A DNA stretch of 64,000 nucleotides from Pseudohongiella sp. (GTDB taxonomy: Bacteria; Pseudomonadota; Gammaproteobacteria; Pseudomonadales; Pseudohongiellaceae). The position numbers and the translations under genes are program-made. Shown here in pieces: positions 1 to 64,000 of the stretch. The stretch covers positions 62,001-126,000 of the forward strand of contig JAUSCD010000031.1 of assembly GCA_030651695.1 (NCBI GenBank). Reading direction: 5' to 3'. The notes under the pieces are model-generated. The model was not told the DNA's origin and made no database searches. It worked only from the letters and a program-made list of their open reading frames with translations. Each line of letters starts with the position of its first letter. Positions within the stretch are counted from its first letter, which is position 1.

Positions 1-502
1 TGTAAACGCAGTGCGCGATGTAATGCTGCATTTTGTTGAGCAGCTGTTCAGCAGCAAAGTGGCTGATGAAGTGGCACGTCATTTTACTCACGAATTAAAA
101 CGCTCTTACGAATCATTACTGCTGGCGGCCGACCCGCAGGACAGCCATCATGACGAACTTATCATCAAGATTCAGGAGTGGTTACAGAATCACTATGAAA
201 GCGACGTTAATATGAAAACGCTTGCGGAGTTGTTTGGACTCAATGTGCGATCATTCAACCGGCGCTTCAGACAGGCTGCCAACAAAACACCGGTGGAATA
301 TCTGCAGGAAGTGCGCATCAATCAGGCTCGCGGCTTGTTAAAGAGCAGCAATCTGAGTATTGCAGAAATTGCGTTTGCGGTAGGTTATCAGGATGTGAGT
401 TATTTCACCGGATTGTTCCAGCGCCTGCATGGTGTGACACCTAACGCCTATCGCCGGCTGGTGCGCACCAAAATGTTTAATGTCGCAAACCCGCAGAACT
501 AA
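1..502 (+). CDS. GlxA-type AraC family regulator, C-terminal part (5' truncated by window)
   Basis: The frame is open to the left edge, so the gene begins outside the window; the GTG at 11 is only the first start-like codon inside it. The visible part ends in an AraC/XylS DNA-binding domain: two helix-turn-helix units, with the first around 'MKTLAELFGLNVRSFNRRF' and the second around 'SIAEIAFAVGYQDVSYFTGLF', then the usual 'HGVTPNAYRR' end. The stretch before it (HFTHELKRSYESLL) resembles the C-terminal edge of the DJ-1/PfpI-like sensor half of GlxA-type regulators, but that domain is not visible. Target genes cannot be inferred. Confidence 0.85.
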   Translation, partial: VNAVRDVMLHFVEQLFSSKVADEVARHFTHELKRSYESLLLAADPQDSHHDELIIKIQEWLQNHYESDVNMKTLAELFGLNVRSFNRRFRQAANKTPVEYLQEVRINQARGLLKSSNLSIAEIAFAVGYQDVSYFTGLFQRLHGVTPNAYRRLVRTKMFNVANPQN

Positions 503-510
503 ACCACGCC

Positions 511-777
511 TCATGGCGTCTGGTATTTCTCTTTCCATTCGGCGTAGGGCATGCCATACACACGCTCTCTGGCATCTTCATAACCAATTTCCAGACCCCG
601 CTCTTCTGCAGCTGCTGTATACCATTTAGCAAGACAGTTACGACAGAACCCGGCCAGATTCATCAGGTCAATATTCTGCACCTGCTTGTTCTCATCCAGA
701 TGTTTCAGCAGCCGGCGAAAAGCAGCAGCTTCCAGTTCAAGGTTCTGGTATTCAGTTAGATATTTGGTAGCGGACAT
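511..777 (-). CDS. DUF1244 family protein
   Basis: A small soluble protein of 88 residues. The central 'NIDLMNLAGFCRNCLAKWY' with its CRNC pair and the end 'YGMPYAEWKEKYQ' are the hallmarks of DUF1244, a short conserved proteobacterial family without an assigned function. It is convergent with the AraC gene (8-base gap) and lies downstream of the hibernation-factor gene, separated from it by a terminator hairpin, so it probably has its own promoter. No signal peptide or membrane segment. Confidence 0.85.
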   Translation of the reverse strand: MSATKYLTEYQNLELEAAAFRRLLKHLDENKQVQNIDLMNLAGFCRNCLAKWYTAAAEERGLEIGYEDARERVYGMPYAEWKEKYQTP

Positions 778-804
778 TTGAGGTAACTCTCCATCTTTAC
801 AGAC

Positions 805-830
805 AAGAGCCCATCAATTGACGGGCTCTT
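805..830 (-). terminator. Rho-independent-like terminator after the hibernation factor gene
   Basis: AAGAGCCC (805-812) pairs with GGGCTCTT (823-830) around a 10-base loop. On the minus strand a G-U pair extends the stem, and a moderately T-rich stretch follows. The A/T flanks make it partly bidirectional. Confidence 0.6.
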
Positions 831-901
831 TCTGAGTAACAATTACGGTCTTAATATTTGGCTTGACGGTCGGTCAGAGTTGACGTCTTCAGGAAAACCT
901 C

Positions 902-1318
902 TTAACCGACCGCACTAGTATATTCCGGTAACTCGTCGTCGACGACGTCATCCAGACCGTCATCGACGGCATCAGGATTTTTGTGCATGGCTTCTTTGCG
1001 ATGCTTTTTGTCAACAGACTTTAATTGTCGCTCCGCCGCATTGAATGCATCGCGGATGGCAACGTATAAATCTTCGTGAGCATGATTGTCATGCTGCTCC
1101 TGGGTGACAACTACAGGTTTGTTGGAAGTGTGTATTTCGATGGCAACTGAAAACACTTTTCCTTTGTGGTGATTGTTATGAGGAGAATCCAGCACCACAC
1201 GTCCACCGATGATATCGCTGCTAAAGCGACGTAATTTCTCGATGCGTTTCTGTACACTTTCACTCAAAGCATCGGATTGATCAACATTATGAAACACTAC
1301 TTGAAATTCATTGGACAT
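902..1318 (-). CDS. HPF/RaiA family ribosome hibernation factor
   Basis: 138 residues. The N-terminal ~100 residues follow the HPF/RaiA (sigma-54 modulation protein) pattern: 'FQVVFHNVDQSDALSESVQKRIEKLRRF', a central beta-hairpin, and 'DLYVAIRDAFNAAERQLKSV'. Members bind the 30S decoding region and silence ribosomes in stationary phase. The acidic tail after residue 110 (DDGLDDVVDDELPEY) is short and lacks the long dimerisation domain of Firmicute HPF. I start at the ATG at 1318, which follows AGGAG with a 10-base spacing, rather than the TTG two codons earlier. HPF and RaiA cannot be separated from sequence alone. Confidence 0.8.
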   Translation of the reverse strand: MSNEFQVVFHNVDQSDALSESVQKRIEKLRRFSSDIIGGRVVLDSPHNNHHKGKVFSVAIEIHTSNKPVVVTQEQHDNHAHEDLYVAIRDAFNAAERQLKSVDKKHRKEAMHKNPDAVDDGLDDVVDDELPEYTSAVG

Positions 1319-1420
1319 AATCAATTATCTCCTGATTTTACTCTGATCGTTTTATCGTTTTTTTTACTCTATCTACTTCGGCTATCCTCCTGCTCCATCC
1401 GGAGCGCTAAAAAATCTTTC

Positions 1421-2491
1421 TTAAAAACTATCGGCCAGTGTGGCAACCGCTAAAGCATAGTTGTTAGCGCAGTTGTAACGTAAAATTGCACGGAAATTCG
1501 GGTAGGTGAGGAAAGCTTGTCCCTCAATGCCGTCAGGAAACACCATCGAAGCAGGGATATCCGCAGCCGGCAAATCAGCACCGCTTACCTGTCTGACACC
1601 ATGCATCTGCCATTCGTTCACCGGCAGTTGCACAGTGTGGCGACGCAGCACGCTGCATGAGTGCGCCGCATCCGCCTGCTGCCACTGTTCCGAGCGCGCG
1701 TGATAGTCGCCGGGAATCTGCACTTCCCTGCCCCAGCGCTCGCCTTCGCGCCAACCGGCGCCCGCCAGATAGTTGGCAATGGAGGCAAACACATCAGCCT
1801 CGGTGGTCCAGATATCACGGCGACCATCACCATCAAAATCAACAGCAAAGTCACGGAAACTGCTTGGCATAAACTGACTTTGTCCCATGGCGCCAGCCCA
1901 TGAGCCTTTCATATCAGCATGGGAGATATGGCCTTCCTGCAGAATCTGCAGAGCAGCCAGCAACTCACCGCGGAAATAGGTGGCACGCCGGGGATCATAG
2001 GCCAAGGTCACCAAAGCACGGATCACGTCGGTGCCGCCGGTAAAACTGCCGTAATTGGTTTCGATGCCCCAGATAGCCACTATCACACGCGGAGACACCC
2101 CATATTGTGCAGACACACGATCGAGCAGTGCAGCATGGCGGGCCAGGCGCTCACGACCGGTGTTTATACGCCAGGCGGTGACACGCTTTTCCAGATACAT
2201 TGCCAGAGTTTCAACAAACTCGGCCTGGTTGCGATCGTTACTGATCACTTGAGGAATGGGAGTAACAGGCACCAGGGCCTGCTCGATAATGGATTCGGAG
2301 ATGCCGGCCTCACGCGCTTCTGTTATCAGCGCCTGCAGCCAAGGCTGGAAATCGGGGTCTTCAGCAGCAGATATCAGAGGGGACAGTAAGCTTGCCAGCA
2401 CAAACATCAGACTTAGCTGCAATCCGGCAAACCTGCGCTTGATCACACCCACGGCCATGAACTCTTTGCCAGTTGCCCTGCCCCATCTCAT
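1421..2491 (-). CDS. MltB-family lytic murein transglycosylase
   Basis: A periplasmic enzyme cleaving the MurNAc-GlcNAc bond of peptidoglycan to leave 1,6-anhydro ends. A basic N-terminus and hydrophobic segment ending 'PLISAAEDPDFQ' form an ordinary signal peptide; there is no lipobox cysteine, so it is soluble or loosely attached, unlike E. coli MltB. The SLT_2 fold shows the catalytic glutamate in 'AIWGIETNYGSFTG' and the conserved 'GSWAGAMGQSQFMPSSF', followed by 'DFDGDGRRDIW'. No C-terminal peptidoglycan-binding domain is present. The ATG at 2491 has AAGGAG 10 bases upstream; an ATG at 2458 is an alternative giving a shorter signal peptide. Confidence 0.88.
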   Translation of the reverse strand: MRWGRATGKEFMAVGVIKRRFAGLQLSLMFVLASLLSPLISAAEDPDFQPWLQALITEAREAGISESIIEQALVPVTPIPQVISNDRNQAEFVETLAMYLEKRVTAWRINTGRERLARHAALLDRVSAQYGVSPRVIVAIWGIETNYGSFTGGTDVIRALVTLAYDPRRATYFRGELLAALQILQEGHISHADMKGSWAGAMGQSQFMPSSFRDFAVDFDGDGRRDIWTTEADVFASIANYLAGAGWREGERWGREVQIPGDYHARSEQWQQADAAHSCSVLRRHTVQLPVNEWQMHGVRQVSGADLPAADIPASMVFPDGIEGQAFLTYPNFRAILRYNCANNYALAVATLADSF

Positions 2492-2613
2492 GCGGTACTT
2501 ACTCCTTGCCTTCGTGCTTGTATTGCGTGTGCTACCGGCGTTTTAAAGCCTTGATTGAAGCCTACTCCTTTGTTTTGGCTTTGTCCAAGCGCTGTCTGCC
2601 GGTTTTTCTCATT

Positions 2614-3168
2614 TTATTGATCCAGTTGGAAACACCAGTGCCACGGCTCATAACTGATGGCGTGCAGATGCCCCCGCGGGTACGTCATAACAAAACCAAA
2701 ATGGCCTGCATTGAGCTGCAACCATTTGAATGCACGTGTGTTTTCGAATGTCTCCTGCAGCGGAGCATCTTCCGGAGAAGCGATATCAATTGCCCTTCCG
2801 GTATGGTGCTCACTGAATCCCGGTGCGGCATTTACCCGCAAAACATCGTCCAGACTGCGGCCCGACTCGATTTTTTTCCGAATCAGTGCCGCCTGATAAT
2901 CTACACTTCTGAAGGCAGACACCAGACAAAGCTCGACGCCTTCTGCAGCCGCTGCGTCGCGCATTTGTTGCCAGGCTGACAGGGCTTCAGGTGTCAATCG
3001 CTGATCCCGGCCGTACATATCCTGCCCGGCATCCGCCAGCACAGTCGGCTCATGCTGCAGCGGCAGACCTGAGCTGCGTTCATATCCGGGTGCGATACCC
3101 AGACTCGTGTGCAGTTCCGAGATCCTTGCAACAAATTGAGGGGAGTCAATATCTGTCTTTATTGCCAT
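2614..3168 (-). CDS. M15B D-alanyl-D-alanine carboxypeptidase (VanY/LdcB-like)
   Basis: 184 residues with the zinc-peptidase M15 motifs: 'SAFRSVDYQAALI', the SxHxxGxAxD zinc motif seen as 'SEHHTGRAIDI', and the second histidine motif 'EPWHW'. The family trims the terminal D-amino acid of peptidoglycan stems. No signal peptide is visible, so it may act in the cytoplasm on recycled muropeptides, like an LD-carboxypeptidase, or be exported another way. It lies beside the lytic transglycosylase on the same strand, but a 120-base gap separates them. Confidence 0.85.
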   Translation of the reverse strand: MAIKTDIDSPQFVARISELHTSLGIAPGYERSSGLPLQHEPTVLADAGQDMYGRDQRLTPEALSAWQQMRDAAAAEGVELCLVSAFRSVDYQAALIRKKIESGRSLDDVLRVNAAPGFSEHHTGRAIDIASPEDAPLQETFENTRAFKWLQLNAGHFGFVMTYPRGHLHAISYEPWHWCFQLDQ

Positions 3169-3288
3169 ATCAAATGACCATTAAGGCATATTTTTAAATT
3201 AGTGTCTTGGCTATAGTAGCGCCTTCGCAGCACTACGTCAGTCTATCGTGGTGGCAAACATCATGAGCACCCGTCACATCAACGGACC

Positions 3289-3294
3289 GGAGGG
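3289..3294 (+). promoter_or_regulatory. Strong ribosome binding site that fixes the fabY start
   Basis: GGAGGG sits 4 bases before the ATG at 3299. The open frame extends upstream to 3248, but the ATG after this site gives the N-terminus expected for FabY. Confidence 0.7.
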
Positions 3295-3298
3295 ATAT

Positions 3299-5215
3299 AT
3301 GTCCGCATTACCCGTCATCATTGGCTTCGGAGGCATCAATCCGGCAGGACGCAGCTCCTCGCACCATGCCTATCGACGACTGGTTCTGGACAGCCTGTCC
3401 AACCAGGATGCCATGGAGACACGCGCAAGCCTGGCCACGCTGATGGGATTGCTGAAATACGAGAACGGCCGCTGGATGAACGCCGCAGGAGAGTCTGTTG
3501 ATCTGCGCAGCACATTGCTGCTGCTGGATCCGCTTCTCAAAGCCGGCACGTTGATCCGTAAACTTGAAAACAATCTGTTTGATCCCGAGCGCCTGCTGTA
3601 TCACAGGCGTGCCACCTTGCAAGCCAGTGATGATCAACCGGTTACCTTCACTATCAAACGCCAACACCTGCCTGACCAGATTCCTCTTGGATGGCTGATC
3701 AGTGACGCCGGCCCCGGATACTTGCGTGTAGAGGTACCGACAGGCATGGATATCCTGACTGAAAACTGGAGAAAATCGCCTGTCAATTCTGCCGGCCAAC
3801 TGCCGTCCGGGTTTGATCCAAAGGAACTTTATGCCGCACGTAATCACCCACGTGGCCTGCAACTGACGGTATTTGGGGCAAGTGACGCCATTCAGTCGCT
3901 GGGGCTGGACTGGGAGTCTGTGCTGAAAGTTGTACCTGCCGATCAAATCAGTGTTTATGCCGGTAGCAGCATGAGCCAACTGGACTACGAAGGTAATGGC
4001 GGTCTGATGCAGGCACGCCTGCTTGGTAAAAAAGTGTCATCCAAACATCTGGCGCTGGGTTTTGCCGAAATGCCTGCTGACTTTGTTAATGCCTATGTGC
4101 TTGGCAATCTTGGGACAACCGGCACCAATGCTGCTGCCTGTGCTACCTTCCTTTATAACCTGCGCCAGGGTATCCGTGATATACGCAGCGGCACACACCG
4201 ACTGGTGATTGTGGGCACCTCAGAGGCGCCGCTTACACCGGAGGTCATGGATGGTTACACCACCATGGGCGCTTTGTGTGACGACGAAGCTTTATTGGCG
4301 CTTGATGCACACAAAAATCTCAGGGTGCCCGATCACCAGCGCGCCTGTCGTCCGTTTGGCAATAACGCCGGTTTTACGCTGGGTGAGTCCTCGCAGTTTG
4401 TGGTGCTGTGTGATGACAAACTGGCGATGGAACTGGGCGCGAATATTTATGGTTCAGTCAACGACGTATTTGTGAATGCCGATGGTTATAAAAAATCCAT
4501 TTCCAGTCCCGGTGCCGGCAACTACATCACCATGGCCAAAGCCATGGCAGCAACCGCCAACGTGATTGGTGAACAAGGACTGCAGCGCCGCTCTTATGTA
4601 CAGGCGCACGGCACCGGCACACCGCAGAACCGGGTGACCGAGTCGCACATTTTCAGCACACTGGCCGGCACCTTTGGCATCAAACACTGGCCTGTTGCCG
4701 CTATCAAAACCTATCTTGGGCATTCACTGGCATCGGCTTCAGCCGATCAATTGATTGCCAGTCTGGGTGTGTGGCGCTACGGCATTATCCCCGGCATCAC
4801 CGCCACCGACGCTGTTGCTGATGATGTGCATCAGGAAAATCTGGAATTCCTGCTGCAACACAAAGAAGTGGGTGCCAGCAACATTGACGCGGTAGTGCTG
4901 AATGCCAAAGGTTTTGGTGGCAACAATGCCAGCGCGTCGGTATTGGCGCCACATATCACAGAAAAGATGTTAAAGCGTCGCCATGGCGCTGAAGCCTTCA
5001 GGAACTGGCAACAAAAGCAGGAAGCGGTGCAGCAGAAAACCCGCGACTATGATGAGCAGGCGCAGCGTGGAATGGCAGGACTCATTTATCGTTTTGATCA
5101 CAATGTGCTGGGCGGGGGCGATCTGCAGATTGATCGTCAGCAGATCCGCATCCGGGGTCATGAGAAAGCGATAAAGCTGCCATCAGATACTCCTTATGCG
5201 GATATGCTGGAGTGA
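3299..5215 (+). CDS. fabY: FabY-like beta-ketoacyl-ACP synthase
   Basis: 638 residues. It starts 'MSALPVIIGFGGINPAGRSS', the typical FabY opening. FabY of Pseudomonas aeruginosa condenses acetyl-CoA with malonyl-ACP and can start fatty-acid synthesis in place of FabH. The thiolase-fold active site is visible: the nucleophilic Cys (about residue 281) in 'TNAAACATFLYNL', the first His in 'VQAHGTGTPQNRVTE', and the second in 'KTYLGHSLASAS'. The long N-terminal (~190 residues) and C-terminal extensions are normal for this group and absent from FabB/FabF. It is monocistronic and convergent with the next gene (5-base gap). Initiation as opposed to elongation is inferred from family membership. Confidence 0.88.
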   Translation: MSALPVIIGFGGINPAGRSSSHHAYRRLVLDSLSNQDAMETRASLATLMGLLKYENGRWMNAAGESVDLRSTLLLLDPLLKAGTLIRKLENNLFDPERLLYHRRATLQASDDQPVTFTIKRQHLPDQIPLGWLISDAGPGYLRVEVPTGMDILTENWRKSPVNSAGQLPSGFDPKELYAARNHPRGLQLTVFGASDAIQSLGLDWESVLKVVPADQISVYAGSSMSQLDYEGNGGLMQARLLGKKVSSKHLALGFAEMPADFVNAYVLGNLGTTGTNAAACATFLYNLRQGIRDIRSGTHRLVIVGTSEAPLTPEVMDGYTTMGALCDDEALLALDAHKNLRVPDHQRACRPFGNNAGFTLGESSQFVVLCDDKLAMELGANIYGSVNDVFVNADGYKKSISSPGAGNYITMAKAMAATANVIGEQGLQRRSYVQAHGTGTPQNRVTESHIFSTLAGTFGIKHWPVAAIKTYLGHSLASASADQLIASLGVWRYGIIPGITATDAVADDVHQENLEFLLQHKEVGASNIDAVVLNAKGFGGNNASASVLAPHITEKMLKRRHGAEAFRNWQQKQEAVQQKTRDYDEQAQRGMAGLIYRFDHNVLGGGDLQIDRQQIRIRGHEKAIKLPSDTPYADMLE

Positions 5216-5220
5216 TTCGA

Positions 5221-5751
5221 TCAGTTGTTTACTGAGACGGGGCGATCGTCACGATTGTCCTCATGATTATGACCGTTTTCACGGTTGCGATCGCCATCAC
5301 GGTTGCGATCGCCATCAGGGCTTCGACGGTTCATCATAAAACGCATGGCACGAATACGCTGCTCACTGTCAAGCTCGGCCATGACCTGCACCAGCTGTTG
5401 ATGGCTCAACTCCTGATAACGCAGATTAGCCTCGCGCAGTCTCAGGAATGCCTGTTCGACTGCCTGCTGATCCAGCGTTTCCGCAGCAAGTAACTCATTT
5501 ACCTGACGCTGCGTTCTGAACATCTCACCGCGCAAAGGTCTTAATGAGTCACCAAACATGCCCATCTGCGGTCGCAGACGTTCACGCGTGGCCGGATCAA
5601 GATCACGCATTACCCATCTCATGCTCGGGGGCTCTGACGGTCGCTCCGGTCGATCCATATAGCGGGCCGCCAGGGCACCTACAAAAAACAGATTTAACGT
5701 GACCGACAATATCACTGCCAGCAGCATGATACTTTTACGATTAAGGCTCAT
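5221..5751 (-). CDS. Periplasmic metal-sensor-like protein (CnrX/ZraP type), membrane anchored
   Basis: 176 residues. One N-terminal membrane segment (about residues 9-30) is followed by a helical periplasmic domain. 'LDPATRERLRPQM', 'RPLRGEMFRTQRQVNELL' and 'LREANLRYQELSHQQLVQVMAEL' match the Metal_resist/CpxP/CnrX-type helical-hairpin families that sense metals or misfolded protein. The C-terminus is hydrophilic and repetitive (DGDRNR twice), then has His residues that could bind metal. It is the last gene of a four-gene minus-strand operon and overlaps the anti-sigma-like gene by 4 bases, fitting a co-sensor for that sigma system as in CnrYXH. No metal specificity can be assigned. Confidence 0.7.
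   Translation of the reverse strand: MSLNRKSIMLLAVILSVTLNLFFVGALAARYMDRPERPSEPPSMRWVMRDLDPATRERLRPQMGMFGDSLRPLRGEMFRTQRQVNELLAAETLDQQAVEQAFLRLREANLRYQELSHQQLVQVMAELDSEQRIRAMRFMMNRRSPDGDRNRDGDRNRENGHNHEDNRDDRPVSVNN
5280..5315. repeat. 18-base tandem repeat, two copies, inside the metal-sensor-like gene
   Basis: Two identical 18-base units (5280-5297 and 5298-5315) encode the repeated Asp/Arg-rich motif in the C-terminal tail of the periplasmic protein. The unit is a multiple of three, so changes in copy number keep the frame. Confidence 0.8.
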
Positions 5752-6212
5752 TCCAATGGCTCCGCATAGTCAGCGAGAGAAATAAATTGCAGTTCGGTTT
5801 CTTCGGTATCAAGGCCATAAAAATCGGCGGTCGGATCTGCAAACAGCTCCAGTTGCAAACCCATGAACAGTCCCATCGCCAGCGGCAAACACGCCAGGGC
5901 TGCGGGTCGCCACCAGTCGGTCATGGATGACGATACCGGCGGTACCAGCCAGCGCACCATTTGTTCAAGTATTCCAACACGGCGCTCAGGAAGGCTCTGT
6001 TGCAGGATACGGGCACTGAGTTGACTGAACGCCGGCGTCTCAAACTGATCAAGTGTGTCATCCAGCCACGCTGACTGCTGCATCAACAACGCTGCCGGCG
6101 CCGACTCTTCGACCAATTTTAACGCAGCCTGACGCTCACCCGCAGGCCAGCGCTGAGGGTCGCTGCCATAGGCGCCAATCAGTTGTTCAAACCGCTGCAT
6201 GGATAGGCTCAT
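5748..6212 (-). CDS. Putative membrane anti-sigma factor-like protein
   Basis: 154 residues. The N-terminus 'RFEQLIGAYGSDPQRWPAGERQAAL' resembles short helical proteins found after ECF sigma genes. A membrane segment at about residues 100-120 (ALACLPLAMGLFMGLQL) is followed by an acidic C-terminal tail, presumably periplasmic. Its start overlaps the sigma factor stop (ATGA), and its stop overlaps the start of the metal-sensor-like gene, so the three are translationally coupled. There is no zinc-binding HxxxCxxC of the ZAS type. The anti-sigma role is inferred from position and topology. Confidence 0.6.
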   Translation of the reverse strand: MSLSMQRFEQLIGAYGSDPQRWPAGERQAALKLVEESAPAALLMQQSAWLDDTLDQFETPAFSQLSARILQQSLPERRVGILEQMVRWLVPPVSSSMTDWWRPAALACLPLAMGLFMGLQLELFADPTADFYGLDTEETELQFISLADYAEPLE

Positions 6213-6973
6213 GTTAGCTCCTGCCGCTGCGCCTTGGCGCCCTGTTGCTGCAATGAATTGTTTGACTGCAAATCAGTCAATGATGTTTTTAATGCGCGCC
6301 GGGTTCTTGCCAACAATGATTCCAGCGCATCCACCGACAGATCCATGATCGTTGCCACTGCCTGGTTACTCAACCCCTGATAATGCGTAAGGATCAATGC
6401 ACTGCGCTGACGCTCCGGCAACATCGACAGCGCCTGCTGAAGGCGGTGCTGGCGCTGTTCGGTTTCCAATTTTTGTTCCACGGCCGCTTGCGTGTCTTCC
6501 GTCTCATCCTGCAGCTCATCGGTAATTCCTGAGCGATCCTTGCGCAGGGTATCTATACACAGATTGTGCGCGATGCGATGTAACCAGGTAGAAATGCCTG
6601 CCTTGTCAGGCTGCCAGCGGTCAGCGTGTGTCCACAAACGCAGGAAGGTCTCCTGCGCCACATCCTCAGCTCCGGACTGGCTGCTTAACATCCTGAATGC
6701 GTAGTAAGCAATCGCGCGGCTGTGCTGTCGCACAGTATCAGCGTAAATACGCTGGTCACCGCCGGCTATCGCCGCCATTATCTGCTCGTCCGTTAACATG
6801 TACCGACTGCCAGTGGCCTCTTTGAGCTCTTCACGGAGCTCTTTAACGACTTCTTTGCTGAACTCTTTGTTCGACTCTTTCCTGGACTTCAGGCCGTCAG
6901 ACTTCCCGACATCAGGCCGGGAAGCTGAAGCTTGTAACCGGCACGGCTGCTCAGTGATCGTGTGCTGCAGCAT
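6209..6973 (-). CDS. ECF-type RNA polymerase sigma factor
   Basis: Region 2 is clear: 'AYYAFRMLSSQSGAEDVAQETFLRLW' and 'ISTWLHRIAHNLCIDTLR'. Region 4 is 'ALSMLPERQRSALILTHYQGLSNQAVATIMDLSVDALESLLARTRRAL', with the usual sigma-70 helix-turn-helix. The start is uncertain. The frame opens at 7030; I use the ATG at 6973 because it overlaps the upstream EF-hand gene less and has an AGGCGG-like site. The ECF core itself begins near the ATG at 6799, so the charged ~58-residue N-terminal segment may be extra or absent. It is coupled by ATGA to the anti-sigma-like gene. Confidence 0.82.
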   Translation of the reverse strand: MLQHTITEQPCRLQASASRPDVGKSDGLKSRKESNKEFSKEVVKELREELKEATGSRYMLTDEQIMAAIAGGDQRIYADTVRQHSRAIAYYAFRMLSSQSGAEDVAQETFLRLWTHADRWQPDKAGISTWLHRIAHNLCIDTLRKDRSGITDELQDETEDTQAAVEQKLETEQRQHRLQQALSMLPERQRSALILTHYQGLSNQAVATIMDLSVDALESLLARTRRALKTSLTDLQSNNSLQQQGAKAQRQELT

Positions 6974-7526
6974 TGCCCGATCCGCCTGACGTTGCACTGT
7001 CTGACTGGGAGTTCTGGCGCATCTGCTCACGCATGGTCTGACGTTGTTCCGGCGTCATGTTCTGCATACGCTCACGCATTTGCGCACGCTGCTCGGGCGT
7101 CATGTTCTGCACACGTTCGCGCATTTCACCCTGACGCCTGTCACCTTCACCGCGCCTGCCTTCACCGACTCTTGCCCCCGCGCGACGGCCCTCGCGACCG
7201 GCGCCACGCAGCTCATCCGCCGACAATAAACCATTGCCGTCACTATCCATACGGGTAAAGCGTTGTTCCAGCATTTCATCGCGGCTGATATTGCCATCAC
7301 CATTAGTGTCCTGACGGTCGAACGCCGGCGCGGGCATGGCAGCAAACTCTGCGAAATTTATTACGCCATCGCCATTGGTATCCAGTCGGTGGAACATCTG
7401 TTCACGCGCCTGTTGCCCTGCTGCGGCTCCAGCACCTGTTTGTTGGTCTTGGGCAAGCACTGGCAGAGTTATCGATACAGCCGCACCCAACGCCATCAGC
7501 TTTACTATTCGTTTGTTCAAGAACAT
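6951..7526 (-). CDS. Secreted EF-hand calcium-binding protein with C-terminal repeats
   Basis: 191 residues. Signal peptide to about residue 25 (LPVLAQ). Three canonical EF-hand loops follow: D49-E60 (DTNGDGVINFAE), D73-E84 (DTNGDGNISRDE) and D94-E105 (DSDGNGLLSADE). A basic Gly/Arg linker leads to 15-residue repeats built on 'MRERxQNMTPEQR', then a Ser/Gly/His tail. The repeated helical segment recalls the LTxxQ/CpxP-like families of periplasmic stress sensors. It is the first gene of the sigma operon, and the sigma frame overlaps its 3' end. An export-stress or cation-sensing role is inferred from this context. Confidence 0.82.
   Translation of the reverse strand: MFLNKRIVKLMALGAAVSITLPVLAQDQQTGAGAAAGQQAREQMFHRLDTNGDGVINFAEFAAMPAPAFDRQDTNGDGNISRDEMLEQRFTRMDSDGNGLLSADELRGAGREGRRAGARVGEGRRGEGDRRQGEMRERVQNMTPEQRAQMRERMQNMTPEQRQTMREQMRQNSQSDSATSGGSGNAAAHDH
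7017..7125. repeat. Imperfect 45-base repeats, about 2.5 copies
   Basis: Near-identical 45-base units encode the MRERxQNMTPEQR repeats at the C-terminus of the EF-hand protein. The third copy is partial. Boundaries are approximate. Confidence 0.65.
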
Positions 7527-7607
7527 CTGTTTAACTCCCGAAAAGGTGTATTCGAAGACTTATACGGGCCTTGATACTTTATCCGTCGACCACTGGGTCG
7601 CCAATTG

Positions 7608-8000
7608 TCAGGTCATCGAATTATTCATCCACACAAGGATCTGAGGTAACAGAATAATCAGCCAGACTACCGATGCTGTCAGCAATGACAACAACACCGC
7701 CGCCGATCCCAAATCTTTGGCTTTTCCACTGAGCTCATTAAACTCCGCCCCAAGCCGATCAACCACAGTTTCGATCCCGGTATTGAGTAACTCCACAATC
7801 AACACTACGGTCAAACTGAGAATTAACAGCGCCCGCTCTGCAGGGCTGACATCTACCCAAAAGGCGGCCGGCACCAGAATCGCCAAGGCAAAAATTTCCT
7901 GCCTTATCGCCGCTTCAGACTTCCATCCTGCCTGTAACCCTTGCCAGGAATACCGTGTTGCCGATATCCACCGCCGCCAACCTTTTGCTGCTGATTTCAT
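7608..8000 (-). CDS. dgkA: Diacylglycerol kinase DgkA
   Basis: 130 residues with three membrane helices, the standard size. The family signature is intact: 'ELLNTGIETVVDRLGAEFNELSGKAKDLGSAAV', with the catalytic glutamate and the metal-binding Glu/Asn. The enzyme phosphorylates diacylglycerol to phosphatidate in the inner membrane. Its divergent neighbour is a predicted phosphoglycerol transferase, whose reaction with phosphatidylglycerol releases diacylglycerol; recycling that product is the known role of E. coli DgkA. The intergenic region (8001-8113) probably holds promoters for both genes. Confidence 0.93.
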   Translation of the reverse strand: MKSAAKGWRRWISATRYSWQGLQAGWKSEAAIRQEIFALAILVPAAFWVDVSPAERALLILSLTVVLIVELLNTGIETVVDRLGAEFNELSGKAKDLGSAAVLLSLLTASVVWLIILLPQILVWMNNSMT

Positions 8001-8113
8001 GCTGAATTTTACCTGTTAACTTTAACGGTTGAAGTCTAAGGCCCGATCCTTAAGAAAACATTAAGTTTTTACTGCTATGGTGAACCACATTGAATTCAGA
8101 TCGGGGACGCAAT

Positions 8114-10096
8114 ATGACGCTTCGCACGTCACTCAGGAAGTGGACTGGCAACTATTATCCTCTGATTATTATGATGTTATGCCTGTTGGCAATTCTAAGC
8201 CTGAGCCGCCTGATGTTAGCTGGGTGGCAATGGGAACGCATTGATGCTGCTGTCTCAGTGTGGCATCTCTTCAGCCAGGGGTTGCGGGCAGATCTTATTC
8301 TGGCAGGTTTATGGCTGGCGGTACCTGTTCTTCTGGCACCGGTGTGGGCGCAACAGCGCTTTAGCCGCAGCTGGCTCATGTTCTGCTATCTCTGGGCAAT
8401 GCTTGCATTATCACTGAGCATTTTTATAGAGCTGGCATCACCACAATTTATTCTTGAATACGATGTGCGGCCCAACCGGCTATATCTCGAATATCTCAGA
8501 TATCCTAAAGAAGTTATCAGTATGCTTTGGGAAGGATACCGCATGGTAGTGGCGCTCGCCGTTGCCAGCACTGCTGCACTGATCTGGCTGATGCACAAGA
8601 TGATAAATCAGGCACGTCTTTCAGCCGTGGCGTTCAGCAACAAAATACTCTGGCTCAGCTGGCCCCTGGTTGTTTTCCTGGTGTTTGCTGCCGTGCGCTC
8701 AACCACGGATCACCGACCGGCCAATCCTGCCATGTTCGCCAGCACGGGTGACCCATTAGTCAACTCTCTGATAATCAGCTCTCCGTATTCAGTGTTGTAC
8801 GCACTGTACAGTCTTAGCTATGAGTCAGGCTCCAGTGATATCTACGGCACCATGACTGACTCCGACATGATCTCTGCGGCACTTGACTGGCCGTGGCTAA
8901 AAGATCTGGTATTCAGCTCTGCTGAATTTCCTACCCTGCACTACCATGAGGCCAGCCTGCCCAGAGCAAAACCATTAAATCTTGTTATTGTGCTGGAGGA
9001 AAGTCTGGGTGCAACTTACGTTGAATCACTCGGCGGCTTATCGGTGACCCCCGAACTGGAAAGACTCAGTACACAAGGTTGGTGGTTTGAGCAGATGTTT
9101 GCCACTGGCACCCGCTCAGTGCGCGGTATTGAGGCCATCGTCAGTGGTTTTATGCCGACGCCCGCGCAAAGCGTCCTGAAGTTATCATTGGCACAGCAGA
9201 ACTTTTATACACTGGCATCCACCTTGAAGCAGCAAGGCTACAGCACCAGTTTTGTGTATGGCGGCGAAGCCCATTTTGACAATATGCGCAGTTTCCTGAC
9301 CGGCAATCACTTTGAGCAAGTGATTGATCTGGCACAAATGCCGGAAGCTCAATTTGTGGGTAGCTGGGGCGCCAGCGATGAAGATTTATTTAATACCACC
9401 GAAAAACACCTGCTTGCGCAACACATCAGCGGGGAACCTTTTTTCAGCTTCGTTTTTACGTCGTCCAATCACACACCATTTGAATATCCGGATGGACGTA
9501 TTCAACACTTTGATGAACCGGCTGCCACGGTCAACAACGCCGTTAAATATGCAGACTTTTCTGTCGGACAGTTTATTGAACACGCTCGACAACAACCTTA
9601 CTGGGAAAACACAGTGTTTTTGATCGTGGCCGATCACGATAACCGCGTGTTTGGCAATGAGTTGGTGCCTGTGAGCAAATTTCATATTCCGGCGCTGATT
9701 CTGGGAGCCGATATTCAACCCCAAAAGATCAGTAGTGTGGCCAGCCAGATAGACTTGGCGCCTACTTTGCTGTCGCTTATCGGCATCTCAGCGCAAACGC
9801 CACTAATCGGGCGCGATTTTACGCGCGACAGCTATAGTCAGGGCCGTGCGCTGATGCAGTTTGAGCAAAATTTTGCCTTACTGGAGGGTACTGATCTGAC
9901 TATCCTGCGACCCGAACAGGCACCGGTCGCTGGCAGTTATGATCCGATATCGAAAACGGTCACAACACTGCCAGCTCTCCCCTCTGACGCCCGGGTGAGA
10001 CGGGCATTGGCGCAGGTACTGCTGCCGGCATTTCTTTACCAGCGGCAGCTGTACCGGGTGCCGGAAACATCTGACTCACCTGAACCGGCTACCTGA
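8114..10096 (+). CDS. LTA-synthase-like phosphoglycerol/phosphoethanolamine transferase, inner membrane
   Basis: 660 residues. Five membrane helices occupy about the first 200 residues, followed by a periplasmic alkaline-phosphatase-superfamily domain: 'LVIVLEESLGATYVESLGG' (first metal site), 'ATGTRSVRGIEAIVSGF' with the likely nucleophilic Thr near residue 333, 'FVFTSSNHTPFEYP', and 'FLIVADHDNRV' (second metal site). This is the LtaS/OpgB-like family that moves phosphoglycerol from phosphatidylglycerol onto glycans or lipids. I start at the ATG at 8114, which has GGGGA upstream. The exact acceptor, such as an osmoregulated periplasmic glucan, is not determinable. It is convergent with fumarase (9-base gap). 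Confidence 0.82.
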   Translation: MTLRTSLRKWTGNYYPLIIMMLCLLAILSLSRLMLAGWQWERIDAAVSVWHLFSQGLRADLILAGLWLAVPVLLAPVWAQQRFSRSWLMFCYLWAMLALSLSIFIELASPQFILEYDVRPNRLYLEYLRYPKEVISMLWEGYRMVVALAVASTAALIWLMHKMINQARLSAVAFSNKILWLSWPLVVFLVFAAVRSTTDHRPANPAMFASTGDPLVNSLIISSPYSVLYALYSLSYESGSSDIYGTMTDSDMISAALDWPWLKDLVFSSAEFPTLHYHEASLPRAKPLNLVIVLEESLGATYVESLGGLSVTPELERLSTQGWWFEQMFATGTRSVRGIEAIVSGFMPTPAQSVLKLSLAQQNFYTLASTLKQQGYSTSFVYGGEAHFDNMRSFLTGNHFEQVIDLAQMPEAQFVGSWGASDEDLFNTTEKHLLAQHISGEPFFSFVFTSSNHTPFEYPDGRIQHFDEPAATVNNAVKYADFSVGQFIEHARQQPYWENTVFLIVADHDNRVFGNELVPVSKFHIPALILGADIQPQKISSVASQIDLAPTLLSLIGISAQTPLIGRDFTRDSYSQGRALMQFEQNFALLEGTDLTILRPEQAPVAGSYDPISKTVTTLPALPSDARVRRALAQVLLPAFLYQRQLYRVPETSDSPEPAT

Positions 10097-10105
10097 CCTT
10101 AATCG

Positions 10106-11632
10106 TTACCTGACCTGAATAGGCTGTGCCGCTGCAATTTTTGCCTGCCACTCAGCGGGACCGGTTCTGTGCACAGAGGTTCCGTTCACATCCACTGCCA
10201 CGGTTACCGGCATATCTTCCACCACAAACTCGTGGATGGCTTCCATACCCAGATCATGGAAGGCCACAATTTTGGCATTACGAATGGCTTTGGACACCAG
10301 ATAAGCCGCTCCGCCCACCGCCATCAGGTATACCGCTTTGTGTTTCTGGATGGCATCGATAGCTACCTGACCACGCTCGGCTTTACCAATCATGCCGAGC
10401 AGACCGGTTTTGCTGAGGATGGTTTCGGTAAACTTGTCCATACGCGTTGCGGTGGTCGGGCCAGCCGGTCCAATCACCTCGTCCCGTACCGGATCAACCG
10501 GGCCGACGTAATAGATAAATTTGCCCTTTAAATCCACACCCTCGGGCAGCGATTCACCGCGTGAAAACATTTCGACCATGCGCTTGTGAGCGGCATCGCG
10601 ACCGGTCAGCATGGTGCCGTTGAGCAGCAGAGTTTCGCCCGGTTTCCAGGTCGCAACTTCTTCTGGCGTGACGGTGTCCAGATTAACGCGACGCGAAGTC
10701 GGGCCGGCATCCCAGGTGATCTGCGGCCAGTCTTCCAGTTTTGGAGGCGTAAGATGTGCCGGCCCGGAACCATCGAGCACAAAATGCGCGTGGCGGGTAG
10801 CCGCGCAGTTGGGGATCATGGCCACAGGCAAAGAAGCCGCATGCGTCGGGTAATCCTTGATCTTGATGTCCAGCACAGTGGTCAGACCACCCAGACCCTG
10901 TGCACCAATACCCAGCGCATTGACCTTGTCCATGATTTCCAGACGCAGTTCTTCGACACGATTCTGCGGGCCACGGGCGCGCAGCTCATGAATATCAATC
11001 GGATCCATCAACGATTCTTTTGCCAGCACCGCCGCTTTTTCTGCGGTACCACCAATACCGATGCCCAGCATGCCCGGCGGACACCAGCCGGCGCCCATGG
11101 TGGGAACAGTCTTTACGACCCAGTCCACTATGCTGTCACTGGGGTTGAGCATGACCATTTTGGCTTTGTTCTCTGACCCGCCGCCTTTGGCTGCAACCGT
11201 GATATCAACAGTGTCACCAGCCACAACTTCCATATGAATTACTGCCGGGGTGTTGTCTTTGGTGTTTTTGCGGGCACCGGCCGGATCAGCCAGAATCGAG
11301 GCACGCAGCACGTTGTCGGGATTGAGGTAAGCGCGGCGAACCCCTTCGTTAACCATGTCCGCCACACTCATGGTCGCATCCCACTGCACGTTCATGCCAA
11401 TCTTCATAAACACAGTGACAATACCGGTGTCCTGACAGATAGGGCGCTTACCCTCGGCGCACAGGCGCGAATTGATAAGTATCTGCGCCATGGCGTCCTT
11501 GGCCGCCTGTGACTGTTCGCGCTGGTAGGCCTCGTTTACTGCCTGAATAAAATCCAGCGGATGGTAATAGGAGATGTACTGCAGCGCATCGGCTACACTC
11601 TGGATCAGATCGTCTTGCTTGATGACTGTCAT
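10106..11632 (-). CDS. Class I (iron-sulfur) fumarate hydratase
   Basis: 508 residues. It catalyses fumarate to L-malate in the TCA cycle. The iron-sulfur class I family is clear. The N-terminal alpha domain has 'SRLCAEGKRPICQDTGIVTVFMKIG', 'GGGSENKAKMVMLNPSDS', 'GAGWCPPGMLGIGIGG' and 'PNCAATRHAHF', whose cysteines ligate the oxygen-sensitive [4Fe-4S] cluster. The C-terminal beta domain is 'LLLNGTMLTGRDAAHKRM' through 'GPTTATRMDKFTETIL' and 'EFVVEDMPVTVAVD'. Both halves are on one polypeptide, as in FumA/FumB, not the split archaeal form. Monocistronic. Confidence 0.95.
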   Translation of the reverse strand: MTVIKQDDLIQSVADALQYISYYHPLDFIQAVNEAYQREQSQAAKDAMAQILINSRLCAEGKRPICQDTGIVTVFMKIGMNVQWDATMSVADMVNEGVRRAYLNPDNVLRASILADPAGARKNTKDNTPAVIHMEVVAGDTVDITVAAKGGGSENKAKMVMLNPSDSIVDWVVKTVPTMGAGWCPPGMLGIGIGGTAEKAAVLAKESLMDPIDIHELRARGPQNRVEELRLEIMDKVNALGIGAQGLGGLTTVLDIKIKDYPTHAASLPVAMIPNCAATRHAHFVLDGSGPAHLTPPKLEDWPQITWDAGPTSRRVNLDTVTPEEVATWKPGETLLLNGTMLTGRDAAHKRMVEMFSRGESLPEGVDLKGKFIYYVGPVDPVRDEVIGPAGPTTATRMDKFTETILSKTGLLGMIGKAERGQVAIDAIQKHKAVYLMAVGGAAYLVSKAIRNAKIVAFHDLGMEAIHEFVVEDMPVTVAVDVNGTSVHRTGPAEWQAKIAAAQPIQVR

Positions 11633-11698
11633 GTAAGGGTTCCCGGTTGATTCAATGGCGAAAACGGCGCAAATTCTAGCATAAAGCGGATTAAATCC

Positions 11699-14600
11699 AT
11701 GTTACCGATTTCTCTTGTCCTGTTTGCTGCTTTTGCTTATCTACTGCTGCTGTTCACCATCGCCTCCCGCGGCGAACGCAAAACCGCACAAGGTCCAAGA
11801 CCCTGGCGCTACACACTGGCCCTGGGTGTACATTGCACCACCTGGGCGTTTTACGGCACGGTGACCCAGGCTGCGCAGTACGGCTGGTGGTTTGCCCCGA
11901 CCTATCTGGGCGGCATTTGTATCTTCCTGTTTGCGCATCAGTTTCAGCTCAAGATGCTGACGCTGGTGAAGGCGCAGAACCTGACCTCCATCGCCGACCT
12001 GATAGGGTCACGCTACGGCAAATCGCCACTGCTTGCTGCCAGTGTTGCATTGATTTGCCTGGTGGCTCTGATTCCGTATATCTCCCTGCAACTGCGCGCG
12101 GTAGCAGCCAGTTTTGCTGCCATTACAGGTATGGGCCCGGCGGTGGCACCATGGTTTCTGGATCTGGCCGCGGCGGTCGGGCTGGCCATGATAGGCTTTT
12201 CCATTCTGTTTGGTGCCCGGCGCCTCAGTCTGGCAGAACAACACCCCGGATTGATGGACGCGGTGGCATTTGAATCCCTGGTCAAACTTGCCGCCTTTTG
12301 TATCGTGGGTGTGTTTGTCACCTGGCAGCTATTTGACGGCATAAATGATCTGATTATGAAAACTGCTGCTGACAACACAGCGCGCAGCCTGTTTCAGCCC
12401 AAAGAAAACGGCGTCTATATCTACGTGACGCATATGCTGCTGGGCGCGCTTGCGATGTTTGTGCTGCCTCGCCAGTTCCACGTCAACTTTATTGAAAATA
12501 CCGATGCCGATGAATTAAAAAAAGCGCGCTGGGCATTTCCGCTTTACCTTTTTGCTATCAATTTTTTTATCCTGCCAATTGCCATGGGCGGTATGTTACT
12601 GGCGCCGGAGATGCGCACGCAGGATACCTTTTTGCTAGCCCTGCCCATTCTGGCTGACCGGCCGGACATCAGCCTGATTGCCTTTATCGGGGGTCTGTCC
12701 ACGGCCACCAGCATGGTCATTATGGCAACACTGGCACTCAGTATCATGATCTCCAACGATGTCATTACGCCGCTATGGATACGCGCACGGCGCACCGGCA
12801 ACCTGATGTCTGACATAACACCACAAGGCATCCTGCTGACACGCCGGCTGACCATGGTGGTGATTATTGTACTGGCCTACGTCTATCACAAACTCACTCA
12901 AAGTGGATTGCCGCTGGTCAGCAACGGGCTGATTGCGATGGCTTTGCTCGCACAACTTGCGCCCTCAATGTTGGGCGGACTGATGTGGGCAGGCGCCAAC
13001 CGACTGGGCGCCATGTCTGGCTTGCTGGCCGGCACCAGCGTCTGGTTTGTGATGCTGCTATTGCCCTCACTGAATCCATCGACGATATTGACTGACAAGG
13101 CAATCAGTGACGGTGTTGTGCTCAGCCTGAGCATCAACATTCTGATTTACCTGCTGGTTTCATTACTGACAAAAGAATCCTCTGCTGAGCACCAGCAAGC
13201 CCTGCGCTTCACAAAGCCAGAACACAAAAACGACACCGTGCTGGAATCACAGCAGGTCACCTGGGGACGACTGCGTTTGGTATTGTCGCGCTTTATGGAT
13301 TCTAAAGACGCCGAAGGCCTGGACCGCAGACTGGGTATGGCCATTGCCAACATTCCTGACGACAGACTGGTACACCCGGCACTGCTGGTGCGGCTGGAGC
13401 GGGAACTCGCCGGCGCCATTGGCAGTTCTGCCAGCAGATTGCTGATCAACAGTCTCGCGCGCCCCTCTACTGTGGCCGTTGATCAGGTGGTGGACTGGGC
13501 TTCCGAAGCATCACAGCTGTATCGGTTTAATCGCGAACTGCTGCAAGCATCAGTTGAGAATATCCCACAAGGTGTCAGCGTAATTGACAAGGAGCTGCGT
13601 CTGGTTGCCTGGAACCGGCGATACCTGGAAATTTTTGCTTATCCTGATGGCCTGATACGGGCCGGCGTAGCCATAGAAGAAATCCTGCGTTTTAACGCGC
13701 GCCGCGGACTATTTGGTGGCGGTTTGTCGGGCAACGACAGTGATATCGAAAAAGAAGTCAGCAAACGTCTGGCATTCCTGAAAAGCGGCAGCCGTTATCG
13801 CTACCAGCGCCAGCAGCCCTCCGGCCACATCATCGAACTGCAGGGTAATCCCATGCCTGATGGTGGTTTTGTTACAACCTACACCGACATCACTGAGTTG
13901 GTCACCGCACAAAATGAACTCAAACAAATCAACACCGAGCTGGAGGCGCGCGTCCAGGAGCGGACACAAGCCTTGTCGGTTGCCAAGCTGGCAGCGGAGC
14001 ACGCACATCAAAGTAAATCAAAGTTTTTTGCCGCGGCCGGCCACGATTTGATGCAACCGTTTAATGCCGCCAGTTTGTTCTGCGGCATGTTGTTACAACG
14101 TCTGAAAAACGACGACGCCAGACTTGCACTACAGATTCAGCAATCCCTGCAAAATGCGGAAGAATTGCTCACCATGTTGCTGGAGATGACCAAGCTGGAA
14201 TCCGGCAACCTGCAGGCGCACAAAAAAGATGTAGCACTGTCTGATGTACTGGCGCCACTGGAAGCCTCATTTGCCATGATGGCACGAGAAAAAGGTCTGG
14301 ATTTCCGCATTCATCACAGCCAGGTAGTGCTACACACAGACCAGAAAATATTACAGAGAATTGTGCAGAACCTGCTCAGCAATGCGCTGCGTTATACCCA
14401 CCAGGGCAGAGTCATCTGCGGTGTGCGTCGGCGCAGTAGTGATTGTATTGAGCTACAGGTCTGGGATACCGGCCGCGGCATTCCTGCAGAAAAATTCAAT
14501 GAAATATTTATGGAGTTTAAACAGCTTGACCAACAGGATCACAACCCGGGTCTGGGACTGGGCCTGGCCATTGTGGATAGAATGTGCAAGCTGCTGGAGA

Positions 14601-15091
14601 TACCCATCAACTTAAAATCCACCGTAAATCGAGGCACCTGTTTTTCTCTGACCTTACCGGTAGCGAGCTGGAAAAGCCGAACTGTGCCGCGCAGACAGGA
14701 GTATCGTGATAACTCCAGCTGGACCATGCCAGAGGACACACAAGTGCTGTTGCTGGATGATGATCCCAATATACGCGAAGCGCTGGCATCACTGCTGCAC
14801 GAATGGGGCGCGACGGTGACAGCCTGCGCAACAATTGCTGAGGCCATGTCACAAACACAGCAACCTGATTTATTATTTATCGATTACCACCTGTCGGAAA
14901 CCGATGTTGGTACTGATGCCATCCGTCGTATCCGGGAACGTTGGAATAGTGATATTCCCGCTATTCTGAGCACAGCGGATCCGGACGAACACATCCGTGA
15001 GCAAGTGGTGGAAGTCGGAGCGCTGTTCCTGCCAAAACCGGTTAAACAGGCCGCCCTAAAACGCCTGCTGAAAAGCATCGGTTTGGGCTAA
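11699..15091 (+). CDS. crbS: CrbS-like hybrid sensor kinase with SLC5 transporter-like sensor domain
   Basis: 1130 residues. The N-terminal ~480 residues form a sodium/solute-symporter-like membrane domain of about 13 helices. Then come a linker, a PAS_7 domain (about 620-720, 'ASVENIPQGVSVIDKELRLVAWNRRYLEIF'), a coiled coil, HisKA with His782 in 'FFAAAGHDLMQPFN', HATPase ('NLLSNALRYT', 'DTGRGIP', 'LGLGLAI'), and a C-terminal receiver with acceptor Asp1062 ('DLLFIDYHLSE'). This is the architecture of CrbS, which with CrbR controls acetate/acetyl-CoA metabolism in Vibrio and Pseudomonas. The convergent LuxR-type regulator 11 bases away is the probable partner. The ligand here is inferred only. 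Confidence 0.85.
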   Translation: MLPISLVLFAAFAYLLLLFTIASRGERKTAQGPRPWRYTLALGVHCTTWAFYGTVTQAAQYGWWFAPTYLGGICIFLFAHQFQLKMLTLVKAQNLTSIADLIGSRYGKSPLLAASVALICLVALIPYISLQLRAVAASFAAITGMGPAVAPWFLDLAAAVGLAMIGFSILFGARRLSLAEQHPGLMDAVAFESLVKLAAFCIVGVFVTWQLFDGINDLIMKTAADNTARSLFQPKENGVYIYVTHMLLGALAMFVLPRQFHVNFIENTDADELKKARWAFPLYLFAINFFILPIAMGGMLLAPEMRTQDTFLLALPILADRPDISLIAFIGGLSTATSMVIMATLALSIMISNDVITPLWIRARRTGNLMSDITPQGILLTRRLTMVVIIVLAYVYHKLTQSGLPLVSNGLIAMALLAQLAPSMLGGLMWAGANRLGAMSGLLAGTSVWFVMLLLPSLNPSTILTDKAISDGVVLSLSINILIYLLVSLLTKESSAEHQQALRFTKPEHKNDTVLESQQVTWGRLRLVLSRFMDSKDAEGLDRRLGMAIANIPDDRLVHPALLVRLERELAGAIGSSASRLLINSLARPSTVAVDQVVDWASEASQLYRFNRELLQASVENIPQGVSVIDKELRLVAWNRRYLEIFAYPDGLIRAGVAIEEILRFNARRGLFGGGLSGNDSDIEKEVSKRLAFLKSGSRYRYQRQQPSGHIIELQGNPMPDGGFVTTYTDITELVTAQNELKQINTELEARVQERTQALSVAKLAAEHAHQSKSKFFAAAGHDLMQPFNAASLFCGMLLQRLKNDDARLALQIQQSLQNAEELLTMLLEMTKLESGNLQAHKKDVALSDVLAPLEASFAMMAREKGLDFRIHHSQVVLHTDQKILQRIVQNLLSNALRYTHQGRVICGVRRRSSDCIELQVWDTGRGIPAEKFNEIFMEFKQLDQQDHNPGLGLGLAIVDRMCKLLEIPINLKSTVNRGTCFSLTLPVASWKSRTVPRRQEYRDNSSWTMPEDTQVLLLDDDPNIREALASLLHEWGATVTACATIAEAMSQTQQPDLLFIDYHLSETDVGTDAIRRIRERWNSDIPAILSTADPDEHIREQVVEVGALFLPKPVKQAALKRLLKSIGLG

Positions 15092-15102
15092 TTCAGAACG
15101 GG

Positions 15103-15771
15103 TCAATCAGATTGTGCAGCATTGTCTTCATCACCTGCGCGCAGCATGTCATGAAACAGCACGCCGGCCTGCGTTCTGTTGATCACACCGAGTTTGCGCA
15201 GGATGGCTGATACATGTTGTTTGATGGTGGATTCCTGTACATCCATTTCGTACGCAATCTGTTTGTTCAGCAGACCATCGGAAATACAGCGCAACACTTT
15301 GAACTGCTGAGGTGTCAGTTGCGACAACCGGTGTGCAAAGTCGCGATTCAGCGGATGATTTTGCTCTACAAGACCATTGCCCAGATGTGCCGGTAGCCAG
15401 TTGTCGCCACCGAGCACCGTTTCCACTGCCTCTATGATATCTGCCAGGGGCGCAGACTTCGGCACATATGCACTGGCCCCAAAACTCATCGCACGCTCTA
15501 TCACGTTGAGCTGCTCATTTGCTGAGACGATCATCACCTGGACATCCGGAAACTGGTTACGCACGGCCGTTAATCCCGTGAGTCCCTGATTACCCGGCAT
15601 ATTGAGATCCATCAACACCAACTCTACCTGTGGCTCCTGCTCAAGTATCTCCATCAATTGATCAAAATTGCCAGCGTCACGCACTTGCCCCTGCAATGTT
15701 GCGCCCAGCGTCTGGCGTAAAGCTGCTCTGAACAGGGGATGATCGTCAGCAATAATGGCTTTGATGGGCAA
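15103..15771 (-). CDS. crbR: CrbR/ErdR-like LuxR-family response regulator
   Basis: Receiver domain 'IKAIIADDHPLFRAAL' with phospho-acceptor Asp in 'LVLMDLNMPG' and the conserved Lys in 'YVPKSAP', then a LuxR/NarL helix-turn-helix 'LTPQQFKVLRCISDGLLNKQIAYEMDVQESTIKQHVSAILRKL'. The family (CrbR, ErdR/AgmR) activates acetyl-CoA synthetase and related genes. Start choice: the frame runs on to an ATG at 15858, but that ATG lies inside the terminator hairpin of the TonB receptor gene. I therefore prefer the TTG at 15771, which gives a normal receiver N-terminus (MPIKAIIADDH) and has GGAA upstream. The start is not certain. Confidence 0.82.
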   Translation of the reverse strand: MPIKAIIADDHPLFRAALRQTLGATLQGQVRDAGNFDQLMEILEQEPQVELVLMDLNMPGNQGLTGLTAVRNQFPDVQVMIVSANEQLNVIERAMSFGASAYVPKSAPLADIIEAVETVLGGDNWLPAHLGNGLVEQNHPLNRDFAHRLSQLTPQQFKVLRCISDGLLNKQIAYEMDVQESTIKQHVSAILRKLGVINRTQAGVLFHDMLRAGDEDNAAQSD

Positions 15772-15822
15772 ATTAAATTCCGGTACGTCTTGCAATCGGG
15801 AATCCCAAACTAATACAGGCTG

Positions 15823-15857
15823 AAAAAAAATGCCACCATCACAAAGTAATGGTGGCA
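15823..15857 (-). terminator. Strong Rho-independent terminator of the TonB receptor gene
   Basis: TGCCACCAT (15831-15839) pairs perfectly with ATGGTGGCA (15849-15857) across a 9-base loop. On the minus strand it is followed by eight T residues (15830-15823). It lies 22 bases past the receptor stop. Confidence 0.92.
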
Positions 15858-15879
15858 AGAGGTCCTACGATCAAATCAA

Positions 15880-18165
15880 TTAAAACTTGTATCCTAACGA
15901 CAGGCTGACCGTGCGCGGCGCGCCGTAGTAGCCAATTAACGTTGTATCACCGCCCAGACCAGGCGCATAACCATTCGGCAGAGACGCATTGGCAGCGCCG
16001 AGGAAGGCATAGTTACCCACCAGGAACTCCTCTTCAGTCAGGTTCTTGCCATGCAAGCCTGCCGTCCATTTGCCATCCACGCTGGTCCAGTGAATACCCA
16101 GGTTGAGGATGCCGTAACCGGGCTGTTCCAGAACATTGCCCAGCTCTGTCAGGCTGTACTTGCTACGGTAGCTGTAGTTACCCGTTGCCACCAGATCACC
16201 CGTGGACACAGGCATGTCGTAGGTGAAACCCACATTCATGGTGCGCTTGGGGGTATTGGTGATCACAAAGTTATCAGTAATATCAATCTGGTTCAGATTG
16301 GCATCAAAGCTGAATACATTGTTGAACTTGGCATTTATCAGACCCACGTTACCAAACAGACTCAGACGGTCGCTGGCCAGCCAGGTGAATTCAAACTCGG
16401 CGCCAGTTGCATCAGATTGACCAACGTTGCCCAGACGCTGGTTCAGCGCTGCAGCGTTGTTGGGGTCTGGAATCACAGAGATATATTGACGGTTTTTGTG
16501 ATCCAGCATAAATGCCGCAGCATTTAACCGGAACGTGGAGCTCAGATCGGTTTTTACACCAATTTCGTAAGACTGCACGTCTTCCGGGTTAGCAGCCGGC
16601 TCGGCGCGCTCCGCACGCGGGTTAAAGGTGCCTGATTTAAAACCTTCGCTATAGCTGGCGTAGTACATGGTGCTGTCGCTGGCCTGATACTCAACACCAA
16701 TTCGTGGTGTCACTTTCGACCAGTCCTTGCTGTCATCCAGTACTACAGGAGTACCTGTACCAGGGGCACGCACATAACCTGGCACCCAACCGGATTCCGG
16801 ATAGACAGTGGCAAAAATCAGACCGTTGCGTACCAGTGATTCCTTGCGATCTTTGGTGTAACGGATACCACCGCTGACACTCCACTGATCATTCAGCTGG
16901 TAGCTGCCGTCAGCATACACCGCAGTGCTTTTGCTGTTGCTGCAACCGGATACTTCACGAGTCAGGCCGGCGGCGCCCAGAGATTGCCCGAGTCGCTCGA
17001 GTATGGCGTCAAATACACCACAAGATTCTGAGTCGTAGTAGTACAGGCCAGAGACTACCTTAAAGTTGTCTGCGCGATAATTGAGCTGGAATTCCTGCGT
17101 CAACCAGTCATCTTCATAGATTGCTGGCACATCAAAAATGCGCAGTGGTGTGTTGTCAAAATCAATATTGACCGGTGAATAGTTTTCACGTCTGGAGGTG
17201 ATCGATTTCAGCGTTGTACTGTTGTTGACATCCCACTCCATGGTCAGGTTCATGCCTTCGGTCTCGACCTTGTTTTTAGTCGGCAGACTGGTATAGGAAT
17301 CGTAAATGCTGTCAGGCACAGGTGCTGAATTTGTCAACAAACTGGGCAGCAGACGATAACCACCTTTAGAGTTGGAGGTGTCTTCTGTTTTGTCGTAACC
17401 AAAATGGATAAATACATTGTCTGTAGGTGTGTATTCAGCTGTCAGTCGGTACGCCTGCAGGTCTTTGTTGTAGTTCTCCCGGTTCTGGCCCGGCAGATCA
17501 CTGATCAGGAATCGACCAAAACCATCCCGATTAAGATTGGCATATCCGAATCCAACATAAAAATTATCAGTCACTGGCATCTGGCCGACCAGTTTCAGGT
17601 CATTCTGCCCGTACGAACCAAAGGTAACACCAGCGTCCAGTTCGGCTTCGCCGGTCATGCGTTTGGTCACATATTTCAGCGCGCCGCCAACGGTGTTTTT
17701 ACCATAGAGCGTGCCTTGCGGGCCGCGCAGCACTTCCACACGCTGGATATTCAGAATATCCAGCACAGCGCCCTGAGGCCTGGCGATGTAAACGTCGTCA
17801 ATGTAGATGCCGACACCTGATTCATAACCCCACAGCGGATCTTCCTGACCTACACCACGGATAAACGCCGTCAACGTTGAGTTGGTCGCGCGGCTTTCCT
17901 GCAGCGTGGTGTTGGGTGAGTACTGCTGGACTTCCAGAATGGTGGACAGTCCGCGCGCTTCGATGTCGGCCGCACCCAGTTGGGTGACTGCCAGTGGAAC
18001 TTGTTGCAAATTCTCCGTGGTGCGACGTGCCGTAACTTCTATGCTCTCCAGCACACGTCCTTCACTCTGAGTTGCATCCTGGGCCATGACCGGGAAGGCG
18101 ATACCACTCATGGCTGCCGACACTGCCACTGCGCAGGTAGATAATTTGAATTTATTCTGTTTCAT
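15880..18165 (-). CDS. TonB-dependent outer-membrane receptor
   Basis: 761 residues. Signal peptide 'KLSTCAVAVSAAMSGIAFPVMAQ', then a plug domain ('VPLAVTQLGAADIEARGLSTILEVQQYSPN', 'GVGIYIDDVYIARPQGAVLDILNIQRVEVLRGPQGTLYGKNTVGGALKYVTK') and a 22-strand-type barrel ending 'APRTVSLSLGYKF' with a terminal Phe. A TonB-box-like 'LESIEVTARR' follows the signal peptide. The ATG at 18165 has GGGGAG upstream, so the 17 extra upstream residues in the open frame are not used. Two Cys in the barrel (near 'CGVFDAI' and 'VSGCSNSK') could form a loop disulfide. The substrate is unknown; location next to CrbS/R and a GntP operon suggests an organic nutrient, but iron chelates cannot be excluded. Confidence 0.9.
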   Translation of the reverse strand: MKQNKFKLSTCAVAVSAAMSGIAFPVMAQDATQSEGRVLESIEVTARRTTENLQQVPLAVTQLGAADIEARGLSTILEVQQYSPNTTLQESRATNSTLTAFIRGVGQEDPLWGYESGVGIYIDDVYIARPQGAVLDILNIQRVEVLRGPQGTLYGKNTVGGALKYVTKRMTGEAELDAGVTFGSYGQNDLKLVGQMPVTDNFYVGFGYANLNRDGFGRFLISDLPGQNRENYNKDLQAYRLTAEYTPTDNVFIHFGYDKTEDTSNSKGGYRLLPSLLTNSAPVPDSIYDSYTSLPTKNKVETEGMNLTMEWDVNNSTTLKSITSRRENYSPVNIDFDNTPLRIFDVPAIYEDDWLTQEFQLNYRADNFKVVSGLYYYDSESCGVFDAILERLGQSLGAAGLTREVSGCSNSKSTAVYADGSYQLNDQWSVSGGIRYTKDRKESLVRNGLIFATVYPESGWVPGYVRAPGTGTPVVLDDSKDWSKVTPRIGVEYQASDSTMYYASYSEGFKSGTFNPRAERAEPAANPEDVQSYEIGVKTDLSSTFRLNAAAFMLDHKNRQYISVIPDPNNAAALNQRLGNVGQSDATGAEFEFTWLASDRLSLFGNVGLINAKFNNVFSFDANLNQIDITDNFVITNTPKRTMNVGFTYDMPVSTGDLVATGNYSYRSKYSLTELGNVLEQPGYGILNLGIHWTSVDGKWTAGLHGKNLTEEEFLVGNYAFLGAANASLPNGYAPGLGGDTTLIGYYGAPRTVSLSLGYKF

Positions 18166-18238
18166 CGGTATGACTCCCCGTGGATTTATTATTTGTCGGA
18201 GGCCACCATACTCCAAGTTCAGCGGTTTGGGAGTAGTA

Positions 18239-18252
18239 CCATAGTATTATGG
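18239..18252. promoter_or_regulatory. Candidate operator CCATA-N4-TATGG between divergent TonB receptor and GntP operon
   Basis: A 5-base inverted repeat with a 4-base centre in the 166-base divergent promoter region. Its position and the nearby LuxR-type regulator make it a possible CrbR site. This is inference; the same half-sites were not traced elsewhere in the window. Confidence 0.35.
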
Positions 18253-18331
18253 GTTGCACCGCCGCATTGATGAACAATAGCCCTCGCTCAGCCATCTCGA
18301 AAAAAACAAAATCAGAAAGAGGGACGTCATA

Positions 18332-19633
18332 TTGGACGCTGTCAGTTTGTTTGGCCTCATCGGCGGCCTCGCTCTGCTTATTATTCTTACCCTGCGTGGA
18401 TGGAACCTGTTTATCAGTGCGCCGCTTTGCGCAGTACTGGTTGCGGTGACAAGTCAGATACCTCTGTTTACCGGTCAGGTGAATTTTGTTCAAAGTTATA
18501 TGAGCGGTTTTACCGGCTTTATTGCTTCCTGGTTCTTTATGTTTTTGCTGGGATCAATTTTTGGCAAATTTATGGAAGATACCGGCGCGGCAGACAGTGT
18601 TGCTGCTTTTATCACCGGCAAATTGGGAAAACAGCGCGCGGTATTGGCTGTGGTGATCGCCTGTGCCGTACTCACCTATGGCGGCGTCAGTCTGTTTGTC
18701 GTCGCGTTTGCGGTGTACCCGATGGCGCTCAGTCTGTTTAAAGAAGCCAATCTGCCGCGGCGGTTTATCCCTGCAGCGCTCGCCTTTGGTTCAGTTACCT
18801 TTACCATGACCTCCGCCGGCTCACCTGAAATCCAGAACTGGATTCCTATGGAGTTTCTCGGCACAACACCATATGCAGCCTGGGAAGTCAGTCTTGTTGT
18901 TGCAGTATTTATGGCGGTGTTCGGGTACTGGTGGCTACAGCGCATGATTGCGTCGGCAGTTGACCGTGGTGAAGTGTTTGTCGCCCGCACAACGGACCCG
19001 ACGCTGACCGATCGCGCCCTTCCCCACCCGCTCACCGGACTGATCCCGCTTATCATTGTGCTGGCGTTGTCTTTTATTTTTCACGACAGCCTCAGACAAA
19101 ACGCGCTGATTATTGCGCTGCTCGGCGGTGTGTTGAGTTTGATGGTTATAAACCGCGCTTATTTTAAAAACATGCAGGAAGCACTCGGGCACGCGACTAC
19201 CGGTGCCCTGGTAGCCATTGGCAATACCGCTGCCGTCGTTGGATTTGGTGGCGTGGCACGGGTGACACCGGCATTTGATATGGCGGTTGCAGCGCTGACT
19301 TCTCTGCCCGGCAATGAACTGGTGGGCGCCGCAGTTGCTGTCAGTGTGATTGCCGGGTTGACCGGCTCGGCCTCTGGCGGACAAGTTATCGCACTGCCTG
19401 CTGTGGGCCCGCATTACCTTGACCTGGGTGTGAACCCGGAACAACTTCACCGTGTGGTAGCGATTTCCTCCGGTGCGCTCGATTCATTGCCACACAATGG
19501 CTACGTGGTCACCACCATTCGTGGCGTCTGCCAGGAATCACACAAAGATGCCTACTGGGCCGTCGGCGCCGTCACTGTGATTGTGCCTTTGATGGGGCTG
19601 AGTCTGGCGCTGTTACTGTTTACGCTGTTCTGA
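18332..19633 (+). CDS. GntP-family permease
   Basis: 433 residues, about 12 membrane helices. The GntP/gluconate-proton symporter family is recognised from 'FLLGSIFGKFMEDTGAADSVA', 'FVVAFAVYPMALSLFKEANLPRRFIPAALAFGS', 'TMTSAGSPEIQNWIP' and 'GLTGSASGGQ'. Members import gluconate or related hydroxy-acids, and some import 3-hydroxybutyrate. The start is TTG with GAGGGA upstream. The following acyl-CoA ligase begins 12 bases after the stop, so an operon is likely, and a CoA-activated carboxylate such as a hydroxyacid or fatty acid is the more probable cargo. That substrate call is inference. Confidence 0.85.
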   Translation: MDAVSLFGLIGGLALLIILTLRGWNLFISAPLCAVLVAVTSQIPLFTGQVNFVQSYMSGFTGFIASWFFMFLLGSIFGKFMEDTGAADSVAAFITGKLGKQRAVLAVVIACAVLTYGGVSLFVVAFAVYPMALSLFKEANLPRRFIPAALAFGSVTFTMTSAGSPEIQNWIPMEFLGTTPYAAWEVSLVVAVFMAVFGYWWLQRMIASAVDRGEVFVARTTDPTLTDRALPHPLTGLIPLIIVLALSFIFHDSLRQNALIIALLGGVLSLMVINRAYFKNMQEALGHATTGALVAIGNTAAVVGFGGVARVTPAFDMAVAALTSLPGNELVGAAVAVSVIAGLTGSASGGQVIALPAVGPHYLDLGVNPEQLHRVVAISSGALDSLPHNGYVVTTIRGVCQESHKDAYWAVGAVTVIVPLMGLSLALLLFTLF

Positions 19634-19645
19634 TTGGAGTTCTGC

Positions 19646-21277
19646 ATGTACGGCAATATGATGGATACGTCCTTGTTGATTATTGATTTGTTAAATCACG
19701 GACGTCAACGTTATCCCTTTCAGGAAGTGATTTCACGTCGACTGGAAGGCGATATCCACCGCAGCAACTACCTGCAGATCTGGCAGCGCAGCGCACAGCT
19801 GGCACATGCGCTGGAAGAACTTGGCGTAAAAGCCGGTGATTGTATTGCGAGCCTGGCCTGGAACACGCACAGGCACATGGAACTGTACTACGCCGTGTCC
19901 GGCATCGGAGCAGTACTTCATACCGTCAATCCGCGGCTGTTCAGCGAGCAGATTGAATACGTCATCAATCACGCTGAAGACAAATATGTATTTATTGATG
20001 TGTCCTTTGTGGAGCTCCTGGAACCTCTTCAAGACCGGTTAAAAACCGTCAGAGGTTTCGTGATCATGACTGATCTTGAGCACATGCCGGACACCACGCT
20101 GGAACCCGTGTTTTGTTTTGAGGATCTGGTGCAGGATCAACGCAAAGAATTCGACTGGCCGCGTTTTGATGAGAATACCGCAGCAGCACTGTGTTACACC
20201 TCCGGCACCACCGGCAATCCGAAAGGCGTGCTGTATTCACATCGCGCCATGGTGCTGCATGCGCAGGCTACCGCTTCACGTGAACTGCTGGATCTGACAC
20301 CCGACACAGTTTTATTACCCATGGTTGCCATGTACCACGCCGGTGCCTGGGGCGCGCCCTATGCCGCGCCTTTATCCGGTTGCAAACTGGTATTACCCGG
20401 TAGCGGCATGGACGGCGAAAGCATGGCTGAGCTTATTGCTGCGGAAAACGTCACAGTAGGTTTGGGTGTCCCCACCATCTGGCTGACCTTACATAATTAT
20501 TGGGCCGATGCCGGCTCAACAGAAAGTTCGTTAAAGCGTGTTTGTGTTGGCGGCGCAGCGTCACCGCTTGGCATGGTCAAACTGTATCAGGAGCGCTACG
20601 GCATCTACTGGCAGCCGATCTGGGGCATGACCGAAACCGGACCGCTGGCAACCTCGTTACCGCCGTCTCCTGCCGTAATGCAACTGCCTCTGGAGCAGCG
20701 CTACCTGAAACAAACCACTGCCGGCCAGGCTGCTTTTGGTGTTGAAATGGCTATCTTTGATGCTGATGACAAACCACTGCCACATGACGGAGAAACCAGT
20801 GGCGAATTGCGTGTTCGCGGCCCATGGATCTGCAACCAGTATTACAAAAATCCTGATCTCAGCGCGTTTCCTGATGGCTGGCTGGCGACGGGCGACATAG
20901 CAGTGATAGACGCACAGGGATATATGCGCGTAGTGGATCGCAAAAAAGACGTCATCAAAAGTGGCGGCGAATGGATCAGTTCACTTGAGATTGAAAGCAT
21001 TGTCAGCCAACATCCGGACGTGAACGAATGCACCGTGATCGGCGCCAGACATCCCAAGTGGGATGAGCGCCCGGTGCTGATTGTGGTCAGCAACCGTGGT
21101 GCCGCTCTGAACGCGACCGAGATAGCAGTTTTTCTGGACGGGAAAATTGCACGCTGGTGGATGCCAGACCACATTCTGTTTGTTGAAAGCCTGCCCAAAA
21201 CCGGCACTGGAAAAGTGTTAAAAAATGAACTACGTGAACAGTACGGCAACATTCTTTTGACAGCCATACACGCCTGA
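19646..21277 (+). CDS. Medium/long-chain acyl-CoA ligase (AlkK-like)
   Basis: 543 residues of the ANL adenylate-forming superfamily: P-loop 'LCYTSGTTGNPKGVLYSHRAM', 'MVAMYHAGAWGAPYAAPLSG', 'WGMTETGPLAT', 'GWLATGDIAVIDAQGYMRVVDRKKDVIKSGGEWIS' and the C-terminal catalytic Lys in 'LPKTGTGKVLKNELRE'. This matches AlkK-type fatty-acid-CoA ligases. I start at the ATG at 19646, behind GGAG (19636-19639). It follows the GntP permease in an operon and precedes a secreted hydrolase, fitting activation of the imported acid to its CoA ester. Chain length is not determinable. Confidence 0.88.
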   Translation: MYGNMMDTSLLIIDLLNHGRQRYPFQEVISRRLEGDIHRSNYLQIWQRSAQLAHALEELGVKAGDCIASLAWNTHRHMELYYAVSGIGAVLHTVNPRLFSEQIEYVINHAEDKYVFIDVSFVELLEPLQDRLKTVRGFVIMTDLEHMPDTTLEPVFCFEDLVQDQRKEFDWPRFDENTAAALCYTSGTTGNPKGVLYSHRAMVLHAQATASRELLDLTPDTVLLPMVAMYHAGAWGAPYAAPLSGCKLVLPGSGMDGESMAELIAAENVTVGLGVPTIWLTLHNYWADAGSTESSLKRVCVGGAASPLGMVKLYQERYGIYWQPIWGMTETGPLATSLPPSPAVMQLPLEQRYLKQTTAGQAAFGVEMAIFDADDKPLPHDGETSGELRVRGPWICNQYYKNPDLSAFPDGWLATGDIAVIDAQGYMRVVDRKKDVIKSGGEWISSLEIESIVSQHPDVNECTVIGARHPKWDERPVLIVVSNRGAALNATEIAVFLDGKIARWWMPDHILFVESLPKTGTGKVLKNELREQYGNILLTAIHA

Positions 21278-21316
21278 GTTGCCGTTAGCAGATTTTTTAT
21301 CCCGGAGAAGTCAGCG

Positions 21317-22525
21317 ATGTTGAATCCAGTAAACGCCCTCAAAAAAACACTAATGTTGGTGCTGACGTTTTATGTCCTGAGCGCCTGTGCGCAGGAGCAG
21401 TCGCCCGCGGAAACTTCGCTGGGCCTTGTGCAGAAACAGGTATTCACCACGCGTGATTTTCAGACCTTTAATGGCCAGCAAATCGCCGAAGTGCGCGTGG
21501 GCTGGGAAGTCTACGGCGAGCTCAATGACGCCAAAGACAACGTTATTCTGATCACGCACTTTTTCTCAGGCAACAGCCACGCCGCCGGCAAATACACCGA
21601 TGCCGATGCCCTGCCCGGCTACTGGGATGCCATTATCGGACCAGGCAAAACCATAGACACCAACCGCTTCTACGTGATCAGCTCAGACACTCTGGTGAAC
21701 CAGGAGCCGCATAACCCGATGGTGACCACCACCGGCCCGGCGTCAATCAATCCGGCCACAGGGAAAGCCTACGCACTGGACTTTCCGGTAGTCACCATCC
21801 GGGATTTTGTGAATGTACAAAAAGCCCTGCTGGATAGTCTGGGGGTGAACAAATTACACGCTGTTGTTGGCGCATCCATGGGTTCATTGCAGGCATTGGA
21901 CTGGGCCACCGCCTATCCTGATTATGTTGAACGCGTAATCTCCGTGATTGGTATGGGCGCCGCTGATCCGTGGACCATTGCCGGACTACAGCAATGGGCC
22001 AACCCGATTATTGCCGACCCCAACTGGAACAATGGCGACTACTACGAAGGAGAAGCGCCCGCCACAGGCCTGCGTCAGGCACTGGGCATGGTGACCCTGC
22101 AAGCTATGCATCCACTGATCTTCAATCAGGCTTACGCCGCCAGCGGCCCGCGTGAAGCCGCGCCACTGCAGGATATCCGTGCCAACTTTGTAGTGGTTGA
22201 CCAGCTCAATGCCGCCGCACAAGCCCGCACCACCTACGCCGACGCCAACCATGTGTTGTATCTGGTGCGCGCCAATCAGTTGTTTATGGCCGGCTTTGCT
22301 GACAACCTCAGTGAAGGCCTGTCTGCTGTGACTGCAAAGGTATTGTTCCTGCCGGCGACCAATGACTTGTTGTTGCAGCCGTATATGGCAAAAGCTGCGC
22401 ACGATACGTTGCTGAGTCTGGGCAAAGAATCGTATTACGAAGAGATAGAGGGCCCCTGGGGGCATCTGGATGGGGTTTATAGTGTTGGGCAAAAGGCGGA
22501 TGTGATTGTTGAGTTTTTGGATTGA
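21317..22525 (+). CDS. MetX-like alpha/beta-hydrolase lipoprotein
   Basis: 402 residues. The body is of the homoserine O-acetyltransferase (MetX) alpha/beta-hydrolase family: nucleophile Ser in 'VVGASMGSLQALDWA', catalytic Asp in 'LFLPATNDLLLQP' and His in 'EGPWGHLDGV'. Unlike cytoplasmic MetX it has a lipoprotein signal with lipobox 'LSAC', Cys24, followed by Ala-Gln, so it is predicted to reach the outer membrane. A biosynthetic acetyltransferase needing acetyl-CoA would not work there, so esterase or lactonase activity is more likely. It is the third gene of the GntP/ligase operon (39-base gap, GGAG upstream), suggesting release of an acid that is then imported and activated. Confidence 0.8.
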   Translation: MLNPVNALKKTLMLVLTFYVLSACAQEQSPAETSLGLVQKQVFTTRDFQTFNGQQIAEVRVGWEVYGELNDAKDNVILITHFFSGNSHAAGKYTDADALPGYWDAIIGPGKTIDTNRFYVISSDTLVNQEPHNPMVTTTGPASINPATGKAYALDFPVVTIRDFVNVQKALLDSLGVNKLHAVVGASMGSLQALDWATAYPDYVERVISVIGMGAADPWTIAGLQQWANPIIADPNWNNGDYYEGEAPATGLRQALGMVTLQAMHPLIFNQAYAASGPREAAPLQDIRANFVVVDQLNAAAQARTTYADANHVLYLVRANQLFMAGFADNLSEGLSAVTAKVLFLPATNDLLLQPYMAKAAHDTLLSLGKESYYEEIEGPWGHLDGVYSVGQKADVIVEFLD

Positions 22526-22659
22526 GCATGTGGACAGCAATACGAAACTGCGTGTGGATAGCAAGTTATTGAGACAGGATTCCTAAGCGCCCACAAGCGC
22601 AACAAAATGAAATATTTTTTATCTGAATACAGCGCCTCGTGCTTAAATAGTCTTGCCCC

Positions 22660-22956
22660 TCAGTGACGAACGACTCCATAACTAAAAGTCGATACGATTG
22701 GCAGGAAAATAACAAAAGCCCATGTTTCTAGTATTAAAAAGAAAATAAAGTCGCGCTCTATCAACATCGAACGAACAACCAGAAATGCCAGGTATTGTGA
22801 TATCAACATGTTTGAAAATAGTACCACGACCGATGTTTCCATCAAGTGTCCACACTTTTTGCATTCTATAGACCAATCGTAGACTGCCAGTATCCGTTGC
22901 AGCACTGGAATCTTTTTGTCACAACGGTGGCAGCTTCGCTTAATATCACTAAACAT
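22660..22956 (-). CDS. Small zinc-ribbon membrane protein (possible immunity protein)
   Basis: 98 residues, not recognised as a named family. The N-terminus has two CxxC pairs, 'SCHRCDKK' and 'ECKKCGH', spaced as a zinc ribbon. Two to three hydrophobic segments follow: 'VVVLFSNMLISQYLAFLVV', 'FIFFLILETWAFVIFLPIV'. It lies on the same strand just beyond the terminator of the two-peptide genes, with an AGAGG-like site before its ATG. Small membrane proteins next to class II bacteriocin genes are often immunity proteins, so that is a reasonable guess, but the sequence itself does not show it. Confidence 0.55.
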   Translation of the reverse strand: MFSDIKRSCHRCDKKIPVLQRILAVYDWSIECKKCGHLMETSVVVLFSNMLISQYLAFLVVRSMLIERDFIFFLILETWAFVIFLPIVSTFSYGVVRH

Positions 22957-23002
22957 GTATACGATGCCTCTAGGTTATTCTGATTACCTGAGAAATAAGA
23001 AA

Positions 23003-23025
23003 CCGCTGAACACAAGGTTCAGCGG
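23003..23025 (-). terminator. Terminator of the double-glycine peptide operon
   Basis: CCGCTGAAC (23003-23011) pairs with GTTCAGCGG (23017-23025) across ACAAG. On the minus strand a T-rich tract follows. It lies 12 bases past the stop of the second peptide gene. Confidence 0.8.
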
Positions 23026-23037
23026 CGCTTTTTGCAT

Positions 23038-23205
23038 TTAACTATCGCTTTCTAGATAGCCCGTTGTTGCACCGCCAAGTGCGCCCGCGGCTAACGCAGG
23101 CACTACTCGGACCGCCACGTAACGAACGGCGACATAAGCAGCCATGACAAGCACAGGATTGCCGCCCGAAACGGTTTCTATTTCTGACCGATTTAGCTCA
23201 ATCAT
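23038..23205 (-). CDS. Double-glycine-leader peptide B (microcin/bacteriocin precursor)
   Basis: 55 residues, starting at the ATG at 23205 with GGGAG (23213-23217) upstream; the longer open frame to 23274 overlaps peptide A and is not used. Leader 'MIELNRSEIETVSGG' is a textbook class II double-glycine leader, with acidic/hydrophobic residues at fixed positions and GG at 14-15. The predicted 40-residue core begins NPVLVMAAYV, is rich in Val and Ala, has a GxxxG motif (GALGG), two Arg near the middle, no Cys, and ends LESDS. The C39 exporter encoded upstream in the same transcript would cleave after GG. Function as an antibacterial peptide is inferred. Confidence 0.85.
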   Translation of the reverse strand: MIELNRSEIETVSGGNPVLVMAAYVAVRYVAVRVVPALAAGALGGATTGYLESDS

Positions 23206-23218
23206 CACTTTTCTCCCG

Positions 23219-23371
23219 CTACGAGTCGGATACGAATTCGCGCGCGTAGTATGCAGCTGTAGCTGCGCCCGCAATGGAAACCACCCATGTCACCCCCTTA
23301 ACTGCCAACGCAGCAAGTGGCACCGCACCTCCAGCGACCTGACTGACTTCATCTTTTTTTAGCTCACGCAT
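23219..23371 (-). CDS. Double-glycine-leader peptide A (microcin/bacteriocin precursor)
   Basis: 50 residues, found by direct reading because it is short. ATG at 23371 with AGGAG (23380-23384) 8 bases upstream; TAG at 23221-23219. Leader 'MRELKKDEVSQVAGG' has the same length and pattern as peptide B's leader. The 35-residue core begins AVPLAALAVK, contains GVTWVVSIAG and AATAAYYARE, has AxxxA/GxxxA helix-packing motifs and no Cys, and ends FVSDS. The peptide B start is 13 bases downstream, so the two are surely co-translated. Two non-identical hydrophobic peptides side by side are the arrangement of two-peptide (class IIb) bacteriocins. Confidence 0.87.
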   Translation of the reverse strand: MRELKKDEVSQVAGGAVPLAALAVKGVTWVVSIAGAATAAYYAREFVSDS

Positions 23372-23424
23372 ATTTACTTCTCCTTTTTAGTACAACACTA
23401 AAGAAGTCATCACCATAAATCTGG

Positions 23425-25536
23425 TTATGACTCCGTCCCTGTGACAAACCTGCCGCCACAATCCTTGTCCAAAATTATTTTCTTGCTGGCCAACTGATAA
23501 ATTTCCGGTCTGTGACTGATCAGAACAATACTGGTCTTCAAGGCTTGCAGGGATCTGATAACTGCCTTCTCGGTCTCAATATCGAGGTTGGCTGTTGCTT
23601 CATCCAGAAACAGAATTTTTGCCTGTTTGTAGAAAGCGCGGGCCAGCAATATCCGCTGCGCCTGGCCCGCTGACAGCATGGATCCCATGTCACCTATCAT
23701 GCTGTTGTAGTTCATGGGAAGTGAGACAATCAGATCATGAATCAACGCCTGTTTCGCAGCATGATGTACCCGTTCTATATCAGGCTGGTGATCAAACAAG
23801 GTGATATTGTCCAGTATGGACCCAGACAATAGTTGATCCGTCTGCAAAATGCCGGCACAAATATCACGGTACTGCCGTATCCCTGAATCACGGATATCTC
23901 TGTCGTCGAGTTTTACCACGCCCTGATCTGGCTGCAGTAATCCCGCCATAATTTTCAGTAACGTCGACTTGCCGACACCTGATGGCCCAACTAGCGCGAC
24001 TACCTCACCAGGCTCCAATACAAGATCAACACCAGTCAGAACAGGAATATGGCTGCCAGGATAACTGTAAGAAATATTCTCCAGTGTCAGCTTGCCACGC
24101 GAGGGTGTTCTGATTGCCGGCAAATGAATAGTGCTGAACTCTTTTTCTGTGCATGTGATGTCTGACACCCGTTCCAGCTGCAGCCTGACCAGACGGATCT
24201 GTACCAGCTTGTCGATGAATGATCTGATAGCGGTTGAAAAATTGCCTTTCAGGGCAACAAAAGCCGTCAGGAACCCCAGTGTAAGCACGCCAGCAAGTAC
24301 CTGGGTGGCGGCAAGATAAACTACCAACACATTCTCGATTGCAAACAGCGTACCAAAGACCAGATCGAGCTTTATTGTAAAGCGCGCCAGATGAACCTGT
24401 GTGTTGATCTGTTCTGCGTACGCGTTCCGCCACATCAGCACCCGCGGCAGCTCCCGGCAATAGAACTTGATCACTTGAATGGCCCGCATGTTCTCCATCA
24501 GTGCGCTACTGGTTTTGGCCTCAGCCACAATGAGCTGCTCTTGCAGTGTTTGAATAGAGGGGATGGCCAATAATTTCAGTAGCGAAACCAGCACCACAAA
24601 CAGCAAGACAACTGACGCCAACAAAGGGCTGAAATAGAACATCACCAGCAAGGTAATAACTGCAAACAGCCCATCAAGCACGACCGTGATCATATCTTCA
24701 CTTATGATTCTGCGGATTTCCCGTATCGACCCAAATCGGGAAACAAGATCGCCCACGTGCCGGCGCTCGAAAAAATCCGCCGGCAGGCTCATCATGTGAG
24801 TGAACACATTGCCTACCATCTGGAACCCAAGCTGATTGGAGAAATACAGCTGAACTTGCGATCTGGCGTATGCCATCACTACCCCTGACAGTGCCAGCAG
24901 AGCGAATCCGGTCGCAAGTATTTTCAGTATGTCCTGGTCCTGTTTTGACAAGCTCTCATCGATCACGGTCTGCATAAAAAATGCACCGCCAATTGATACC
25001 AATTGCAAACACATTGATAACAAAAACAGCTGTACTACTGAAGACATGAATCCCGGATACCTGACAAACAAATCCGTCAGTTTTGATCGTAAAATCCGGG
25101 TCTGAGGTACAAACCCTGCCGCTGGCGTAAACTCAACAGCAATCCCGGTGAAATGTCTGCCGGCCTCATTGAATCCGTATGTCCTCTCACCCACGGCAGG
25201 GTCATTGATAACCAGACCCTTTTTGCTGATTTTTTTCAGCACAACAAAATGCGTCATGTCCCAGTGCAGGACTGCCGGCAGCTGTAGCGCACTAAGGTCT
25301 TCGAGCTCCAATTTAAGCGCGCGGGTACTCATACTCAGCGCTTCGGCGATGCCGAGAATATCTGCCAGATTCGCGCCCCGGCCAGAAACGGCATGGTCTC
25401 TGCGTAAACTGTTCAGATCGATTTTGTTTCCAAAATACGTTGCTATCATGGCCAGGCATGCCAGCCCGCATTCTGTGCGCTCGGACTGGAGAATGCAGGG
25501 CATGTGAGTCCTCGACTGAAACAGGGCACTCATCAC
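23425..25536 (-). CDS. C39-peptidase bacteriocin ABC exporter
   Basis: 703 residues. An N-terminal C39 Cys peptidase has its full triad: Cys23 in 'QSERTECGLACLAM', His96 in 'DMTHFVVL' and Asp112 in 'INDPAVG'. It should therefore cleave double-glycine leaders while exporting. A six-helix ABC transmembrane domain follows (about 165-450), then a nucleotide-binding domain with Walker A 'LVGPSGVGKSTLL', signature 'LSAGQAQRILLARAF' and Walker B 'ILFLDEATANLD'. CvaB of colicin V is the archetype. It overlaps the HlyD gene by 4 bases and is followed after 53 bases by the two precursor peptides. Confidence 0.93.
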   Translation of the reverse strand: MMSALFQSRTHMPCILQSERTECGLACLAMIATYFGNKIDLNSLRRDHAVSGRGANLADILGIAEALSMSTRALKLELEDLSALQLPAVLHWDMTHFVVLKKISKKGLVINDPAVGERTYGFNEAGRHFTGIAVEFTPAAGFVPQTRILRSKLTDLFVRYPGFMSSVVQLFLLSMCLQLVSIGGAFFMQTVIDESLSKQDQDILKILATGFALLALSGVVMAYARSQVQLYFSNQLGFQMVGNVFTHMMSLPADFFERRHVGDLVSRFGSIREIRRIISEDMITVVLDGLFAVITLLVMFYFSPLLASVVLLFVVLVSLLKLLAIPSIQTLQEQLIVAEAKTSSALMENMRAIQVIKFYCRELPRVLMWRNAYAEQINTQVHLARFTIKLDLVFGTLFAIENVLVVYLAATQVLAGVLTLGFLTAFVALKGNFSTAIRSFIDKLVQIRLVRLQLERVSDITCTEKEFSTIHLPAIRTPSRGKLTLENISYSYPGSHIPVLTGVDLVLEPGEVVALVGPSGVGKSTLLKIMAGLLQPDQGVVKLDDRDIRDSGIRQYRDICAGILQTDQLLSGSILDNITLFDHQPDIERVHHAAKQALIHDLIVSLPMNYNSMIGDMGSMLSAGQAQRILLARAFYKQAKILFLDEATANLDIETEKAVIRSLQALKTSIVLISHRPEIYQLASKKIILDKDCGGRFVTGTES

Positions 25537-26765
25537 AACCTCCTCGCCAGTGAAGTCAACGGTTCCATGATCCCCTGCAAAATAGTGCGCTGTCCCGTAA
25601 CAAGCTGAGCGCTGAACTGCATACCTGAACGCAGACTCAGGTTGTGCCGCAGTGGCAACAACTCTGCTTTTAGTAAATACACTGGCTCATTGATATCCAG
25701 AGGAATCAGATGTTCCCGAGGATCAATCACTGCGGTTCCGATTGAGCTCACTACCGCTTCATAACTCCCGTACTGCTGATAGGGAAATGCATCGTAGTTT
25801 AGCAGCACTTTCTGGCCCGCTTTTATTTTCCCGAGCGCACGCGACGGCACAAATATCTGGGCCTCATAGTCAGGGGCATCAGCAACAATGCTTACGAATG
25901 GCCGATGCGGGTCAAGTTGATCACCACGTGATAGAAGCAGATTGTTTATTCTCCCGGACACCGGAGCTGCGACCGTAAAGTTCTGCTCATACAGCGCCTC
26001 CTCGCGACGTTGCTCCAATTGCGATAGACTGATTTGCAAGGCGATCTGCTCATCTTTCAGTCTTGCCTGCTCGACTGCGGCGTCGTGACGGCTGTCTTCC
26101 TTCAGGCGGGCTGTGGACTGCAGTGCCATACGCATATTCTGGAAAGATTTTCTCATTGATATCAGAGATGCTTTTCCATGTGTCAGCTCGCTCTCTGAAA
26201 TAGCACCACGCTCCCATAGACGTTCGAGTCGGGCGTAGTCACCTTCGGCCATTTCCAGCTGCAACATGGACAGATCATATTCTTCAGCACGTATCAAGAT
26301 CTCTTCGCGCAAAGCCAACTCACGTTTTTCTGACTGATCATATGCCAGTCGTTGCCTCTCCGCTGACAAAAGTAGCCGGGCCTCCAGATGCGATATCTGA
26401 TGTTCAATACGCCGAATGATTGCCTGCTTCGCAGCATCGCCAGTCTGGTCATAACCAGGCTCAATAAGGGATACCAGCGCTTGGCCTTGACTGACTAATT
26501 GTCCATTGCTTACGTGCAGTTTTTCAACGACACCACTACGGTTGCCATAGACTTTTACCTCGCCGTTGGTGGCATAGATAAAACCTCTGACGTTCTCCGT
26601 CTGTTTTATGCTGGCCGACGCCGCGAACCCTGCAACTACAAAAAAAAATCCCGCTGCCGATAGCAGAAGTACACGAAGCGTCAACGGCTGATAGAACACA
26701 GCATCACCAAAAAAATGGTCGCGCTGCACCCCAAGCACCTCTCGCCTGAACAGATTATCGCGCAT
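25533..26765 (-). CDS. HlyD-family membrane fusion protein of the peptide exporter
   Basis: 410 residues. One N-terminal membrane segment (about 29-52, 'VLLLSAAGFFFVVAGFAASA'), a split lipoyl domain ('ATNGEVKVYGNRSGVVEKLHVSNGQLVSQGQALVSL' and 'FTVAAPVSGRINNLLLSRGDQLDP'), a long coiled-coil hairpin between them, and a C-terminal beta-barrel 'KAGQKVLLNYDAFPYQQYGSYEAVVSSIG'. This is the CvaA/HlyD periplasmic adaptor linking the inner-membrane ABC exporter to an outer-membrane TolC channel. It overlaps the acyltransferase gene by 11 bases and the exporter by 4. No TolC is encoded in the window. Confidence 0.92.
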   Translation of the reverse strand: MRDNLFRREVLGVQRDHFFGDAVFYQPLTLRVLLLSAAGFFFVVAGFAASASIKQTENVRGFIYATNGEVKVYGNRSGVVEKLHVSNGQLVSQGQALVSLIEPGYDQTGDAAKQAIIRRIEHQISHLEARLLLSAERQRLAYDQSEKRELALREEILIRAEEYDLSMLQLEMAEGDYARLERLWERGAISESELTHGKASLISMRKSFQNMRMALQSTARLKEDSRHDAAVEQARLKDEQIALQISLSQLEQRREEALYEQNFTVAAPVSGRINNLLLSRGDQLDPHRPFVSIVADAPDYEAQIFVPSRALGKIKAGQKVLLNYDAFPYQQYGSYEAVVSSIGTAVIDPREHLIPLDINEPVYLLKAELLPLRHNLSLRSGMQFSAQLVTGQRTILQGIMEPLTSLARRL

Positions 26766-28050
26766 GGCTTACAACCTCCTGCTGCTGGCCGGAGTTCTCG
26801 TTAGCCAGATAGGACGGGAGAGTATCCAGATATTTCCACTGTGCCGGGTATTGTCTGATCCAGCGTTCAGCCAATGTCACAAGAGTCTGCGTTACCCTGG
26901 ATGTTGCGTCTTGCAGACTCTCACCCGGACGCAGCTCTGGGACAAAGGCGGGCTCCATACGAATCCAGTCACGGCCATCCTCCGAATAAGAAACAAACGG
27001 ATAGATTCTTGCCCGCCCCATAATTGCAAGCTCGGCAGGGCCTCTCACAAACCGGGCTCTATGCCCGAAAAACAAGGCCTCCGTTGTCTCGCCAAAGTCT
27101 CTGCCGAGGTCAAACATTACTGAGAGTGTCTGCCCGCCTGCTCTTAATGCTCTGACTATCGTCACCGGGTTTTCTTTTCCGTGCATATAGACCCGATGAC
27201 CAGCAGCGTGCCTGCGGCTTAAGGTTCTGATCGAATCAGTGTCCCCTTCACGGCGCAAAGAAATCACGGAGCGGGATTGATCCAGCGCATCAGCTATGGC
27301 TTTAAATGCGCCAAAAAAGTCCCCCATGTGGATGCTGACAAGAACTCTGGAGTCGTCACAGTCCCGGCTCATTGCTACGTAAGCATCTCTTTCTGGCCAG
27401 CAGAATGTTTGCTTAAAACTGCCATCGTCTGATTGTCTTAAATGTCTGAGGCGACGCGCATAGTTCCATTGCAGATAATATTGGTGACTCCGGAGCATGT
27501 CTGCCACAGTGGACTGAGGCTCCTGAAGTAAATGTGAAAGCACTTCCAATCGTGTGCTTTGGTATTTCCGGGCGTCCTTCACCCTGCCAGCCAGCCGGAT
27601 CTGGATGCCGGACAGAATATTTATGGTCCCCTTCTGCAGCGCAGGAGCAATAGTCGAATCCACAACTCTCCGCAAAATTTTTCTGAACGCAATGACGAGT
27701 TTTTCAGTTGCGCTTGCGGACGAAAGTGGGTGGCAGGAGTTTTGAATAGCCGCAATAGCAGCAGAAAGCTCCTGATGCAGAGTCTTTGTAAAAATAATAT
27801 CGTCGACTATATTTCCGCAAAAATGCACACTGAATCCTTGCTCGCCACGGGTCACCCTGAACGTTCTGCGTGAAGCCGGCAAAAGAGCAAGCATCATCAG
27901 ATTAAGAGGCTCTATTCGACTATTGATCAGCTCCTCAAGGCGCAGTTGCAGCGCCAAACATTGCTGCCGATGTGATGAAGCATGCTCCTGCCTTGCTACG
28001 TCATTCACTTGTTGCGTACTCCGGGACTGCCGAAAATAGCGAAACCACAT
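26755..28050 (-). CDS. Soluble LpxL/HtrB-like acyltransferase
   Basis: 431 residues. Residues about 230-400 follow the LpxL-type lysophospholipid/lipid A acyltransferase fold: 'RVLVSIHMGDFFGAFKAIADAL', 'ALRAGGQTLSVMFDLGRDFGETTEALFFGHRARFVRGPAELAIMGRARIYPFV' and a C-terminal 'ERWIRQYPAQWKYLDTL' like the QWxW region. The HX4D/E catalytic motif is odd: His241 is followed by Met-Gly-Asp-Phe-Phe, so the acid is at +3, not +5. The first ~200 residues match nothing I know, and the usual N-terminal membrane anchor is missing. It likely takes acyl chains from the adjacent acyl carrier protein. The ATG at 28050 overlaps that gene by 50 bases; a GTG at 28005, overlapping its stop, is an alternative. Confidence 0.75.
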   Translation of the reverse strand: MWFRYFRQSRSTQQVNDVARQEHASSHRQQCLALQLRLEELINSRIEPLNLMMLALLPASRRTFRVTRGEQGFSVHFCGNIVDDIIFTKTLHQELSAAIAAIQNSCHPLSSASATEKLVIAFRKILRRVVDSTIAPALQKGTINILSGIQIRLAGRVKDARKYQSTRLEVLSHLLQEPQSTVADMLRSHQYYLQWNYARRLRHLRQSDDGSFKQTFCWPERDAYVAMSRDCDDSRVLVSIHMGDFFGAFKAIADALDQSRSVISLRREGDTDSIRTLSRRHAAGHRVYMHGKENPVTIVRALRAGGQTLSVMFDLGRDFGETTEALFFGHRARFVRGPAELAIMGRARIYPFVSYSEDGRDWIRMEPAFVPELRPGESLQDATSRVTQTLVTLAERWIRQYPAQWKYLDTLPSYLANENSGQQQEVVSHAR

Positions 28051-28288
28051 CCCCCAAGGTGCGGGCCTCAGCCATCAGACCTTCGTCGGCAGCAACATCA
28101 AAGTGGCGCTCCATTTCAAATATGATTTCCACCAAGCGCAGTGAATCCATTGCAAGATCGGCTATCAATGTCTGATCGTTGAGCTCGAGCGCAGCGTCCA
28201 CACCCGGAGTCGCCTGAAGCAGATCACACAGCTTTCTGAACACTTGAGCTCTGTTGCCAACATCTGTTGTGATAGTGAACTCAGGCAT
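28001..28288 (-). CDS. Dedicated acyl carrier protein
   Basis: 95 residues. The phosphopantetheine-attachment motif 'DLAMDSLRLVEIIFEME' has its Ser at residue 49, and the surrounding helices 'FRKLCDLLQATPGVDAAL' and 'EARTLGDVVSLFSAV' fit the carrier-protein fold. It overlaps the acyl-AMP ligase stop by 8 bases, and such pairs load fatty acids directly from acyl-adenylate onto the carrier. Within this operon it would hand the acyl group to the LpxL-like enzyme. It is clearly not the housekeeping AcpP, which sits in fab operons and has a more acidic sequence. Confidence 0.88.
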   Translation of the reverse strand: MPEFTITTDVGNRAQVFRKLCDLLQATPGVDAALELNDQTLIADLAMDSLRLVEIIFEMERHFDVAADEGLMAEARTLGDVVSLFSAVPEYATSE

Positions 28289-30008
28289 TGGCTACCTCCT
28301 TCGCCTGCTTACTGGCAACTTTCCCTGAAGATCGTTTCCCGGCAGGGTCTGCGGCGCCTATCAATTCGGCGTAAACATCAAGACACATGGAACGCACTGG
28401 TTTTCCGCTGCTGGTCAGAGGAAGAGTGGCTGAAGGCACTATCACTACTGCGTGAGGAATAACTCCAAAAGTATCGCAGACGAGGTTCTTGAGCTGGCGC
28501 TCAAGTTGCCTGTCATCCGCTGCGCCTACAGCGCGCCGTCTGCCTTTGCGCTCAGCCATTATGACAAAGGTATCTATCTCGTCAGCCTGCACACCTAATG
28601 CAACACATCGCTGCAGACCCAGATCAGCGGTCTCGATCTGTAACAGCGATTCGATATCTTCAGCGTGCAGACTGCGACCACGAACCTTAATGACATTTTT
28701 TAGCCGACCACTGAAATACAGCCTGCCGTCGCGTATGAACCCTAAATCTCCGGTTCGGAAAAACGCCGGACGACTGCCGGCTATCTGATTGAAGCTGTAT
28801 CTGGAGAGAATCGACTGGCGATAGTACCCCGGTGACACCGACGCCGAGCTGATCCAGATCTCTCCGGCGACCCCCTCCGCGCAGACCTGCCTGGTCACCG
28901 GATCAACAATTTCTACAACTGCTTCATCATTTCTCTGGTCTTTCAGGTCCCCGATACAGACATAGTTCTCCCTGCTTCCCGTTACAGACGAAAGTGCGAT
29001 TCCGCGGACGCCGCACACATACAACGTAGACTCTGCCATGCCATAACATGGGAACCATGCATTGCGCGAGAAGCCCGACTCTGCATAGCGTTTTGCAAAC
29101 AGCTCCAGCGTAGTTGCGGAAATCCGGTCGGAACCGCAATAAGCAAGTCGCCACTGCCCAAGGTTCAGACTCTTGGGCAGCTGACCGGTTTGCCGCGCAC
29201 AAAACCCAAAGGCGAAGCCAGGTCCGCCACTGATCGTCACGCAGTACTTCGAGACAGCCTCTATCCAGCGGGACGGGTCGGCCAGAAAATCGACGGGATT
29301 CAGAAAATAGTTGTGTATCCCGGCATACAGTGGCTGCAACACATGGCCTATCAGGCCCATATCATGGTGCAGTGGCAACCAGCTTAATCCCACATCATTA
29401 CTGGTGCAGCCAAACGCGCGGCTTATGCTGGCCAGGTTGTTCATCACATTCGCGTGGGTGATAACAACGCCTTTTGGATTCGATGTGGATCCTGATGTGT
29501 ACTGTATAAAAGCAATGTCATCGGCAGTGATTGATGGGCGAATCCACGGCATTCGCGAATTTCCAGCTTCTTCAGGCGAGGTGCTACCGGTTTGCTGATC
29601 GGAGACTATAACCGGGATCCCCTCCAATTGATGACGGGGCATGAACCGGGCGATTGCAGAGCTGGTGATGATTGCAGAAGCACCGCTTTGCACCGCGAGG
29701 GCGGCAAGCTGACTCCATTTGTGGCCGCGAGGTCTGGCACACGGCATTGGCCAGGCACCCGCAAGAATACAAGCCCAGAATGATCTGACAAACTCAACAT
29801 TCTTCTGCTGAATCAACAACACAGGAGTCCGGTTCAAGCCGCTCCGTTGCAGGCGACAAGCAAAATTTCTGGCATCCTCAAACAGTCGCGCATATGTCAG
29901 AGACTCACTACAATTCAGATCTCTGTCCAGAAATGAGTAAAGAGGTTTATACGGAGTGTCAGAAGCGCCTGCCTCAAGCAAGCTGATAAGATCCCTGTCC
30001 CTGGGCAT
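28281..30008 (-). CDS. Fatty acyl-AMP ligase (FAAL)
   Basis: 575 residues of the FAAL branch of adenylate-forming enzymes: 'DIAFIQYTSGSTSNPKGVVITHANVMNN', 'GLSWLPLHHDMGLIGHVLQPLYAG', 'WFPCYGMAESTLYVCGVRG', 'FFRTGDLGFIRDGRLYFSGRLKNVIKVRGRSLHAEDIE' and a C-terminal 'LPLTSSGKPVRS' with the catalytic Lys. FAALs activate free fatty acids as acyl-AMP and pass them to a carrier protein without making CoA esters; the next gene is that carrier. It is the first gene of the peptide operon, with AAGGA upstream of the ATG. An acyl-CoA ligase role is less likely given the FAAL motifs and the coupled carrier gene. Confidence 0.9.
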   Translation of the reverse strand: MPRDRDLISLLEAGASDTPYKPLYSFLDRDLNCSESLTYARLFEDARNFACRLQRSGLNRTPVLLIQQKNVEFVRSFWACILAGAWPMPCARPRGHKWSQLAALAVQSGASAIITSSAIARFMPRHQLEGIPVIVSDQQTGSTSPEEAGNSRMPWIRPSITADDIAFIQYTSGSTSNPKGVVITHANVMNNLASISRAFGCTSNDVGLSWLPLHHDMGLIGHVLQPLYAGIHNYFLNPVDFLADPSRWIEAVSKYCVTISGGPGFAFGFCARQTGQLPKSLNLGQWRLAYCGSDRISATTLELFAKRYAESGFSRNAWFPCYGMAESTLYVCGVRGIALSSVTGSRENYVCIGDLKDQRNDEAVVEIVDPVTRQVCAEGVAGEIWISSASVSPGYYRQSILSRYSFNQIAGSRPAFFRTGDLGFIRDGRLYFSGRLKNVIKVRGRSLHAEDIESLLQIETADLGLQRCVALGVQADEIDTFVIMAERKGRRRAVGAADDRQLERQLKNLVCDTFGVIPHAVVIVPSATLPLTSSGKPVRSMCLDVYAELIGAADPAGKRSSGKVASKQAKEVANA

Positions 30009-30324
30009 AAATAATTCCTTGGCCTGGCTGTTCAGGCGTTTGCTAAAAATTGTTTATTCGTCTCGCATGAATTTTACCCTCTGGTGCTCAGCAAGCATCG
30101 TCCTGACTCTTGCACAACATCAGATGTCTACCTGTTAAGAATAATCAATAAAAATACAGCGTAAAAAATATTTTTCGTATACCAGCTAAAACTTTTCTGT
30201 AAATGTGAAGTCGTGCACATTTATTACATCACACCTGTGCATTAAAAATATATTTCGGCAAAGCAATAAATAATTGGTCTTAGATAGGTTTATAAAATTC
30301 ATTACCAGCGTAATAGAAACCTTG
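30009..30324. other. AT-rich divergent promoter region of the peptide locus
   Basis: About 316 bases between the acyl-AMP ligase and the diiron oxygenase. It is distinctly AT-rich compared with neighbouring genes, contains the CRP-like site at 30201-30222 and several TATA-like hexamers, and has no convincing coding frame. Exact promoters cannot be chosen by eye. Confidence 0.7.
30201..30222. promoter_or_regulatory. Near-consensus CRP/Vfr binding site
   Basis: AAATGTGA-N6-GCACATTT matches 15 of the 16 arm positions of the E. coli CRP consensus (AAATGTGA-N6-TCACATTT). It lies between the divergent acyl-AMP ligase operon and the oxygenase gene, so one site could control both. Confidence 0.75.
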
Positions 30325-31317
30325 ATGGAGATCGCATTGATAAAATCGGAAATATTCGTACCTGACGAAACTGAATTCAGTCAGATATTCAATAATAGTT
30401 TCAACGGTTTTTTATTGTGGAATTACCATACAAACTCCTCTCAGGAGTCTTTTTCCTGTATCAGGCTTGTCAGCCTTGCGGAAAAAAAACGATGGAGCCC
30501 ATACCTTGATATCGACTGGCCGCCTGATACTTTGGGCAGCCGGTTCCCTTGCGCAGACTACGCAGATCCTTTTGCTGGCTTTGATCAATATGAAAAGCTG
30601 TCACGACCGGACAGGCTGCGCGTCGCCTGGCAACGGCACGCGATGGAGATCAGTGAGCTACTGCACGGAGAACAGCTTGCGCTGATGTGTGCCTCGCAAC
30701 TGATCTCAATGATGCCTTGTATGGAGAGCAGACTATTTGCCAGCACCCAGGTAGCTGATGAAGCCCGGCATGTAGAATTTTTCAGGCGGTATCTTGCCTC
30801 CGCAGGTCTGGATATCTGTGGACCCAGCCCGGCTCTCCGGCATCTGACCGTCGATACCCTGCAAGACCCCAGATGGGAGATCAAATTACTGATCTGCCAG
30901 ATACTCATAGAAAGCCTGGCACTGGCACAGTTCAGTCATCTGGCGCAGGCGGGTGTCCCGCCGACATTGAAACAAGGGCTGCGCAGGATTATGGATGATG
31001 AGGCACGACACGTGAGATTTGGCACCGACTACCTCAAGTCATTATTCAGAAGTCACAACGCCGAACAACTCACCGGATACGGAAACTATGTTATCGATAA
31101 AGCGTTTGAACTGGCTCCGTCTGACAATCAGTGCCTCGCCATAGCTCGCGACCACCAATGGGACATACACAAACTCCGGCAACATCTGCGCCAGCAAAGA
31201 ATTGGCAGGCCAGAACTTATTCGCCAACGGTTTCGGCAACTCTCCATAAATATCAAGGCTATAGGATTGATGAATGCGTCAATTGAGGAACGAATCATGC
31301 GATTTACCGGGACTTGA
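30325..31317 (+). CDS. Ferritin-like diiron oxygenase
   Basis: About 330 residues, four-helix-bundle diiron type. Ligand motifs are two EXXH copies, 'ADEARHVEFF' and 'MDDEARHVRFG', paired with upstream glutamates in 'LLHGEQLALMCASQ' and 'ILIESLALAQF'. This pattern fits AurF-like N-oxygenases and related ferritin-like oxidases or desaturases. It is divergent from the acyl-ligase/peptide operon across the CRP site, so it probably modifies the acyl chain or the peptides, but the substrate is unknown. Start: ATG at 30325 has no good ribosome site; a TTG at 30337 has GGAG 6 bases upstream and may be the true start. The frame also opens earlier, at a TTG at 30274. Confidence 0.75.
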   Translation: MEIALIKSEIFVPDETEFSQIFNNSFNGFLLWNYHTNSSQESFSCIRLVSLAEKKRWSPYLDIDWPPDTLGSRFPCADYADPFAGFDQYEKLSRPDRLRVAWQRHAMEISELLHGEQLALMCASQLISMMPCMESRLFASTQVADEARHVEFFRRYLASAGLDICGPSPALRHLTVDTLQDPRWEIKLLICQILIESLALAQFSHLAQAGVPPTLKQGLRRIMDDEARHVRFGTDYLKSLFRSHNAEQLTGYGNYVIDKAFELAPSDNQCLAIARDHQWDIHKLRQHLRQQRIGRPELIRQRFRQLSINIKAIGLMNASIEERIMRFTGT

Positions 31318-31323
31318 TGCTTG

Positions 31324-31341
31324 CGCTACCAATAGCGTCTT
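31324..31341 (+). terminator. Weak terminator-like hairpin after the diiron gene
   Basis: CGCTA pairs with TAGCG across CCAA (31324-31337), followed by TCTT. The stem is short. Confidence 0.35.
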
Positions 31342-31401
31342 TCATGTTCTACAATCGGGCTCGACTTTTTTAACCAACTATCGCTTTTACGAGTTGAAGC
31401 C

Positions 31402-32163
31402 ATGATTACATCGCCCGATCCGCACATTAACTACCAGGTCAATCACGGCGTTTTTGTGCTGCAGATTAACCGGCCGGACAAAAAGAACGCCCTCACCCAG
31501 AGCATGTACGCTGCCATGGCTGAAGGCATCAAGTCAGCTGATCAGGATGGCGACATCCGGGTCATTCTGATTACCGGTGTAGAGAACTGTTTTACCAGCG
31601 GCAACGATGTTAATGACTTTGTAAAAGCACCTGAGATGGGTACAGAACGCCCCTCCGTGCAGTTCATGAAGGCCATCGCCTTTGCGAACAAGCCGGTTAT
31701 AGCAGCCGTCGGCGGCATGGCGATCGGCATAGGCACAACCATGCTGCTGCACTGTGATCTCGTCTATGCCTCGGAAGATGCCTTCCTGCAGCTCCCCTTT
31801 ACCAATCTGGGTCTGTGCCCTGAGGCCGGTTCGAGCCTGCTGTTACCACAGATTGTGGGGCATCAGCGCGCCAGTGAATTGCTGCTGCTGGGGGAACGCT
31901 TCTCCGCTCAGAAAGCCATGGACTACGGTTTTGTAAACGATGTATTACCCGCTGCCGGTTACATGGAACACGCAATGAACAAAGCGCATCATCTGGCCAA
32001 GTTGCCGGCTGATTCGGTACAGACGTCCAAAGCGCTGATAAAACGCAATCAGGCAACACCAATGAATGAAACGATTCAGGGCGAGCTGCTGCAGTTTGCA
32101 CGTCTGCTGCAGTCTCCGGAAGCCCAGGCCATTTTCCAGGCATTTCTGAACAAGAAGAAGTAG
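31402..32163 (+). CDS. Enoyl-CoA hydratase/isomerase family protein
   Basis: 253 residues of the crotonase fold: 'VFVLQINRPDKKNALTQSMYAAM', oxyanion-hole segment 'NCFTSGNDVNDF', second oxyanion segment 'KPVIAAVGGMAIGIGTTMLLHCDLVYAS' and a catalytic-type Glu in 'FTNLGLCPEAGSSLLLPQ'. Only one of the two hydratase glutamates is evident, so an enoyl-CoA isomerase or a specialised hydratase is possible. It is unlinked in orientation and function to the peptide locus (84-base gap after the diiron gene). Confidence 0.88.
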   Translation: MITSPDPHINYQVNHGVFVLQINRPDKKNALTQSMYAAMAEGIKSADQDGDIRVILITGVENCFTSGNDVNDFVKAPEMGTERPSVQFMKAIAFANKPVIAAVGGMAIGIGTTMLLHCDLVYASEDAFLQLPFTNLGLCPEAGSSLLLPQIVGHQRASELLLLGERFSAQKAMDYGFVNDVLPAAGYMEHAMNKAHHLAKLPADSVQTSKALIKRNQATPMNETIQGELLQFARLLQSPEAQAIFQAFLNKKK

Positions 32164-32186
32164 GCTTCATGAACGATTATGGAGTC

Positions 32187-32960
32187 TCACTCTCCCAGCA
32201 GAAAATCCCGCGCAGCATTAATACGCTGCGCCAGATAATCTGAACCACCGCGGTCGGGGTGCATTCGCTGCATCAGGCGGCGGTGGGCAGCAATAATCTC
32301 ATCCCGGCTCGCGCCCTGCTCCAGACCCAGAATCTCCAATGCCAGTGATTCTGTCATTTGGTTATCACCACTGGCTCTGGGCGCCTGACCAGCTGCGCTG
32401 TCTCCGGCCCCCGGCTCAGCGCGCCAGTCTGTATGCATCCGATCCAGATAGGCTTCCAACAGCTGCAACGAATCACCATCCTGCCGGCACTCATCTGCCA
32501 GTGCCAGCAGCTGTTCAATACTTAATGCCGACAGCATCTGTCCCTTGAATTGCCCTTGCAGGACTTCACCTTCCATACTTCCGGTCTGATGATCCAGTCC
32601 CATATCCAGCCAGATTGTGCGGATGCTGGAGGCACCACTGTTTTTCCCGCCTGTTGAGCGTCCCCAGCTGCGATTGCTCCCCCATTTGCTCTGGCCCATT
32701 CTCAGTAGCGGTAATAACCTGATCATCAGATGCACGTTACGCAACATAAAACTGACGAGAAAAATCACAGGTGCAAGTAATGCCTGCACAGGCAGCCGCC
32801 CCATCACAATCAGGATGATCACAACCAGCAACACGGCGGTAATACCTACCAGCCAGCGGAACTGGGATTGAGTCAGGGCATAGCGGTTCTTGAGATTGCG
32901 CAAACCCCACCAGGCGAACAGCGCCAGCAGCAGAGGTGCAAGTAAACGGATAATCAGCAT
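32187..32960 (-). CDS. Membrane-anchored J-domain protein
   Basis: 257 residues. Three hydrophobic segments in the first ~85 residues, a Gly/Ser-rich linker, a TerB-like helical part ('GEVLQGQFKGQMLSALSIEQLLALADEC'), and a C-terminal J domain with the HPD motif in 'RRLMQRMHPDRGGSDYLAQRINAARDFLL'. J domains stimulate DnaK ATPase, so this would recruit DnaK to the inner membrane. The J domain at the C-terminus resembles DjlA/TIM14-like proteins. It is probably co-transcribed with the VWA gene upstream (32-base gap). Confidence 0.82.
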   Translation of the reverse strand: MLIIRLLAPLLLALFAWWGLRNLKNRYALTQSQFRWLVGITAVLLVVIILIVMGRLPVQALLAPVIFLVSFMLRNVHLMIRLLPLLRMGQSKWGSNRSWGRSTGGKNSGASSIRTIWLDMGLDHQTGSMEGEVLQGQFKGQMLSALSIEQLLALADECRQDGDSLQLLEAYLDRMHTDWRAEPGAGDSAAGQAPRASGDNQMTESLALEILGLEQGASRDEIIAAHRRLMQRMHPDRGGSDYLAQRINAARDFLLGE

Positions 32961-32992
32961 GCGGGTTCTGTAGTCTCTTCTGGTAAACAGTA

Positions 32993-33808
32993 TCAGCGCT
33001 TTAATTGATGACCGAGCAAACCCACGCTGGGGTGAGCGTCCCGGCTGAAGTCCTGCAATGCTTTTAAACCACCGCTGGCATAGACCGCCACTGCTTTCAG
33101 CAAGTCACGTAGCTGGTCAGCGCTGGCGTGGTCAAACGGAGCCCAGGCACCTCCGGATAAACGGGCCATTTCTTTAAAACAGCGCTGTGCGTTGCCATCA
33201 CTGCCTTCCTGAAAAACAAATACAGGTACGTTGAGCAGACCGAGCTCTCCAGCCTTCTGGCACAGCACGTCAATGCTTTCTTCAACACAGTCACCAATAT
33301 AGACCACTGCATGCACTTTTTCCTGTCGGGTTTCCCGCAAAGCGTGTAATAACAGCTGTTCAATCTTTGTAATACCCGCCTCGCAGCGTATACCAGTCAT
33401 CAGTGCCAGCAAGCGGTTGGAGTCCAGCAGCCAGTCGCTGGCCCTGAACTCAGCAAAACCTCTGAAATAAGCCAGTTGAACCTGCAAACCTCCCAAAGAC
33501 TGCGCACTGCTGAACATGTCTGCCTGTAGCTGCATGGCTTGATCCCAGGTAGCTTCGCGGCTAGCTGTGGCATCCAACGCAAATATTAATCGGCCGCGCT
33601 GGCCGGTATTATTTACCGGAGGCAGCTTGGCCACCTGACTCAGGAAGGCATCAATGTCCTTGCGCTGTGCCGGGACCGTATCGCCAGCGGGCCGCGACGC
33701 CGGTGTCTTGGCTGCCTGGGTCGGCATCCTGCCGGTGTCATCTGAGTTCGTTGCCGAATCGCTGCCAAAAAGTTTTGTCAGGCCTTTTGTGACGTCTTTG
33801 AGTTTCAT
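32993..33808 (-). CDS. VWA domain protein
   Basis: 271 residues. Charged, low-complexity N-terminus (to about residue 60), then a von Willebrand A-like domain 'GRLIFALDATASREATWDQAMQLQADMF', with a DxTxS-type metal site, and a later 'VHAVVYIGDCVEES'. No signal peptide, so it is cytoplasmic. I start at the ATG at 33808 (MKLKDVTKG); the frame continues 23 codons further without clear support. Paired with the membrane J-domain gene, an association seen in other proteobacteria; its function is unknown to me. Confidence 0.75.
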   Translation of the reverse strand: MKLKDVTKGLTKLFGSDSATNSDDTGRMPTQAAKTPASRPAGDTVPAQRKDIDAFLSQVAKLPPVNNTGQRGRLIFALDATASREATWDQAMQLQADMFSSAQSLGGLQVQLAYFRGFAEFRASDWLLDSNRLLALMTGIRCEAGITKIEQLLLHALRETRQEKVHAVVYIGDCVEESIDVLCQKAGELGLLNVPVFVFQEGSDGNAQRCFKEMARLSGGAWAPFDHASADQLRDLLKAVAVYASGGLKALQDFSRDAHPSVGLLGHQLKR

Positions 33809-33940
33809 GGTGAGTTCCGGACCGGGGATATCGGACAGAATATAGCGGATGACAGTACAGGAAAGTACAGGATTCAAAAACCAAGATCAACGATGGCAAG
33901 GCGGGGGAGATTTTAAGCTGATCACAATCAAACGCAGGCA

Positions 33941-33963
33941 CCGCCCTGCAACCTGCAAGGCGG
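33941..33963 (-). terminator. Hairpin after the BlaR1-like gene
   Basis: On the minus strand CCGCCTTGCA pairs with TGCAGGGCGG (10 pairs with one G-U) around GGT, 18 bases past the stop of the M56 gene. The following T-run is weak. Confidence 0.45.
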
Positions 33964-33980
33964 AGCTTGCCGGGGGACAA

Positions 33981-35420
33981 CTACTGCTGAACAGCGCTCT
34001 CTGACTCCTGAGATGACAGCTGGTAGCGGAACACGTACTGTACATTGGGCACGTCCACTGGCTGACCGTTCCTGATGCGCGGGCTGAACCTGAACTGTCT
34101 GGCAGCAGCTAACGCACTGTTGTTAAAAATATCCGCGGGCTCTGCATCGACAATCCCGATAGAGTTTTCTGGCACGGAGCCATCAGCACTGACTGTGAAA
34201 ATCACATGAACCCATCCTTCGATACCAGCCTCGGCAGCTTTGGTTGGATATCTGGGCTCTATTGTATTTACTGGCAATATCTCGACATCATTCATGGGGC
34301 GTGTTGCCGGAGCAGGACGCGTTTCCGGATCAGACTGTTGTTGCGCCAACAGCACCCGCGTACTGCCGAGTGCTCCAAGCACGCCCACTGATATTATAAA
34401 CAGCAAAGCAGCAGTCTTTTTTGTTTCTTTCTTCATATCGTTCGCATTCATTTTGTTCTCCTCAAGCACTCGGCTGATTCTGGTTTTGAGTGTGCTCTGG
34501 TCGAGCATGGTTTGCATCAAGGGATTACTGTCGCGGTTGGTACGCTTACTGCTATGTCGCCGGGCGCGGATACAACTGGTGGCCACTCCCAGCAGACTTT
34601 CTGCATAGTCTGTGTCACTGCGCCCCGCATGCAGCACGGCGGTATCACAGCTATTTTCGGATTCTTCCCGTAAACGTTTGAATGCAAGCCATACCAGAGG
34701 ATTGATCCAGAACACACACACCAGCACGTACGCAAATAATGTGGTCAGCCAATCCAGCCGTTTGATATGGCAGAGTTCATGCAGCAGTACATCGGTTACT
34801 ATGGACTCGTTCCACTCCCTGGCTTGCTCCGGCAACAGGATTTGGGGATTGAATAGGCCAAACGAGACAGGAGATTCAATTCTGTTACTGACACGCAATC
34901 CTACCGTGCGTGAGATCCCGAGCTGTTGCCTGAGTTGTGCCAATTCAGAGATCAACCCGACATCCGTAACAGGTATTGAATGCTCACGAAGTCTCGCCAT
35001 GCTGCGCAGGGCAAAAAACAGCCTGCCAAGCAACAGCATTACAGGAAGCAGGTAAAGCACAACAAACAGCATGCCCCAGTTAGTAGATCCAACTTCTTTC
35101 AACTGTGACGAATAGACCGACAGCTCGAATAATACAGATGGTGAGATGTTTCCTCCCCCGGTCGGCAATATCAGCGCCCACAATACGAAAACAGCTGGAA
35201 TAAATGGCAGCAACCCCAAGCATAACAATCCGCTCAACCAGAGCAGATGTCTGCTGGTGTCTGTGAGTTTTTTTCTCACTATGATTTCGATCACCACAAA
35301 TGCCGCCAGCAACACGATCGATTTAATCGCAAGATCTGCTATTTGCTGCATGACCGGAAACTGATGAATCAGCGCGGCCAACCAGTGGGTTGAAATGGAT
35401 ACCCAGGAAACGTTTTCCAT
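33981..35420 (-). CDS. BlaR1/MecR1-like M56 metallopeptidase with C-terminal TonB domain
   Basis: 479 residues. Four to five membrane helices carry a cytoplasmic M56 zinc protease with 'VLLHELCHIKRLDW' (HEXXH at residues 214-218) and the third ligand region 'LREESENSCDTAVL'. Unlike BlaR1 there is no penicillin-binding sensor. The C-terminal part is a TonB-type domain: 'IEPRYPTKAAEAGIEGWVHVIFTVSADGSV' to 'AARQFRFSPRIRNGQPVDVPNVQYVFRYQL'. It is coupled to a BlaI-type repressor 12 bases upstream. Known BlaR1 enzymes trigger loss of their repressor; here the signal would come through the periplasmic TonB-like domain. Signal unknown. Confidence 0.85.
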   Translation of the reverse strand: MENVSWVSISTHWLAALIHQFPVMQQIADLAIKSIVLLAAFVVIEIIVRKKLTDTSRHLLWLSGLLCLGLLPFIPAVFVLWALILPTGGGNISPSVLFELSVYSSQLKEVGSTNWGMLFVVLYLLPVMLLLGRLFFALRSMARLREHSIPVTDVGLISELAQLRQQLGISRTVGLRVSNRIESPVSFGLFNPQILLPEQAREWNESIVTDVLLHELCHIKRLDWLTTLFAYVLVCVFWINPLVWLAFKRLREESENSCDTAVLHAGRSDTDYAESLLGVATSCIRARRHSSKRTNRDSNPLMQTMLDQSTLKTRISRVLEENKMNANDMKKETKKTAALLFIISVGVLGALGSTRVLLAQQQSDPETRPAPATRPMNDVEILPVNTIEPRYPTKAAEAGIEGWVHVIFTVSADGSVPENSIGIVDAEPADIFNNSALAAARQFRFSPRIRNGQPVDVPNVQYVFRYQLSSQESESAVQQ

Positions 35421-35432
35421 GATGCTCTCCGG

Positions 35433-35825
35433 CTACTTGTTGCTGTTTTTTTTGTTCTTGCGTGCCTGAATCAATTTATTAAGCTCATCCAGCTGATCGT
35501 CAGACAAGTCATGAATAGACATATCCAACAAAGAGTTCACCGCCAGGTAAGGCGAATCATCAAAAAAGGTTTTGACCACATTTCCCAAGGCAGACCTGGA
35601 CGCCTGATCGTGAGTAACCAGTGGAAAGTAAACATATTTAAGTCCGCTCTCTACATGGTCAACGTGGCCTTTTTCCACCAGCTTGCCTATTAATGTGCGC
35701 ACGGAAGAATAGCTAGGCGCATCGTCCATGTTTTCCATGACCTCTTTGGCACTCGCCTGCCCAAGGCGATACAAAATATCCATGATCTGGCGTTCTCGCC
35801 TGCTGAGCTGATCTGCATTCGTCAT
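35433..35825 (-). CDS. BlaI/MecI/CopY-family repressor
   Basis: 130 residues. The winged-helix pattern is typical: 'LSRRERQIMDILYRLGQASAKEVMENM', 'SYSSVRTLIGKLVEKGHVDHVESGLKYVYFPLV', then a dimerisation helix and a Lys/Asn-rich tail. The cleavage or turnover region cannot be assigned. It is co-transcribed with the M56 protease, and a set of overlapping palindromes lies about 60 bases before its start, fitting autoregulation. Confidence 0.88.
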   Translation of the reverse strand: MTNADQLSRRERQIMDILYRLGQASAKEVMENMDDAPSYSSVRTLIGKLVEKGHVDHVESGLKYVYFPLVTHDQASRSALGNVVKTFFDDSPYLAVNSLLDMSIHDLSDDQLDELNKLIQARKNKKNSNK

Positions 35826-35882
35826 AAACCAAGCCTCTTGTAATCTGTTTTTCCCTTGCGTCCAATCAAAGTGCTAAATATT

Positions 35883-35907
35883 TAACACAGTGTTATTAAA
35901 ATAACAC
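35883..35907. promoter_or_regulatory. Overlapping palindromic operator for the BlaI-like repressor
   Basis: TAACAC-A-GTGTTA (35883-35895) overlaps GTGTTAT-TAAA-ATAACAC (35890-35907), so three TAACAC-type half-sites alternate. BlaI/CopY repressors bind short dyads of this general kind. Position upstream of the repressor gene supports autoregulation. Confidence 0.65.
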
Positions 35908-36281
35908 CATTAAAATAAAGGTCAAGCGTCATCTGTTAATTTTTTAACATTAAAATTCGACTCCATATCGGTGCACTGCAGGGCAGTTCTGCCCCAATTC
36001 CAGACCAGGCCGCTCCCATGCCCTTCGCACCAAAAAAATACACGGGTCAAAAGCAGCACCAAGACAGCGCCAACCCCGTCACGTGTCACATTTATTGGCT
36101 CGGTTATGGAACACAAGCTCCGATATTTCGCACTTTTTTGTTTCACAAACATAAATAATTCTATCAGTCACTTACCCACACAATCCTTGGCGCGGATTTT
36201 GCTCTCCCCTGCTTGTTGACCAATAAAAACAGCTTTAAACGCCTGCCACTACTACTATTAATAACCGCCTGGAGTTAATGG
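35908..36281. other. Intergenic region without a convincing gene
   Basis: 374 bases before the second TonB receptor. Short open frames exist on both strands (for example 35922-36152 minus), but none has a good ribosome site or recognisable product. It probably holds the receptor promoter. Confidence 0.5.
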
Positions 36282-39035
36282 ATGAAATCTACGAAATCAC
36301 TACTACGCACAGAATTTTTTCTGGCATCATGCCTGCTTTCCGCCGGTTTTGTACCCGGCGCTTTAGCGCAGGCAGTGTCAGGACAGAGCACCGACGAAGT
36401 AAGCGAAATCCTTGTCACCGGTACCCGACGCACTGGTATGGCAGTGTCTGACAGTCCGGCACCAGTGCAAATGGTGAGCGCGGAAATGCTCGCAGAAACG
36501 GGCGCTCCCGACCTGATGAATGCGATAGCGACCCAGGTCCCTTCTTACAACGCGAACCAGACTGGCACCGACATGGCCAGCCAGACCCTGACCGCAAGCA
36601 TGCGCGCTTTGTCGCCCAATCACGCGCTGGTTCTGGTAAATGGCAAACGCAGGCACATTACCTCAAACGTTGGCGCAAGCAGCGGTGCAGCCGCAACAGA
36701 CCTGTCTTTTATTCCATCATCTGCAATCAATCGTCTTGAAGTTCTGAGTGACGGCGCAGCAGCACTTTATGGCTCTGACGCAATTGCAGGCGTTATTAAC
36801 ATAATTCTCAAAGATGATTACGAAGGTGGCAGTATAAACACCAGCGTCTCCGAATATGCTGACGGTGGCGGCTTCACAACCAACCTTCAGGGCAACTTTG
36901 GCGCGGGCAATGATATTGCTTATATCAACCTGAGCCTGGAATCTGAGCAACGCGATACAGTGACGCGCTCAGTGGTGTTTGGACCCGCCGTGTGTGTAGC
37001 CAACCCGGAGGAGTGTCTTTATCGCTTAAACAATGGCACACCCAGCGGCTGGACTGTAAGCAGCGCTTATCGGACATATCTGCAACGCGACAGTAATATG
37101 CGCTTTCACCCGGCTTATCCTGCGCTCAACAATGTGGGAGATCCGCCCGAGATCGACCGCCTCGCGGGTTTCTTCAATGCTGGCATCAAACTCAGCCCAA
37201 CACTGGAACTCTACAGCTTTGGCAGCATGGGAAAGAAGGAAGCCGCGTCATTGGAAACTTATCGCAGACCGTCGCAAGACGGAGGTGTTGATGTCAACCG
37301 GGATGGTGACAGAAATGACAGGACTGCAGACGGTACTCTGGAAGCCATGATCAATAAATACCCTTATGGCTTCAGTCCGATGGAGGAATCCAAGGAAACA
37401 GACTACTCGTTCACTATCGGCTTATCCGGTGAGAATCAGGGTTGGGTGTGGGACATTGCGACAGTCTACGGAAGCAATGAAATGGACGTTTACACCACCA
37501 AGTCCATGAACTTCACTATCTGGAATGAAACCGGTGCATCGCCGGAAGATTTTTACGATGGTACCTATTTCGCCAATCAGTGGACCACCAGTCTCGAAGC
37601 CAGTAAAGAGTTTGATATTGGACTGGCCGCGCCTATGACCTTCGCAACTGGCGTTGAATACCGCCAGGACGAATACGGCATCAAGCCCGGCGAACTTGCA
37701 TCTTACTATGGCGCTGGTGCAGCATCTTTTCCTGGTTATAACCCGGAAGTAAATACCGGGTCATACGACCGAGATAATTACGCAGGATTTCTCAACTTCA
37801 TCCTGCTGCCGACTGACCAATGGCTGGTGGACCTCGCGGTACGTTATGAAAACTACAGTGATTTTGGTAATGAAACTGTAGGCAAAATTACAACGCGTTA
37901 TGATTTCACTGACAGTTTTGCGGTACGTGCGACTGCCAGCACAGGCTTCAGGGCGCCAACACTGGGCGAAGGATTTTATTCTGCTGTAAACGTAGGTCCG
38001 ACCAGCGCCAGCCCACAGCTGCAGCCTAACAGCGAAGCCGCAGCGGCATTGGGATTCGGAGCAGGTCTGCAACCGGAAACATCAGTAAACTTCAGCGCCG
38101 GATTAGTGTTCAGGCCGATTAGCGGTTTTGTGACTACAATAGACGCCTACCAGATTACTATTGAAGACCGCATCCAACGAGGCAGCTTCAGCTACTCGAC
38201 AAGCCAGGGCACCAATACGATTACCGGCCGCACAACCGGCTCATTCAACAGCAACTTGCCAGACCCCGCTGACACAGATGGAAATGGCACACCCGACAGT
38301 TCATACAATGAAGCACTTGGTCGGGCGCTGGTGGGTTTTGGTTACATCGGTGTATGGAATGATCCGGCGGCGCCGGGTGGCTCATTGGATGCGACAGCCC
38401 GCGCCAACCTGTCGGTGTCAATTTTCAACAATGCCCTTGAAACACGCACAAGCGGCATAGACTGGGTGACCACCTACACCACCGGTTTTAACTGGGGCAG
38501 CATTGACTGGACTTTGGCCGCCAACTACAACAAAACTGAAGTTCTGAGCGCCAAAGCAGCACCCGCCAGTCTGGGCGGCGCCGTCATGTACAGCCCGGTT
38601 TCGCTGTCTAACCAGGAAACCAACAGCCCGGACTATCGGATAAATCTGGGTGCACGGTTCCGGATGGGCGATTTCAGTCTGAATGTGCGACAAGCTGTTT
38701 ACGGGCCACAATATACCCTTTCATCCGTATCAGGCCTGCCTGCATCTGTGCGTGACCAGCTGTCACTTGTACAAGTGGCAGGTGCCACTTATTACAAAAA
38801 CGATATTGGCACGCTGATGCAAACCAACGTTGAACTGACGTACACACCGACGGACAGCTTGCGCTTCAGCCTGGGTGTAGACAACCTGTTTAATGAGTAT
38901 CCGGGCAAAGTTCCACAGCCAGTCTGGGACTACAACGAAGAGCGTTATGCCAACACTAACCGTCAATACCTCACCGGCAGCCCGGTGGGATACTTCGGCG
39001 CACGCTGGTTCGCCAAAATGGCTTTCAACTTCTGA
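36282..39035 (+). CDS. TonB-dependent outer-membrane receptor
   Basis: 917 residues. Signal peptide to about residue 29 (VPGALAQ), a TonB-box-like 'EVSEILVTGTRR', plug domain 'DSPAPVQMVSAEMLAETGAPDLMNAIATQVPSYN', 'ALSPNHALVLVNGKRRH' and 'INRLEVLSDGAAALYGSDAIAGVINIILK', then a large barrel ending 'ARWFAKMAFNF'. The 'VNGKRRH' and 'LSDGAAALYGSDAIAGVINI' signature belongs to a TonB receptor clade associated with organic nutrients rather than classic siderophores. The plug ends in a long, serine- and glycine-rich section typical of the clade. GGAG lies upstream of the ATG. It is followed after a terminator by a Tat-exported aminotransferase gene. Substrate unknown. Confidence 0.9.
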   Translation: MKSTKSLLRTEFFLASCLLSAGFVPGALAQAVSGQSTDEVSEILVTGTRRTGMAVSDSPAPVQMVSAEMLAETGAPDLMNAIATQVPSYNANQTGTDMASQTLTASMRALSPNHALVLVNGKRRHITSNVGASSGAAATDLSFIPSSAINRLEVLSDGAAALYGSDAIAGVINIILKDDYEGGSINTSVSEYADGGGFTTNLQGNFGAGNDIAYINLSLESEQRDTVTRSVVFGPAVCVANPEECLYRLNNGTPSGWTVSSAYRTYLQRDSNMRFHPAYPALNNVGDPPEIDRLAGFFNAGIKLSPTLELYSFGSMGKKEAASLETYRRPSQDGGVDVNRDGDRNDRTADGTLEAMINKYPYGFSPMEESKETDYSFTIGLSGENQGWVWDIATVYGSNEMDVYTTKSMNFTIWNETGASPEDFYDGTYFANQWTTSLEASKEFDIGLAAPMTFATGVEYRQDEYGIKPGELASYYGAGAASFPGYNPEVNTGSYDRDNYAGFLNFILLPTDQWLVDLAVRYENYSDFGNETVGKITTRYDFTDSFAVRATASTGFRAPTLGEGFYSAVNVGPTSASPQLQPNSEAAAALGFGAGLQPETSVNFSAGLVFRPISGFVTTIDAYQITIEDRIQRGSFSYSTSQGTNTITGRTTGSFNSNLPDPADTDGNGTPDSSYNEALGRALVGFGYIGVWNDPAAPGGSLDATARANLSVSIFNNALETRTSGIDWVTTYTTGFNWGSIDWTLAANYNKTEVLSAKAAPASLGGAVMYSPVSLSNQETNSPDYRINLGARFRMGDFSLNVRQAVYGPQYTLSSVSGLPASVRDQLSLVQVAGATYYKNDIGTLMQTNVELTYTPTDSLRFSLGVDNLFNEYPGKVPQPVWDYNEERYANTNRQYLTGSPVGYFGARWFAKMAFNF

Positions 39036-39051
39036 TATTACACACCGCAAC

Positions 39052-39085
39052 GACAACGGCGACCTTCAAGTCGCCGTTGTCAGTT
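39052..39085 (+). terminator. Terminator between TonB receptor and aminotransferase genes
   Basis: A perfect 12-base stem, GACAACGGCGAC (39052-39063) with GTCGCCGTTGTC (39070-39081), loop CTTCAA, followed by AGTTTT. It begins 17 bases past the receptor stop and may attenuate read-through into the aminotransferase gene. Confidence 0.82.
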
Positions 39086-39117
39086 TTAACAATATTCTTG
39101 TCTTGAGGAGATTGAAC

Positions 39118-40245
39118 ATGAATACAGTAATGAGCCGTCGCCGTTTGCTGTTTGGTGGCACTACTCTGGCCGGCGCAGCCATGTTAGGTGGTCTGTCCAC
39201 CGGCGCATTGCGCCTGATCAACCCGGCTATGGGTGAACTGGCAGCACCGGTTACCCCTATTCGCATGTCATCGAACGAAAACCCTTATGGCCCTTCCCAA
39301 AAGGCTGTTGCGGCGATGCAGGCCGCATTCAGTCAGAGCAATTTGTACGGTGGCATTAATGGCCAGATTTTCGATCTACTATCTAAAATTGAAGGGGTAC
39401 CCGCCAATCACATTACCATTAGCGCCGGCTCCGGTGAGCTTTTGCACGCCGGCGGCGTGCTGGCCAGCCTGGAGCCAGGTTCAATTGTGACACCCTATCC
39501 TACATTCAGCTCACTGTCGCGAGCGGCTGAAGTACTGGGCTCGGAAATCATCAACGTTCCTGTTGGTGAGGACATGCACATCGACCTCAATGCCATGTAT
39601 GCAGCGATTCGGCCAGATACCCGCATGGTGTATCTGTGCAACCCAAACAATCCGCTTCCCACCATCATAGAAAAGCAGGCACTGGAAGATTTTGTGCGCA
39701 CAGTGGCGAAAGACAGACTGGTATTCATCGATGAAGCCTATTATGAATACGTAGATAACCCTGACTTCAGCAGCATGATGCATCTGGTTGCCGAGGGACT
39801 GGATAACATCATCATTGCGCGCACAGCCTCAAAAATTCATGGCTTTGCTGGTCTGCGCGTGGGATTTGGTTATGCACATCCAGACCTGATTGCAAAAATA
39901 AACAGAGTGAAAACAGGCAGTATCAGTATTCTCAGCCAACATGCCGCCTACACCGCCTATCAGGACATGGAGTTCCAGGATTTCTCCCGTGCCCGAAACA
40001 AAGAAGGTCTGGCACTGGTTGAAGGGATGTGTGAAGAACTGGGTCTGCGTTATGTCAAATCCAATGCCAACTTTGCGTTTTTTGAAACGGGTATGGACAG
40101 CAACGTATTCCGACAGGCAATGATGGAGAACAACATCATGGTGGGTCGCACGTTCCAGCCCTATCCCACCTGGGCACGGGTGAGCATGGCCAAGCCTGAG
40201 GAAATGGCCTATTTTGTACAAACGTACAAGAAACTCTATGCCTGA
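39118..40245 (+). CDS. Tat-exported HisC-like PLP aminotransferase
   Basis: 375 residues. The N-terminus 'MNTVMSRRRLLFGGTTLAGAAML' is a twin-arginine signal (SRRRLLF), so the folded enzyme is sent to the periplasm. The body is a class I/II aminotransferase related to histidinol-phosphate aminotransferase: 'SSNENPYGPSQKAVAAM', 'GSGELLHAGGVL', 'YLCNPNNP', 'VFIDEAYYEYV' and the PLP Lys in 'ARTASKIHGFAGLRVGFGY'. The ATG at 39118 follows GAGGAG by 7 bases. Export by Tat suits a cofactor loaded in the cytoplasm, as for PvdN. Substrate unknown; the upstream TonB receptor suggests work on an imported compound. Confidence 0.85.
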   Translation: MNTVMSRRRLLFGGTTLAGAAMLGGLSTGALRLINPAMGELAAPVTPIRMSSNENPYGPSQKAVAAMQAAFSQSNLYGGINGQIFDLLSKIEGVPANHITISAGSGELLHAGGVLASLEPGSIVTPYPTFSSLSRAAEVLGSEIINVPVGEDMHIDLNAMYAAIRPDTRMVYLCNPNNPLPTIIEKQALEDFVRTVAKDRLVFIDEAYYEYVDNPDFSSMMHLVAEGLDNIIIARTASKIHGFAGLRVGFGYAHPDLIAKINRVKTGSISILSQHAAYTAYQDMEFQDFSRARNKEGLALVEGMCEELGLRYVKSNANFAFFETGMDSNVFRQAMMENNIMVGRTFQPYPTWARVSMAKPEEMAYFVQTYKKLYA

Positions 40246-40255
40246 TCTTTGAACT

Positions 40256-41623
40256 TTATGCGTGACGCTCAAAATAGTCACCAGCGGCGGCTGTCACTTT
40301 TCTGGATAACATTAAAGTGGCAGTCATTGTTGGTATCGCCATCAATGCATAACCGGAATCAATAATTGCAAACACCGCTTCCAAAGGAATAATGGCACCA
40401 ACCAACACAAGGAATGTGTAATAGTATTTGTAACTATCCTGCCGTTCGGCACCAATCAGAAAACCGAGACACTTGGCACCATAGTACCAGAAGGTAAACA
40501 TGGTGCTGGATGCAAAAATCAATACAACAAAAGCAATAAGCCAGGCTCCGATATTGCCGGGAAATACCTGCGAAAAAGCCATTGCGGTCATGCTGACGCC
40601 ATCCAGATTACCTGCCTCCCAAACACCGGTGACCAGAATCACAAGCGCTGTGCAGGTACATACAATCAGGGTATCAATTACCGGCCCCATCATGGCAACA
40701 AGACCTTCCCGCACTGGTTCTTTGGTTTTGGCAGCGCCGTGGGCCATGACTTCGGTTCCGATACCGGCCTCATTGGAAAAGGCGCCACGCATCACTCCTA
40801 TCGTCATCACCCCCACCAAGCCACCTGCCACTGCCTGTGGATTAAATGCCTGCTGGACGATAAACCACAGATGAGAGGGCAGTTCAGTCAGGTGTTGACT
40901 GAGCACAAAAAATGTCATCAACAGATACAGCCCGACCATAAACGGCACCAGACGCGCTGTGACATAACCAAGACGCTTTACACCACCAAAAATGACTGAT
41001 GCCACCAGTGCTGCAGCGAACAATCCAAACAGAAAATTGAAAACAAAAGGCTCATCGGCGTTGGCTAACCCGGCAGGAACAAACACCACGTCACGCATGA
41101 CCTGGGTCAGCTGGTTCACCTGCACAATGGGTAAGGTGCCTATCAGAGCTGCGGCGGCAAACATGCTTGCCAGCCAGTGCCATTTCTTCCCCAGCCCTTC
41201 GCGAATGATGTACATGGGCCCGCCCTGGATATCACCGCGGCTGTCTTCTCCGCGATACATTACTGACAAGGTGCATGTAAAAAATTTGGTCGCCACACCC
41301 ACCACGGCAGTGACCCACATCCAGAACACGGCTCCGGGGCCGCCCATGCCGATAGCCAGCGCTACCCCTGCTATATTGCCCATGCCAAGAGTGCCGGAGA
41401 GCGCTGCGGTCAATGCCTGCAGATGGTTCAGGTCACCGGGATCGTCTTTTTTGTCGTATCGCCCTGACAGGATGGCAATGGCGTGTCCGAAGTAGCGGTA
41501 AGGCTGTAAACGACTGATGACAGCAAAATAGATTCCGCCACCTACCAGAAGCACAATCAGGGGTACTCCCCATAAAAATCCTGCCAGTGCCTGCAGCCAT
41601 TGAGTCATCCAATCCATATGCAT
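40256..41623 (-). CDS. AGCS-family sodium:amino-acid (alanine/glycine) symporter
   Basis: 455 residues with about 10-11 membrane helices. The family is clear from 'LTAALSGTLGMGNIAGVALAIGMGGPGAVFWMW', 'GGPMYIIREGLGKKWHWLA', 'AFSNEAGIGTEVMAHGAAKTKEPVREGLVAMMGP' and 'FWYYGAKC'. It imports alanine or glycine with sodium. It ends 10 bases from the convergent aminotransferase gene, so there is no room for a separate terminator there. The start ATG at 41623 has a second in-frame ATG two codons on. Confidence 0.92.
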   Translation of the reverse strand: MHMDWMTQWLQALAGFLWGVPLIVLLVGGGIYFAVISRLQPYRYFGHAIAILSGRYDKKDDPGDLNHLQALTAALSGTLGMGNIAGVALAIGMGGPGAVFWMWVTAVVGVATKFFTCTLSVMYRGEDSRGDIQGGPMYIIREGLGKKWHWLASMFAAAALIGTLPIVQVNQLTQVMRDVVFVPAGLANADEPFVFNFLFGLFAAALVASVIFGGVKRLGYVTARLVPFMVGLYLLMTFFVLSQHLTELPSHLWFIVQQAFNPQAVAGGLVGVMTIGVMRGAFSNEAGIGTEVMAHGAAKTKEPVREGLVAMMGPVIDTLIVCTCTALVILVTGVWEAGNLDGVSMTAMAFSQVFPGNIGAWLIAFVVLIFASSTMFTFWYYGAKCLGFLIGAERQDSYKYYYTFLVLVGAIIPLEAVFAIIDSGYALMAIPTMTATLMLSRKVTAAAGDYFERHA

Positions 41624-41819
41624 GTCGCCTTTTGGTTATTGTTGGCCAGTGAGAAGGGTAACAGATAGGCGGCATACACGCGCTCTGCGACACAGTCCTC
41701 GCAAGCTCACTGTACGAAGCAAAGTTACAGGATTCCACTGAAGGCTCCAATAATGAGCTGTGTTAATGTTGTTTAGCGGGACAAACCTGAGCTGGCGTGC
41801 AACGCCCGAGGGAGCGACA

Positions 41820-43112
41820 ATGCGAATTCTGGTCACCGGCGCAACGGGCTTTATCGGGCGCCATATACTGCAGGCATTGGTGCGGCAGGCCGGATACGAA
41901 ACGGTAGCGGCCGTGCGCAGCCCGCGTCATCTGAACCAGCTATTCCCGGGGATCCCGGCGCTTCAGATGGATGCCTCTGATTGCTCGGTCGCACAGTTGA
42001 GCAATGCGCTACAAGGCTTTGATCTGGTCATCAACGCTATTGGCATTCTCAACGAGACAGCCAGTCAGCGTTTTGGGCAGCTGCATATTGATTTCCCCTG
42101 CTATCTCGCCCAGGCCTGCCAACAGTCCGGCGTGCGGCGTTTGATCCACATATCGGCACTTGGTGCGGATGACTCCGCGGTGAGCGCATACCACCAGAGC
42201 AAGCATGCAGCAGACGTATTTATCCGTACGCTGGATATGGAATCGGTGATTATCAAGCCATCTCTTGTTTACGGGGTTGGTGGCACCAGTAGCCAATTAT
42301 TCGCGGCTTTGTCCGCACTACCTGTACAGACGCTGGTTGACCACGGTGCACAGCGGGTGCAGCCAGTCCATATCGACGATCTGGCGGATGCTGTTTTGCG
42401 CCTTACAAATGTGAGCTCCTCCGTCCCGGCAGAGCTGCCCGCAGAACTTGAAGTGGTAGGGCCCGCACCGATGTCATTTCGCGACATGCTGCGCACGTAC
42501 CGGCTCTGGCTGGGTTATGGTGAAGTGCGTGTGCTGTCCATACCCTGGCCTTTTGTGCTGTGTATAGCGCGGTTGGTCAGACACACCAATCGCTGGTTGA
42601 GCGAAGATAATCTGCAGATGTTGCGACAGGGCAATACGGCTAGCGCGTCCGGTCTTACACAACTGCTGTCGCGTCCGCCGCGCGCACTGGAGGAAGCGCT
42701 GTCCCCGGGGGCAGCCACCGAAGCCGAACGCTGGCATGCACGCCTCTACTTCCTGCTGCCCGTTCTGCGCCTGAGCGTCGCGTTTGTATGGATATTCACC
42801 GGCCTCGTGTCGTTGTTTCTGTATCCGCGGGAAGACAGCTATGCATTGCTGGCTCAGGTCGGGCTCACTGGCAATAGTGCCGTCATAGCGCTGTGTGGCG
42901 CGGCATTGCTTGATATCGCTCTGGGCATGGCATTGTTGCGGCGCTGGCAGCCAAAACTGGTGGGTGTGCTTCAGCTCCTGGTCATTTTGGGTTACACACT
43001 CCTGATCAGTATTTTTCTGCCAGAGTACTGGCTTCACCCTTATGGCCCTGTCACGAAAAACCTGCCCTTACTGGTGGCCATTCTGATGTTGATGGCAGTG
43101 GATAAGCGATGA
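41820..43112 (+). CDS. SDR NAD(P)-binding protein fused to a DoxX-like membrane domain
   Basis: 430 residues. The N-terminal ~300 residues are an atypical short-chain dehydrogenase of the NAD(P)H-binding type, with the Rossmann motif 'MRILVTGATGFIGRHIL' at the extreme N-terminus and 'RLIHISALGADDSAVSAYHQSKHAAD'. The last ~110 residues hold four membrane helices of DoxX type ('LRLSVAFVWIFTGLVSLFLYP', 'ALLDIALGMALLRRW'). The ATG at 41820 has GAGGGAG upstream; the open frame begins 20 codons earlier without support. First gene of a three-gene operon with DUF2269 and DUF4166 proteins. Role unknown. Confidence 0.82.
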   Translation: MRILVTGATGFIGRHILQALVRQAGYETVAAVRSPRHLNQLFPGIPALQMDASDCSVAQLSNALQGFDLVINAIGILNETASQRFGQLHIDFPCYLAQACQQSGVRRLIHISALGADDSAVSAYHQSKHAADVFIRTLDMESVIIKPSLVYGVGGTSSQLFAALSALPVQTLVDHGAQRVQPVHIDDLADAVLRLTNVSSSVPAELPAELEVVGPAPMSFRDMLRTYRLWLGYGEVRVLSIPWPFVLCIARLVRHTNRWLSEDNLQMLRQGNTASASGLTQLLSRPPRALEEALSPGAATEAERWHARLYFLLPVLRLSVAFVWIFTGLVSLFLYPREDSYALLAQVGLTGNSAVIALCGAALLDIALGMALLRRWQPKLVGVLQLLVILGYTLLISIFLPEYWLHPYGPVTKNLPLLVAILMLMAVDKR

Positions 43113-43594
43113 TGGACATACTCGATTATCAGACCTTGAAGTGGATACATATCCTCAGCTCGACCTTTCTGTTCGGCACGGGCGTTGGCAGCGCATTTTA
43201 TAAATTCCTGGCCGACAGGCGCGGCAATCTGGACAATATCGCATACACCAACCGTCATGTGGTGTGGGCAGACTGGCTGTTTACTACGCCTACCGTCATT
43301 ATCCAGCCGGTGTCAGGTGTCATGCTGGCCCGCGTTGTCGGGTTCCCCCTGGACAGTGACTGGCTGTTGGTTTCCATGGTGCTTTATGCGTTCATGGTGG
43401 CCTGCTGGCTGCCGGTGGTCGTTATGCAAATTCGCATGGAGCGTCTGTCAACGGCCGCCATGGATCGGGGCACTGCGTTGGCCGAGGACTACACGCGCCT
43501 GGTGCGAAACTGGACAATTCTTGGCGTGCTGGCATTTATCGCGATGATCGCCGTCTATTACCTGATGGTATTCAAACCGACGATATGGAGCTGA
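43109..43594 (+). CDS. DUF2269 family membrane protein
   Basis: 161 residues, four membrane helices. 'LKWIHILSSTFLFGTGVGSAFYKF', 'NRHVVWADWLFTTPTVIIQPVSGV' and 'RNWTILGVLAFIAMIAVYYLMVFKP' match DUF2269. The start overlaps the SDR-DoxX stop (ATGATG), and DUF4166 begins 6 bases after its stop. The family's conserved His in the first helix suggests haem or redox chemistry, but no function is established. Confidence 0.82.
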   Translation: MMDILDYQTLKWIHILSSTFLFGTGVGSAFYKFLADRRGNLDNIAYTNRHVVWADWLFTTPTVIIQPVSGVMLARVVGFPLDSDWLLVSMVLYAFMVACWLPVVVMQIRMERLSTAAMDRGTALAEDYTRLVRNWTILGVLAFIAMIAVYYLMVFKPTIWS

Positions 43595-43600
43595 ACACTT

Positions 43601-44251
43601 ATGACGGACGACCACGAGCCAATAATTAAAAGCGCGTTGGGCGAAGGGTGGTACCAACTCCCCGAAATCCTGCAACGCAACTTCGATTTACAGCCCGGCC
43701 GTGATGGGGTTATCCGACTCAGAGGGACTATGTACGAGATATGGCACTCGCGTATGGCACGCGTGTTTATTTATCTGGCACGCCTGACCGGGGCGCTGGT
43801 GCCGTATGAGGGACGTAATATCCCCATCGAGATCGAGATGCGAACCTGCGCCGACGACGCAAAATACATGCACTGGCGTCGTGTCCACCAATTCCCTGAA
43901 CATCCCGATGTCGTGTTTGAAACACGCATGGAGTATGTGTCGGATAACCGTATTGTCGAGAAGGTGCATCTGGGAATGGGTCTGTGTATGAAAGTCAGCG
44001 TCGAAGGGGACGTGCTGAAGTTCCGCTCGCCGTGTTACATGTGGAGCATCTTCGGCCGCCGTGTACATATCCCGTGTTGGTTGTTACTGGGCAGCGGCGA
44101 AATCACCGAGCGCGCGGTAGGCCCCGATAGCTTCGAAATGTTCTTCGAGATACATCATCCCTGGTTTGGTCCGACCTATCGTTACAACGGCATATTCCGC
44201 TTAGAACAGGCGGAGCCCGGACTCCGGGGGTTCTGCGGCAACACATTATGA
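43601..44251 (+). CDS. DUF4166 family protein
   Basis: 216 residues. The pattern 'ALGEGWYQLPEILQRNFDL', 'GTMYEIWHSRMARVFIYLARLTGALVPYEGRNIPIEIE' and 'HPWFGPTYRYNGIFRLE' corresponds to DUF4166, which is often next to SDR or DoxX genes. No signal peptide. Third gene of the operon. Its last 70 bases overlap the 3' end of the convergent oxidoreductase gene at 44182. Confidence 0.8.
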   Translation: MTDDHEPIIKSALGEGWYQLPEILQRNFDLQPGRDGVIRLRGTMYEIWHSRMARVFIYLARLTGALVPYEGRNIPIEIEMRTCADDAKYMHWRRVHQFPEHPDVVFETRMEYVSDNRIVEKVHLGMGLCMKVSVEGDVLKFRSPCYMWSIFGRRVHIPCWLLLGSGEITERAVGPDSFEMFFEIHHPWFGPTYRYNGIFRLEQAEPGLRGFCGNTL

Positions 44252-45117
44252 ATCGCAGTAGCGGCGATGGCTGCATGGCCAACCGCGACAGAGATCTGGT
44301 TCAGTGCACTGACCACGTCGCCAATGGCGTAGAGCCCGTCGATTGAGGTCATCTGATCCGCACTCACCACAAGTTCGTTCTTAGTGTCCACGCTCGCACC
44401 CAGCGCGGTGGCCAGCGTCGCCTGCGAACGACTGCCCAGCACCGGGTAGACGGTATCAAAGTGGTGGTGCTTACCGTTCTCTTCTGCGAAGACACAGCGC
44501 GTGCCGTCGAACAGCAGATCCCGGGGCCTCGTCATCAAAGTAATATTCAGGTCTTCTGCACTTTGGCGTAGCTGTGCATCAACTGCCACGTCATCACTTT
44601 GGACCAACGTCACCGTCGCCGAATAAGTCCGCATGAACCGCGCATGTTCAAACGCTGACCGAAGCGGGCCATACACCGCGAGGTTGTTGTCGCTGGCCTC
44701 ATAGCCATCACATATGGCACACAGGCGTATCGCCCCGCAAGCGACCGCCTCTTCCATCCAGGGCTGCGGCGGCAGTGCGTCTTTGATTCCGGTCGCCAGC
44801 AGTACTGTACGTCCGTGGTGTCGCTCCCCCTCAGTGTCGGTCACCTGGAAACCGCCGCGCACGGGCAGCATCTGCGACGCCGTGGCCCGGATCACTCTGG
44901 TGCCATACTCAACTGCCTGAGTGTGCAGGCGCGACAGCAATTCATCGCCGCTGAGCCCGCCCGGAAACCCCGGACAGTTGTGTGTTCGGGGTATCCAGCG
45001 TGCACGGCTGTTGCCGGCATCGAGCACCGTTACGTTGCGGTGAAACCGGTGCAAGTACAGCGCCGCGGTCATACCACCCGGACCCGCACCAATGACAATA
45101 CAGTCCTTGAATTCCAT
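44182..45117 (-). CDS. Thioredoxin-reductase-like FAD oxidoreductase
   Basis: About 311 residues. FAD-binding 'CIVIGAGPGGMTAALYLHRF', the redox-active disulfide candidate 'LCAICDGYEA' (CxxC), and the C-terminal FAD motif 'TSIDGLYAIGDVVSALNQISVAVGHAAIAATAIHN'. The NADPH-binding GxGxxA motif in 'LAVYGPLRSAFEHARF' is weak, so it may use a different donor than NADPH. I start at the ATG at 45117; an ATG at 45126 is equally possible and the frame opens at 45225. The C-terminal ~20 residues are basic and overlap the DUF4166 gene. Confidence 0.82.
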   Translation of the reverse strand: MEFKDCIVIGAGPGGMTAALYLHRFHRNVTVLDAGNSRARWIPRTHNCPGFPGGLSGDELLSRLHTQAVEYGTRVIRATASQMLPVRGGFQVTDTEGERHHGRTVLLATGIKDALPPQPWMEEAVACGAIRLCAICDGYEASDNNLAVYGPLRSAFEHARFMRTYSATVTLVQSDDVAVDAQLRQSAEDLNITLMTRPRDLLFDGTRCVFAEENGKHHHFDTVYPVLGSRSQATLATALGASVDTKNELVVSADQMTSIDGLYAIGDVVSALNQISVAVGHAAIAATAIHNVLPQNPRSPGSACSKRNMPL

Positions 45118-45330
45118 ACCGGCCATGTTGAAGAACGAAACATAAGTGCGTCTGTGCGGTGTCACTCGGAGGCCACCCCGGGCGGCGAGCCGGACTTGCA
45201 TCCTGATTGCGCTGGACGCGCGCACCGGCAGCGAGTGCTGGCGTCACGACCCCATTATTGCTCATGCCGCCGGCGGCGAAACCATTGATTTGCGTAGCGG
45301 GGAAACACTTATTGGATCAGTAACAAATAA

Positions 45331-45415
45331 TGGTGCGGACGGAGAGACTCGAACTCTCACACCTTGCGGCGCTGGAACCTAAATCCAGTGTGTCTACCAA
45401 TTCCACCACGTCCGC
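45331..45415 (-). tRNA. tRNA-Leu (anticodon UAG)
   Basis: On the minus strand the acceptor stem GCGGACG (45415-45409) pairs with CGTCCGC, followed by discriminator A and encoded CCA (45333-45331). The anticodon loop TTTAGGT gives anticodon UAG, and the long variable arm and GTTCGAGTC T-loop are typical of Leu tRNAs. Confidence 0.95.
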
Positions 45416-45459
45416 CTGAAGAGCCGATCCCGACGTCAGCAGTCTGGATGGAACAGGAT

Positions 45460-45498
45460 AAGGCCGCGCATTATAGACAGTGCGCGGCCTTCTGTCAG
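45460..45498 (-). promoter_or_regulatory. tRNA-Leu promoter with perfect -10 inside a long hairpin
   Basis: On the minus strand CTGACA (45498-45493) lies 17 bases before TATAAT (45475-45470), and the sequence after it is GCGCGGCC, a GC-rich discriminator as in stringently controlled stable-RNA promoters. The same segment forms an 11-base stem, AAGGCCGCGCA (45460-45470) with TGCGCGGCCTT (45481-45491), which could also terminate the upstream coiled-coil gene. Confidence 0.75.
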
Positions 45499-45519
45499 TC
45501 ACGATTTTTATGACCGGGA

Positions 45520-46302
45520 TCAGTTGCTGGCGGCAACCGCTTCTATTTGTTGCTGCAGACGGAACATCGCCTGATTCATCTGCATACGGTAGGCATCAAT
45601 CGCTTCAACCGCTTCTTCTACACGGATCAGGCGATCGCTCAAGCCGCCCGAGGTGGTGCCGGCTGTGCTGATTTCAGCCCGCAGATTTACCAGATCCTGG
45701 GCGACGCTTTGCATACTCTGCACCTGACCATTCAGAGCAGTGAGCTGCTGAACCAGTTGTTGCGACTCGGCCCTCACAGAAGCTACATCACGACGGGCAT
45801 CCTCGGCCAGGTTGGTGGTCTGCACCAAACGGACATTGGTTTCCTCCACTGTTGTCAGGTTCTCCTGAGACCGGGTCTCTACAACGGCAACTCTGCCCGT
45901 GAGATCAGTCACCGCCCGGTTGGCGGCATTACGCGCAGCCCAGAGTTTGTCGATTTCCGAAAAATTGAAATCCACCCGTTCGATGATATTGCCCATGGTT
46001 TCTTCGGCAGAATCTCCTACCAGCGAGAGACGGCCCTCGAGGTCTGCAATACGTCGATTGGATAATTCAAGTTGACGCAATGTCTCTTCATGCAGCGTAT
46101 ACCCGTAATAGGCGGCACCACCCAACGCGAAGGTCAGAACAGTCAGCATGATGCGCACAGGCCAGGTACTGACCTTGACCATTTCGGCGTAACTCACCGG
46201 CTTCACCAGATCGGGCTGTTTGCGGGCATGCCGGCGCGAATCCACATCATCTCTGGACGGCACCATTGAGGGAATATTGTCAAAATCGTCGTTGTCTCTC
46301 AT
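45520..46302 (-). CDS. Single-pass membrane coiled-coil protein of unknown function
   Basis: 260 residues, family not recognised. A charged cytoplasmic N-terminus of about 50 residues, one membrane helix ('IMLTVLTFALGGAAYYGYTL'), then about 190 residues of nearly uninterrupted helical heptads (for example 'RQLELSNRRIADLEGRLSLV' and 'VVETRSQENLTTVEETNVRL'), predicted to be periplasmic coiled coil. No enzymatic motif. It lies between the tRNA-Leu gene and sodB with its own promoter region. A structural or envelope-linking role is possible but not shown. Confidence 0.7.
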   Translation of the reverse strand: MRDNDDFDNIPSMVPSRDDVDSRRHARKQPDLVKPVSYAEMVKVSTWPVRIMLTVLTFALGGAAYYGYTLHEETLRQLELSNRRIADLEGRLSLVGDSAEETMGNIIERVDFNFSEIDKLWAARNAANRAVTDLTGRVAVVETRSQENLTTVEETNVRLVQTTNLAEDARRDVASVRAESQQLVQQLTALNGQVQSMQSVAQDLVNLRAEISTAGTTSGGLSDRLIRVEEAVEAIDAYRMQMNQAMFRLQQQIEAVAASN

Positions 46303-46579
46303 TGTTACTATCCTCAGGTCTGGTCAGTCTCTAACGCCTGGCGGGGACTGTTACCCGGCACAAATAATCACTAATACAAAGCTTTATCCGGATGAAGCTC
46401 TTGCAGTAAGCCGTATCCCTTGAATTGCCGGCTATTGTAGACGGTTTACAGTGCCGCGGGCAAAGCCTGCAAGCGGGCACCTGCCTTGAATCACCTTGTA
46501 ATGTGCATTATGCTCATCAACCCACATTGAATGTGGTCGCCAGACGGGTGACACCATCAACAGACATTCCGAGGACTGT

Positions 46580-47164
46580 ATGAAATTAGAACTGCCAGAA
46601 TTACCTTATGCTGCCAATGCACTGGAACCGCACATGTCTGCGGAGACCTTCAGCTTTCACCATGGCAAACACCACAATGCATACGTGGTCAAAGGCAATG
46701 AGCTGCTGGCCGATGCAGGTATCGACGCCGACAATCTGGAAGATCTGGTCAAGGCCAGCGCTAAAGTTGGCGGCCCTCTCTTCAACAACGTGGCTCAGGT
46801 TTACAACCACAACTTCTTCTGGAAGAGCATGAAGCCTAACGGCGGTGGCGCTCCTACAGGCGCGATCGCAGCTAAAATTGATGCCGATTTCGGCAGCTAC
46901 GATAACTTCAAAAAAGAGTTTGTTAACGGCGGCATTGGTCAGTTCGGCAGCGGCTGGGTATGGTTGGTGCTTGATAGCGGCAAGCTGAAAGTTGTTAAGA
47001 CGCCTAACGCAGAGACACCTCTGACTACCGGCGCCACACCTGTGCTGGTGTGTGATGTGTGGGAACATGCGTACTACATTGATTACCAGAACCGTCGCCC
47101 CGACTTCCTGGCGAGCTTCCTGGACAATCTGGCTAACTGGGATTTTGCCAACCAGAACATCTAA
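46580..47164 (+). CDS. sodB: Iron superoxide dismutase
   Basis: 194 residues, typical of SodB. The metal ligands are recognised in 'FSFHHGKHHNAYV', 'VYNHNFFW' and 'CDVWEHAYYIDYQNRRPDF', and the residues 'GGGAPTG' and 'FGSGWVWLV' are characteristic of the Fe form rather than the Mn form. Cytoplasmic. It is monocistronic and ends in a strong bidirectional terminator shared with the convergent phosphoesterase gene. Confidence 0.95.
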   Translation: MKLELPELPYAANALEPHMSAETFSFHHGKHHNAYVVKGNELLADAGIDADNLEDLVKASAKVGGPLFNNVAQVYNHNFFWKSMKPNGGGAPTGAIAAKIDADFGSYDNFKKEFVNGGIGQFGSGWVWLVLDSGKLKVVKTPNAETPLTTGATPVLVCDVWEHAYYIDYQNRRPDFLASFLDNLANWDFANQNI

Positions 47165-47171
47165 AAAAGAA

Positions 47172-47218
47172 AAAAAGGGGGACGGTGGAGCAAGCTCCTC
47201 CGTCCCCCTTTTTTTTTA
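47172..47218. terminator. Bidirectional Rho-independent terminator
   Basis: GGGGGACGG (47177-47185) pairs with CCGTCCCCC (47200-47208) and an inner GGAG/CTCC extends the stem. Flanked by an A-run on the left and nine T's on the right, it ends sodB on the plus strand and the phosphoesterase on the minus strand. Confidence 0.93.
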
Positions 47219-48610
47219 CAGACCAATATGACTGCTGCCACCCCAACAGCTTGATCCGGTTCGCTCTTCCGGGTTGCCGCAGAGACGATCGGGCGTATCA
47301 GGCCGACGATCTACTACCCGTTTGCTTTTATCGGCCAATCTTTCTATATCAAACGCATCATAGAGCTCGCCAGTTGCCGTGCGCGCCTCATACACCACCC
47401 GACTTTCAGAAAACTGGATGATCTGGAACAACTGAGTATCTTCCGCCAGTCTGTCCATAGTCTCTGGCGCAGACTCGCCAATCATGTACATCTTGGGGCC
47501 TGACACCGACACAACATACATAGGACCCGCGCCTCCAAGCTGTCCGGAGGCGCCAGTTGCCACGTTCTCTCCGCGACCGTAGGTGTGATCATGCCCCTGT
47601 AAAACCAGATCCACATTAAACTCGTCAAAAAGCGGCTGCCAGCTCTCACGCAAGCGGGGATTATCTCTGCCCAGGGACACCGAGAACATGGGGTGGTGGT
47701 AAGTCACCACAGTCCAGTTATTGGGATTATTGCCAAGCACCCCTCGCAGCCAACTGGTCTGGATCTGCATCATGGCCGCATCCTGCAGCGCCTGTTGTGA
47801 ATCCAGTGAGATGTACCTGACGCCTTGATAATCCATGAAGTACACGGTGCTGCCAAGCTCTGCAGGTCCATTGGAAGGCATGGCAAAATGTACCGGCCAC
47901 TGCGGCACAAGTTTGCGTGGTCCCGAAGGCTGCGCCAGATATTCATGATTGCCGGGCGTAGCCACGGTGGTGACCATGCTGTTGATAAAACTTCCGGCAT
48001 CAAACCATTCACCCCACTCATCATCATGGTTGGCATCGCTGCTGGAGTTGACCAGATCACCTGCGTGCACCATCACCTGAGCCCGGGGCGCTGTGCTGAA
48101 TGCTTCGCGGATTACCCGTGAAAAATGCGCCTTGACGGCGTTCTGCGCATCTCCGAAGTAGATCGCAGTGTGAGGTTCGAATCCTGACTTGGCGGTGCGA
48201 AAGTGAAACCATTCACTCCATGTATTGTCACCACGCACGCGATAGGCGTACAGCGTGTCCGGCTCGAGGTTGTTGAATGTCACATGATGGTGATGCGCCA
48301 GCCCATTACCTGCCTCCAGTACTTGTGTGCGGCCGGGGATTGTTTCTGCTGTCAGGTGCAATGCCGGTGTATCGGTTGCTTTACTGATTTGCGCAAGAGC
48401 TTCGGTCACGGAGCCGCGGGTGCGCCAGTTGACTGTCTGATTGCGCGCAGGGTCTTCAGTCGCTGTCAGCACAATCCGGTCAGGAAACGCAGTAGCCGCA
48501 TACTTGATCTCACCAACAGGCACGAGCGTGTTTTGCGCCGCCGCATTAAACGAGGTCAAAAACAGAGGCAAGAAAATCGAAAATACAATATAACGAGCTT
48601 TAGTGACCAT
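47216..48610 (-). CDS. Secreted purple-acid-phosphatase-like metallophosphoesterase
   Basis: 464 residues. Signal peptide 'IVFSIFLPLFLTSFNAAAQ', an N-terminal fibronectin-III-like domain ('LTATEDPARNQTVNWRTRG' to 'YAYRVRGDNTWSEWFHFRT'), and a calcineurin-like phosphoesterase domain with all metal motifs: 'YFGDAQN', 'VHAGDLVN', 'PGNHEY', 'TYHHPMF' and 'LQGHDHTYGRGE'. This is the layout of purple-acid phosphatases, suggesting periplasmic or extracellular phosphate release. The ATG at 48610 is preferred over the open frame to 48682 because it starts at the signal peptide. Confidence 0.88.
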   Translation of the reverse strand: MVTKARYIVFSIFLPLFLTSFNAAAQNTLVPVGEIKYAATAFPDRIVLTATEDPARNQTVNWRTRGSVTEALAQISKATDTPALHLTAETIPGRTQVLEAGNGLAHHHHVTFNNLEPDTLYAYRVRGDNTWSEWFHFRTAKSGFEPHTAIYFGDAQNAVKAHFSRVIREAFSTAPRAQVMVHAGDLVNSSSDANHDDEWGEWFDAGSFINSMVTTVATPGNHEYLAQPSGPRKLVPQWPVHFAMPSNGPAELGSTVYFMDYQGVRYISLDSQQALQDAAMMQIQTSWLRGVLGNNPNNWTVVTYHHPMFSVSLGRDNPRLRESWQPLFDEFNVDLVLQGHDHTYGRGENVATGASGQLGGAGPMYVVSVSGPKMYMIGESAPETMDRLAEDTQLFQIIQFSESRVVYEARTATGELYDAFDIERLADKSKRVVDRRPDTPDRLCGNPEERTGSSCWGGSSHIGL

Positions 48611-48711
48611 AACAGGAGTCCCCAGTAAACAGATGCAAGCCAAATGACTGTCATCAAGCTTACTGGCGCAAAGTGACAACACTGCAACAGCCTGAAAAAA
48701 TTAATTGCGAA

Positions 48712-49704
48712 TCAGAAAGAACTGGCTGAGGCACCCGAGGCCAGAAGAAAATACAACTTGCTGATTGCAGCCTCGGTGGTGAGATCGCGGCCGCTGATTG
48801 CGCCGACACCCGCCAGTCCGCTGCCAGAAGCGTAACGCTCGAATGTGACCACACCGTCAAGCGGCTGTGACACAACCACGACCATCACTCCGCTGGCCAC
48901 AGCCTGCCGTACAGCATCCAGAAACTGAGGATCGCGTGTAGGACCATTGCCCGATCCGTATGCCTCCAGAACCAGCGCCCTGAGTCCCGGGCTGGCGCAC
49001 ACTGCACGAAACATAGAAGCGCTGATTCCCGGATGAAGCCGCAGTAGTGCCACCGCGTTGTCTTCCGGCAACTGCAGACGCACATCAAGGTCCGGGTGCT
49101 CCGGCGCCCTGGTGTGCAAAGAGCTGAAAAACTGTATGTCGATACCTATGCTGCCCAACAACGGAAACCGCGGCGAATCAAAGGCATCATAGGCATTGGC
49201 AGATATTTTGGTCACACGGTTTCCACGCATGATCCTGGAGCCAAATACCACACAAACCTGAGCCATCGACACAGGCATGGTGGCAGCCACCTCAATGGCG
49301 GATATCAGGTTGCTGCGGGCGTCACTGCGAGGGAAGCCAAATGGCAGCTGCGCGCCGGTCAATACAACAGGCTTGCCGTGCCGGCGGAGAAAATAGCACA
49401 AGGCCGAGCTGGTATAAGCCAGCGTGTCGGTGCCATGCAAGACGACAAAACCATCGTAGTCGTCGTAACGCATTTCAATATCTGCTGCTATCTTCAGCCA
49501 GATTTCAGGTGTCATGTCGGAGCTGTCTATCAGAGGCTCGTAGCTGAGCGTCTGCAGCTGCGGCGGATTCTCATGAAAAGCGGGCCCCAGCTCAATCAGC
49601 TGCGTGATCTCGGCCATCAGATCTGCAGCCGGTGCCAGACCATTGACCGTCTGTTTCATGCCGATAGTGCCACCGGTATAGATAATCAGTATTCTTTTGG
49701 GCAT
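48712..49704 (-). CDS. ansA: Type I L-asparaginase
   Basis: 330 residues. It hydrolyses asparagine to aspartate and ammonia. The N-terminal nucleophile motif 'YTGGTIGM' and the second Thr motif 'GFVVLHGTDTLAYT' are present, with 'GAQLPFGFPRSDARSNL' and a Lys in 'RVTKISANAYDAF'. No signal peptide, so the cytoplasmic type I enzyme (AnsA) rather than periplasmic type II. Monocistronic. Confidence 0.92.
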   Translation of the reverse strand: MPKRILIIYTGGTIGMKQTVNGLAPAADLMAEITQLIELGPAFHENPPQLQTLSYEPLIDSSDMTPEIWLKIAADIEMRYDDYDGFVVLHGTDTLAYTSSALCYFLRRHGKPVVLTGAQLPFGFPRSDARSNLISAIEVAATMPVSMAQVCVVFGSRIMRGNRVTKISANAYDAFDSPRFPLLGSIGIDIQFFSSLHTRAPEHPDLDVRLQLPEDNAVALLRLHPGISASMFRAVCASPGLRALVLEAYGSGNGPTRDPQFLDAVRQAVASGVMVVVVSQPLDGVVTFERYASGSGLAGVGAISGRDLTTEAAISKLYFLLASGASASSF

Positions 49705-49743
49705 GTCACTCTCTGTCAGATGTTGGCCATTTCACCGGTGACG

Positions 49744-50469
49744 CTACACCTTGGGCAAACTGATCACAATCTCATTTTGTCTGTGCTCGGTCACCATGCC
49801 CGCTGGATCAACGTTCGCTGGCAATACAATGGTGCGGCTGAACTGGCTGCTACCCTGACGCCGGCTGCTCATGCCATTTTGACTGTATTGCTCCTGCCAG
49901 CTGATTGTGCCTGACACTGTCAGTCTGTCTTCCTGCACATCCGTACTCAGCTCAAACTCCTGACCTTCCTGAACAGGAATCACCAGCTCGAGAACATCGT
50001 CAGTCTCACGCAGATTGATAGCCGGTTGATTCATGCCCAGACTTGCAAACGGATGAGATCCGAACAGGGAGCTACCCGGAGCAACACTCAGCCCCGGCAT
50101 TCCGGAGATGGCAGGCGATGCGCTGCCAAACACACTGCTCATCATGGCATCCATCTGTTGCCGTATCAGCTCCATCTGCTGAAACGGATCGGCAGATGGA
50201 ACTGACGATGCCCCAGAGCCGGGTGCTGAAGATGGGCTTGCAGCAGATATCCCCGGCACAGAACGACCATCTGCGTCAGACTCAGCAAACAGCGAATATA
50301 CGCGTGAATCGTCAGTCCCTGCCGTCAGATCTGCAATCTGCCTCTGCAACTGCCAAGTGTACGCTGCGAGACCAAGAAACAGGATCAACCCGGTAACGCT
50401 GACAATAATGATGGCAGCGCGCACTTTGCGGTCATGTGAAGACGTCTTGTTGAAGTCGGATGTATGCAT
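49744..50469 (-). CDS. Membrane-anchored Hsp20/alpha-crystallin-like protein
   Basis: 241 residues. One N-terminal membrane helix ('AAIIIVSVTGLILFLGLAAYTW'), a Ser/Pro/Gly/Met-rich linker of about 80 residues, and a C-terminal Hsp20 domain: 'AINLRETDDVLELVIPVQEGQEFELSTDVQEDRLTVSGTI' with 'RTIVLPANVDPAGMVTEHRQNEIVISLPKV', ending in the IxI-like 'ISLPKV'. Classic small heat-shock proteins are soluble; this one would work at the inner-membrane surface, probably in the periplasm. Start at the ATG at 50469 behind GGGAGG; the frame runs 6 codons further. Confidence 0.82.
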   Translation of the reverse strand: MHTSDFNKTSSHDRKVRAAIIIVSVTGLILFLGLAAYTWQLQRQIADLTAGTDDSRVYSLFAESDADGRSVPGISAASPSSAPGSGASSVPSADPFQQMELIRQQMDAMMSSVFGSASPAISGMPGLSVAPGSSLFGSHPFASLGMNQPAINLRETDDVLELVIPVQEGQEFELSTDVQEDRLTVSGTISWQEQYSQNGMSSRRQGSSQFSRTIVLPANVDPAGMVTEHRQNEIVISLPKV

Positions 50470-50612
50470 TTTAACCTCCCTCGGCAATCACCCAAACCAG
50501 TTTTCCGGACATATAAACCATGGGGCTGACCGGCGGTTTTTCAAGCTTTCCTGCTAAAGCCTGCATAGAGATGGCCGATACTGAGTAGTGACCGAATCCG
50601 TTAGGAAAACAC

Positions 50613-51413
50613 ATGAACCCGTCAACCATTATCGGCATGCTGGCCAGCATTATGCTGCTGGGCAGCGTGCTGTTTTTTACCGCTGAATCTGCGAGCGCAT
50701 TCGTAGAACCCGGCAGTATGATGATAGTTGTGACCGGCACAATAGCCGCCACCTTTATCAGCTACCCCATGAAAGAAGTGGTTAGAGTCGTCAAGCTGGT
50801 TGGACTGGTATTCCGCCGCGAAAACACCTATACACGCGATGACATCAAAGAACTGGTGCAAATGTCCCGCCTGTGGTTCCAGGGTAATATCAAAGATGTT
50901 GATGATGCTCTGGCGCGCACGAAAAACCCGTTTCTCCGCACTGGTATTCAGCTGGTCATTGCCAACACAGCCGAACAGGAAATAATTGATACACTGCGCT
51001 GGCGAATTGCCCGTCTGAAAGCGCGGGAACGCGCGGAAGCGCAGATTTTCCGTACCATGGCCAGCTATTCGGCAGCTTTTGGCATGATCGGAACACTGGT
51101 CGGCCTGGTTAATATGCTGTTCGTCATGGACTCTGGGAGTCTTGAAACCATCGGGCCTCAAATGGCGGTGGCCTTGCTCACGACCTTCTATGGCATTTTG
51201 CTGGGCAATATTTTGTTCAAACCGATTGCCGTTAAACTTGAGCGACGCACAGAAGAACGCCTGATCGCGATGAATATGGTGCTTGAAGGTGTTTCCATGA
51301 TGAGTAAACGACGACCGCCGTCATTTATTGAAGATACCTTAAAATCCTTTGCAGCACAGTTCGACGATGAAATCCGTGACGGTGGCATGCCGACCGTTAC
51401 GCGCAGAAAATAA
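50613..51413 (+). CDS. pomA: PomA/MotA-like flagellar stator subunit
   Basis: 266 residues, four membrane helices. 'STIIGMLASIMLLGSVL', 'VEPGSMMIVVTGTIAATFISYPMKEV', 'FRTMASYSAAFGMIGTLVGLVNMLF' and 'GPQMAVALLTTFYGILLGNILFKPIA' follow MotA/PomA. The large cytoplasmic loop lies between helices 2 and 3, as in stator proteins that contact the rotor. Followed 10 bases later by the partner gene. Sodium (Pom) or proton (Mot) use cannot be proved by eye; the family resemblance favours PomA. Confidence 0.85.
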   Translation: MNPSTIIGMLASIMLLGSVLFFTAESASAFVEPGSMMIVVTGTIAATFISYPMKEVVRVVKLVGLVFRRENTYTRDDIKELVQMSRLWFQGNIKDVDDALARTKNPFLRTGIQLVIANTAEQEIIDTLRWRIARLKARERAEAQIFRTMASYSAAFGMIGTLVGLVNMLFVMDSGSLETIGPQMAVALLTTFYGILLGNILFKPIAVKLERRTEERLIAMNMVLEGVSMMSKRRPPSFIEDTLKSFAAQFDDEIRDGGMPTVTRRK

Positions 51414-51423
51414 TCGGTGACCC

Positions 51424-52227
51424 GTGTCCACTAAATATGATGTAGAACTGATAGGCGACGAACCTCATTCTGATGACGGTGAGGGCGAGCCATGGATGAC
51501 CAGTTATCTGGACGTCATGACTCTGTTGTTCGCTTTTTTTGTGTTGTTGGTTTCCATGTCAGAAATCCGCACCGAGCGCGTTCCAATCATTACCGTTGAG
51601 GACTCCATGGGCTCACCCAGCGGCGCAGTGACTGTCACAGTTGCAGGCAGCGGGACTGGTACGGAAGGCGGGCTGCTGCCGGGTGGCATCGGTGTGCTGC
51701 CCGAATACAATGCCGTGTTACCGGGGCAGGATGGCGACGTGGCTACCACGGCGACAGGTGCCGGCAGCACAGAGCAACAGTCTGACGACTACAACGATCA
51801 ATATGGCGATCTCGAGAACAGCTTTAATGCACTCGCCTTGCAAGGTGTCGATGCAACACCAGGCACCGAAGGCCTGACGCTGCGCATCGCTGATAATCTG
51901 CTGTTTGCCAGCGGCCAGGCTGAACTGATGTATGAAGGCATGGTGCTGATCAGCCAGCTGACGGAAATTCTGCAGCAATTCCCGGGCGATGTTTCCGTGG
52001 AAGGGCATACCGACAATATCCCGATAAATACCGCGCGCTTTCCCTCCAACTGGGAGTTATCAAGTGCACGAGCGATATCGGTATTACTGTTTCTTGAACA
52101 GGAAGGTATTGCCGCTACGCGCATGCGGGCAATAGGTTATTCCGACACCCGCCCTTTGCAGTCGAATGAGACACCAGCAGGACGCTCCGGAAACCGGCGT
52201 GTTGAGCTGATACTGAGGGAGCGCTGA
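51424..52227 (+). CDS. pomB: PomB/MotB-like stator subunit with OmpA peptidoglycan-binding domain
   Basis: 267 residues. One membrane helix with the essential Asp in 'WMTSYLDVMTLLFAFFVLLVSMSEI', a Gly/Thr-rich linker of about 70 residues, and a C-terminal OmpA/MotB domain 'DNLLFASGQAELMYEGMVLISQL', 'VSVEGHTDNIPIN', 'WELSSARAISVLLFLEQEGI', 'GNRRVELILRER'. It anchors the stator to peptidoglycan. GTG start at 51424. Together with PomA it makes the ion channel of the motor. Confidence 0.88.
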   Translation: MSTKYDVELIGDEPHSDDGEGEPWMTSYLDVMTLLFAFFVLLVSMSEIRTERVPIITVEDSMGSPSGAVTVTVAGSGTGTEGGLLPGGIGVLPEYNAVLPGQDGDVATTATGAGSTEQQSDDYNDQYGDLENSFNALALQGVDATPGTEGLTLRIADNLLFASGQAELMYEGMVLISQLTEILQQFPGDVSVEGHTDNIPINTARFPSNWELSSARAISVLLFLEQEGIAATRMRAIGYSDTRPLQSNETPAGRSGNRRVELILRER

Positions 52228-52242
52228 GATTTTTGTGTCATA

Positions 52243-53409
52243 TCAGGCCGACAATGCCTGCGGAACCACGGCCTGTATCTGTGGTTTGTCGCTGTACATG
52301 CGTTGATCTGCCACTCTCAGCAAATCATCCACTGAATCCGCGTCCTGGGGCCAGATAGCCAAGCCCTGGCTGATTTCTATCGACAGCGAATGCCCCTTCA
52401 ATCGGGCAGGCCCATCGACGTGAGCCCTTAACCTGGCGGTTGCCGCCAGCGCTCCTGCTTCATCGGTGACATCACCGAGAATCAGCAAAAACTCATCGCC
52501 ACCCAGACGGCCCACATAATCAGCTTCACGCACAAAACCACGCAGACGGCGCGCGACTTCTGCCAGCAAAGCATCACCCATGGCGTGACCGTATGTGTCG
52601 TTGACATGTTTGAACTTGTTCAAATCCAGAATCATCACAGCAAACGGCTTTTGCTGACGTCTTGCTACAAAAAACTGGCGTTTGAGTGTTTCATCTATGC
52701 TGCGTCGGTTAGGCAAACCAGTCAGTACATCTTCGCTGGCAAGTTGCAGAACACTCTGATGGGACTTCAGATAACACGCAGCAATCAGCGCAAAACTCAG
52801 CCCAACCATGTACATCAGCACACCGATGTACAAGAACGCATTTGCATTGGAAAAGTCAGTATTGGCATCTGACAAGGCCTGCCATGCCACTACCCAGCGC
52901 GCAGAGAAGCCGATGGCCATGAGAAAAGAGAACAGACTGGCAAGAGCGTAAGTTCTCAGTTCATGAATATTTTTTGTGCGCCACACCATAATCAGTGCGC
53001 CAGCGATCAGCAACACCACTGCCGCTCCGTCGTGGTACATGTAACGGCGTACAGTGTTGTCCAGGTTCCACCAGGTCAGTAATCCGGCCAGTGGCAGCAA
53101 CAGAAAAACCAGTTTCCATCGATGAGCAGATTCGTAACCCCGAAAGCGCAGCATACCTTCGGTCAATACACACAACGCCATCAGTGAAAACATATTGGTC
53201 AGCCAGATGCTCATTGCGGCCGACACAATACCCAGCGACGAACCCAGACCAGCCAGAAACGCAAACAGGTTAAATGAAACGCCCAGCATCATCTGCAGCA
53301 CTCCCTGCAAATGACGATTGATGCGCCAGACTGTCAATAGCGCCAATACGCACACAATAGCAGTCAGCAAAATGCTCAGTCGCAAGGTAGTCATATCGAT
53401 CACGTTCAC
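52243..53409 (-). CDS. Membrane-bound diguanylate cyclase (GGDEF)
   Basis: 388 residues. Seven or so membrane helices in the first ~215 residues, then a full GGDEF domain: 'ASEDVLTGLPNRRSIDETL', 'AVMILDLNKFKHVNDTYGHAMGDALLAEVARRLR', active site 'GRLGGDEFLLILGD'. An inhibitory I-site RxxD ('READ') lies five residues before GGDEF, so it should make cyclic-di-GMP and be product-inhibited. Convergent with the stator operon, linking local motility and second-messenger functions at least by position. The membrane part is an unnamed sensor. Confidence 0.9.
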   Translation of the reverse strand: MNVIDMTTLRLSILLTAIVCVLALLTVWRINRHLQGVLQMMLGVSFNLFAFLAGLGSSLGIVSAAMSIWLTNMFSLMALCVLTEGMLRFRGYESAHRWKLVFLLLPLAGLLTWWNLDNTVRRYMYHDGAAVVLLIAGALIMVWRTKNIHELRTYALASLFSFLMAIGFSARWVVAWQALSDANTDFSNANAFLYIGVLMYMVGLSFALIAACYLKSHQSVLQLASEDVLTGLPNRRSIDETLKRQFFVARRQQKPFAVMILDLNKFKHVNDTYGHAMGDALLAEVARRLRGFVREADYVGRLGGDEFLLILGDVTDEAGALAATARLRAHVDGPARLKGHSLSIEISQGLAIWPQDADSVDDLLRVADQRMYSDKPQIQAVVPQALSA

Positions 53410-53423
53410 GATGCCAGACCTTG

Positions 53424-54341
53424 TTAGTGTTTACGACAGAAATCAGCCATTTCTTTGAGTGCCCGGCTTGCTTCCGGTAGCTGAGGAACGAACAAAGGCC
53501 ACACGTGTGGCTGCCCTCTCCAAACCTGCAATTGCGTCGGCACACCCGCTGCTGCAGCTTTGTCAGCTACTCGCAGACCGTCATCACGCAGCACCTCGCT
53601 GTCGCTGACATAAATCAGTAGCGGCGGAAATCCTGCATAGTCGGCGTACAAGGGTGACGCTCTTGGATCCAGAGCATCAGCACCAGACAGATAAGTCGCT
53701 GCCGCACGCCTGATGGAATCACCGCTGAACATGGCGCACGTGACTGCGTTTGCATCAAGAGAGGCACCGGTGGTATTCAGGTCGGCATACGGCGACATCA
53801 GTATTGCAGCCGATGGCATCGGCAAATCAGCCTCTCTGATCTGCACCAACAATGACAGTGAAAGTCCTGCTCCTGCAGAGTCACCGGCCAGTATGATGTC
53901 CTGAGCCTGTGTTGTTTCCAACAGCCATCGGTATGCGGCAATGACATCATCAGCAGCCGCAGGAAATGGATGCTCTGGCGCGAGGCGGTAATCGAGTACA
54001 AACACTCGCGCGTCGGCTGCTTCTGCCAGGCGTGTGGTGAACGAACGGTAGGACAGCGGAGAACCAAACAGATATCCACCGCCGTGGCAGTAGAGAATGA
54101 CACGACGCGATTCGGTGTTCACAGGTGTATTCCATTCACCACGCACATCGTTATGAACGATCTGCTCGACGGCGACATCCCTGGCATTCGAGCGACGTCC
54201 CATATCACGATCCAGCGCTTTGCGGAATCTAATCGGATCAAAATCAGGGTCAAGTAATTTGGGTTTGAACTGGCGCTTCAGAAACCAGCTCACAAAATAT
54301 GAGCGCAGGCTGCGGCTCTTAATATCAATTCTGGTCAGCAT
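53424..54341 (-). CDS. HSL-family alpha/beta-hydrolase (carboxylesterase)
   Basis: 305 residues of the hormone-sensitive lipase family: oxyanion 'ILYCHGGGYLFGSPLSYRSF', nucleophile 'LAGDSAGAGLSLSL', Asp in 'LIYVSDSEVLRDDGLRVA' and His in 'WRGQPHVWPLF'. Cytoplasmic, short-chain ester substrates are usual. Ends 14 bases from the diguanylate cyclase start on the same strand, so the two may be in one transcript. Confidence 0.88.
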   Translation of the reverse strand: MLTRIDIKSRSLRSYFVSWFLKRQFKPKLLDPDFDPIRFRKALDRDMGRRSNARDVAVEQIVHNDVRGEWNTPVNTESRRVILYCHGGGYLFGSPLSYRSFTTRLAEAADARVFVLDYRLAPEHPFPAAADDVIAAYRWLLETTQAQDIILAGDSAGAGLSLSLLVQIREADLPMPSAAILMSPYADLNTTGASLDANAVTCAMFSGDSIRRAAATYLSGADALDPRASPLYADYAGFPPLLIYVSDSEVLRDDGLRVADKAAAAGVPTQLQVWRGQPHVWPLFVPQLPEASRALKEMADFCRKH

Positions 54342-54410
54342 ATAATTCCCTTATTTTTTCTTCTGAGGAATTTTTTATCCGGCCCGAGCTGATTCAGGGC
54401 CAGATTCAAT

Positions 54411-55487
54411 TCAGATCAATGATTGCAACAGTTTCAACTGCTGCTGAAGCCGCTCTTTACTGAGGCTCCTTATGGTGGCATGCCCCACCTTTCGACCGTC
54501 CTTGAATGCTTTTCCATAGTGATGCAAATGACAATCTTCGATAAGCAGCAACTGCTCAATTGCAGGCACAGATCCTATAAAGTTCACCATGGCGCTTTCG
54601 CCCAGCCTGGCTGTAGAGCCTAAAGGCAGACCAGTTATTGCTCTGAGATGGTTCTCGAACTGGCTGCATTCGGCGCCTTCTATGGTCCAGTGTCCGGAGT
54701 TGTGCACGCGTGGTGCTATTTCATTGGCGCGTAGCCCGCCATCGACTTCAAAAAACTCGAATGCAAGCACACCAACATAGTCGAGATGCTCCAGTACAGA
54801 AGACACACAAGCCTCTGCCGCTTTCTGCAATGGATGATTGTCACCCGGTACCGACAGTCGCAGAATGCCTTTTTCATGGACATTATGGACCAACGGGTAC
54901 GCACGAATTTCACCGCTTCGGGCGCGCACTGCGACCAACGACACTTCACCGGTAAAGTTCACAAAAGTTTCGAGGATGCAGGGCACCGAACCAAGCTCGG
55001 CGAACGCGCCTTTTACTTCGCCGACACTATGCAGAACTTTCTGGCCCTTGCCATCATAACCCAGAGTGCGGGTTTTCAGCACCGCAGGCAGACCGATCGT
55101 TCCGATGGCAGTATCCAGATCCTGTTGCGAATCGATGGCGGCGAACGGAGCAACCGGGATGTTCAGTTTCTGAAACAAGGTTTTTTCATTCAACCTGTCG
55201 CGCGCGATACGCAGCGCCCCGGCTCCGGGAAACACTGGTACGTACTGGGATAAAAATGCGACCGTTTCAGCTGGCACGTTTTCGAACTCGAAAGTAACCA
55301 GATCTACCTGATCAGCCAGTTGTCGCAGGTGTTCATGATCATTGTAGTCAGCGCAGATATGCGCACCCAGCGCGGCAGCACAAGCATCGGCAGCAGGGTC
55401 CAGGAATATGAATTGCATGCCCAGCGGGGAACCCGCCAGTGCCAGCATACGACCAAGTTGCCCACCACCGATGACGCCTATTTTCAT
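54411..55487 (-). CDS. purK: N5-carboxyaminoimidazole ribonucleotide synthetase PurK
   Basis: 358 residues, ATP-grasp enzyme of de novo purine synthesis, making N5-CAIR from AIR, ATP and bicarbonate. '[31 protein letters not shown]', '[12 protein letters not shown]', '[18 protein letters not shown]', '[29 protein letters not shown]'. Its start overlaps the purE stop by 4 bases, giving the usual purE-purK operon. Confidence 0.95.
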
Positions 55488-55996
55488 GCTTGTCGTGGGT
55501 CCGGATTATCCAGCACGGTTGATGTCTGCTGCGCACGGAATGCGATCACCGCGCCCTGAATTTCCGGATATTTGTTACCCAGGATTGATGCAGCAAGCAA
55601 GGCGGCGTTTACTGCCCCTGCGCGGCCGATAGCCAGAGTTGCTACGGCTATACCCGCAGGCATCTGAACAATGGACAGCAGCGAGTCCACGCCAGACAAC
55701 ATAGACGACTGGACAGGCACACCCAGCACCGGCAAATGTGTTTTGGCTGCGCACATGCCTGGCAAATGAGCAGCGCCGCCAGCGCCGGCTATAATCACTT
55801 CGATACCGCGGCCAGCTGCTTTTTCAGCGTAACTGAATAGCAGATCCGGCGTACGATGCGCGGAAACAACCTGAACTTCGTGAGGAATACCGAGCTTTTC
55901 CAGCATCTCGATGGTGTGACACATGGTCGCCCAGTCGGACTTTGATCCCATGATGACGCCGACCAGAGCCGGTTTCCCCGAATTGTTTTGGGTCAT
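55484..55996 (-). CDS. purE: N5-carboxyaminoimidazole ribonucleotide mutase PurE
   Basis: 170 residues, class I PurE that converts N5-CAIR to CAIR. '[21 protein letters not shown]', '[43 protein letters not shown]' and '[18 protein letters not shown]' are the active-site segments. First gene of the purEK operon. Confidence 0.96.
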
Positions 55997-56083
55997 TTCA
56001 CTTGCCTCCTGGCCATACGATAAGCTGTTCGCAATGAGGGCCGGCTCGGAAAAAGTGGCGAGTATACCGGAAATCTGACGATT

Positions 56084-56419
56084 TCAGAACTTTTCCGGCC
56101 TTAGCACCTCAACGGCGGACAGATAACAGATCATGGCGTAATCGGCATAATACTTTTGCTGGATATGTTCGCTGAGCAGTTTCGCCATCGCCCGGCTGCA
56201 TACAACTTCTATGCGCACATTGCCGTCATTGTCCCAGCCAGCGCTGCGGACGCCACGGCTGCCCCGCCCACGGGCGTCTGACACCGTCCATCCCGGCGCA
56301 CCCAGCACTTGCAGCTCGTCCAGAAGACGCACCTCAAGCACTGCCTCGCAGATCACGGTCAACAGCCAACGTTCATGGCTGGCATGCGCCTGTGCATTGC
56401 TTGCTGTTGATTCGGTCAT
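56084..56419 (-). CDS. sbtB: SbtB-like PII protein
   Basis: 111 residues. Resembles PII-like trimeric regulators: 'LLTVICEAVLEVRLLDELQVLGAPGWTVSDARGRGSRGVRSAGWDNDGNVRIEVVCS' with a T-loop-like Gly/Arg segment, and 'LSEHIQQKYYADYAMICYLSAVEVLRPEKF'. The gene overlaps the sbtA stop by 4 bases. SbtB of cyanobacteria binds adenyl nucleotides and gates SbtA. The C-terminal CGPxGC redox element of some SbtB proteins is absent here. Control of the transporter is inferred from the pairing. Confidence 0.78.
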   Translation of the reverse strand: MTESTASNAQAHASHERWLLTVICEAVLEVRLLDELQVLGAPGWTVSDARGRGSRGVRSAGWDNDGNVRIEVVCSRAMAKLLSEHIQQKYYADYAMICYLSAVEVLRPEKF

Positions 56420-57360
56420 AGGGAATTGCCCTCACTGAGAAATTGCGCAATTTGCAGATAAAGCGGAATACCAATCAGAATATTAAAAGGAAACGTGATA
56501 CCGAGTGACGCCCCCAGCGACAATGAAGGGTTCGCCTGCGGCAGCGCCAGACGCATTGCTGCCGGCACCGCGATATAAGAGGCACTGGCACCCAGAGTAG
56601 CCAGCATGGCCGTGCCACCCACAGACAAGCCCATCAGCTGAGCGAACATCAAACCGACGGCCACACCAATCCACGGCATAATCAAGGCAAAACTGATCAG
56701 ACGGATGCCGACCTCTCTGAGCGCTCCCATCTGTTTGGAAGCAATCAGCCCCATCTCCAGCAGAAACAGCGCCAACACCGGCGCGAACATACTGGTGTAA
56801 AACGGCGCCAGCGGTGCCACCGCCTCCTTGCCCGCCAACACGCCGATAATCAATCCGCCCAACAACAGCATGATGCTCTTGCCCAGGAAAATCTCCCGCC
56901 CCAGCTCCCGCCAGGGCGTGCCACGACTGATGCCCCGCGCCAGCACAATACCCACCAGAATCGCCGGAATCTCCAGAATCGCCACAAACAAAGGCATGTA
57001 ACTCTCAAAGAACACACCCTGCGCCATCAGATAAGCCACTACCACCGCAAATGTACCTGCGCTGACAGAGCCATAGTGCGCCGCAATATTCGCAGAATCA
57101 ACGCGACTGAAACGCAAGCCCCGCAAAAGCGGAAATGCAATCAACGGCAGCAACAAGCCCATCAGCAGCACCAGCCCCATCTGACCCACCAAGGCCGGAC
57201 TGGCTTGTTCTGCCAGCTCCACCCCACCATGCAAACCAATTGCCAGCAGCAGAATAATCGACAGCGTCTCATACAAAGCCGGCGGCAACTTCAGCTCACT
57301 ACGCAACAGCCCCGCAGCCAACCCAAACACAAAAAACAGAACAACCGGATCCCAGCCCAT
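56416..57360 (-). CDS. sbtA: SbtA-like sodium-dependent bicarbonate transporter
   Basis: 314 residues, about 10 membrane helices in two inverted halves. 'ELKLPPALYETLSIILLLAIGLHGGVEL', 'SANIAAHYGSVSAGTFAVVVAYLM' and 'GGTAMLATLGASASYIAVPAAMRLALPQANPSLSLGASLGITFPFNILIGIPLY' match SbtA. I start at the ATG at 57360 behind GGAGG; the open frame extends 106 codons further through the inverted-repeat element and is not coding. Found beside its PII-like regulator. In a heterotroph it could supply bicarbonate for carboxylases, including the PurK reaction in the next operon. That link is inference. Confidence 0.82.
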   Translation of the reverse strand: MGWDPVVLFFVFGLAAGLLRSELKLPPALYETLSIILLLAIGLHGGVELAEQASPALVGQMGLVLLMGLLLPLIAFPLLRGLRFSRVDSANIAAHYGSVSAGTFAVVVAYLMAQGVFFESYMPLFVAILEIPAILVGIVLARGISRGTPWRELGREIFLGKSIMLLLGGLIIGVLAGKEAVAPLAPFYTSMFAPVLALFLLEMGLIASKQMGALREVGIRLISFALIMPWIGVAVGLMFAQLMGLSVGGTAMLATLGASASYIAVPAAMRLALPQANPSLSLGASLGITFPFNILIGIPLYLQIAQFLSEGNSL

Positions 57361-57475
57361 AATGCCTCCAAAATGGTCGCGACAGCTTACCCAACCACAG
57401 GGGCAAGGAGCAATCGAATTACAAACAAGACCAAAATCCGACAACCCACGACCCACAGAAATCAATCCGGAGTGA

Positions 57476-57657
57476 GCAACGGGAGCGGGTCGCCGTGCCG
57501 GACCAATCAGGCCGCGTTTATCCTCTGTGCCCCCGACCGAACCGGCGCGAGCATTGTCCGAGTCCCGAGCGGCGCAGCCGCGAAGGTCGAGTTGCACAGC
57601 GCCGGTCGGGGGCACAGAGGATGCGGCCGGTCTGGCACGGCGACCCGCTCCCGTTGC
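57476..57657. repeat. 182-base GC-rich inverted-repeat element
   Basis: A left arm (57476-57539) and right arm (57603-57657) contain perfect complementary blocks of 24 bases (57476-57499 with 57634-57657) and 20 bases (57520-57539 with 57603-57622), separated by a diverged part. The loop of about 63 bases has its own small hairpin (GCGGC-GCA-GCCGC). It lies between sbtA and groEL, just upstream of the sbtA start, and is not part of a gene. It may be a small mobile element, a regulatory hairpin or a recombination remnant. Confidence 0.85.
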
Positions 57658-57710
57658 GCCCACACCATGCGATTCCACCGTCAGCTTTTAACTTGTTCTT
57701 TTGCTTGTTC

Positions 57711-57740
57711 TTTTGCTTTTGCTTTTGCTTTTGCTTTTGC
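57711..57740. repeat. TTTTGC hexanucleotide microsatellite, five units
   Basis: Five exact TTTTGC units, preceded by two copies of a related 12-base unit (TTGTTC-TTTTGC). It is non-coding, between the inverted-repeat element and the groEL terminator. Copy number may vary between strains. Confidence 0.85.
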
Positions 57741-57768
57741 CCTTCAGTTTTGCGTTACAGCCGCCCAC

Positions 57769-57803
57769 AAAAAAGGGCAACACCGTCCGGTATCGCCCTT
57801 TTT
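57769..57803 (-). terminator. groEL Rho-independent terminator
   Basis: On the minus strand GGGCGATACC pairs with GGTGTTGCCC (with G-U pairs, within 57775-57798), followed by six T's (57774-57769). Lies about 75 bases past groEL. Confidence 0.88.
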
Positions 57804-57874
57804 CGCTAAGTCAAAGACAACATTCAGAAACAGACAAGATCAGCAGATCCGGCCGTCCCCAATGAAGGCAGGAT

Positions 57875-59530
<1,656 letters not shown>

Positions 59531-59591
59531 TTACAATGCAAATTTTGAATTTATCGATACGCTTTTGCGTCTATCGTCTGGTGTACGAGAC

Positions 59592-59882
59592 TTACTTCTC
59601 GATCACACCGTAAATTTCGCCTTCGCTCAGGATCAGCAACTCTTCGTCGCCGATTTTCACTGTATTGCTGGCATATTTGCCAAATACAACGGTATCGCCC
59701 ACTTTCAGGTCGACTGGACGCTTTTCGCCATTTTCCAGAACCTTACCCGGGCCTACAGCCAATACTTCGCCCTGGGCCGGCTTTTCAGCTGCCGAACCCG
59801 GCAGTACGATGCCACCCGCAGTTTTTGTCTCCTCTTCCTTGCGTCGAACAACAACTCGGTCTTGCAACGGACGAATTTTCAT
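59592..59882 (-). CDS. groES: Co-chaperonin GroES
   Basis: 96 residues, the heptameric lid of GroEL: '[46 protein letters not shown]', with the flexible mobile loop in the middle, and '[35 protein letters not shown]'. First gene of the groESL operon, 73 bases before groEL. Confidence 0.98.
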
Positions 59883-59981
59883 TATTGATACTCTCCTGAC
59901 TGGAATTTCAAACGTCTGTGGTTAACTAAGCTCTCCGGTTAACACCGGCCGAGCAAAACTGATTACTGCTTGTGACTGCCT

Positions 59982-60008
59982 AGATGGGGCTTAAACGGGC
60001 GATTTCAA
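59982..60008 (-). promoter_or_regulatory. Sigma-32 (RpoH) heat-shock promoter of groESL
   Basis: On the minus strand TTGAAA (60008-60003), 13 bases, then CCCCATCT (59989-59982) matches the sigma-32 consensus. Transcription would start about 90 bases before groES. No CIRCE element is apparent. Confidence 0.9.
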
Positions 60009-60070
60009 TCCCCGGATAGAAAAATTTTTCACTTATTGCAGTTTTTTTTGCGGGATTCGGGACCCGGCGA

Positions 60071-60580
60071 TCACTCAGACTTGTTGTCCTTGTCGTGGCC
60101 GGGAAACAGCGGTTCACCCTGACGTGGCTGATCGCGATCAACGACCTCACCATCGATAATATCTCCCTGAGTGCTACGCGGATCGACACTGGAGCGGGTG
60201 CGTGTAAAACCACCCATAAAAACGCTGCTTCCCATAGCACCACCGATCATGCGGCGCGCCATCCGATGACGCAGCACGGGAATTAATAGCAGTACACCGA
60301 TGGTGTCAGTCATCAAACCCGGGAGTATCAACATGAAGCCGGCAAAACCCAACAGCATGCCATTGAGCAGATCCGGCGCCGGAGACTGTCCCAGTTGCAT
60401 TCGCTGAGTCATACGGCTCATGCTGTTCATTCCCTGGCGGCGCATGATTGTGACGCCTGCTATGGCCGTCACAATCACAACCAGCAGAGTATTAAAACCG
60501 CCGATCTCGGCAGCCAGTGCAAACAGCAGATATAACTCCACCACCGGCAGAATCAAAAACCCCAACAAAGGTAATCGCAT
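60071..60580 (-). CDS. fxsA: FxsA-family membrane protein
   Basis: 169 residues with three to four membrane segments. 'MRLPLLGFLILPVVELYLLFALAAEIGGFNTLLVVIVTAIAGVTIMRRQGMNSM' and 'MLLGFAGFMLILPGLMTDTIGVLLLIPVLRHRM' are the FxsA pattern (suppressor of F exclusion of phage T7 in E. coli). The C-terminus is acidic. It lies upstream of groES, the same order found around groESL in many gammaproteobacteria. Confidence 0.88.
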   Translation of the reverse strand: MRLPLLGFLILPVVELYLLFALAAEIGGFNTLLVVIVTAIAGVTIMRRQGMNSMSRMTQRMQLGQSPAPDLLNGMLLGFAGFMLILPGLMTDTIGVLLLIPVLRHRMARRMIGGAMGSSVFMGGFTRTRSSVDPRSTQGDIIDGEVVDRDQPRQGEPLFPGHDKDNKSE

Positions 60581-60635
60581 AAACCTGTTTCCAAACCTTG
60601 ATCGCCAGCTAATCCGCCCCGGGTATCCGGCGCGT

Positions 60636-62348
60636 TCACTGCACGTTCTGAATGTGTTGCTGCCTTGCAGCCACCTTAAAAGCTAATATGATGGCGAGCA
60701 GCCCGATTGCAACGGAGTAAAGGAAAAAAGTTGTGTAACCCGCACCAAGTGCGGCCGGTGATACCCCCGCATTGGCAGCACCAATAGCCAGCGAACCCTC
60801 CGGCAATTGAGCAAATGCAGGCATTAATGCTGACAACGGGCTTCCCGCTTCCGCCGACCGCGCAGCGGCCTCAACCACCCGGCCACTCTGTGAAGCCACC
60901 AGCTTACCCAACAGGGCGTAGAGCGAAGAAAACAACGCATACTGAGTTGCGGTAAAACCCGCTGACGTGAGCGAGGACATATAGGCAATCAGCGCAGTAC
61001 CAGCAAAACCTGTGGCCAGATTGTCGATCGTAATAGCGACATAGAGGGCAGGTACATCGGGCCCACGAGTTGCAAGCCAGATAAACACCAGATTGGAAAA
61101 CGGGCTGGCAAATACTCCAATCAACATGGTGCGCAACACACCAAATCTGGCGACACAATAACCCGCTACGGCGACACCGGCCATCAATGCAACCACACCA
61201 AAAATCTTTCGCACTTCTGCGATCTGACTGAGGCTGAATCCCAGATCAACATAAAACGGGCCCATCAGATTCAGCACAAAATCAGACAACCGATACAAAC
61301 AGATCAGCGCCAGAATCAGACCGCCCAGACTAGTGCCAAAACGGCCAAAAAAATTGGCAAGCGGCTCGCCGTACGCGCGGCGAAGGTGCATACCCGGGCG
61401 CGTTGGTTTACCCGGCAAAGGCAGGCAGGCCAGCGCAAGCAAGCCCAGACCAACAAGTACACCGGTCACCTGCAGGTAAATGCCTGTCGGGGTACTGCGC
61501 CAGACTGCCAGCAGCGAATTACCAGACTCAGCCGAACCGCCCACTAGTAATAGCAACTGCTGCAACATACCAGCATTGCCGGAAACACCCGATCCGATCA
61601 GCAAAGCGGCAACAACAATGATCAGCAGCCGCACCGCCCACTCCAGCGCTTCGGCAAGCGGCTGCTTTGGCAGATCTGCTACCAGGCTGACAAACGGGCG
61701 TGTTGTGTTCTCCCGGGGTGCCAGCAAGACGCCGAGCATCCCTATGCTCATCAGCCCAGCCATCACTGCGTAAGAAAAATTCCAGCTGAACGCTTCCGCC
61801 AGAAACAGCGGCACTGCGCCTGCCACGATCATCGCGATGCGGTAGCCCCATTGATAGGCAGCTGCCATTGCACCAGAGCGGCTTTCATCGACGGCCTCGA
61901 TACGCCAGGCATCGATCACAATATCCTGAGTGGCGCCGGCAAAACCCACAAAGGCGGCCAGCGCGGCCACCCGCCAGATATTCAGTTCAGGACTGGAACC
62001 AGCAATAAACCAAAGCCCCGTCATGATGATGAGCTGCATCAGCAGCATCCAGGAACGCCGGCGCCCCAACAAACCGTCAAGCACTGGTAACTTTACGCGA
62101 TCAATCACCGGTGCCCAGATAAATTTCAGCGCGTAACTGAGCGTAGCCAGAGCAAAAATAGAAATGGTCTGCAAGGACAGACCGGACTGGCGCAGCCACA
62201 CCGAAAGCGTGTCAAAAATCAGCAGGAATGGCAGGCCGGCCGAAAATCCCAGCAACAGCATGACCAGCACGCGGCGCTCGCCGTATACAGCCAGCGCACG
62301 CCAGCCACTGATTTTTTTCTCTGTTGCGTCGTCTGCTGCCGGAATCAC
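60636..62348 (-). CDS. ampG: AmpG-like MFS muropeptide permease
   Basis: 570 residues, about 14 membrane helices. 'VYGERRVLVMLLLGFSAGLPFLLIFDTLSVWLRQSGLSLQTISIFALATLSYALKFIWAPVIDR' and 'FVGFAGATQDIVIDAWRIEAVDES' are the AmpG signature for import of anhydro-muropeptides for recycling. It is longer than E. coli AmpG, with extra helices around residues 230-310. It fits with the lytic transglycosylase and carboxypeptidase at the other end of the window in the same recycling process. Confidence 0.88.
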   Translation of the reverse strand: MIPAADDATEKKISGWRALAVYGERRVLVMLLLGFSAGLPFLLIFDTLSVWLRQSGLSLQTISIFALATLSYALKFIWAPVIDRVKLPVLDGLLGRRRSWMLLMQLIIMTGLWFIAGSSPELNIWRVAALAAFVGFAGATQDIVIDAWRIEAVDESRSGAMAAAYQWGYRIAMIVAGAVPLFLAEAFSWNFSYAVMAGLMSIGMLGVLLAPRENTTRPFVSLVADLPKQPLAEALEWAVRLLIIVVAALLIGSGVSGNAGMLQQLLLLVGGSAESGNSLLAVWRSTPTGIYLQVTGVLVGLGLLALACLPLPGKPTRPGMHLRRAYGEPLANFFGRFGTSLGGLILALICLYRLSDFVLNLMGPFYVDLGFSLSQIAEVRKIFGVVALMAGVAVAGYCVARFGVLRTMLIGVFASPFSNLVFIWLATRGPDVPALYVAITIDNLATGFAGTALIAYMSSLTSAGFTATQYALFSSLYALLGKLVASQSGRVVEAAARSAEAGSPLSALMPAFAQLPEGSLAIGAANAGVSPAALGAGYTTFFLYSVAIGLLAIILAFKVAARQQHIQNVQ

Positions 62349-62352
62349 AAGC

Positions 62353-62835
62353 TTAATCGCGGAAGTTGTTGTATTGCAGCGGAATCTCCAGATTGGCTTC
62401 GCGCAGCATAGCGATCACCTCCTGAAGATCGTCGCGTTTTTTACCTGTGACACGCAGCTTCTCGCCCTGAATGGCGGTCTGCACTTTCATTTTCTTATCT
62501 TTGATCAGTTTGACCAGCTTACGCGCCATGTCGGCTTCAATACCTTGCTGAATAGTGACTTTCTGGCTGGCCTTTTTTCCAGATAACACCACTTCATCTT
62601 CTTTCATGGTTTTGATATCAACATTGCGTTTGACCAGCTTGCTTTTGAGGATATCCATCATCTGCTCAAGCTGGAAATCTGACTCGGCAGTCAATGTGAT
62701 CTCGGCATCATCCAGCTCAAAACTGGCATCAACGCCTTTAAAGTCAAAACGGGTGCCAACTTCGCGGGTGGCCTGATCGACGGCGTTACGCACTTCTGGC
62801 AGATCAACTTCGGAAACAACATCAAACGATGGCAT
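62353..62835 (-). CDS. yajQ: YajQ-family nucleotide-binding protein
   Basis: 160 residues, two ferredoxin-like domains. '[40 protein letters not shown]', '[71 protein letters not shown]'. Some members (Xanthomonas XC_3703) bind cyclic-di-GMP. It lies 4 bases upstream of ampG in an operon. Cyclic-di-GMP binding here is only family inference. Confidence 0.93.
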
Positions 62836-62943
62836 GGGATACCTCTGCTTCAGGACAAGTCATTTAATGGCGCCTATACTACCATCAAGACATAAAAACA
62901 CACGACACCGGCACACAGAACCTGGAACGCAACACAAAGTCTC

Positions 62944-63963
62944 ATGACCCCACAACCAGCCCTGAAAGACCACCCCACCAAACCAGCAACCGCACAAAAC
63001 GCCGAACCCTGGTTTGTACTCGGTGCCGGCTCAATGGGCTGCCTGTGGTCGGTTGCAATGACACAGCATCTTGAAAGTGTACTTGCACAGCCGGTCACAC
63101 TGCTGCTGCGCGACGATAACGCTGTCAATTTTTATCCCGGCAAAGTGACCGTTGAGCATAGCTCCGGCACAACTGACCGCAGCGTGGAGTTAACCCTGCC
63201 TGCGATGTCGGTGAATGATACTTCGCACGGCGCATTTAAAATCAAACGCCTGCTGGTTGCCTGCAAAGCGCAGGATGCCGACGCTGCGCTGGCAAGCGTC
63301 GCGGCCATGCTTGATGAGCAGGCGATTATTGTATTGCTTCAGAACGGCCTGAAGTTTCAGCAACAACTCAGCCTTGCCCGCCCACCCGGAACGGTGTTCT
63401 GCCTGAGCACCAGTTTCGGGGCCTGGCAGCGCGAACCGTTTCATGTTGTTGCGGCGGGTGGAGGCGAATCGTGGCTGGGACATCTGCGTGAGGAATCCAG
63501 CCCAATCCTGCAACGCTCACAACTGCAGTTGCTATCGGAACTCCCTGATGTGGCAATGAATATCAGGATTGATGACGATATGCAGCGCAGACTTTGGGAG
63601 AAACTGGCCGTTAATTGCGCTATCAACGGACTGACTGTGATCTACAACTGCCGGAACGGAGAGCTGCTGACCCGCCCTGCTGCGCGGGAACACTGCCAGC
63701 GTCTGTGCACAGAGATCAGCACGCTTATGCACGGGATTGCGCTGGCGCCTGACATGCCTGAACTGTGGCAACGTGTCCAACAGGTTGCGCAGGCAACAGC
63801 GCTGAATGTTTCCTCAACACTGCAGGATGTCCGTCGCGGCAAGCACACTGAAATTGAGCATCTGAACGGTTATCTGATTGAACTGGCTGACCGGCATCGT
63901 CTGCTCTGCCCATTGAATCAACAGGTGGTGGCCGCTGTGTTAGAATCCGGCCGTCCGTTGTAA
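62944..63963 (+). CDS. panE: 2-dehydropantoate 2-reductase (PanE/ApbA family)
   Basis: 339 residues. It reduces ketopantoate to pantoate for coenzyme A synthesis. NADPH motif 'WFVLGAGSMGCLWSVAMTQHL', 'LLVACKAQDADAALASV', 'ALLQNGLKFQQ'-like segment and a catalytic-type Lys in 'RRLWEKLAVNCAINGLTVIYNCRNGELL'. The first ~22 residues (before the Rossmann motif) are hydrophilic and may be untranslated; no later start is clearly better. Monocistronic. The last 37 bases of the window hold no gene. Confidence 0.85.
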   Translation: MTPQPALKDHPTKPATAQNAEPWFVLGAGSMGCLWSVAMTQHLESVLAQPVTLLLRDDNAVNFYPGKVTVEHSSGTTDRSVELTLPAMSVNDTSHGAFKIKRLLVACKAQDADAALASVAAMLDEQAIIVLLQNGLKFQQQLSLARPPGTVFCLSTSFGAWQREPFHVVAAGGGESWLGHLREESSPILQRSQLQLLSELPDVAMNIRIDDDMQRRLWEKLAVNCAINGLTVIYNCRNGELLTRPAAREHCQRLCTEISTLMHGIALAPDMPELWQRVQQVAQATALNVSSTLQDVRRGKHTEIEHLNGYLIELADRHRLLCPLNQQVVAAVLESGRPL

Positions 63964-64000
63964 ACCACCAGCCTCATGTTGCATGCAGGCTCACTCAGGC

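Follow-up and report, generated by a model that had tools for sequence, protein, structure and literature searches.

The window, that is the whole stretch of 64,000 nucleotides from a Pseudohongiella sp. contig that was analysed, contains a cassette in which two short peptide genes, pepA and pepB, follow the gene for a C39 peptidase ABC exporter. Genes for a membrane fusion protein and for fatty acid activation and transfer lie upstream in the same direction, and an oxygenase-like gene is read divergently. The features are, in window coordinates:

22660-22956, minus strand: candidate immunity protein of 98 aa with a CxxC...CxxC arrangement and a hydrophobic C-terminal half
23002-23026, minus strand: hairpin terminator 3' of pepB, terminator-like on both strands
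23038-23205, minus strand: pepB, 55-aa precursor with a 15-aa GG leader and a 40-aa core with GxxxG motifs
23219-23371, minus strand: pepA, 50-aa precursor with a 15-aa GG leader and a 35-aa core
23425-25536, minus strand: C39 peptidase ABC exporter with the triad C23/H96/D112 and Q17
25533-26765, minus strand: HlyD-type membrane fusion protein (Pfam scan), preceding the exporter
26755-28050, minus strand: LPLAT-family acyltransferase with a PatA/LpxM-like fold, HxGD(F/Y) replacing HX4D/E
28001-28288, minus strand: acyl carrier protein (ACP) with phosphopantetheine Ser49
28281-30008, minus strand: fatty-acyl-AMP ligase-like enzyme, with FAAL models among its best matches, below their cut-offs
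30009-30273, no strand: divergent intergenic region of 265 bp, AT-rich, with presumed promoters
30274-31317, plus strand: AurF/ferritin-like diiron oxygenase, divergent; the true start may be an internal ATG

As the sequence-only reading had it, two consecutive minus-strand genes encode peptides of 50 and 55 residues with 15-residue leaders ending in GG (MRELKKDEVSQVAGG in pepA, MIELNRSEIETVSGG in pepB). The strong ribosome sites it had claimed do precede them (AAAAGGAG for pepA, GGGAG for pepB), and both cores are indeed hydrophobic, free of Cys and terminated by SDS. Both cores have a net charge of 0. The GxxxG motifs of pepB are GALGG and GATTG; pepA has only small-xxx-small patterns. NCBIfam model TIGR03949 (lactobin A/cerein 7B) matched pepA with 24.0 bits at a cut-off of 21.5, and pepB was not listed for this model at E<=1; in a Pfam scan, pepB matched PF10439 with an E value of 0.0024, below the cut-off. 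The exporter gene is separated from pepA by 53 bp and pepA from pepB by 13 bp. Since nothing in the 53-bp gap resembles a terminator on the minus strand, and a hairpin terminator lies 3' of pepB, the exporter, pepA and pepB are probably on one transcript.

A strict pattern of leader and ribosome site was searched in the real window and in 20 Markov-1 windows of 64 kb. It gave 0 ORFs in the 20 Markov-1 windows and three starts in the real window, which are pepA and pepB, the latter counted from two starts. An orthologous pair is located at the same place in LSUCC0112 (genome G001), with 66% and 63% identity. Substitutions relative to LSUCC0112 fell at third codon positions in 29 of 50 cases for pepA and 37 of 63 for pepB, and dN/dS was 0.14-0.20 for pepA and 0.29 for pepB, the latter by the single method that yielded a value. 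Chance ORFs were thus ruled out by the Markov-1 null, the ortholog pair and the codon-like substitutions, and the presence of an orthologous pair under purifying selection in a relative of the genus argues that pepA and pepB are real genes.

The peptidase triad of the exporter, described before as complete, was confirmed (Cys23, His96 and Asp112, plus Gln17), and Cys, His and Asp are kept in 52 of 53 aligned C39 exporters, the window's included; in the remaining one (L063), a fragment at a contig edge, Asn replaces Asp. The exporter is the one long-frame C39 match found in the genome, two further matches to the C39 family being in frames of 340 and 177 aa. Within the genus, 13 of 15 genomes have the exporter; the two genomes without it (G002 and G013) nonetheless carry GG peptides. 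For comparison of the cassettes, 26 loci were used, which cover every genome of the genus that has the exporter (13 of 13) and 13 of 14 from the sister genus (G068 left out). The idea that each exporter has an adjoining peptide was rejected, as leader patterns placed a GG peptide in the cassette at 8 of these 26 loci, a count that may miss some because a few contigs stop soon after the exporter. The 8 loci comprise two pairs and three single peptides 3' of the exporter and three peptides beyond AurF. The sister-genus loci L097, L100 and L104 have their GG peptides at this opposite cassette end, past AurF, and in L097 and L100 a hydrophobic protein of 171 or 165 aa comes after the GG peptide.

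The hairpin at 23002-23026 has a folding energy of -17.2 kcal/mol (z -2.98); terminator-like sites in the region numbered 11, compared with 7.7 in shuffles. It separates pepB from the gene for the 98-aa protein, so that the latter may need read-through or a promoter of its own. Hydrophobic 19-residue windows were found in this protein between residues 42 and 96, and its match to TIGR04104 was weak and below the cut-off. The gene was found in 2 of the 137 genomes of the family, and these are precisely the two with the pepA/pepB pair; this co-occurrence with pair-bearing genomes only makes the 98-aa membrane protein the likely immunity protein for the pair. The earlier expectation that relatives with this exporter would have a homologous pair held in part: the pair is present in 2 of 13 exporter-bearing genus genomes, the window's own (G000) and LSUCC0112, but two others have a different single peptide. 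In these (G005 and G011), the same site 3' of the exporter is occupied by an 86- or 89-aa GG peptide followed by a hydrophobic protein of 122 or 108 aa; for the other nine, the leader-pattern search found no GG peptide beside the exporter. A constant exporter with swapped peptide and membrane protein would be the pattern of bacteriocin loci. In G006 the site is empty, the match to the neighbouring gene starting within ~20 bp of the exporter stop, and that gene is itself broken up, which points to a deletion rather than a clean exchange. None of the other immunity candidates had a Pfam match above the cut-off, and a PADLOC scan gave no useful result. In L127 (G093), visual inspection showed a GG peptide followed by a protein of 89 aa that, like the 98-aa candidate, combines CxxC pairs with hydrophobic stretches; the 98-aa protein did not match it at E<=0.01.

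The most unusual part of the operon, an acyl-activation and acyl-transfer pathway, had been overlooked in the sequence-only reading. The genes for the fatty-acyl-AMP ligase, the ACP and the acyltransferase lie upstream of the exporter in the same direction with overlapping ends. All cassette genes of the window are open, and AurF retains its ExxH motifs. The intergenic region between ligase and AurF has a GC content of 0.351 compared with 0.528 for the window; a promoter scan of it scored no better than shuffles. The acyltransferase matched Lip_A_acyltrans in Pfam with 27.2 bits (cut-off 22.3). Its structure was predicted with a pLDDT of 75.4 and a pTM of 0.75 (other four models 57-65) and matched PatA of Mycobacterium smegmatis with an E value of 1.0e-10 and TM-scores of 0.75 (target) and 0.46 (query); LpxM was matched as well. 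The catalytic motif of Lip_A_acyltrans and LPLAT enzymes is HX4D/E. In the alignment, His241 is invariant (15 of 15 rows) and an Asp stands at +3 in 14 of 15 rows; the window's enzyme has no acid at +5 and reads HxGD where HX4D/E is expected, so that its chemistry cannot be assigned from the sequence.

All six genes (AurF, FAAL, ACP, acyltransferase, HlyD and C39) were matched at 18 of the 26 loci; of the remaining 8, three are sister-genus loci where HlyD-C39 stands alone and the others are contig-edge or decayed cassettes. A more distant genus (L105) retains acyltransferase, ACP, HlyD and C39, and its 19-kb locus gave no ligase or AurF match. Across the family, a profile search (E<=1e-8) found the acyltransferase in 59 of 137 genomes, and in 53 of these 59 loci the same strand has the start of a C39 exporter 1,225-1,621 bp further downstream; most acyltransferase-free genomes did not contribute exporters to this comparison. 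Among the six unlinked cases are two weak partial matches and loci with the exporter on another contig or not found. Among the matches listed, with at most 4 candidates scored per genome, the profile of the acyltransferase found the window's own genome alone out of 369 from the class, and 0 of the 368 others, which lie outside the family, at E<=1e-15; a plasmid search gave no match. Matches to TIGR03949 above the cut-off were obtained for 23 of the 137 genomes of the family and, among the matches listed at E<=0.001, in 2 of 369 class genomes. Some close relatives have lost acyl genes. AurF is frameshifted in G001 (L064), which has the pair; G006 (L110) has an AurF remnant and an ACP position without match; and G004 (L107) has ACP and acyltransferase deleted; all three kept HlyD-C39. 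A broken acyltransferase in G001 was considered because of a TGA reported inside the match and was rejected, since this stop precedes the probable start codon and leaves the reading frame open. Because close relatives lose AurF, ACP or acyltransferase and yet retain HlyD-C39, acylation appears unnecessary for persistence of the exporter, and this argues against its being essential. The sister-genus loci reduced to HlyD-C39, the missing HX4D/E motif and the peptides of acyltransferase genomes that do not end in Ser weigh against acylation as well.

GG peptides were surveyed with a leader model and a ribosome-site pattern over the sampled loci. From 87 matches, 3 implausible ones (window, L130 and L168) and 20 from other families were removed; the 64 family GG peptides left describe the content of the sampled loci, are no census and do not include every leader-model match. 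Ser is the C-terminal residue in 44 of 64. Among 457 long open frames taken as background it ends 33 (7.2%), and among the 20 GG peptides from other families it ends 1. When the cores were clustered, Ser was the majority ending in 35 of 53 clusters at 60% identity, 14 of 26 at 40% and 7 of 16 at 30%. Peptides from genomes with the acyltransferase ended in Ser in 39 of 50 cases and those from genomes without it in 5 of 14 (p=0.007), and by genome the numbers were 24 of 28 and 5 of 11 (p=0.017), both comparisons ignoring kinship. With an earlier, less sensitive acyltransferase list, Ser was found in 30 of 39 and 14 of 25 (p=0.10); the more sensitive list behind p=0.007 was made after that result. 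The C-terminal Ser is lacking in 11 of the 50 peptides from acyltransferase genomes (e.g. G069, G072 and G076). Since 43 of the 64 family cores are free of Lys, Lys would seem disfavoured as a general site of acylation.

Some family genomes carry several GG peptides each, including ones without linkage to the exporter. A further one, of 49 aa with the leader MIELTNAEVSQVSGG, lies far from the exporter in the window's genome (G000:C24:9036-9140, L121), and very similar cores occur in G001, G003, G012 and G013. In L121, L123 and L126 a convergent hydrophobic ORF of 71-76 aa adjoins this type of peptide. L153 (G119:C94) has three GG peptides in tandem (48, 61 and 62 aa) on a contig that also contains a C39 exporter.

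The view that such a system would be unusual in gammaproteobacteria was overstated, as GG bacteriocins are known there, namely mcbABCI and the class II microcins (accessible parts of PMC2761928 and PMC9746304). The mcbABCI operon of Moraxella catarrhalis is described in the main text of its report as encoding HlyD, an HlyB-like ABC exporter, a GG bacteriocin and a small immunity protein (PMC2761928), and the window's locus shares this combination in a gammaproteobacterial operon, with a candidate for the immunity protein. Unlike the pair of the window, mcbABCI has one peptide, with the GG leader at residues 25-39 of the predicted protein, and the word 'acyl' is absent from that main text. Class II microcins, as portrayed in the sections available of PMC10233263, have a leader of 15-18 aa ending in GG or GA, a PCAT with a Cys/His/Asp triad and an MFP, and immunity proteins of 51-216 aa are encoded nearby, usually with TM helices (also PMC9746304). 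The 15-aa GG leaders, the PCAT with its triad and MFP, and the 98-aa putative immunity protein with its hydrophobic windows agree with this description; the cores of 35 and 40 aa differ from the 60-90 aa given there (PMC10233263). The characterised members are mostly from Enterobacteriaceae, siderophore attachment being the known tailoring (PMC10233263).

Taken together, we consider that there is about an even chance that pepA and pepB are a bacteriocin pair that is exported by C39/HlyD after acylation, which may take place at the C-terminal Ser. Of this model, export and immunity have support from the sequence. The fatty-acyl-AMP ligase and its dedicated ACP would load a fatty acid onto the carrier, where the AurF-like oxygenase perhaps modifies it, and the acyltransferase of PatA/LpxM fold would move the acyl group to the peptides; the most plausible acceptor would be the C-terminal Ser that is common to most peptides of the family. 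The C39 domain would then cleave both leaders after GG, and the ABC exporter together with HlyD and a TolC-type channel would release cores of 35 and 40 residues. Once released, the cores would integrate into the inner membrane of relatives that compete with the producer and presumably kill these, for which both peptides may be needed and may act in synergy, and the 98-aa membrane protein, encoded past the terminator, would shield the producer.

A wider version of this model is more tentative: throughout the family, the diverged LPLAT enzyme and its ACP might attach a fatty acid, perhaps an oxidised one, as an ester to the C-terminal Ser shared by many otherwise unrelated GG peptides, which C39 would then export. 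Siderophore (class IIb) microcins offer a precedent for modification at this residue, as their C-terminal Ser receives a siderophore tail according to the available portions of PMC10233263 and PMC9746304; they have a Ser/Gly-rich tail and siderophore-attachment genes, and pepA and pepB share the C-terminal Ser without such a tail, and the moiety attached is a siderophore and not an acyl chain. Equally tentatively, lipid-tailed microcins could be the lipid counterpart of this siderophore tail, with exchangeable peptide-immunity modules, some of them far from the exporter. In the accessible text, the word 'acyltransferase' is absent from PMC10233263 and 'acyl' from PMC9746304, PMC11798529 and PMC10333792. 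If acylated, the peptides would resemble the fatty-acylated RiPPs (selidamides, nostolysamides and lipolanthines in the partial descriptions at hand) in that a ribosomal peptide carries an acyl chain. Selidamides depend on GNAT-type maturases. Nostolysamides are, in the same descriptions, Lys-acylated lanthipeptides; in the window, the enzyme beside the GG peptides has an LPLAT fold and is accompanied by an ACP and a FAAL of its own. Searches of the open-licence literature found no acylated or lipidated bacteriocins or microcins and no acyltransferase tied to ACP, HlyD and microcins; among the matches listed there, nothing relevant came up for FAAL, ACP, C39 and bacteriocin in combination and nothing apparently relevant for Pseudohongiella and bacteriocin.

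Class IIb two-peptide bacteriocins of Gram-positive bacteria have GxxxG or GxxxG-like motifs in both peptides, and their cores are typically cationic; one cognate immunity protein serves the pair, and both peptides are required for activity. That pepA and pepB form an ordinary, unmodified pair of this type, with acyl genes that serve otherwise or are decaying baggage, is possible but clearly less probable than acylation before export. The pepA match to TIGR03949 above the cut-off, the GxxxG motifs of pepB, the adjacent GG-leader genes kept as a pair with 13 bp and a ribosome site between them, the single immunity candidate and the retention of the exporter in close relatives that drop acyl genes all speak for it; the occurrence of 53 of 59 acyltransferases within a C39 operon is too tight for family-wide baggage. 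The neutral cores, the restriction of GxxxG to pepB, the HlyD-dependent export across two membranes and the upstream acyl genes also set the pair apart from class IIb. From the class IIb assignment made earlier, a C39-exported bacteriocin pair therefore stands, well supported by leaders, triad, the conserved pair and the immunity candidate; membership in the synergistic class does not follow, because pepA lacks GxxxG and both cores have a net charge of 0.

A comparably limited probability applies to pepA and pepB being independent single bacteriocins that share an exporter and form no synergistic pair, which would fit with the several GG peptides per genome seen elsewhere in the family, with the third one of the window's genome at G000:C24 and with the sharing of an exporter by microcins of one cluster (part of PMC10233263); against this stands that pair and single immunity candidate occur only in the same two genomes and in fixed order.

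The known substrates of PatA and LpxM are lipids, and the fold shared with these lipid acyltransferases would also suit a pathway that alters the producer's own lipids, for self-protection or an envelope change, with the peptides exported unmodified; we regard this as unlikely in view of the dedicated ACP, the fixed position beside HlyD-C39 and the peptide-linked immunity candidate that is already present. GG leaders also occur in pheromones, which is a point in favour of signalling. A role of pepA and pepB as signalling or self-lysis peptides instead of weapons is nevertheless the least probable reading, since the cassette has no regulator inside it (Pfam scan of its genes) and relatives that differ in the peptide differ in the small membrane protein too, although the nap peptides of Neisseria act in autolysis (available portion of PMC11798529) and genes that by eye encode a hybrid sensor kinase (11699-15091) and a response regulator of LuxR type (15103-15858) lie ~7 kb away. 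The hybrid sensor kinase has 1130 aa.

If a marine gammaproteobacterial family does make fatty-acylated GG peptides, as would be the case when pepA and pepB are acylated before export, acyl tailoring would be a second general route to membranes. The conserved acyltransferase-ACP-exporter operon would then flag genomes for peptides that are too short or too variable to be found directly.
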